Source: Chlorobiota bacterium
GTDB lineage: Bacteria; Bacteroidota; Ignavibacteria; Ignavibacteriales; Melioribacteraceae
Length of the DNA stretch: 36,865 bases
Direction: 5' to 3'
NCBI GenBank assembly: GCA_013151245.1
Contig: JAADIR010000237.1
Span: 1 to 36,865, forward strand
The notes beneath the pieces were generated by a model. The model had not been told where the DNA came from, ran no database searches, and was given only the letters and a program-made list of their open reading frames with translations. The position numbers and the translations under genes are program-made. Positions within the stretch are counted from its first letter, which is position 1. Each line of letters opens with the position of its first letter. Below, piece by piece: positions 1 to 36,865 of the stretch.

Positions 1-54
1 TGAATAAAGTTTAATATATACTGAAATCAAAGCAGTTTTCGGATTCCGTAAAGT

Positions 55-165
55 TGTCATTGCGATTCCGACGCCGGTGGGAAGATGCGGCGATCTGCCG
101 GTTTATAGGTGGATTTTTCATGCTTCGTTGTCGCTTCGCTTCTTCTCGAAATAAGAAGTTCTTTT
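55..165. repeat. Probable degenerate dispersed intergenic repeat
   Basis: This stretch begins GTCATTGCGA and later contains TGCTTCGTTGTCGCTTCGCTTC, a layout common in dispersed palindromic intergenic repeats of many bacteria. It is GC-richer than the flanking AT-rich DNA. An open frame covers it on the minus strand, but the low-complexity product has no recognisable features. No second full copy is visible in this window, so the repeat call rests on resemblance only. Confidence 0.35.
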
Positions 166-276
166 GTAATACTCTTACAACCCCCGTCTGCCGCAAACAA
201 ATACAATATTATTAAAGACATTTGTAATTTAATTCATTATTTTTGCATTTAATTTTAAACAAACAAGAACGTGAAA

Positions 277-2043
277 ATGAAATTCGAATATAGAACTCAT
301 ACATGCGGAGATTTAAGAGAAAATAACATCGGCGAAACGGTAGTATTAAATGGTTGGGTGGATAACAGACGCGATCTCGGCGGCGTTATCTTCATTGATT
401 TACGCGACCGTTACGGAATAACTCAAATAGTTTTTGAGCCGACTTACAACGAAGCGACTCACAATCTTGGAAAAGATTTGCGCGGCGAATTTGTCGTTGC
501 GGTAAAAGGAAAAGTCCGCCGCCGCCCCGAAGGAACGCTCAATCCGGCGATTCCCACTGGGACGGTCGATGTTATGGTCGATGAATTAGTCGTTTTGAAC
601 AAAGCCGAAACTACCCCGTTTCAAATAAAAGACGGTATTGACGTAAATGAAGATTTGCGATTAAAATACCGTTATCTGGATTTGCGCCGCTCCGAAATGC
701 AGAAAAGCATGTATCTGCGGCACAAAATGTATCAGCTCGTACGGAATTATTTTGACGGTAATAACTTCATGGAAATCGAAACTCCGTTTTTGATGAAAAG
801 CACGCCTGAAGGCGCGCGCGATTTCTTGGTTCCGAGCCGGATGCACAAAGGTAAATTTTACGCGCTTCCGCAATCTCCCCAAACTTACAAACAATTGCTT
901 ATGGTTTCCGGTTACGATCGCTATTTTCAAATAGTAAAATGCTTCCGAGACGAAGATCTGAGAGCCGACAGACAACCTGAATTTACACAGATAGACGTCG
1001 AAATGTCTTTTGTTGACGTTGAAAATGTTTTCGAGATAGTTGAAGGTTTAATGAAAAAACTTTTTAAGGAATTGAAAGATTACGAAATCGAAACTCCGAT
1101 TAAAAGACTTTCATACTCGGATGCGATGGAAAGATACGGCAGCGACAAACCCGATTTACGTTTCGGTTTGGAAATGACTACTTTGACCGAAACCGTTAAA
1201 GATACGGAATTCCGCCTTTTTAAGAACAACGCAGCTGAAAACAAAATTGTCACCGGACTTTTAGCAAAAGGTTGCGCCGCATACACGCGAAATCAACTCG
1301 ACGTTTTAACGGATTTCGTTAAAAAACTCGGCGCGGGCGGTTTGGTTTGGATGCGAATTACGGAAAACGGACTTGAAGCTCCGGTAGCCAAATTCTTCTC
1401 CGACGAAGAAAAGCAAAAAATTATTGACGCTATGAAAGCTTCCGTCGGCGATCTCATATTCATCCTTGCCGGACCGAAAACAAAAACTCTTTCAATCATG
1501 GGCGCTCTCCGCCTCGAAATGGCGCGCAGACTCGAACTTATCAAAGCGGACGCAAAACCCGCTTTGCTTTGGGTTACCGATTTCCCCCTTTTCGAATGGG
1601 ACGACGAAACTCAGAGATTTTACGCAATGCATCATCCTTTTACATCCCCCAAAATTGAAGATATATCATTAATGGACGCTGATCCGGAAAAAGTCAGAGC
1701 CCGCGCTTACGATCTGGTGTTAAACGGAAACGAAATTGCCGGCGGAAGCATAAGAATACACGATTCGCAGCTGCAAGCAAAAATGTTCAAGGCGCTTGGA
1801 ATTAGTAAAGAAGAAGCGGAAGAAAAATTCGGTTTCTTAATGAATGCATTTAAGTACGGCGCCCCGCCGCACGGTGGAATTGCATTCGGTTTTGACAGAT
1901 TGGCAATGCTGTTTGCCGGTAAATCTTCAATAAGAGACGTTATTGCGTTTCCAAAAACTACCAGCGCTCTCTCGCTAATGGATTCCTCTCCATCAGAGGT
2001 TGACGATTCACAATTAAAAGAGCTTCATATTAAGCTCAGATGA
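277..2043 (+). CDS. aspS: Aspartyl-tRNA synthetase (AspRS)
   Basis: This class II aminoacyl-tRNA synthetase charges tRNA-Asp in the cytoplasm. The order of parts is that of a bacterial AspRS: an N-terminal OB-fold anticodon-binding domain (to about residue 110, with YRTHTCGDLR and FIDLRDRYG), the class II core with motif 2 (FRDEDLRADRQPEFTQID, near residue 230), a bacterial GAD insertion (about 290-420), and motif 3 (GIAFGFDRLAML) near the C-terminus. The length, about 588 residues, is normal. The residue after RRD in the OB fold is Leu, as in E. coli and Thermus AspRS, rather than the His of many non-discriminating enzymes; this hints at a discriminating enzyme (inference). I chose ATG at 277; an in-frame GTG lies at 271, and neither has a strong ribosome-binding site. 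Confidence 0.96.
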   Translation: MKFEYRTHTCGDLRENNIGETVVLNGWVDNRRDLGGVIFIDLRDRYGITQIVFEPTYNEATHNLGKDLRGEFVVAVKGKVRRRPEGTLNPAIPTGTVDVMVDELVVLNKAETTPFQIKDGIDVNEDLRLKYRYLDLRRSEMQKSMYLRHKMYQLVRNYFDGNNFMEIETPFLMKSTPEGARDFLVPSRMHKGKFYALPQSPQTYKQLLMVSGYDRYFQIVKCFRDEDLRADRQPEFTQIDVEMSFVDVENVFEIVEGLMKKLFKELKDYEIETPIKRLSYSDAMERYGSDKPDLRFGLEMTTLTETVKDTEFRLFKNNAAENKIVTGLLAKGCAAYTRNQLDVLTDFVKKLGAGGLVWMRITENGLEAPVAKFFSDEEKQKIIDAMKASVGDLIFILAGPKTKTLSIMGALRLEMARRLELIKADAKPALLWVTDFPLFEWDDETQRFYAMHHPFTSPKIEDISLMDADPEKVRARAYDLVLNGNEIAGGSIRIHDSQLQAKMFKALGISKEEAEEKFGFLMNAFKYGAPPHGGIAFGFDRLAMLFAGKSSIRDVIAFPKTTSALSLMDSSPSEVDDSQLKELHIKLR

Positions 2044-2066
2044 TGTAATTTTTACGTAATAGTTAC

Positions 2067-2142
2067 ATTATTACATGTAACATTTACCTATTGCAATAGT
2101 TGCTCGTGGCTTTTAGTCAAAAACGGTAATTATTACATGTAA
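2067..2142. promoter_or_regulatory. Pair of identical palindromes upstream of pilin 1 (candidate activator sites)
   Basis: The 14-mer ATTATTACATGTAA occurs at 2067-2080 and again at 2129-2142. Each contains the perfect palindrome TTACATGTAA. The two centres are 62 bp apart, about six helical turns, so a protein bound at both would face the same side of the DNA. They lie 73-148 bp upstream of a candidate sigma-54 element at 2215-2230, where enhancer-binding proteins usually bind. A related palindrome, TTACGTAA, is at 2052-2059. What binds here is unknown; the NtrC-type regulator at 17763-19115 is a candidate by proximity only. Confidence 0.4.
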
Positions 2143-2214
2143 AAAATAGTGTATTTTTCAACTTTATTCAGTATATTACGTTATGAATAAATTCTCTTGG
2201 TAAATATTCTTGTT

Positions 2215-2230
2215 TGGCAAGGTACTTGTC
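2215..2230 (+). promoter_or_regulatory. Candidate sigma-54 (-24/-12) promoter for pilin 1
   Basis: TGGCAAGGTACTTGTC matches the sigma-54 consensus TGGCACG-N4-TTGC with correct spacing, missing the C of the -24 box and the final C of the -12 box. It ends 35 nt before the pilin ATG at 2266. Pilin genes elsewhere are often sigma-54 dependent. AT-rich DNA gives chance matches, so this is provisional. Confidence 0.4.
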
Positions 2231-2265
2231 AATATATTCCCAAAAACAAAAATGGCAAGAATTTA

Positions 2266-2667
2266 ATGGGACAGCAGCAATTACTTTTAATCGTTTTAGG
2301 TCTAATAATTATTGGCGTAGCAATTGTTGTTGGAATTAACCTTTTTAAGAGTAATGCCGTAGAAGTAAAGAGAAATAATATTATTGACGATTGTATGAAT
2401 TTGGCGACGCTGGCTCAACAACATTACAAAATACCGGGAGCGATTGGGGGAGGGAATAATTCTTACGACGGTTCGTCGGGCGGAACCGCTTGGAAAATTC
2501 CCGCGCAACTGGTTGTAAATGCAAATGGACATTTCCAAATTCAAAGCATTGGTAAAAGTGAATTGAAAATTTTGGGCACCGGGAATGAGGTTGTTACTGG
2601 AAATGACTCGGTACAGGTTGTCGTTACAATAACGCCAAACGATATCACAACGCAAATAATTCATTAA
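2266..2667 (+). CDS. Atypical type IV pilin-like protein 1
   Basis: This 133-residue protein opens MGQQQLLLIVLG and continues as one hydrophobic helix to about residue 25, followed by an amphipathic alpha-helix and a small Gly/Asn/Thr-rich beta domain, the layout of a type IV pilin. It lacks the usual charged leader and the Glu at position +5. If a prepilin peptidase cuts it, the only plausible site is after Gly2. It is a clear paralog of the next gene: the first twelve residues are identical, and both keep the NLA..AQQ.Y and GGGN segments. An upstream in-frame ATG at 2197 would add 23 polar residues before the hydrophobic helix, so I place the start at 2266. No good Shine-Dalgarno is present, unlike the second pilin, which suggests a lower-expressed or minor subunit (inference). 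Confidence 0.75.
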   Translation: MGQQQLLLIVLGLIIIGVAIVVGINLFKSNAVEVKRNNIIDDCMNLATLAQQHYKIPGAIGGGNNSYDGSSGGTAWKIPAQLVVNANGHFQIQSIGKSELKILGTGNEVVTGNDSVQVVVTITPNDITTQIIH

Positions 2668-2768
2668 CGGTAAAATATACACGTAGAATGTTCTTAAACA
2701 TTTTGAAAGAAACATGTGGTTTTTAGATAAAAGTTGATATACATTAAAATTTTGACGAAAACAATCTT

Positions 2769-2785
2769 TGGCACAATTGTTTTTC
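2769..2785 (+). promoter_or_regulatory. Weak candidate sigma-54 promoter for pilin 2
   Basis: TGGCACAATTGTTTTTC has a perfect -24 box (TGGCAC), but the -12 box reads TTTT instead of TTGC. It sits about 42 nt before the ATG at 2828. It is listed because the paralogous pilin upstream has a better match in the equivalent place. Confidence 0.25.
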
Positions 2786-2827
2786 ACAATAAACAAACAT
2801 CATTAACAAACTAAAAGGAGTTACGTT

Positions 2828-3214
2828 ATGGGTCAACAACAACTTTTACTCATCGTATTGGGTGTAATCATAGTAGGTATCGCAGTAGTAGTCGGTATCA
2901 ATGTATTTACAGCCAGCAGTATTGAAGCTAACAGAAACGCCGTTATCGGCGATTTAACAAACTTAGCTTCTATGGCGCAGCAATATTACAGAAAACCAAC
3001 CGCGCTCGGCGGCGGAAACCAAACCTTTACCGGCTGGACGGTTCCACCGGCGCTTGCGTCAAACGCTAACGGCGGCTACACAGCGTCGGTTGCGGCTCAA
3101 GCGGTTACATTAACGGGCACCGGCACTGAAACCGGAAATGACGGTTCCAACAACGTCAAGGTTACAATGATAGTGGCGCCGGATTCAATTACTTCAACTA
3201 CTATCAATAATTAG
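2828..3214 (+). CDS. Atypical type IV pilin-like protein 2, likely major pilin
   Basis: This 128-residue protein opens MGQQQLLLIVLGVIIVGIAV and is built like its upstream paralog: a hydrophobic N-terminal helix (about residues 5-28), an amphipathic helix with NLASMAQQYY, then a GGGN turn and a Thr/Ala/Gly-rich beta domain of about 75 residues. There is no FTLIE-type motif and no Glu at +5. A strong ribosome-binding site (AAAGGAG) precedes the ATG, and a strong intrinsic terminator follows directly. Together these point to a separately transcribed, abundant product, as expected for a major pilus subunit (inference). The pilus assembly genes start about 100 bp downstream. An exported non-pilin helix protein is the alternative, but the context makes it less likely. 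Confidence 0.8.
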   Translation: MGQQQLLLIVLGVIIVGIAVVVGINVFTASSIEANRNAVIGDLTNLASMAQQYYRKPTALGGGNQTFTGWTVPPALASNANGGYTASVAAQAVTLTGTGTETGNDGSNNVKVTMIVAPDSITSTTINN

Positions 3215-3240
3215 TTAAACTAATTAATTTTTAATAATTT

Positions 3241-3275
3241 AAGCTAATAAACATAATGTTTATTAGCTTTTTTTT
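3241..3275 (+). terminator. Intrinsic terminator after the major pilin
   Basis: A 13-bp perfect stem (AAGCTAATAAACA pairing with TGTTTATTAGCTT) with a 3-nt loop is followed by a run of T. It separates the pilin transcript from the assembly genes. Confidence 0.9.
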
Positions 3276-3311
3276 ATCTATATTTATAAATAAATATTTA
3301 AGGTTGTGCCA

Positions 3312-4655
3312 ATGATTGAATTAAGGTTTCAAGCCGTTAAACCGAACGGCAGCCCAATTAGCGGAACACTGACGTCTCCTACAATGCGCGAAGGCAAAGC
3401 AAAAGTTGCCAAACTTGCCGAAAAGCATAATCTTAAAATCAAAAAGATTGAAAAGAAATCATCTTTCATTTATAAGATTCAAAAAGGAAATGAAAAACCC
3501 GTTACCGGAGAGCAAAAAGCTTTTTCAAAAGAAGAAGTGAAAACGGCTCTTGCAAAATTAGGTTATAAAGTCCATTCGGTAAATAGAAAATTATTAGATT
3601 TTAATCTTAAACCCCCGCCGCAGGAAATTCTTTCTTACGTAAAAATAAGCGCCGAATTGATGGAGCAGAAATTGCCCTACAGCGAAATAATGACGCTTTT
3701 AATCAGCGACCTCGAAAATAAAACTCTTCGCGACACGCTTAAACAAATAAACGGAGAATTAAAAAAAGGAACCGACAGTCAAACCGTATTTTTAAGATAT
3801 GAATCGGTTTTCGGTAAGTTCACTTCATATATGCTCGGCTTGGCGGCAAAAAGCGGCAATATGTCGGAAATATATAAAGCCACTGCAAAGTTCCTTGAAC
3901 GGAGAATGCAATTTAGGAAAGATTTGCGAAGCGCGTTGATTACGCCGCTGATAACATTGTTTGTCCTTTTCCTTGCGGTTCTTTTTTATGTCGGATACAT
4001 TTTTCCCGAAACCGCAAAGCTGTTTGTTAAATTCGGTATTGAGCTGCCGCCTCTTACTGCGGCTACATTAGCTTTCAGCAATTTCTTGATGAATAACGCC
4101 ATCCTTGTTTCTTTGGCGGTCGTTATTCCTCCAATTCTATTGATACAATTCAGACGCACAAAAAAGGGACGTTTTTTATTTGATAAGTACATGCTTAAAA
4201 TTCCGGTAATCGGCTCATTGATTCATAAAACATTAATCGAAGTATTTTGCCGTGTTTTTTACACGCTTTACAGCGGATCGGCGGAAAGCATTGAACCGAT
4301 TAGAATTGCGGCGGAAGCTACCGACAATAAATATTTCGAGCATCAAATCAAATCCGTCGCCATTCCGCTGATGATAAAAAAAGGAACCGGAATCACGGAA
4401 TCTTTTGAAGCGGCAAATATTTTTACCGATACGGCGCTTTCACGCTTCCACTCCGGCGAAGAAACCGGAACAATAAAAAATACCGCTTTACAATTAGCAA
4501 ATTATTACGAAAGCGAAACTGTTTTCAGATTAAAAAATATAATTGAATTGATCCAAGTAATGATCGCGATGGTTATTATGATAGTAATGATTGGTTTAAC
4601 GCTTGTTTCTGCGGAAACAGCTACAATAAACCCCAAATCGCCGGTCTTAAGGTAA
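3312..4655 (+). CDS. pilC: Type IV pilus inner-membrane platform protein PilC/GspF
   Basis: PilC is the polytopic inner-membrane platform on which the PilB and PilT motors act. The 447-residue protein has the short N-terminal GspF-type segment (RFQAVKPNGSPISG), a linker of about 60 residues, and two T2SSF repeats (roughly residues 105-230 and 310-430). Three hydrophobic segments are visible: about 218-242, about 255-285, and about 415-440. The typical GETG-like element is present as SGEETGTIKN. I place the start at ATG 3312, with AAGG 8 nt upstream, rather than GTG 3306, which is too close to that site. It is the first gene of the assembly operon after the pilin terminator. Confidence 0.93.
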   Translation: MIELRFQAVKPNGSPISGTLTSPTMREGKAKVAKLAEKHNLKIKKIEKKSSFIYKIQKGNEKPVTGEQKAFSKEEVKTALAKLGYKVHSVNRKLLDFNLKPPPQEILSYVKISAELMEQKLPYSEIMTLLISDLENKTLRDTLKQINGELKKGTDSQTVFLRYESVFGKFTSYMLGLAAKSGNMSEIYKATAKFLERRMQFRKDLRSALITPLITLFVLFLAVLFYVGYIFPETAKLFVKFGIELPPLTAATLAFSNFLMNNAILVSLAVVIPPILLIQFRRTKKGRFLFDKYMLKIPVIGSLIHKTLIEVFCRVFYTLYSGSAESIEPIRIAAEATDNKYFEHQIKSVAIPLMIKKGTGITESFEAANIFTDTALSRFHSGEETGTIKNTALQLANYYESETVFRLKNIIELIQVMIAMVIMIVMIGLTLVSAETATINPKSPVLR

Positions 4656-4694
4656 GTTTAATTAAATATAATAAAATTTTTGAGATATTAAAGT

Positions 4695-6491
4695 ATGATA
4701 GATTCACAACTTGAAATGACTGATAAAATCGGTTATCTATTATTAAAAAAAGGAATAATCGATTCGAAAATTTTAGAAGACGCGCTCAGAATTAAAGCGG
4801 AAGATCAATCAAAGCTTAAAAGAAATCTTGCCCAAATACTTGTCCAAGAATTTAAATTTGATCATGATACGATCTTCCGGGAAGTTGCGGTGCTTTACGC
4901 CTTCAAAGAAATTACTATCCGTATGGACGACCTTACCGAAGAACGCGTTAAATCTATTCAGCGGCTTATTAATTCTTTCGGAGACGAATTAAAAACGCTT
5001 CTTCTCGAACACAAAGTAATTCCGTATAAATATGACGAGAGAGTAAAAGACAAACTGATTTTGGCTGCGGTTGACCCTACGGACCGAGCGCTGACAAAAA
5101 TTGCATACACGCTCAACGCCAGAAAATACGAAATAAATTATCTCCGAAAAAAAGATTATGAAAAGATAATCGAAATTTTAGTGCCTCCGGAAAACGAATT
5201 TCTGAAGATGATGGAGGAAGCCGACGAAGAGTTGATGCTGCCCTTAGACGATGAGTCGAGCGTTGACGAAGAAGAAATTGACGCCGAGATCAACAAAAGC
5301 GCGCTCATTAACCTTGTTGAAGGCGCATTGATTGAAGCAGTCCGCCGCGGCGTTAGCGATATCCACATCGTTCCCGTCTCGGGGGTGAGAACCGATTTCC
5401 ATTTTAGAATCGACGGTAAACTGCAGCTCTGGCACTCTCAGGAAAATACGCGACCCGAAGCTGTTATGGCAGTCGTTAAAGACCGTGCAAAAGGTCTCGA
5501 CCGTTTTGAACGCGAGAAAGCGCAGGACGGTTTTATTCAGAGAGAAATAGACAACACAATTATTCGATACAGAGTTTCAGTTCTTCCGATGGTTGGAACC
5601 GAGTTGAGAAATAAATTTGAAACGATTGTAATTCGTATTCTTGACGACCGTAAAGTAATTACCGATTTGGATAAATTGGGATTAACCGGCTACGCAAGGG
5701 AAGCGTTCAACAGAGCGATTCGTCAGCCGCAGGGAATGGTAATTCTAACCGGTCCTACCGGCAGCGGTAAAAGCACTACGTTAGTTGCCGCGTTATATCA
5801 AGTTATTACGCCGCAAGTAAACGTCCTTACGGTGGAAGACCCGGTCGAGTATGTAATTAAGGGCGCGCGCCAATTAAAAATCGGACATAAAATGGACTTC
5901 GAACAGGCAATACGTTCCATTCTTCGTCACGACCCCGACATTGTTCTGGTTGGCGAGATGCGCGATAAGGAAACCGCCGAAACCGCTATTAAGCTGGCTA
6001 ACACCGGTCACTTGACTTTTTCTACGCTTCATACAAACGACGCCCCAAGCGCCGTCGCAAGGCTGTATAAAATGGGAATTGAACCGTTTCTGATTGCTTA
6101 CGCCATTAACATTATTGTCGCGCAGCGTTTGATAAGAACGCTTTGCGCTTTCTGCAAAAGAAAAATTGAAAAGGTAGATACGGACTTATTAAAATCAGCC
6201 GGTATTACAGATATCGAGGAATGGCAGAACGCAGAAATTTATGAAGCGGTCGGCTGCGAAAAGTGTCATAATACCGGTTATAAAGGAAGAATGGCTATTC
6301 ACGAATCGCTCTATTTTACAAAAGAAATTCGCGAAATAATTGTGCGTTCCGGCGAAGAAGTTGACGAAGCGAAAATCAGAGCGCAGGCAAGAGCGGACGG
6401 CACTTTGAATTTGAGAGAATCCGGACTTCAAAAAGTAAGGCTCGGTTTAACTTCATTGCAGGAAGTTATTGCCGGCACAATGGAAGAATAA
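4695..6491 (+). CDS. pilB: Type IV pilus extension ATPase PilB/GspE
   Basis: This cytoplasmic hexameric motor ATPase powers pilus polymerisation. The 598-residue protein has an N-terminal MshEN/GspE-N region (about 8-165), an acidic linker (about 170-200), then the secretion ATPase core with Walker A GPTGSGKS (353-360), an intact Asp box VEDPVEYV (380-387), Walker B DIVLVGEMRD (415-424), and the His box around LHTND (445-449). The zinc-binding tetracysteine motif of PilB/GspE is present (C484, C487, C521, C524). Its length and all catalytic motifs are normal. It lies 39 bp after pilC and before the second ATPase. The tetracysteine and the MshEN region distinguish it from PilT. Confidence 0.95.
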   Translation: MIDSQLEMTDKIGYLLLKKGIIDSKILEDALRIKAEDQSKLKRNLAQILVQEFKFDHDTIFREVAVLYAFKEITIRMDDLTEERVKSIQRLINSFGDELKTLLLEHKVIPYKYDERVKDKLILAAVDPTDRALTKIAYTLNARKYEINYLRKKDYEKIIEILVPPENEFLKMMEEADEELMLPLDDESSVDEEEIDAEINKSALINLVEGALIEAVRRGVSDIHIVPVSGVRTDFHFRIDGKLQLWHSQENTRPEAVMAVVKDRAKGLDRFEREKAQDGFIQREIDNTIIRYRVSVLPMVGTELRNKFETIVIRILDDRKVITDLDKLGLTGYAREAFNRAIRQPQGMVILTGPTGSGKSTTLVAALYQVITPQVNVLTVEDPVEYVIKGARQLKIGHKMDFEQAIRSILRHDPDIVLVGEMRDKETAETAIKLANTGHLTFSTLHTNDAPSAVARLYKMGIEPFLIAYAINIIVAQRLIRTLCAFCKRKIEKVDTDLLKSAGITDIEEWQNAEIYEAVGCEKCHNTGYKGRMAIHESLYFTKEIREIIVRSGEEVDEAKIRAQARADGTLNLRESGLQKVRLGLTSLQEVIAGTMEE

Positions 6492-6566
6492 AATTATTTA
6501 TTAAATTATTAAAGCTTTTAAAGTTAAATTCGATAATAAGTTTAATTAAAGAAGAAAAATTTATTT

Positions 6567-7793
6567 ATGCTTGATGAAGCAAAACAAATATTAGCGAAGT
6601 ATGCGGAAAGAATTCCGCCGACGGTTATCGGTCCCGAAAAAGTTAATTTTATAATTGATCATACTGATGAAATTTCGCCGGAAGAAAAACTTGTTTTGCT
6701 AAAATATGTTAACTACATGCTGACGTTGATGATTGAGAGAGACGCCTCGGATATTGAAATCGGCGGACACGGAAACGACGAATATGTATGGTTCAGGATT
6801 TTCGGTAAAAAAGAAAGAGTGAAAGACCTGCCCCGGCTTACGGTTAACGAAACTTCGGTTCTGATTATCAATCTGCTCAATCTTAACCAATGCAAGCATC
6901 TTTGGGTTAGCCGCAACCTTGATTTTTCATACACTTTCCGCTACGAAAAATTCAACAAAGACGTTCGTTTCAGAGCGGACGCTTATTTTGATTTGGATTC
7001 GCTGGCGCTTAACATGCGCTCTATTTCGGTTTCCACGCGACCGCTGGATTCGCTTGAGTTTCATCCGAACACGATAAAAACAATGAGCCACAACTACATA
7101 AAATTCGGGCTTTCGCTGATAACCGGTATTACCGGTTCCGGTAAATCCACAACGCTCGATTCTATTATCGACCATCACAACCAATACGATCCGGCTCATA
7201 TCGTAATTATCGCTTCGCCAATTGAATACGTGCACGAATCGAAAGTTGCCATAATTCGTCACCGCGAGGTTGGACGAGACGTTCTTTCATTCAAAGACGG
7301 CGTTATTCAGGCTTTGCGCCAAGACCCTGATATAATTGTAATCGGCGAGATGCGCGACCCCGATACCATTATGGCGGCGCTGGAGGTAACAGATACAGGT
7401 CATAAAGTCTTTTCTACACTCCATACCTCTTCGGCGGTCGAATCAATCGACCGTATTATTGCGGAAGTAAATCCGGTTGAACAAGACAGAGTAAGGAACC
7501 GTTTAGCCGACGTTTTAATTTCCTTGGTCTCGCAAAAGCTTGTTCCCAGCCTCGACGGACGCAGAGTTTTGGCAAAAGAGGTTCTTTTGGTTACGCCAAG
7601 CGTTAAAGCGGCAATCAAAAATAATAACACCAGCGAAATCTATATGATGATAAATCAGGGTGGAAATCAAGGTATGGTAACTATGGAACAAGATTTGATT
7701 AGACTTTACAAGCAAAGAAAAATTTCCAGAGAGAATGCTCTTGCGTATGCAAATAATAAAACAAGAATATTACAATTACTTAAAGGCGTTTAA
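6567..7793 (+). CDS. pilT: PilT-like secretion ATPase with altered Asp box
   Basis: This 408-residue member of the PilT/PilU retraction ATPase branch has no tetracysteine motif. It has Walker A GITGSGKS (187-194), Walker B DIIVIGEMRD (255-264), a PilT-like His box (STLHTSSAVESIDRII), and a PilT-like tail (EVLLVTPSVKAAI, then GMVTMEQDL). The Asp box is unusual: canonical PilT has EDPIE, but here the codons read A-S-P-I-E (about 216-220), so the acidic pair is lost, while the neighbouring PilB keeps ED. It could be a weak or accessory motor of the PilU kind, or have rearranged catalysis. It is on average about 50 residues longer than typical PilT, mostly at the N-terminus. The next gene starts 3 nt after its stop. 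Confidence 0.88.
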   Translation: MLDEAKQILAKYAERIPPTVIGPEKVNFIIDHTDEISPEEKLVLLKYVNYMLTLMIERDASDIEIGGHGNDEYVWFRIFGKKERVKDLPRLTVNETSVLIINLLNLNQCKHLWVSRNLDFSYTFRYEKFNKDVRFRADAYFDLDSLALNMRSISVSTRPLDSLEFHPNTIKTMSHNYIKFGLSLITGITGSGKSTTLDSIIDHHNQYDPAHIVIIASPIEYVHESKVAIIRHREVGRDVLSFKDGVIQALRQDPDIIVIGEMRDPDTIMAALEVTDTGHKVFSTLHTSSAVESIDRIIAEVNPVEQDRVRNRLADVLISLVSQKLVPSLDGRRVLAKEVLLVTPSVKAAIKNNNTSEIYMMINQGGNQGMVTMEQDLIRLYKQRKISRENALAYANNKTRILQLLKGV

Positions 7794-7796
7794 TAA

Positions 7797-9356
7797 ATGA
7801 AACCTTTTGTAACTCTTTACTGTGAAGGAACGGAAACAAAGGTTGCTCTTTTTTCTTTGGAGAAAGAGGATATTAAATTGTTGAAAACCATTTCCGTACG
7901 CTCTGCCGATTTAGTCGATACGGGTGCGCCTACGGCGGATCCTACCGATTTCAGTCTCGAAGAAGTCGGGGAAGGAATTTCGTTTGACGGCGGCGTTGAC
8001 GAAGGCGGAGCGGGATCAACGGTTGACGCTTCCGAACTTTCCCTAATCAGTTCGGCTTTACAGGACGTGAAACTAAGTCAAACTCTCTTTCTGCCGATAG
8101 TAACCGAACCGGTTGTGAATTTCCATATTTACGAAGGGGAAACTATTGCCGACAGAAACAAACAACTCGGCGCTATTATTACGGACATTTCGCTTCAGAA
8201 AGGAATAACGGTAAGAAAAGATTATTTGGATTTTATTGATTACAATACAAATTCCAAATTAGTCGTTTTTATTGAAGAAGGAATTCCCTGCGCCGATTTG
8301 GTTTATGAATTAGCCGATTACAATAAAAAAAGATATCTGAAAATTCCTTCTATTAAAAACGCCGAATTATCGCTTGCCTATTACGTTTCCAAAACAACAA
8401 AATTCTTCCCCGAAGATTTTTCGCTGATCATTTATACCGGCAAAGAATACAGCAAGCTCATTTTTCTTGAAGGTCAGAACATTAAGCATATCGGTTCCAC
8501 TTTGGATATCGGAACGCAGAATCTTCAAACTTACGACGTTTATTTTTCGAAGATTTTGCTTGAAATGGAAAACGGCGGAATTCCGCGGCTTGATAACGTT
8601 ATCCTTTGCGGCGAAGATAATTCTGAGAATCTTATTCTTTCTTTCTACGGAACTTTCCCGGAAGCAAATGTCAGCGAATTAAAATTTGACGCAGTTGATA
8701 TTTCGGACATTTCGGAAAGCGATCAGGAAAATATTTCCGCTTTCTCAATTCCTATTGCAGCCGCCGTTGAATTTTACAGCGAGCAAAAGAAAGAATATAA
8801 AGGAATTAATATTCTTCCGAATTATATTAAAGAAAATCAAAAGTTCTTCCAATTCGGCTGGCATAGTTACGCAATGCTCCCTATTCTTTTCGGACTTACA
8901 TTTTTCTTTACTTATCATATTCTTGATAATTATCGCCAACTGAGAGAATTAGACGCGGAAATTTTGCGTTTGACAAATCTCAAAAGTCAGAACAGTATTC
9001 TTATGGACCAGATTACCCCGCTGAATACGAAAATCGCTAGTTTCGGAGAAACTCAAGCGCTGCTCGACAGCGCCTCGACCGGCACCGAAATTTACTGGCA
9101 GATGCTGGAAAAAATTTCCGATTTCCTCGAGCGGAGAAGAAACTTCTGGGTTACAAAATTGGAAACCGTAGTTCCGGACGAAGTCAGGTTATCCGGTTTC
9201 TCGCTTTCTAGGAGCGTTTTAACCGAATTTGCAGATTACAACAACTCGTCCCTTTTGCACAGCATAAAATATGATCCTTTAAGAGAGAAAAACGCTTTTC
9301 AATATACGCTAAATTTCAAATTGTATAACGACACATTGAATGTAAATGGACCGTAA
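7797..9356 (+). CDS. PilM-PilN fusion, pilus alignment complex
   Basis: This 519-residue protein combines two proteins usually encoded separately. Residues 1 to about 330 resemble the cytoplasmic actin-like PilM, with an acidic, Gly-rich insertion near 40-75. At 336-341 the sequence GINILP matches the conserved INLLP motif at the N-terminus of PilN, followed by a single transmembrane helix (about 356-378), a coiled coil (about 380-420), and a small periplasmic ferredoxin-like domain ending the chain. The topology is the same as GspL of type II systems, so a GspL-like origin is the alternative. The INLLP motif at the junction favours a PilM-PilN fusion. It overlaps the next gene by 11 bp. Confidence 0.8.
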   Translation: MKPFVTLYCEGTETKVALFSLEKEDIKLLKTISVRSADLVDTGAPTADPTDFSLEEVGEGISFDGGVDEGGAGSTVDASELSLISSALQDVKLSQTLFLPIVTEPVVNFHIYEGETIADRNKQLGAIITDISLQKGITVRKDYLDFIDYNTNSKLVVFIEEGIPCADLVYELADYNKKRYLKIPSIKNAELSLAYYVSKTTKFFPEDFSLIIYTGKEYSKLIFLEGQNIKHIGSTLDIGTQNLQTYDVYFSKILLEMENGGIPRLDNVILCGEDNSENLILSFYGTFPEANVSELKFDAVDISDISESDQENISAFSIPIAAAVEFYSEQKKEYKGINILPNYIKENQKFFQFGWHSYAMLPILFGLTFFFTYHILDNYRQLRELDAEILRLTNLKSQNSILMDQITPLNTKIASFGETQALLDSASTGTEIYWQMLEKISDFLERRRNFWVTKLETVVPDEVRLSGFSLSRSVLTEFADYNNSSLLHSIKYDPLREKNAFQYTLNFKLYNDTLNVNGP

Positions 9357-10245
9357 ACTAAAAAACACATTAATTCTCATCGCGATAATTCTCGTCATTG
9401 CGCTAGGAAGCGGAGCTTTCAGTTATTGGTATCAAGACGGAAAAATCACCGAGAAACAAAAAACGATTAAGAGTTTGAATCTTAACGCTTATGATACGAA
9501 CGACTTAATCGAACAATTGAAGCAGCTGAAAGCGCAAGCCGCTCAGTTGGATTCAATTCTTTCGCTGCGGAAGTTTAACATACCGAATTCGCTTAAACAG
9601 TCCGCCTTCTTTGAATTCGTTAACAAAGTGAGTTTCAGCTTTATGCCGAATTCTTACGTTAACGTTGAATATGAGGGGCAGGATTACCAAAGCGAATTTG
9701 AGTATTTCACCTATAAACTTACGGGCGTTGCTTCATTTAACGATTTATATAAGCTTATATTTGCAGTTGAACATAGCAAAGAACTTAAAAAAATCTTATA
9801 TACTCATTTTAACAACTTCGTTAAAGTAACTCCCGAAGGCGACGCATACTATTTGGTTGATTACGATATCGGCGTAGCCGTTTATTACGCGCACGACGAT
9901 AGATTTGCGGCGGCCGAATTTAAGGAGAACAGGTTAACTCCTAATCCGTTATACGATATTTTCTACCCGCTTATCCGCAATGAAATTCCGCCGAATAATG
10001 ATAATCTGCTGGACGTTCAAACTGCGCGCTTGCTTGCTTTAATTCCCGACGGCGCGTTCCTTTCCGATGAAAACGGCAATACATTTTTGCTTTGGGAAGG
10101 AGATAAAGTTTATCTTGGCTATCTAACCAAAATCGATTATGGGAAAAGCGAAGTTCGTTTCGTTCTTAATAAAGGCGGGATAATCGAAAAAGTAGATCTT
10201 AAGCTTGAAAAAGGAAATGAAAAAAATAGAGAGTCGGTAAAATGA
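9346..10245 (+). CDS. PilO-like protein with PilP-like C-terminal domain
   Basis: This 299-residue inner-membrane protein has a short cytoplasmic tip, one transmembrane helix (about 8-27), a coiled coil (about 33-75), and a periplasmic ferredoxin-like domain (about 80-185), which is the PilO/GspM plan. After a linker rich in Pro and Asn (about 195-220), the last 80 residues form a second beta-rich domain (GDKVYLGYLTKID then VRFVLNKGGI) that resembles the PilP/GspC HR domain, which contacts the secretin. No separate pilP gene is present, which supports a PilO-PilP fusion. The start overlaps the upstream gene by 11 bp, and the stop overlaps the secretin start (ATGA). Confidence 0.7.
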   Translation: MDRKLKNTLILIAIILVIALGSGAFSYWYQDGKITEKQKTIKSLNLNAYDTNDLIEQLKQLKAQAAQLDSILSLRKFNIPNSLKQSAFFEFVNKVSFSFMPNSYVNVEYEGQDYQSEFEYFTYKLTGVASFNDLYKLIFAVEHSKELKKILYTHFNNFVKVTPEGDAYYLVDYDIGVAVYYAHDDRFAAAEFKENRLTPNPLYDIFYPLIRNEIPPNNDNLLDVQTARLLALIPDGAFLSDENGNTFLLWEGDKVYLGYLTKIDYGKSEVRFVLNKGGIIEKVDLKLEKGNEKNRESVK

Positions 10246-11549
10246 AAAAAATTAAACTAATAATACTTGCTTTCGCGATAGCGTTCTCGGGAATTTACGC
10301 TCAGGTAAATACTGATAAAGATATCCGTGATTATGTTGACCCTGAAGAATTGGTAACGCTTTCGGAGGATATTTCATTTAATGACGCGGTATCCGTTCTC
10401 AGTAAGATAAGCGAAAAAATGACCGGGAAGAAAATTGTTTCAACGGTTCATTTGAACGCTCCTTTAGGATTGGAGATAAAAAATCTTCCCTATTGGAAAG
10501 CGCTGATTATTATTACGCAATATCATAATCTTAAATTTGAAGAAAGAGAAAGCGTAATTGTCATCCAACAAAAGCACGACCCAAATAAAGAGCTTCCCGA
10601 AGATATTTACGCCGACGTGGGCTCCAGAGAAGTTGAGATATCGGCAATACTTTTTGAAGCCAACGTTCAAAAAATGAGAGAGCAGGGAATCAACTGGGAA
10701 ATGCTGCTTTCGCAGAACGGTCTTTCAATCGGCAGCGGTATAACCACTTTTACCGAAGGAAAACAGACCGATCAAACAGCCGGAGGAGCGTCTTCTCAAT
10801 CAACTACTCAAAAGACGCCTGAGTTTACTATTAGTCCCGAAGCGCAATTTACGGTCGGTAATTTTACGGGGAGTTTAACGGCAGTTTTCAAATTCTTTGA
10901 AACCGAAAATTTGGGCGAAATTATTTCCCGTCCTTCAATTACCGTGCGCGATAAAAAAGCCGGAAGAATTCAAATCGGGTCGGATATTTCAATCAAACAG
11001 CGCGACTTTGCCGGAAACGTAATAGACGTATTCTACTCAACCGGTACTATTATTGAAGTTACGCCGTATATTTACAACGAAGACGGAATAGATTACATCC
11101 TTCTCAAATTAAAAGTTGAAAGAAGTTCAGCCGAACCGAATGTAATTAGCACGGAGATACGGAAAACAACGGCAAGCACGGAAGTGTTGATGCTAAACGG
11201 AGAGCAGACTGTTATCGGCGGGTTGCTTGTGAATGAAAAAGTAACCGTCCGAAGGGGAATCCCTTTTTTAAAGGATCTTCCTTGGTGGGTTTTCGGCATT
11301 CGATATCTCGCCGGATATAACGAAGACCAGAACGTTCAAAAAGAAGTTATTATTCTTATCAAGTCGGTCCTTGTCCCGACGTTGAAAGAGAGAATTAAAA
11401 ATATGAGAAAAGACAAGTTTTTCCGCGAAAGAATAAAGAATCATAACGACTTGGATTATTACAAGAAAGAAACAGATAAGTTTAATAAAATGCTTGAAGA
11501 AAAACGCGCCGCGGAAGACGAAAAGGAGTTAGAGGAGGATAATAAATAA
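10242..11549 (+). CDS. pilQ: Short type IV pilus secretin (PilQ/GspD family)
   Basis: This is the outer-membrane channel through which the pilus emerges. The 435-residue precursor has a Sec signal peptide (1-20, ending IYA-Q), an N0/STN-like domain (about 28-112), then a stretch beginning VEISAILFEANV that leads directly into the secretin core (about 195-378). The core carries the family signature TVIGGLL followed by GIPFLKDLPW. Typical PilQ or GspD proteins exceed 600 residues; here AMIN and extra N-domains are missing. A Gly/Ser/Thr/Gln-rich insertion at about 163-193 probably forms the gate loop. The C-terminus ends in a long, highly charged helix (about 380-435), possibly a pilotin or envelope contact. 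It is the last pilus gene of the operon. Confidence 0.9.
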   Translation: MKKIKLIILAFAIAFSGIYAQVNTDKDIRDYVDPEELVTLSEDISFNDAVSVLSKISEKMTGKKIVSTVHLNAPLGLEIKNLPYWKALIIITQYHNLKFEERESVIVIQQKHDPNKELPEDIYADVGSREVEISAILFEANVQKMREQGINWEMLLSQNGLSIGSGITTFTEGKQTDQTAGGASSQSTTQKTPEFTISPEAQFTVGNFTGSLTAVFKFFETENLGEIISRPSITVRDKKAGRIQIGSDISIKQRDFAGNVIDVFYSTGTIIEVTPYIYNEDGIDYILLKLKVERSSAEPNVISTEIRKTTASTEVLMLNGEQTVIGGLLVNEKVTVRRGIPFLKDLPWWVFGIRYLAGYNEDQNVQKEVIILIKSVLVPTLKERIKNMRKDKFFRERIKNHNDLDYYKKETDKFNKMLEEKRAAEDEKELEEDNK

Positions 11550-11563
11550 AGTAAGGACTTTTT

Positions 11564-11926
11564 ATGGAATCGATTCTCATCATTGACGACGATATAAATC
11601 TTGGAACCGTATTAAAAGAAGAGTTGCAGGAAATCGGGTATAACGTTCATTTTAGAAATAGCGCAGATACGTCGTTTGCGTTTCTGGAAAGTAACGTGGA
11701 AATAGATCTAATATTGCTGGACCTGAAAATGCCCGAGAAAGACGGCTTTTATGTTTTGCGTAAATTGCAACAAGACGGTTACTCCATAAAAGTTATCGTG
11801 CTCACCGCGTTTGCAGACGTAAAGAGCGCGATTGATTCGGCAAAACTTGGAGCGTCGGATTTTATTTCAAAACCTTACGATCTTGACGAATTAATTATTA
11901 CAATTCGAAAAGTTTTACAAACATAA
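11564..11926 (+). CDS. Single-domain response regulator (CheY-like receiver)
   Basis: The 120-residue receiver has no output domain. The acidic pocket (D8-D10), phospho-acceptor D53 in LLDLKMP, T81 in VLTAF and K103 in ISKPY are all present, so it should be phosphorylated normally. It is preceded by AAGGA, begins 14 bp after the secretin stop, and ends 1 bp before the large hybrid kinase gene. It is therefore likely co-transcribed with both. It may relay phosphate from the hybrid kinase or act on the pilus motor, as PilG/PilH-type receivers do elsewhere (inference from position). Confidence 0.88.
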   Translation: MESILIIDDDINLGTVLKEELQEIGYNVHFRNSADTSFAFLESNVEIDLILLDLKMPEKDGFYVLRKLQQDGYSIKVIVLTAFADVKSAIDSAKLGASDFISKPYDLDELIITIRKVLQT

Positions 11927-11927
11927 A

Positions 11928-14900
11928 ATGAAACTGAATGTCAAACTTTTACTTATTACCTTTTCCATCGTTTTACTCGTAACGGTCACTTCGACCGTTA
12001 TTTTATATTCGGTAACCAACACATTTTTTAATTCTCAAAATTCGAAATTAATCTTAAAATCGACAAACGATTTTGTTTTCCTTTTACAAACCTCTTACAA
12101 TCAGCTTGATGAAAGTTTTAATTCAATTTATCGAGGCGACGTTTCCGGAATAACGTCCGAAACGCTCAAAGGAACCGGAATTGATTTTATCTTCGGCAAA
12201 AAGCAAAACGGAAATGAATATTTCATTTTGAAAGATTCGCAATCCGCCGTTTCTACAATGAGCCGTGAAGAGTTTTTGATGAAATATCCAAACGCAATAA
12301 TTAAGGAAAGCATAAGAAACGGAGAACCGATTTTTTACGGTCAATTGATTACCGCCGAATTTTTAGACGAGCTTTCAAAGAAAATTGACGCCGAGGTTTC
12401 TCTTATTATTGATGATTCTCCTTTTTTAATTTCAAACGAAACTAAGAACGCTCAATATCTCTTTACTATTTCAAACTCAATTAAAAAACTGAAAAGGGAA
12501 AATAACTTCGACCTTTTCAACAAGCGTTTGGAAGACGTTGATTTTTGGGCGTCGTATTATGTGCCGCGGACATTGACGCACGATAAAGCAAAAACGGGTT
12601 TTCTTATTTTCCGAACTCCAAAAGAAGGCGTTGAATACGCCGCTCAGATGAAACTGCTGATTATTATCATCCTTGTTTCCGGAGCCGCTATTTCAATTAT
12701 TTTTGTGTTATTAATGACGACAAAAATCAGAAAACAAATCTCCTATTTTAGCGAAACGGCAATGGCTACCGTTAAGGGAGATTTAGACAAAAGAATTCCT
12801 ATTTTATTAAAAGACGAAATAGGCAGTTTCGGCGAAACTTTTAATAAGATGCTCGACGAACTGCAGCGGAAAGAAATTCAAGAAAAAGAATATTCGGAAT
12901 TCTTGGTTTTGCTCAATCAGAATCCTACAATAAAAAAAATCTCGGAAACTTCTCTCGAAAAAATAATTTCCGCAGGCAGCTTCACTTTCGGCGCGCTTTA
13001 TTTAATTGAAGAAGAAAGAACTCGTTTGATCGCCACTTACGGAATCGGACGCGGAATAGCAAAATCCCCCGACGACATTGACGTTTACGGCTACGCAATT
13101 AAAAAGAAAGAACCGATTGATTTTACATTTGACAAAAATCCTCCTATTATCCGTTCGGGCACAATTGATATTCCTATTAAATCGCTTTTCATTTTCCCCA
13201 TTATTTTTAATAACGAAGTAATCGGGATCATTGAGCTTGCTTCAAAAGAAGAAACTCTTTTCGATATAAAAGAATATTTTAAAAAAATCCACCATCAGCT
13301 TGCAATAGGTTTGATGAATGCGCGTTCTTTGGAACAACTTGAAAACCTTGTTAAACAATTGCGCGAACTGAACGAAGATTATCAAAAACAAAACGAGCAG
13401 ATACGAAAGCAGAATAAGGAACTGCTTGAACTTCATCAGCAGCTTCAAGCAAAAGCGGCTGAGCTTGAAAAGCAAAAGTTGAAAGCCGAAGAACTAACGC
13501 GGGTAAAATCTCAGTTTTTGGCAAATATGTCTCACGAACTCCGCACTCCGCTAAGCTCAATTCTCGGGCTTTCCGAATTGGTAATGAACGACAGAGCGAC
13601 GCTTCCGAAAACCAGGGAACGAATGAGCGTCGTTCTGCGCAACGGCAATAAACTTCTCTCGCTGATAAATAACATACTAGAGTTCTCCAAATCCGACGCC
13701 GGCGCTGAAAAGCTGAACGTAAATGAATTTTTATTGAGCGATTTTATTTCCGAACTTCAAACTTTTATCAAACCGCTTGCCGCAGAAAAAGATTTGGATT
13801 TTATTGTTGACACAATTAAACAACAGGACGTTGTTCTGAAAACGGATAAATCAAAAATGGAAAGGATTTTCATAAACCTTCTCGGCAATGCCGTGAAATT
13901 TACTAACGAAGGCTTTGTTCAGTTTAAGGTGGAATTTATTGGCGACGATGGAATCCTTTTCAGCATAAAAGACACCGGAATAGGAATCCCTGAAACGGAG
14001 CGCGAAAATATTTTTGAGGAATTCAGACAAGTAAACAATGAAACGACCCGAGAGAATGGCGGAACGGGACTCGGGCTGGCAATTTGTAAAAAGTACGTCA
14101 ATCTTTTACATGGGAAACTATCTTTCCGCAGCAAAGAAAACGAGGGCACGGAATTTATTGTTTCTTTCTCCGGAGTAATTGTGCGAAAAATTGATAAGCC
14201 GCTTGTTGAATCGGACTTTACGCAAACGGAACGCGAAGAAGCGAGAAAAATTGTGCTTCTTATAAATTCTAATAATGAAATTCACAGGATCATCGGAAAT
14301 TATTTATCCGATAATAAACTCGAACTAATCTCTTCGGAAACGGCGTCCGACGGGTTCAGAAAGATTGTTGAATTGAAACCCGATTACACAATTTTGGACG
14401 TTGACCTTCCGGACGAAAACGGCTGGTCGCTCCTCAATAAAATAAGAAAGGAAACCGCGTTATCGGAAATTCCGGTTATCCTTACAAAGTTCAGCGCTAA
14501 CAGCAATCTCGGTTACGGTTTTCTGATGGACGACGTTAAATCCGATACAAACCTCTGGGAAGATTTACGGAAAGAAATTTCATCGTTCAATCAGCTTGAG
14601 CAAAATTCAATTTTTGTAGTAAACGGAAATGAGAAAGAATATATTCCGATCCGCTCGAGCGTTGACGCGGAATTTCATTTTCATAATAATAAAGAATTCA
14701 AACTGCTTACGGATATTTTTATCAACCACAGGCCCAAACTTGTTATTATTCATGCCGCCGAAAACGATTTTGACGAACTTGAATTTATCGACGAATTAAA
14801 AAACGACTTACTTACAAAAGGAATAAAAATTTGGCTGGCGCTTCCTGATAAACTTTCTGAAAAAGCGGTAAATAAATTGATCGATAAAAGCGAAAAAATA

Positions 14901-15443
14901 CTCAAGGCGAGAAATCTTCACCGCTTTGACGTATTGCGAATACTCCGCGACAGAATGCATTTGGAGTTTAGGGAAAACATAAAAACAAATTTGATAAAAG
15001 AGGGCGGCGAAAAAAATAATTTTAAATTTGAAGATAATTCTTTAGTTTCAGAAGAGCGAAAAATAAAAGTTCTTATTGTTGACGATGATCCGGATACGCT
15101 TTTCACTGTCGGGGAAATGATTGAAACTCTCGGATATGAAACCAGGTTCGCCGGCAACGGCGTTGAATGTTTGATTTCGCTGAGCGCATCGGCTCCCGAT
15201 TTGATTTTGCTGGATATCATGATGCCGCAGATGGACGGTTTTGAAACGATCAAAAGAATTAAAGCAAACGACGAAACCAAACATATTCCGGTCTTTGCGC
15301 TCACGGCTCACGCAATGCTTGACGATAAGGATATAATAGAACGGAACGGCTTTATCGGACTGATTACTAAACCGGTCAACAGACTGGAACTTGCTTTTCG
15401 AATTAAAGAAATTATTTCAAAAGGAATTTTGAACAAGCCATGA
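11928..15443 (+). CDS. Large hybrid sensor histidine kinase (HAMP-GAF-HisKA-HATPase-REC-REC)
   Basis: This 1171-residue membrane kinase has TM1 (about 7-28), a periplasmic sensor of about 210 residues, TM2 (about 243-265), HAMP (about 266-318), a GAF-like domain (about 325-460), and a long coiled coil (about 465-525). HisKA follows, with H536 in MSHELRTPLS, then HATPase with NLLGNAVKF, DTGIGIP and GTGLGLAI. Two receivers come after it. The first (from about 773) keeps D824 in ILDVDLPDENG, but its acidic pocket has become NSNN, so it is probably inactive. The last (about 1045-1165) is intact, with D1096 in LLDIMMP. The ligand of the sensor domain cannot be read from sequence. Its stop overlaps the next start (ATGA). 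Confidence 0.93.
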   Translation: MKLNVKLLLITFSIVLLVTVTSTVILYSVTNTFFNSQNSKLILKSTNDFVFLLQTSYNQLDESFNSIYRGDVSGITSETLKGTGIDFIFGKKQNGNEYFILKDSQSAVSTMSREEFLMKYPNAIIKESIRNGEPIFYGQLITAEFLDELSKKIDAEVSLIIDDSPFLISNETKNAQYLFTISNSIKKLKRENNFDLFNKRLEDVDFWASYYVPRTLTHDKAKTGFLIFRTPKEGVEYAAQMKLLIIIILVSGAAISIIFVLLMTTKIRKQISYFSETAMATVKGDLDKRIPILLKDEIGSFGETFNKMLDELQRKEIQEKEYSEFLVLLNQNPTIKKISETSLEKIISAGSFTFGALYLIEEERTRLIATYGIGRGIAKSPDDIDVYGYAIKKKEPIDFTFDKNPPIIRSGTIDIPIKSLFIFPIIFNNEVIGIIELASKEETLFDIKEYFKKIHHQLAIGLMNARSLEQLENLVKQLRELNEDYQKQNEQIRKQNKELLELHQQLQAKAAELEKQKLKAEELTRVKSQFLANMSHELRTPLSSILGLSELVMNDRATLPKTRERMSVVLRNGNKLLSLINNILEFSKSDAGAEKLNVNEFLLSDFISELQTFIKPLAAEKDLDFIVDTIKQQDVVLKTDKSKMERIFINLLGNAVKFTNEGFVQFKVEFIGDDGILFSIKDTGIGIPETERENIFEEFRQVNNETTRENGGTGLGLAICKKYVNLLHGKLSFRSKENEGTEFIVSFSGVIVRKIDKPLVESDFTQTEREEARKIVLLINSNNEIHRIIGNYLSDNKLELISSETASDGFRKIVELKPDYTILDVDLPDENGWSLLNKIRKETALSEIPVILTKFSANSNLGYGFLMDDVKSDTNLWEDLRKEISSFNQLEQNSIFVVNGNEKEYIPIRSSVDAEFHFHNNKEFKLLTDIFINHRPKLVIIHAAENDFDELEFIDELKNDLLTKGIKIWLALPDKLSEKAVNKLIDKSEKILKARNLHRFDVLRILRDRMHLEFRENIKTNLIKEGGEKNNFKFEDNSLVSEERKIKVLIVDDDPDTLFTVGEMIETLGYETRFAGNGVECLISLSASAPDLILLDIMMPQMDGFETIKRIKANDETKHIPVFALTAHAMLDDKDIIERNGFIGLITKPVNRLELAFRIKEIISKGILNKP

Positions 15444-16141
15444 ATAAAATTTTAATCGTTGACGACCAGCCGGATAACGTCTTTATTCTTCAAGACAGAC
15501 TTGAGCACGCCGGGTTCAAAACTTACACCGCTTACGACGGCGCAAGCGGAATTCAAAAAGCAATTGAAGTTCTTCCCGACTTAATTCTTCTCGACGTTAT
15601 GATGCCCGGGATGTCCGGCTACGAAGCTTGTAAAATTCTCACCGAAACCGAATCGACAAAAGATATTCCGGTAATTCTTGTTACAGCTCTTTCCGGCGCC
15701 GACGATATTCGCGAAGGATTAAACGCCGGAGCTTTCGATTATATCAAAAAACCGTTCAACAAAGTTGAATTATTGGCGCGGATTCATTCGGCTCTTAAAT
15801 TCCGGGAATCAAAAAAACTTTTAATAGAACTTGAAAAAATCAGAACCTTTGCCGCAACCGTATTGACCGCAAACCACGAAATCAAGCAGCCGCTTACGCT
15901 TATTAACCTTTCTACGTCGGCAATCCGCAGAGAATTAAAGAAAGACGGAATTTCGAAAGAGGCGGTTCTCAAACGGATTAACTTCATCGAAACCGCCACC
16001 GAAGAGATAATCCAAATTCTCGAAAAACTAAGTTCGATAAAGAAGCCCGTTTTCACGGAATATTTGAATAACCTCGACATGATAGATTTGGGTAAATCTA
16101 ACGAAGCGGAATCCGAAGAAAATCAAAAGGAAGAAGAATAA
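15440..16141 (+). CDS. Receiver fused to a HisKA-like DHp domain without an ATPase domain
   Basis: This 233-residue protein has a canonical receiver at the N-terminus (D8, D9, D52 in LLDVMMP, T82, K104). Residues about 122-215 form two helices that look like a HisKA dimerisation domain, with an H-box NHEIKQPLTLI (H146, P151). No HATPase domain follows: the protein ends in an acidic tail. It could accept phosphate on D52 and pass it through H146, acting as a dimeric phosphotransfer protein, or simply dimerise with the hybrid kinase. It overlaps the upstream kinase gene by 4 bp and closes the signalling operon. Confidence 0.85.
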   Translation: MNKILIVDDQPDNVFILQDRLEHAGFKTYTAYDGASGIQKAIEVLPDLILLDVMMPGMSGYEACKILTETESTKDIPVILVTALSGADDIREGLNAGAFDYIKKPFNKVELLARIHSALKFRESKKLLIELEKIRTFAATVLTANHEIKQPLTLINLSTSAIRRELKKDGISKEAVLKRINFIETATEEIIQILEKLSSIKKPVFTEYLNNLDMIDLGKSNEAESEENQKEEE

Positions 16142-16228
16142 CAACTTCACAATTCAACATTCATAATTCCCAAAGCGCACAACACAACGATTAAACGTCC
16201 GGCTTCGTCCCGCTTTGCGGGGCAACGA

Positions 16229-16362
16229 GTAGCCGCGGGCTTCATGCCCGCGAGCGCGCCCATGCGGGCAAGCGCGTTAAAAAAACAACGACCAAAATTA
16301 GGTTCGAGAAATTGGATAGGTTTGCGCCTCATACGGGACGCAGACGTAAAGTCTGCGGCTAC
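16229..16362. repeat. Palindromic intergenic repeat with GTAGCCGC termini
   Basis: The element starts GTAGCCGC (16229-16236) and ends GCGGCTAC (16355-16362), an 8-bp terminal inverted repeat. Inside lie two further hairpins: CGCGGGCTTCATGCCCGCG, and CGCAGAC pairing with GTCTGCG near the right end. A separate hairpin, CCCGC-TTT-GCGGG, is just outside at 16209-16221. This GC-rich block fills the space between convergent genes, as REP/MITE-like elements often do. No coding sense is visible. It may also terminate transcription from both sides. Confidence 0.65.
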
Positions 16363-16403
16363 AAAATATTTTTGCTAAAATCAAAAATCGTTAATCGATA
16401 TTT

Positions 16404-17762
16404 TTAAATCAACGCATTTACGGTTTTAATCAATTTGTCAAAAGAATAGGGCTTTTTCAAAAAGGAGTCGATTTTCAATTCTTCAGACTCTTTTTCGGTA
16501 AGCTCCGGGATCGAGCCGGTTGCAAGCAAAATAGGAACTTCTTTATCTTTCTCTCTAATTTTTTTTATGCACTCAAGTCCGTCAACCCCGGGCATTTTTT
16601 TATCAATTACAAACAAATCTATATCGTTTCGTTTCTCATAAATCGAAAGAAGTTCGTCGCCGTCGGAGGCTGTTACCGTTTTGTAATTTTCATATCGCAG
16701 AAGTTCCGACAACTCTTCCAAAATTGCCAAATTGTCTTCGGCTATTAAAATGGTTTTGGTCGGAAATTTGTTTTCCATGCTTTTTCTTTTCCGGACCGAT
16801 GGAAGAATTATCTTGAACGTTGTCCCTTCATTAATTTTACTTTCCACCGAAATTGAGCCGTCGTGATTGTTTACCAGCTCCTTTACGATGTGTAATCCAA
16901 TGCCGGATATTTTCCCTTTGTCTCTCGTGGAAAATTCCGGTTCAAAAATTCTTGAAATATTCTCGGGCGTAATCCCTTCCCCGGAATCAATTACTTCAAT
17001 GAAAATATTCTCATCGTCAAGCTCGCCGGCATGTAATTGGAGCTTGCCCCCGTTCTTCATTGCCTCGCAGGCGTTAATTGCAAGGTTGAGAAGAACTCTG
17101 AAAATATCGGAGTAATTCCCATTGATAGGTTTTAGATCCGGTTTTGTGAAATAATCTATTTTAACATTTGGCGGAGCGGTATGCCGCAGCGTATTTTTGA
17201 TATCTTTAAACAAAACGTCTATGTGAATTTTACGGATGATTTTCTTATCGCCTTTTTCGCTGCGAAGCGCTCCGTCCAAGATTTCAACTGCGCGGAAAGA
17301 ATTGTTTTCTATATTTTTTATCAGTTGGTCGGCTTTACTATCTTGTTCATATTTAAGTTTCAGCAAATCCGTGTTGTGAAGAATACTCGTGAAAATATTA
17401 TTCAAATCGTGAGCGATTGTTTTTACCAAAAGCGAATTCTCGTCCTTTGATTTTGCAATCGGCAGCAGCAGAACCGAATAAAACTCCTCGCTGTTTTCTA
17501 TGAGCGATCTGTTAAAAATCGCGTAGTAAATGTTTTCATCCAACGGAAATATTTGCGAATGCGGAACGTCCAATTCTCTTTTCAATATTTTATCCAGAGT
17601 TTTGGAAATTATTGAAGGCGTTTCAAGCTGGTCGTCTGCCTGAGTCCAAACTTTTTCTCCCGAAGCGTTGAAGAAGTAAATTATTCCACTCGTCGTTTCA
17701 ATTAACTTCAGCAGGTTCGTATTCTTCAAATTCTTCTTGAAAAATTCTCCGCCCAGCGACAT
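16404..17762 (-). CDS. Soluble hybrid histidine kinase (NtrB-like HisKA-HATPase-REC)
   Basis: This 452-residue protein has no transmembrane segment. It has an N-terminal PAS-like sensor region (about 15-105), a DHp domain with H118 in IAHDLNN, the H-box type of NtrB-like kinases, and HATPase motifs with NLAINACEAM (225-234), DSGEGI and ISGIGLHIVKEL. A C-terminal receiver follows, with D387 in VIDKKMP and K in LKKPY. It begins immediately after the stop of the NtrC-type regulator gene on the same strand (adjacent bases), so the two form a regulator-then-kinase operon and very likely a cognate pair. The signal is probably cytoplasmic. Confidence 0.9.
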   Translation of the reverse strand: MSLGGEFFKKNLKNTNLLKLIETTSGIIYFFNASGEKVWTQADDQLETPSIISKTLDKILKRELDVPHSQIFPLDENIYYAIFNRSLIENSEEFYSVLLLPIAKSKDENSLLVKTIAHDLNNIFTSILHNTDLLKLKYEQDSKADQLIKNIENNSFRAVEILDGALRSEKGDKKIIRKIHIDVLFKDIKNTLRHTAPPNVKIDYFTKPDLKPINGNYSDIFRVLLNLAINACEAMKNGGKLQLHAGELDDENIFIEVIDSGEGITPENISRIFEPEFSTRDKGKISGIGLHIVKELVNNHDGSISVESKINEGTTFKIILPSVRKRKSMENKFPTKTILIAEDNLAILEELSELLRYENYKTVTASDGDELLSIYEKRNDIDLFVIDKKMPGVDGLECIKKIREKDKEVPILLATGSIPELTEKESEELKIDSFLKKPYSFDKLIKTVNALI

Positions 17763-19115
17763 TTACTTTAATCCGTATTTTAATATTTTAGAATATAAAG
17801 TTTTTTGGCTTATCCCCAGCGCCCGCGCCGAGTTTTCGCGATTCCAGTCGAAGTGAGCGAGAATTTTCCCGATGTGCATTTTTTCAACTTCGTGCAGACT
17901 TAAAATACTGTCGAGTCCTTCAAACCCGCTTTGGCTCAAGCCGAAATCAATTTGAGGAAGATTTAGGTCTCTTGCGTGAATTTCCTCGCCGTCCGAAAAT
18001 ATTATCGCCCGTTCAATTGTATGCTCAAGTTCGCGAACGTTGCCCGGGAAACGGTATCTTACCAAAGCGTCTTCGGCTTCTTTGGTTAATCTTTTTTGCG
18101 AACGGATAGGAGATTTCTTTTTCAAAAAATATTTTGCTAAAAGTATAATATCTTTTTCCCTGTCCCGCAGCGGAGGAATTGTAAGAGTTATCACGTTCAA
18201 CCGGAAAAGTAAATCGCGTCTGAAATTTTTCTGTTCGGCTTCTTCCATTAAATTTTTATTTGTCGCGCCGATAACGCGCACGTCAGATTTAAGATTTGTA
18301 ACTCCGCCTATTCTTCTGAATTCTCCTTTTTCAAGAAAGCGGAGAAGTTTCGGCTGTAAAGTTAAACTTAGTTCCCCAATTTCATCTAGAAAAAGCGTTC
18401 CGCCGTCGGCAATTTCCACAAGACCCTGCTTTGAAGTTTTTGCGTCGGTAAACGCTCCCTTTTCATATCCGAAGAGTTCGCTTTCCAAAAGATGATCGGG
18501 CAAAGAGGCGCAGTTGATTGGAACAAACGGTTTGTTGTTCCTCGGAGAATTACTGTGAACAAACTCGGCAAAAAGTTCTTTTCCCGTTCCGGTTTCGCCT
18601 TCCAGCAAAATGTTCGATTCCGATTCGGCGGCGCGGCGCGCGAGGTTCAGAATATTTAGAATACTTTTGCTTTCCCCAACTATCTTGTTATCGCCGGCTT
18701 TCGTTACTTTCTTTTTAAGAAGAGTGTTTTGAATAAAAAGATTTTTATGCTCGATTGCGCGGGTGATTACAACAAGAAGCTGATCAAATTCGTATGGTTT
18801 GGTAATATAATCGTATGCGCCCAATTTGATGCACTCAATGGCCGTGCGGACTTCTGTTTTTGCGGTTAAAACAATTACTTCAATATTCGGGACGTTCTCG
18901 TTGACAAATTTCAAAACGTCAACGCCCGAAACTTCCCTCATATCCAAATCGAGAAGAAGCAAATCGTATTTTTTATTTTTCAGTTTGTCAATCGCATATT
19001 TGCCGTCGTAAACAATATCAACATTAAACCCTTCGTTAATCAATTCTTCCTTAAGAAGGTAACAAAGAGTTTCGTCGTCGTCGGATATTAAAATATTTAT
19101 ATTTTCTTTTGTCAT
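17763..19115 (-). CDS. NtrC-family sigma-54-dependent response regulator
   Basis: This 450-residue activator has a receiver (D12-D14, phospho-acceptor D56, T84, K106), an AAA+ central domain with Walker A GETGTGKE (173-180) and Walker B LFLDEIGE (241-248), and a C-terminal Fis-type helix-turn-helix (about 408-448; ARALGISQKTLYSKI). The sigma-54-contacting loop reads GAFTDA (220-225) rather than the consensus GAFTGA; this variant occurs in working activators. The receiver lacks the usual Pro after the phospho-acceptor turn (DLDMREVSG). It should activate sigma-54 promoters. The two pilin genes carry candidate -24/-12 elements, which makes the pilus locus a plausible target (inference). Confidence 0.95.
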   Translation of the reverse strand: MTKENINILISDDDETLCYLLKEELINEGFNVDIVYDGKYAIDKLKNKKYDLLLLDLDMREVSGVDVLKFVNENVPNIEVIVLTAKTEVRTAIECIKLGAYDYITKPYEFDQLLVVITRAIEHKNLFIQNTLLKKKVTKAGDNKIVGESKSILNILNLARRAAESESNILLEGETGTGKELFAEFVHSNSPRNNKPFVPINCASLPDHLLESELFGYEKGAFTDAKTSKQGLVEIADGGTLFLDEIGELSLTLQPKLLRFLEKGEFRRIGGVTNLKSDVRVIGATNKNLMEEAEQKNFRRDLLFRLNVITLTIPPLRDREKDIILLAKYFLKKKSPIRSQKRLTKEAEDALVRYRFPGNVRELEHTIERAIIFSDGEEIHARDLNLPQIDFGLSQSGFEGLDSILSLHEVEKMHIGKILAHFDWNRENSARALGISQKTLYSKILKYGLK

Positions 19116-19267
19116 AATAGAAGAATTATTTTATGTAAAAATAGAGTTTAATTGTTTATAAACAAAAATAGTATTCAGCGCTTTATTATCGGTTTAAAAG
19201 TTCAATTTTAAAGTAAAAATTCAATAAATTACCGTTTATAATATTTATTCATAAAATGTAAAGAAAT

Positions 19268-20032
19268 ATGCTGAAAGTTTTACTGGTTGACGACGATCCG
19301 AGCATAACGATGTTCGTTGAAAGACTTCTAGTTAAAAAATTTGCGTGCAGCGTACGCATAGCGCATAACGGACTGGAAGGATTAAATAAAATTAAAGAGG
19401 ATAAACCCGATATTGTTTTCCTCGATTTAACGATGCCCGTAATGGACGGACTTGAAATGCTCGAGGCTCTCAGGAAAGACCCGTCAACGGAAACCCTGCC
19501 GGTCGTTATGCTTACGGCTGTCAGCGATATTGAGGTCGTCCGTAAAACTACTGAAAAAGGCGTTATCTCATATCTTTTGAAACCGCTGATGTACGAAACA
19601 ACCTACGAAAAATTAAAGGAACTTTTCCAAAAACTCCGCACCATGCAGCAAAGCGAAACGAAAGACAAAATCGGCGAAACGAAAATTGATAGTCTTGACC
19701 CAAAAAAAATATTAGTTGTTGAAAAAGACGCCAAGTTCAGGGAAACCTTTGCCGAGCAAATGAGAGGAAGATTTGAAGTGCTTCAAGCGGAAGACGGCGC
19801 CGAAGGATTGAAAATATTTTTGCGGGAACTTCCCCAGGCCGTTTGCCTTGGCGAAAACTTACCGACTTTAAATGAAATTCTGTTGGCAAAAAAAATCCGT
19901 TCAATAAAAAAGGACGAGAAAGTCACAATCTTTGCAATCCGCAGCGATAAAAATCTGAAAGAAGAAGAGAAAGGTCTTTATGATTTAGTGATACCGCGGA
20001 GAGAAGACGGGACAATTCAATTCCCTCAATAA
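19268..20032 (+). CDS. Double-receiver protein with a degenerate second receiver
   Basis: This 254-residue protein holds two receiver folds and nothing else. The first (about 2-125) is intact: acidic pocket at D8-D10, phospho-acceptor in FLDLTMP, T in MLTAV, K in LLKPL. The second (about 146-254) starts ILVVEKDAKF, but the phospho-acceptor position has become CLGENLP with no Asp, and the conserved Lys region is lost, so it is a pseudo-receiver. Tandem receiver proteins of this kind can act as phosphate sinks or as docking adaptors. It is transcribed divergently from the NtrC-type regulator across a 152-bp AT-rich gap, and convergently with the decarboxylase operon. Confidence 0.85.
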   Translation: MLKVLLVDDDPSITMFVERLLVKKFACSVRIAHNGLEGLNKIKEDKPDIVFLDLTMPVMDGLEMLEALRKDPSTETLPVVMLTAVSDIEVVRKTTEKGVISYLLKPLMYETTYEKLKELFQKLRTMQQSETKDKIGETKIDSLDPKKILVVEKDAKFRETFAEQMRGRFEVLQAEDGAEGLKIFLRELPQAVCLGENLPTLNEILLAKKIRSIKKDEKVTIFAIRSDKNLKEEEKGLYDLVIPRREDGTIQFPQ

Positions 20033-20089
20033 AGTCGGAAGTCTTTTCCAAAAGCAAACATGTGTGATAATTAAAAGCCTTCCCGAATA

Positions 20090-21238
20090 TTAAAGTATTT
20101 TTAAGAGAAAGCCCATCAGAATGCCCGCCGCTACTGCGGAGCCAATTACGCCGGAAACATTCGGAGCCATAGCGTGCATAAGCAGGTAATTTGAAGGGTC
20201 TTCTTTTAATCCCATCGATTGCACAACTCGCGCGCTGTCGGGAACGGCGGAAACGCCCGCCGCGCCGATCATCGGGTTTAATTTGTCGTCTCCTTTAAGA
20301 AAAAGATTCATTACTTTAGCAAAAATCACCCCGCCCGCAGTGGCAATCATAAATGAAATTGCCCCGAGTATAAAAATCAAAATCGATTGATGCGTTAAAA
20401 ACGTTGTGGCTTGAGTTGACGCGCCCACCGTAAGCCCGAGAAGGATTGTGACAATATCAATAAGAGCTTTGCTCGCCGTATCAGCCAACCTTTTGGTAAC
20501 GCCCGACTCCTTCAAAATATTTCCGAAGAACAGCATCCCAAGCAACGGCAGCGCTCCGGGAGCGATGAAAGTCGTCAATATCAAACCGACAATCGGAAAT
20601 ATTATTTTTTCCAATTTTGTAACAGCCCGCGGAGGTTTCATTTTAATCTTTCGCTCTTCGGGAGTTGTGAGTAATTTTATTATCGGCGGCTGAATAACGG
20701 GCACAAGCGCCATATATGAATATGCGGCAATTGCGATTGCGCCTATTAAATCGGGCGCAAGACGGGATGAAAGAAAGATTGCCGTCGGTCCGTCCGCTCC
20801 GCCTATTATTCCAATCGAAGCGGCTTCGTTTACGCTGAAACCTAAAGCTAACGCCGCCATAAAAGTTAAAAATATTCCCACTTGCGCGGCGGCGCCCAAA
20901 AGCATAAGTTTAGGATTTGAAAGGAGAGCCGAAAAATCGGTCATTGCTCCGATGCCCAAAAAGATAAGCGGCGGATAGATTCCTTTCAACACTCCAAAGT
21001 AAAGATAATTCAGCACGCTTCCGTCTTCGTAAATTCCCACCTGCATCCCGATGTTTTCAAGGAACGGAATATTCCCTATCAGTATCCCAAATCCTATCGG
21101 TATTAAGAGAAGCGGTTCATATTCTTTTGCAATTGCAAGATAAATAAAAAGAAGTCCGACGCTAAGCATTATAACATGTCCAAGAGTGATATTTGCAAAG
21201 CCGGTAAAACGAATAAATTGTTCGAGACCTTCCATCAA
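20090..21238 (-). CDS. oadB: Na+-translocating decarboxylase beta subunit
   Basis: This integral membrane subunit of biotin-dependent Na+ pumps decarboxylates carboxybiotin and exports Na+. The 382-residue protein is strongly hydrophobic, with about nine to eleven membrane segments. The family signatures are intact: GIIGGADGPTAIF (D149, equivalent to the essential Asp of Klebsiella OadB), GLTVGASTQATTF, and NPMIGAAGVSAVP followed by LLMHAMAPNVSGVIGSAVAAG. It is the last gene of the operon, and its start overlaps the stop of the biotin-carrier gene. The partner carboxyltransferase shows that the complex acts on methylmalonyl-CoA rather than oxaloacetate, so mmdB would be an equally good name. 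Confidence 0.95.
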   Translation of the reverse strand: MMEGLEQFIRFTGFANITLGHVIMLSVGLLFIYLAIAKEYEPLLLIPIGFGILIGNIPFLENIGMQVGIYEDGSVLNYLYFGVLKGIYPPLIFLGIGAMTDFSALLSNPKLMLLGAAAQVGIFLTFMAALALGFSVNEAASIGIIGGADGPTAIFLSSRLAPDLIGAIAIAAYSYMALVPVIQPPIIKLLTTPEERKIKMKPPRAVTKLEKIIFPIVGLILTTFIAPGALPLLGMLFFGNILKESGVTKRLADTASKALIDIVTILLGLTVGASTQATTFLTHQSILIFILGAISFMIATAGGVIFAKVMNLFLKGDDKLNPMIGAAGVSAVPDSARVVQSMGLKEDPSNYLLMHAMAPNVSGVIGSAVAAGILMGFLLKIL

Positions 21239-21675
21239 TTACTCCCGACCCTAACCAGGCAATCGCCCTCTAACACGGAATCGTTTACGGCGACAAGAAC
21301 TTCTTCAATAATTCCTTCCTTATCGGATTTAATATTATTTTCCATTTTCATTGCCTCCATAATCAGCAGCGTATCGCCTACTTTTACCGGATCGCCTTTT
21401 TTAACTTTCATTTCCAAAATTGTGCCGGGCAGCGGCGCTTTAATATTGCCCGCTCCTTTTCTATCGTCCGGTTTATTTGTTCTGGCTTTATCAGCGTTTC
21501 CCGTATTCACAACGCTCGGGCGGACTAATTTTGGCGTCTTCGAAGTTTTTATTTCTCTCTCAACGTCAACTTTGTATAAAGTTCCGTTAACTTCAACGTC
21601 TATTGTTTCGTCCTCAAAATTATGGACGTTAACTTCGTACGTATTGCCTCGTATTTTAAATTTGAAATTTTTCAT
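21235..21675 (-). CDS. Biotin carboxyl carrier subunit of the decarboxylase
   Basis: This 146-residue protein has a C-terminal biotinyl domain (about 76-146) with the classic biotinylation site EAMKM (K110) and the flanking hairpins PLPGTI and GDPVKVGDTLL. The N-terminal 70 residues form a small beta-rich section, then a flexible linker rich in Lys, Thr and Asn that lets the biotin arm swing between the carboxyltransferase and the membrane beta subunit. It corresponds to MmdC or the C-terminal part of OadA. It lies between the gamma and beta subunit genes and overlaps the latter by 4 bp. Confidence 0.93.
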   Translation of the reverse strand: MKNFKFKIRGNTYEVNVHNFEDETIDVEVNGTLYKVDVEREIKTSKTPKLVRPSVVNTGNADKARTNKPDDRKGAGNIKAPLPGTILEMKVKKGDPVKVGDTLLIMEAMKMENNIKSDKEGIIEEVLVAVNDSVLEGDCLVRVGSN

Positions 21676-21690
21676 ATTAAATACTTTAAA

Positions 21691-22050
21691 TTATTTTCGT
21701 GGGAATTGTCTTAATCCGTAAAGTTTTGAACTCCACGGCGAATAATCTTTTTTAATTCTTTTGATTGTCAGCACTGCGCTTTCAATATCGTGCGCCTCTT
21801 CCATATACAGGTAAAGAGCGGTCGCAATAGCGGCGTTGATTTCGCCGGTTATATCGAGGTTTTCAAACTCCGCCGCGTAATGTCCTTCTTCCCGCAGTTT
21901 TTTTCTCTGAAGAAAGTTTAAAATATTCTTCAAATTTGAAATAAAAACCGAAAGCAAAAAGAGCGCGGCAAAAACGACGACGTAGCCGACGACGGAAATA
22001 AAAATCCCGTCGCCCGTAATTATATTATTGAGATCAAAATTTTCAAACAT
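21691..22050 (-). CDS. Decarboxylase gamma subunit (OadG/MmdD family)
   Basis: This 119-residue protein has one transmembrane helix near the N-terminus (about 15-37) and a charged cytoplasmic part. It matches the size, topology and genomic place of OadG/MmdD, the small subunit that assembles the Na+-pumping complex and helps carboxybiotin transfer. The motif ITGEINAAIATALYLYMEE is typical of the longer version of this family. It lies 11 bp after the carboxyltransferase gene and 15 bp before the carrier gene. The sequence is less conserved than the others, so context carries part of this call. Confidence 0.8.
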   Translation of the reverse strand: MFENFDLNNIITGDGIFISVVGYVVVFAALFLLSVFISNLKNILNFLQRKKLREEGHYAAEFENLDITGEINAAIATALYLYMEEAHDIESAVLTIKRIKKDYSPWSSKLYGLRQFPRK

Positions 22051-22061
22051 AACCGGCTCCT

Positions 22062-23621
22062 CTACAGCGGAAGATTAGAATGTTTTTTAGGAGGATTGAC
22101 GTCTTTCTTTGTAGAAAGCATCTGCAGCGCCCTGATTATTCTGAATCGCGTGTTTCTCGGTTCAATCACGTCGTCTATGTAGCCGTATTTAGCCGCGACA
22201 TACGGGTTAGCAAACTTCCTCTTGTATTCGTCTTCTTTCTTTGCAATGAACAAAGCTTTTTCGTGCTCGTCCTCAATCTCTTTCAGTTCTTTTGAGTGCA
22301 GCACTTCTATCGCGCCTTTGGGACCCATCACGGCAATTTCGGAATTAGGCCAAGCGTAATTTATGTCGCCGCGAAGATGCTTGGAACTCATTACGTCATA
22401 AGCGCCGCCGTAAGCTTTGCGTAAGATAATAGTAATTTTCGGGACGGTCGCTTCGCCGTATGCAAAGAGAAGTTTAGCGCCGTGAATAATAATTCCGCCG
22501 TATTCCTGAGCCGTGCCGGGCAAAAATCCGGGAACGTCCACCAGCGTAACCAGAGGAATGTTAAACGCGTCGCAGAACCGTACGAACCTTGCCGCCTTTC
22601 GCGAAGAGTTAATGTCAAGCACGCCCGCAAGATAGTTCGGCTGATTAGCCACAATCCCGACCGGCATTCCGTTGAATTTGGCAAATCCGACGACAATATT
22701 CTGTGCGTAATTTCTGTGGACTTCTAAAAATTCATTGTAATCCACGACAGAAGCGATTACATCTTTCACATCATACGGTTTATTCGGTTCTTCGGGAATG
22801 ATATAGTTCAATTCATCGTCAAGTCTGTCAATCGGGTCGTCGCATTCGGTTTGAGGCGGGTCTTCAAGATTATTCTGCGGCAGATAGCTCAGCAGTTTTC
22901 TAATCAGCAAAATGCCTTCTTCTTCGTCGTCTGCAATAAAATGCGTAACGCCCGATTTGGCGCCGTGCACCGACGCGCCGCCAAGCTCTTCTTCGGTAAC
23001 AGTTTCGCCGGTTACCGTTTTAACTACCTTCGGACCGGTAACGAACATAAAACTCGTTCCTTTTGACATAATCGTAAAATCGGTAAGCGCCGGAGAATAA
23101 ACCGCTCCGCCTGCGCAAGGACCGAAGATTGCCGAAATTTGCGGAACGACGCCGGAAGCCATAATATTTTTTTGAAAAATATCCGCGTAACCGCCGAGGC
23201 TTTTAACTCCTTCTTGAATTCGCGCGCCGCCGCTGTCGTTAATTCCGATAACCGGAGCGCCGACTTTCATCGCCTTATCCATGACCTTGCAAATTTTCTG
23301 CGCGTACATCTCCGAAAGCGAACCGCCGAAAACCGTGAAGTCCTGCGAAAATATATAAACTAATCTTCCGTCTATCGTTCCATAGCCCGTAACAACGCCG
23401 TCTGAAAGATACGCCTGTTTATCAAGTCCGAAATCAACCGTTCTGTGCGAAACGAACATATCGAATTCTTCGAAACTCCCTTCGTCCAAAAGAAGAGCGA
23501 TTCTTTCTCGCGCCGTGTATTTCCCTTTCTTATGTTGCGATTCTATTCTTCTTTCCCCGCCGCCGAGACGCGCCTTTTTGCGCATCTCCATCAGCTCTCG
23601 TATTTTATCGTCTGACGACAT
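22062..23621 (-). CDS. mmdA: Methylmalonyl-CoA decarboxylase alpha subunit (carboxyltransferase)
   Basis: The 519-residue cytoplasmic acyl-CoA carboxyltransferase moves the carboxyl group from (S)-methylmalonyl-CoA to biotin on the carrier. It has the two crotonase-like halves of the PccB/MmdA family: [14 protein letters not shown] and [17 protein letters not shown] in the N-terminal half, and [14 protein letters not shown] with [14 protein letters not shown] in the C-terminal half. Length and motifs are standard. On sequence alone a propionyl-CoA carboxylase beta subunit is possible. The adjacent beta and gamma pump subunits and the lack of a biotin carboxylase gene favour the decarboxylase. 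Confidence 0.94.
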
Positions 23622-23635
23622 TTATCATCTCTCTT

Positions 23636-24040
23636 TTATTTTTCTTCGCAAAATTCAGTTAAAACTCCTAAAGTGGATTTTGGGTGTAAAAAACCGATCT
23701 TCATATTTTCAGCTCCGTCGCGCGGTTTTTCATCAATCAATTTGATTCCCTTTTCTTTTGCTTCTTCCAGAGCGCGTTCTATTCCCTCAACGTGAAACGC
23801 CAAGTGGTGAATTCCTTCGCCCCGTTTATTAACAAATTTAGCGATTGGGCTTTCCGGATCGGTCGCTTCGAGAAGTTCAATTTTCGTCTCTCCTACTTTG
23901 AAGAAAGCCGTTCTCACTTTTTGATTGATCACTTCCTCAATTCCGTAGCATTCCAGTCCGAAAACGCTTTCGTAAAATTTGACCGCCTCGTCCAAATTTT
24001 TTACGGCAATCCCAATATGTTCAACGTGAGTTAAATTCAT
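23636..24040 (-). CDS. mce: Methylmalonyl-CoA epimerase
   Basis: This 134-residue vicinal-oxygen-chelate protein interconverts (R)- and (S)-methylmalonyl-CoA. Paired beta-alpha-beta-beta-beta modules are visible, with the metal ligands expected for the family: His in HVEHIGIAV, Glu in KIELLEA, His in IHHLAFHV and Glu in VLTEFCEE. I place the start at [10 protein letters not shown] because GAGGT lies 6 nt upstream; an earlier in-frame ATG at 24055 has no such site. It is the first gene of the decarboxylase operon, 14 bp before mmdA, and supplies the S-isomer to the pump. The mutase is not in this window. Confidence 0.94.
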
Positions 24041-24373
24041 TATTACCTCAAACAATTTTAAGTTTACTTTTTACAATTAACGTGCCGAATATTTTAGTAA
24101 TATAAAACAATAAAAATACGTTTTCTTTAACGGGAAAAGATAGAAACTTTTCCTTATTGGGAAAATAGTTTAATGTTTCTTGAAAATGAAAAATAATCTT
24201 AATTTTCCTTTTGTAGTAACTCTTTAAAAATGTCAGTAATGAAAACCCGATAGAAATGTTAGCATTGAAATTTCGGCGTAAAAATTATTTTTTGCATTTT
24301 CGCGTAATTAACATTAATTTGAAAATATATATAACGCTTTGAACTTAATTCGTTGATATCCTTTAGGATAACG
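24041..24373. other. AT-rich divergent intergenic region with short repeats
   Basis: These 333 bp separate two divergent genes and should hold promoters for both. No gene or strong hairpin is visible. An approximate tandem repeat is present: AAATGTCAGTAATGAAA at about 24228-24244 and AAATGTTAGCATTGAAA at 24254-24270. The second copy continues into TTTCGGCGTAAAAATTAT, and a similar 35-nt stretch recurs at 32804-32838. Confidence 0.5.
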
Positions 24374-25501
24374 ATGTTCAAATATAAATTTGCTCTTCAA
24401 ATATCACTAGCCGCGTTTGTAAGTCTATTTCTTTCTAATATTCTTTATGGAAAAACTATACCCGTTCCGAATGGAAACGGTTGGACTGCGGAAATTCGTT
24501 ACGCCGCAAAAGAAGAAGTAAAAGTCTATTCAATGCCTTCCGAAGATTCGCAATTGATGGGTCATTACAATTATTTGGAGAGAATCCTCATCGTTAATGA
24601 AACCGGCGGAGAAGCAAAGTTTGGATGGAAAAAAGCGCTTTACCCGATAAAGGGATTTGTTCAGTCAAAAAATCTCCTTTCGGAAACGCAGAAAAAAAAT
24701 ATTCCCGAAAGAATAAAAAGCAAATCTTTTCAAGAATTTACCGGAAATATTGAATGGGAACCGGAAATACTTTACGGAAGCAAAGAATTTTTATTCGTTA
24801 AAAAGGAAGCCTCCTTTTCTTCCGAAAATATCGGAATAATAAAGTTCGGCGAAAAAATTCTTACTTTAATCAAAAAGAGCGGAACGCAAAATAAAGTTTG
24901 GAAAAAAGTTCTTTATCCGGTTGACGGTTACGTCTATTCAACAGACGTTACGGAAAGTCTAAGTTCTCCTTTGTTAGCAATTGGTATTTCATACGGAGCG
25001 GTAAATATTCCTTATGAAAAGAATATGGAAAATTACCGTAATCCGCGCGGCGGTTTTATCGAGTATTCCAGGACGAATTGGATCGTAAGTTTAAGGCTCG
25101 GTTACAACAACTCTCAAGCGCATTTGAAAAAATACATCATGAAAACTCAAACGGCTTATCTGCATATTCAACTGACGCTTTTCAAATTATTCGACAAACA
25201 TCTGCGCTTTTACGCGTTCGGCGGAGGCGGATATTGGTTTTCGACTTTTCAGAATACGACTTATCCCTCGCTCGAAGATTACTTTAAGGAAGAGAAGGAC
25301 AAAGGACCAAGCTATTCTTTCGGAGGCGGAATAGAATATACTCTTCGCGGATTTTTCCTCGGAGTTCAATACGGCTTTTGGGGAACGAATTTAGGGGTTT
25401 TCGGAGAAGAACCGCAAACCGGCGAATTCGGGATGCAGTACAAAGTCTATCCGGCGTTCCATCAAGTTGAAATCGATTTCGGATATAGATTTGAATTATA
25501 A
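24374..25501 (+). CDS. Outer-membrane beta-barrel protein with two SH3-like repeats
   Basis: I do not recognise a named family for this 375-residue protein. A Sec signal peptide (about 1-27) leads into two similar modules of about 70 residues (about 33-100 and 113-182). Each has a YAAKEEVKVYS / YGSKEFLFVKK strand, a central Gly-containing turn, and a closing KKALYPIKGFV / KKVLYPVDGYV motif, as in bacterial SH3-like domains. The remaining part (about 190-375) alternates short amphipathic strands with Gly and aromatic residues and ends VEIDFGYRFEL, as a small outer-membrane barrel does. It may anchor a peptidoglycan- or ligand-binding module to the outer membrane (inference). I chose ATG 24374, preceded by AGGA, over an upstream TTG at 24353. 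It lies 16 bp before a lipoprotein gene and is probably co-transcribed. Confidence 0.7.
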   Translation: MFKYKFALQISLAAFVSLFLSNILYGKTIPVPNGNGWTAEIRYAAKEEVKVYSMPSEDSQLMGHYNYLERILIVNETGGEAKFGWKKALYPIKGFVQSKNLLSETQKKNIPERIKSKSFQEFTGNIEWEPEILYGSKEFLFVKKEASFSSENIGIIKFGEKILTLIKKSGTQNKVWKKVLYPVDGYVYSTDVTESLSSPLLAIGISYGAVNIPYEKNMENYRNPRGGFIEYSRTNWIVSLRLGYNNSQAHLKKYIMKTQTAYLHIQLTLFKLFDKHLRFYAFGGGGYWFSTFQNTTYPSLEDYFKEEKDKGPSYSFGGGIEYTLRGFFLGVQYGFWGTNLGVFGEEPQTGEFGMQYKVYPAFHQVEIDFGYRFEL

Positions 25502-25517
25502 ATTTTAGGAGGCGGAA

Positions 25518-33099: not shown

Positions 33100-35799
33100 A
33101 TGCGAAAAAGAATTCTCATATTGTTTTTCATTGTTTTAACTTCGGCGCATTTCTACGCGCAAGACTCGACAATAATAAAACCCGATTTGGAAAAGAAACG
33201 TATTCTTTTCGGGTTAGAAAAAAATGTTCCGCGGGATTTTCCCCGCGTCGGCTTGGCGCTCAGCGGCGGCGGAGCCAGAGGCATTTCGCAGCTTGGCGTT
33301 ATGAATGCGCTGTTTGAAGCGAAAATTCCTATCGATTTAATTGTCGGCACCAGCATGGGCGGAATTATAGGCGGGTTGTATGCCGCGGGCTATTCTATTT
33401 CTCAGATAGATTCAATAATTGTAAATACCGAGTGGAGTAACTTTTTTTCCGTTGAAAGAAAGGAGCGGAAAGAACTTTTTGTAGAACAGAAAATCACCCA
33501 GGACAGAGCTTTGTTTTCCGTAAGAATGGACGGATTCAAGCCGGTAATTCCGGAATCCATCAACTCGGGCGAAAAAGTCTCTAACTTCTTAACGCTGTTG
33601 AGCCTTAATGCGCCGCTGAACTACCGTAGAAACTTCAGCAAGTTCCGCATTCCGTTTTTTGCAGTAAGCACAAATTTGATTACCGGCGAGCCGGTAATTT
33701 TGAAAGATCAATCGCTCGGCAGAGCGCTCAGAGCGAGTTCCAGCGTCTCTTTTCTTCTGCCTCCGGTGCAAATAGATTCCCTTATTTTGGTTGACGGCGG
33801 ACTTGTGGCAAACGTTCCTACTTTTCAGACAAAGAAGGAGGGAGCTGACTTTGTAATTGCCGTAAACGCAACAAGCCGGCTGAGAAAGAAGAACGAGATA
33901 GTTTACCCTTGGGAAATTGCCGATCAAATTGTTTCAATTCCGTCGATTAAAATTATGGAGCGGCAATTGAAGGCGGCGGATTTTGTTATTACTCCGGAGA
34001 TTAACGGATATAAAAATGATGATTTCTCGAATCTTCAAAAATTAATTCAAATGGGATATGAGACCGGAAAAAAATCTATCGCTCCGCTGCTTGAAAGACT
34101 AAAGAATGCCTATATCAAAAGAAACGGCGGTCGGGATAGTCTGAAATTTAATTTATCTTTGGACAAAAAATCAACCGCCGTCGAAAGAAAGTTTTTTCAT
34201 TTACTCCCGAACGTTTCTTCAATTTCGGCCGCCGAATTGAAATTCTATTTGTCGCTCTTTTTTCTCCGCAGCGATTTTTCCGACTTAACGCTGAAAATTA
34301 TTCGCAATAACGGGAAGTCGGTTCTGCGGCTTTTCCCTAAATACAATTTTACGGTGAACGATATTTCGTGCTTCGGAATAACCGCAATCGATTCGGCGAA
34401 AGCATGCGGGCGCCTTGAAAATCTTCTCGGCAAACCATATAATCCGGATAAACTGGTCGATGCATTGCTGGACATTCTACGGGTGTATAGGTACAAAGGC
34501 ATTTTAATTGCCGGCGTAAAAAAAATTAATGTCGATAAAAATAAGAACAGAATTGAAGTTTACTTTGAAGAGCAAACGATCGCCGGGATTGAGATAAAGG
34601 GAAATATTAAAACCGTTGACCGCGTGATTAAAAGGGAATTCCCGAAATTAATAGGCGAGAAGAAAAATTTCAAAGAGATTGTTGAAGGACTGCAGAATTT
34701 ACAGACAATCAATTTGTTCAGCGATATCGACCTCTCCATTAAGCGGGATTCGGTAAACACTCTTAACGTTTTTGTGAAGGAGAAACCTACTTCCCTTATC
34801 CGCTTCAGTCTTCGCGCTGATAACGAGAATTTCTTTCAAGCCTCAATCGATGTGAGGGAAGAAAATCTGTTTGGAACCGGCACCGAGATAGGAATTAACG
34901 TAAGCGGCTCGCCGAGGAAAAATAATTTTTCCGTTGAACACCGCGCATACAGATTGTTCGATACGTATTTAACTTACTTCCTTCAAGGTTATTATAGATT
35001 CGAGGGCGTAAAAACTTACGAATATACAAAGTTAACCCCGCATGAATTTCAGCGTTCGGAAACGGGAGAATACAGGCAGATTTACTACGGCGGCTTGGTC
35101 GGAATAGGCGGACGGATAAAGCGTCTCGGCAATATGATGTTCGAAGGTAAATATGAATCGAACGAAATTAAAAAACTAAGAGACAATCCCGACGTTGACG
35201 AATATAAAGATAATATTGTAAGCTTAAAGTTCCGGGTAGTTCTTGATACTCAAGATAAATATCCTTATCCCGATAAAGGATTCTACTTAAACACCTACTA
35301 TGAAACTGCGCAGCGAGTTCTCGGCGGCGGCGTTGGGTTTGTGAAATTTTCATTTGATTATTTTGGTTTTATTTCGGTTCATCCTCTGCATAATATAAGC
35401 GTCGGAGTAAAATTAGGATTTGCCGATCAGACGCTGCCTCTTAGTCAGCAGTTTTCTCTCGGCGGTCAGAATGATTTTTTCGGATACCGTGATTTTGAGT
35501 TTAGGGGACGACAGGTTTTCAGAGCCTCGCTGAATTACAGATTCAAATTCCCATTCAAAATATTCTTCCCGGCGTTTATAAGCGGAAGATACGATATAGG
35601 TTCGATTTGGGAAAACAGAGAGCAGATACGCATCAAAGATTTGCAGCACGGAATCGGGGCGACTTTTTCTCTCGACACTCCGATTGGTCCCGTTGATTTT
35701 TCAATGGGACGAGCCTTCGCGATAAAGAAAGCGAAAGGTTCTTCCACAATTTCATGGGGTCCGGTTCAATTTTATTTCAGAATAGGATTTTATTATTAA
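33100..35799 (+). CDS. Patatin-like phospholipase with POTRA and outer-membrane barrel (PlpD type)
   Basis: This 899-residue precursor joins a lipase to its own translocator, like type Vd autotransporters. A Sec signal peptide (1-20) is followed by a patatin domain (about 48-330) with the oxyanion motif SGGGARG (55-61), nucleophile S85 in GTSMG, and the catalytic D232 in VDGGLVAN. A region of about 150 residues leads to a POTRA-like domain (about 490-565), then a BamA-type 16-stranded surface-antigen barrel (about 570-899) ending in VQFYFRIGFYY. The catalytic dyad is intact, so it should be an active phospholipase A-type enzyme at the cell surface or periplasm. It is probably monocistronic. 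Confidence 0.92.
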   Translation: MRKRILILFFIVLTSAHFYAQDSTIIKPDLEKKRILFGLEKNVPRDFPRVGLALSGGGARGISQLGVMNALFEAKIPIDLIVGTSMGGIIGGLYAAGYSISQIDSIIVNTEWSNFFSVERKERKELFVEQKITQDRALFSVRMDGFKPVIPESINSGEKVSNFLTLLSLNAPLNYRRNFSKFRIPFFAVSTNLITGEPVILKDQSLGRALRASSSVSFLLPPVQIDSLILVDGGLVANVPTFQTKKEGADFVIAVNATSRLRKKNEIVYPWEIADQIVSIPSIKIMERQLKAADFVITPEINGYKNDDFSNLQKLIQMGYETGKKSIAPLLERLKNAYIKRNGGRDSLKFNLSLDKKSTAVERKFFHLLPNVSSISAAELKFYLSLFFLRSDFSDLTLKIIRNNGKSVLRLFPKYNFTVNDISCFGITAIDSAKACGRLENLLGKPYNPDKLVDALLDILRVYRYKGILIAGVKKINVDKNKNRIEVYFEEQTIAGIEIKGNIKTVDRVIKREFPKLIGEKKNFKEIVEGLQNLQTINLFSDIDLSIKRDSVNTLNVFVKEKPTSLIRFSLRADNENFFQASIDVREENLFGTGTEIGINVSGSPRKNNFSVEHRAYRLFDTYLTYFLQGYYRFEGVKTYEYTKLTPHEFQRSETGEYRQIYYGGLVGIGGRIKRLGNMMFEGKYESNEIKKLRDNPDVDEYKDNIVSLKFRVVLDTQDKYPYPDKGFYLNTYYETAQRVLGGGVGFVKFSFDYFGFISVHPLHNISVGVKLGFADQTLPLSQQFSLGGQNDFFGYRDFEFRGRQVFRASLNYRFKFPFKIFFPAFISGRYDIGSIWENREQIRIKDLQHGIGATFSLDTPIGPVDFSMGRAFAIKKAKGSSTISWGPVQFYFRIGFYY

Positions 35800-35952
35800 C
35801 TCATTTTACAATTAAAAAACATCTTTCGGTTTTTTTGCAGAAGCTCTAATCAATCAAGCCGAAATATCAATTGTCCCGCTAAAAATTTCATCATTCCAAT
35901 TCTCCATTTTCCATTCTCAATTGTCAATTACGTTTTACCGCGCTATGAGTTA

Positions 35953-36492
35953 TTAATTTTCTTCGCGAACCGCTTTTTCATATAGCTCAAGATACTTGGC
36001 TTTCTTTTTGCCGTCGCCGAGTTTGCCGTAATGTTTCGCCAGCGCGGAATAGATTTTACTTTTGCATTTGATTAGATTTAATCTGCTTTCGATGAAGTTG
36101 GTTATCGTTTTGTTGACGGGCAGCTTTAAGTCGTAGTCGTAATTTTTCAGCATACTTATGTACGGTTCGCAATTAGAAAAATCCATATCCGCCGCTTTTG
36201 CGTAATACTCGGTCGCCTTCTCCAAATATTCGCTAACATGCGTGTAAGTTTCAAAGATGAAAGCCGCCCACATGAATAGATCATACTTTATTGAAGGGAA
36301 TTTTTGGGAAAGGATTTTAACGTACATTTCAATTTCCTCTATTGACAAAGCCGGATTGGCAAGCAGTATTTTGTAGATTTCCAAATCCCCGATATTTCCT
36401 TTTAACGCTGTGTCGAAAGCGTCGAACAATTCTTCCGACGAAGAAGAAGTTAAGAAAATATTTTCGAGAATCTTAAAATCTTTTTCATTCAT
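35953..36492 (-). CDS. Hypothetical protein, helical TPR-like
   Basis: I do not recognise this 179-residue protein. It is predicted mostly alpha-helical, with repeated helix pairs and a TPR-like segment (ATEYYAKAADMDFSNCEPYIS, about 95-115), and ends with KYLELYEKAVREEN. No signal peptide or membrane segment is seen. I place the start at the ATG at 36492 (MNEKDFK); a TTG at 36510 would overlap the upstream gene. The ATG lies 4 nt after that gene's stop, so the two are likely translated together. Confidence 0.65.
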   Translation of the reverse strand: MNEKDFKILENIFLTSSSSEELFDAFDTALKGNIGDLEIYKILLANPALSIEEIEMYVKILSQKFPSIKYDLFMWAAFIFETYTHVSEYLEKATEYYAKAADMDFSNCEPYISMLKNYDYDLKLPVNKTITNFIESRLNLIKCKSKIYSALAKHYGKLGDGKKKAKYLELYEKAVREEN

Positions 36493-36496
36493 AAAG

Positions 36497-36865
36497 TTAA
36501 TTTTCCTCAAGCAGATATGAAATCAATTCGGCTTTTGTAAAATCGGGCAGTTCGTTTGTAAATTGAACCGTTTCATTCTTATCCCACTGCCTTTTAGCGG
36601 AATCAACATAAGAATGCTTGCCGATAAAAGCAAATTTTTTGCCGGTAAGGTTTCCGGCTTTATCGAAAACGAAAAAAACGATTATAGCGGACATGCTGTA
36701 GATTTCGCTCCACTTTTCGTAAGCCGTTACGGCTCTTTTATTTAATATCCATAAGGGTTTGTGCTTTCCTTTCCAATCGAGAAAAACCGATTTTCCTTTG
36801 TAAGTCAAAATTATATCCGGTTTGTCTTCGCCTTTTTCCCAAACTTTTTTATACCGGTTGTCTTC
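36497..36865 (-). CDS. Partial gene of unknown function, possible PD-(D/E)XK-like core
   Basis: The frame stays open to the window edge, so the 5' end lies outside. The visible 122 residues include KPDIILTYKGKSVFLDWKGK, then ILNKRAVTAYEKW. The spacing PD followed, about 12 residues on, by DWK resembles the PD-(D/E)XK nuclease core, and the following helix carries RAVTAYEKW. The rest is a mixed alpha/beta segment ending DFTKAELISYLLEEN. It might be a nuclease or a nuclease-fold protein without activity; without the N-terminus this stays tentative. It is read into the TPR-like gene. Confidence 0.55.
   Translation of the reverse strand, partial: EDNRYKKVWEKGEDKPDIILTYKGKSVFLDWKGKHKPLWILNKRAVTAYEKWSEIYSMSAIIVFFVFDKAGNLTGKKFAFIGKHSYVDSAKRQWDKNETVQFTNELPDFTKAELISYLLEEN

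What the first reader, a model, noticed from the sequence alone, without database searches (positions are those of the whole stretch)
2266..3214. Paired pilins with MGQQQ leader and no Glu+5
Both proteins have a pilin-like hydrophobic helix, amphipathic helix and beta head next to a full pilus assembly operon. They lack the basic leader, the G-F/M cleavage context and Glu5 that define standard prepilins. If cleavage occurs, only after Gly2 is plausible, giving a two-residue leader. Either the processing differs or the filament subunit is of a separate class. No prepilin peptidase is in the window.
Basis: partly seen in the sequence, partly recalled or inferred. Interest (0 to 1): 0.65.

Follow-up and report, generated by a model that had tools for sequence, protein, structure and literature searches.

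The report
Leaderless type IV pilins without peptidase
These bacteria (class Ignavibacteria) appear to build a type IV pilus from subunits made without the usual removable leader, and most of their genomes have lost the prepilin peptidase that every other such pilus is thought to need.

Summary
Two MGQQQ proteins (2266-2667, 2828-3214) sit directly upstream of pilC-pilB-pilT-pilM/N-pilO-pilQ. A profile search of 294 genomes of the class finds MGQQQ pilins in 157 and the PilC domain in 156, with 153 in common. Of those 153 genomes, 139 have no detectable prepilin peptidase (Peptidase_A24), including the window's own genome and seven single-contig genomes. The 14 that do have one carry it in a separate type II secretion or pilus cluster, mostly with ordinary "GFSLTELM" prepilins.

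In 157 distinct MGQQQ proteins residue 1 is always a start codon (ATG, GTG or TTG), followed by invariant Gly2, with no room for a leader upstream. A second operon, also in the window's genome, encodes three minor pilins (V, W, X), likewise leaderless. W folds as a GspJ/XcpW minor pseudopilin and keeps an acid at the Glu5 position, so translation starts almost exactly where a canonical prepilin would be cut.

Best explanation: a leaderless, prepilin-peptidase-independent type IV pilus. Cleavage after Gly2 is not supported. [quoted passage not shown] this would explain that. Filament formation and mature N-terminus are inferred.

The parts
2266..2667 (+). leaderless major-type pilin MGQQQ-1, 133 aa
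   Evidence: ORF and translation; profile member, E 1.1e-59. An upstream in-frame TTG (2197) exists for this copy, but only 5 of 146 relatives have any start 4 or more codons upstream
2828..3214 (+). leaderless major-type pilin MGQQQ-2, 128 aa, with AGGAG ribosome site just upstream
   Evidence: AlphaFold pilin fold, pLDDT 86
3241..3277 (+). intrinsic terminator-like hairpin plus T run between pilin gene and pilC; expected to give more pilin than machine
   Evidence: RNA fold z = -3.6; similar hairpins in 20 of 52 loci against 5 of 260 shuffles
3306..4655 (+). PilC/GspF inner-membrane platform, the only one in the genome
   Evidence: PF00482 1e-25; only T2SSF protein in the genome
4695..6491 (+). 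PilB extension ATPase
   Evidence: T2SSE 1.2e-102; TIGR02538 1.4e-124
6567..7793 (+). PilT retraction ATPase
   Evidence: TIGR01420 2.2e-95, 319.8 bits against cut-off 319.1
7797..9356 (+). PilM/PilN-like inner-membrane protein, assigned by position and architecture only
   Evidence: no significant family match; conserved place in 38 complete operons
9346..10245 (+). PilO-like protein (one TM plus coiled coil), assigned by position only
10242..11549 (+). PilQ-type secretin
   Evidence: PF00263 3.7e-23; TIGR02515 6.5e-28
11564..15443 (+). response regulator and hybrid kinase that usually follow pilQ in relatives
   Evidence: PF00072 2.1e-24; order conserved

Best explanation
The MGQQQ proteins are the major pilins of a type IV pilus whose whole pilin set is translated without a leader. 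Shown: (1) the start codon lies at, or one to three residues before, the point where a canonical prepilin would be cut; (2) the minor pilins V, W and X start the same way; (3) no prepilin peptidase is detectable in most genomes that have the system. Inferred: (4) deformylase and methionine aminopeptidase expose Gly2, giving a short, uncharged, unmethylated N-terminus GQQQL...; (5) the hydrophobic helix acts as an uncleaved N-in/C-out signal anchor inserted by SRP/Sec; (6) with no charged leader to remove, PilB/PilC extract subunits directly, V-W-X form the priming tip, PilT retracts and the secretin passes the filament. The Gln triplet and the acidic residue of W would replace the Glu5-to-N-terminus contacts of canonical pili.
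For: Co-occurrence in 294 class genomes: MGQQQ 157, T2SSF 156, both 153 (Fisher p about 1e-74). Peptidase_A24 is over cut-off in 14, all within the 153, leaving 139 with none. Seven single-contig genomes (G032, G113, G119, G153, G165, G180, G183) have pilins and PilC but no A24 and no N_methyl hit. The A24 genes lie in T2SS-like clusters, most with canonical prepilins. Start codons: 125 ATG, 17 GTG, 15 TTG in 157 proteins; no K/R in residues 2-22, no D/E in 2-12; 141 of 146 have no possible upstream start. Minor pilin W occurs in 159/294 genomes, 153 shared with MGQQQ, own genome included. The AlphaFold model of W hits GspJ/XcpW/EpsJ-type minor pseudopilins and TTHA1219 in all top 21 PDB matches (chains of a few entries; best E 4.5e-4). 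W keeps D/E at residue 6 or 8 in 49 of 51; hhalign puts SLLD of W on TLIE of GspJ, though with low probability. Melioribacter roseus genome paper: pilT, Q, B, C present, pilA and pilD not found (PMC3534657).
Against: No filament has been seen and no mature N-terminus measured. The sequence match of the major pilin to known pilins is only suggestive (PDB profile E 0.13-1.3), and its Foldseek hits are not significant. Peptidase absence rests on one Pfam model, and most genomes are MAGs. An uncharged N-terminus gives little help for N-in topology by the positive-inside rule.
Confidence: 0.84

Rival explanations
1. The pilins are processed after all: a prepilin peptidase too divergent for the A24 model, or an unrelated protease, removes Met-Gly.
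For: Gly2 is invariant in 157 of 157, like Gly-1 of prepilins, although methionine aminopeptidase needs or helix packing could explain it. Some weak sub-threshold A24 matches exist in a few genomes.
Against: No A24 match up to E = 1 in the own genome, while the model rings in 12 of 14 control genomes, archaeal peptidases included, in 12 of 16 class genomes with a GspF-type gene (three of the four misses are 74-85% complete or have a broken GspF), and in 31 of 40 Calditrichota. No conserved extra gene in the pilus operon could be a peptidase. Minor pilins W, V and X share no common cleavage motif.
Confidence: 0.09
2. The MGQQQ proteins are not filament subunits but membrane accessory proteins; the machine works with other, unseen pilins.
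For: Weak direct homology to known pilins; orphan MGQQQ genes also occur away from pil genes.
Against: No canonical pilin in the genome. Tight linkage and co-occurrence with PilC. Pilin lollipop model. A separate terminator after the pilin genes, as for an abundant subunit. The W minor pilin is a clear GspJ-fold protein with the same leaderless start.
Confidence: 0.04
3. The peptidase was simply lost from draft assemblies or binned out.
For: The own genome is 93% complete in 303 contigs; most relatives are MAGs.
Against: 139 of 153 genomes lack it, including seven single-contig assemblies and many rated 99-100% complete; the complete chromosome CP070637 (L066) and the genome of Stygiobacter electus strain 09-Me 3 (L010) also lack it.
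Confidence: 0.02

Closest known systems
Type IVa pilus (PilA/B/C/T/M-N-O-Q, PilVWX minor pilins, PilD)
   Same: PilB, PilC, PilT, secretin, PilM/N/O-like genes, lollipop major pilin, minor pilins including a PilW/GspJ-fold protein
   Different: no prepilin peptidase, no leader on any pilin found, no Glu5 in the major pilin, hence no PilD N-methylation
Type II secretion pseudopilus (GspG-K)
   Same: W folds like GspJ/XcpW/EpsJ
   Different: system has PilT; the separate T2SS-like clusters found in 14 relatives have canonical leaders and A24
Thermus type IV-like pilin TTHA1219
   Same: W matches it by fold (prob 0.99-1.00) and weakly by sequence, with the acid aligned to its Glu
   Different: W starts at the hydrophobic helix; the Thermus system is known to use a prepilin peptidase (own knowledge, not tested)
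MSHA pilus loci and Nanoarchaeota filaments (reported to lack a peptidase gene in the locus or genome)
   Same: no peptidase in the locus; for Nanoarchaeota none detected (PMC6668835, PMC4471445)
   Different: MSH genomes have a peptidase elsewhere; Nanoarchaeota were reported only as an absence; no leaderless pilin set is described in either passage

Membership tests
Type IV filament superfamily (T4aP-like) | PilB-type traffic ATPase | tested here: met
   T2SSE 1.2e-102, TIGR02538 1.4e-124, below the equivalog cut-off
Type IV filament superfamily (T4aP-like) | PilC/GspF platform | tested here: met
   PF00482 over cut-off
Type IV filament superfamily (T4aP-like) | secretin (diderms) and PilT | tested here: met
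   PF00263 82.4 bits; TIGR01420 319.8 against 319.1
Type IV filament superfamily (T4aP-like) | PilM-N-O(-P) alignment proteins | tested here: inconclusive
   two genes in the right place, no family match
Type IV filament superfamily (T4aP-like) | pilin fold: long N-terminal helix plus beta head | tested here: met
   models of MGQQQ-2 and W; the major pilin alone is not significant in Foldseek
Type IV filament superfamily (T4aP-like) | filament on the cell surface | not testable with these tools
   needs microscopy or sheared fractions
Class III signal peptide prepilins | 6-26 aa hydrophilic leader ending in Gly (definition: PMC4471445) | tested here: not met
   start codon immediately before G2 in 157 proteins; V, W, X likewise
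Class III signal peptide prepilins | Glu5 | tested here: not met
   no acid in residues 2-12 of any major pilin; W alone keeps an acid in that register
Class III signal peptide prepilins | dedicated prepilin peptidase (A24) | tested here: not met
   absent in own genome and in 139 of 153 genomes
Pfam N_methyl PF07963 | profile match over cut-off | tested here: not met
   no Pfam family for either protein; none over cut-off genome-wide

The most novel reading that the evidence does not exclude
A type IV pilus lineage, spread across about half the sampled genomes of class Ignavibacteria and part of Calditrichota, has moved the start codons of its entire pilin set to the processing site and then discarded the prepilin peptidase and pilin N-methylation. 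Prepilin processing would therefore not be a universal requirement of type IV filaments.
Probability: 0.8. Interest if true: 0.86.

Novelty: new variant of a known kind. Interest (0 to 1): 0.82.

Why it matters
The class III signal peptide and its peptidase are used to define, detect and classify type IV filaments, and the peptidase is listed as a core and ancestral component (PMC4471445, PMC6668835). A natural system without either would show that leader removal is only a way of making the mature N-terminus, not a mechanistic step of assembly. It would test what Glu5 and N-methylation do. It would also explain why annotation finds pilB, C, T and Q but 'no pilA, no pilD' in these bacteria, and it means current pilin finders are likely to miss whole pilus systems.

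Tried and rejected
hhalign of MGQQQ, V and W against canonical pilins of T2SS clusters gave no significant probability for the major or V (helix too simple); W gave only the register. PDB profile search with V found nothing. Foldseek with the major pilin was not significant. Pfam and NCBIfam gave no family for the pilins, and Pfam only weak DUF4900/DUF7305/bactofilin-like hits for X. The idea of a hidden peptidase gene in the operon was rejected: the conserved extra genes proved to be the minor pilins V, W, X. The idea that A24 genes of relatives serve the MGQQQ pilus is not needed: in the class they lie in separate clusters. Literature searches found no leaderless or PilD-independent pilin.

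Full report
WHAT IS THERE. The window lies on contig C11 of a 3.58 Mb, 93% complete genome. Its close relatives in public genomes are Melioribacteraceae and other Ignavibacteria. Two ORFs, 2266-2667 and 2828-3214, encode 133 and 128 residue proteins that begin MGQQQLLLIVLG. They lie between aspS and pilC-pilB-pilT-pilM/N-pilO-pilQ. A third copy, MGTQQLLFIVLG, is an orphan on contig C187. No Pfam or NCBIfam family matches the pilins.

START SITE AND ABSENCE OF A LEADER. 157 distinct relatives were taken from fetched loci. Residue 1 is encoded only by ATG (125), GTG (17) or TTG (15); G2, Q4, Q5 and L7 are invariant; no protein has K/R in residues 2-22 or D/E in 2-12. The reading frame upstream closes after 0-25 codons. 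Only 5 of 146 have any start codon four or more codons upstream; one of those five is the window's own first copy (TTG at 2197). The presence of only start codons at position 1 and the usual ribosome sites (122 of 157 SD-like) leave no room for a 6-26 residue leader, which is the definition of a class III signal peptide (PMC4471445). As an internal contrast, 27 canonical prepilins from T2SS-like clusters of related genomes all show a leader ending in Gly and Glu5; the search pattern required the Gly and the Glu, so the leader is the informative part.

PILIN NATURE. AlphaFold on an 81-sequence alignment gives one helix 3-55 and a four-stranded head, mean pLDDT 86. A profile search of the PDB puts Geobacter PilA, PilE1 and GspG among its top hits, but only at E 0.13-1.3. 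Foldseek is not significant for the major pilin. The fold assignment of the major pilin therefore rests on the model, the neighbourhood and the minor pilins.

MINOR PILINS. Neighbourhood comparison of 80 loci shows a conserved order MGQ-MGQ-pilC-pilB-pilT-pilM/N-pilO-pilQ-RR-kinase, with no candidate peptidase. It also reveals a second gene set V-W-X, sometimes next to the operon. In the window's genome it is on contig C112 (locus L189): V starts MNTGQMMITIGALMLL, W MGFSSLLDILGSTLIGG, X MGGKAALLLVLGFSLIF. In about 50 relatives each, all three begin directly with the hydrophobic helix. W occurs in 159 of 294 class genomes, 153 shared with MGQQQ. The AlphaFold model of W (pLDDT 86, helix 2-58) finds in Foldseek only GspJ/XcpW/EpsJ-type minor pseudopilins and the type IV-like pilin TTHA1219 among its first 21 hits, at probability 0.98-1.00. 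W is thus a minor pilin of known fold with no leader. It keeps an acidic residue at position 6 (14 sequences) or 8 (35) of 51; hhalign places the SLLD of W on the TLIE of GspJ, at low probability. In the short form, Met occupies position -1 and the acid falls at +5: translation starts at the canonical cut. In the long form it starts three residues before the +1 register. The long form often reads MG-F-S-T, which looks like a relic of the G|F cleavage site (inference).

NO PREPILIN PEPTIDASE. Own genome: no Peptidase_A24 up to E = 1, with the control search ringing in 12 of 14 reference genomes, archaeal enzymes included; one PilC only; no N_methyl protein over cut-off. In 294 genomes of the class: MGQQQ 157, T2SSF 156, both 153, neither 134 (handles transcribed from the listings). 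A24 over cut-off occurs in 14 genomes, all among the 153, so 139 genomes have pilin and platform but no peptidase, and 136 of these have W as well. Seven are single contigs (G032, G113, G119, G153, G165, G180, G183). Named genomes without A24 include Stygiobacter electus strain 09-Me 3 (L010) and the complete chromosome CP070637 (L066). In the 14 positives the A24 genes lie in T2SS-like clusters, most with canonical prepilins on the same stretch; G248 and one G013 stretch show A24 with ATPase and other cluster genes only. Outside the class, 11 of 40 Calditrichota have MGQQQ and 31 of 40 have A24. The MGQQQ-positive ones lack A24 in 5 of 11, against 4 of 29 among the rest. The A24 of L163 lies beside a separate secretin/PilN/PilC cluster; that of L162 has only a divergent ATPase and uncharacterised genes nearby.

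EXPRESSION. Between pilin and pilC is a perfect hairpin (arms of 12-13 bp) followed by T residues (3241-3277; z = -3.6). 20 of 52 loci have comparable, sequence-divergent hairpins there, against 5 of 260 shuffles. This fits an abundant subunit in front of a low-level machine.

MECHANISM. Shown: leaderless genes for all pilins found, the machine, and no detectable peptidase. Inferred: Met removal exposing Gly2, signal-anchor insertion N-in/C-out, direct extraction by PilB/PilC, tip priming by V-W-X, retraction by PilT. In canonical systems the charged leader must be removed before assembly, and prepilins that stay unprocessed can be harmful (Synechocystis delta-pilD, PMC8546353); here there is nothing to remove. 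Canonical Glu5 mutants do not form homopolymers (PMC4471445), so the major pilin must use another contact. The invariant GQQQLL is the obvious candidate (inference).

KNOWN OR NEW. [quoted passage not shown] it concluded that a complete set was probably not present. The present data suggest that pilA is there but leaderless, and that pilD is truly gone. Denise et al. treat the peptidase as ancestral to all type IV filaments (PMC6668835). No description of leaderless pilins was found in the open library; subscription papers were not searched. I file this as a new variant of type IV pilus: it works like one, but fails the class III signal peptide and peptidase criteria.

LIMITS. One Pfam model carries the absence claim. 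Most genomes are MAGs. PilM/N and PilO are assigned by position. Start sites are inferred from codons, not from N-terminal sequencing. No filament has been seen.

Noticed in passing
L003:62-466 (contig C187 of the own genome): Orphan third paralogue MGTQQLLFIVLG..., near a PAS-type sensor gene and away from pil genes; orphan MGQQQ copies are common in relatives (L020, L030, L044, L048, L060, L063).
   Followed up: partly
L189:3-1628 (contig C112 of the own genome): Minor pilin operon V-W-X; X proteins have long heads with weak DUF4900, DUF7305 and bactofilin-like matches, perhaps a beta-solenoid tip.
   Followed up: partly
window:7797-9356: PilM/N-like 519 aa protein (possible actin-like part plus TM and coiled coil) with no family match; could be a divergent PilM-PilN fusion.
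   Followed up: no
window:11564-15443: Response regulator and 1171 aa hybrid kinase that usually follow pilQ in relatives; possible pilus-linked sensory system.
   Followed up: no
G180:C1:2518637-2519617: A GspF-like gene with an internal stop in a single-contig genome without A24: looks like a decaying canonical system beside an intact leaderless one.
   Followed up: no
L070:5487-6737, L074, L076, L078: Conserved pair of lipoprotein-like genes (clusters c17, c18) beside the minor pilin genes in several relatives.
   Followed up: no
L067 and L071: Rearranged locus: MGQQQ pilin directly followed by pilM/N-pilO-pilQ and the minor pilins V-W-X, without pilC, pilB and pilT in the stretch.
   Followed up: no
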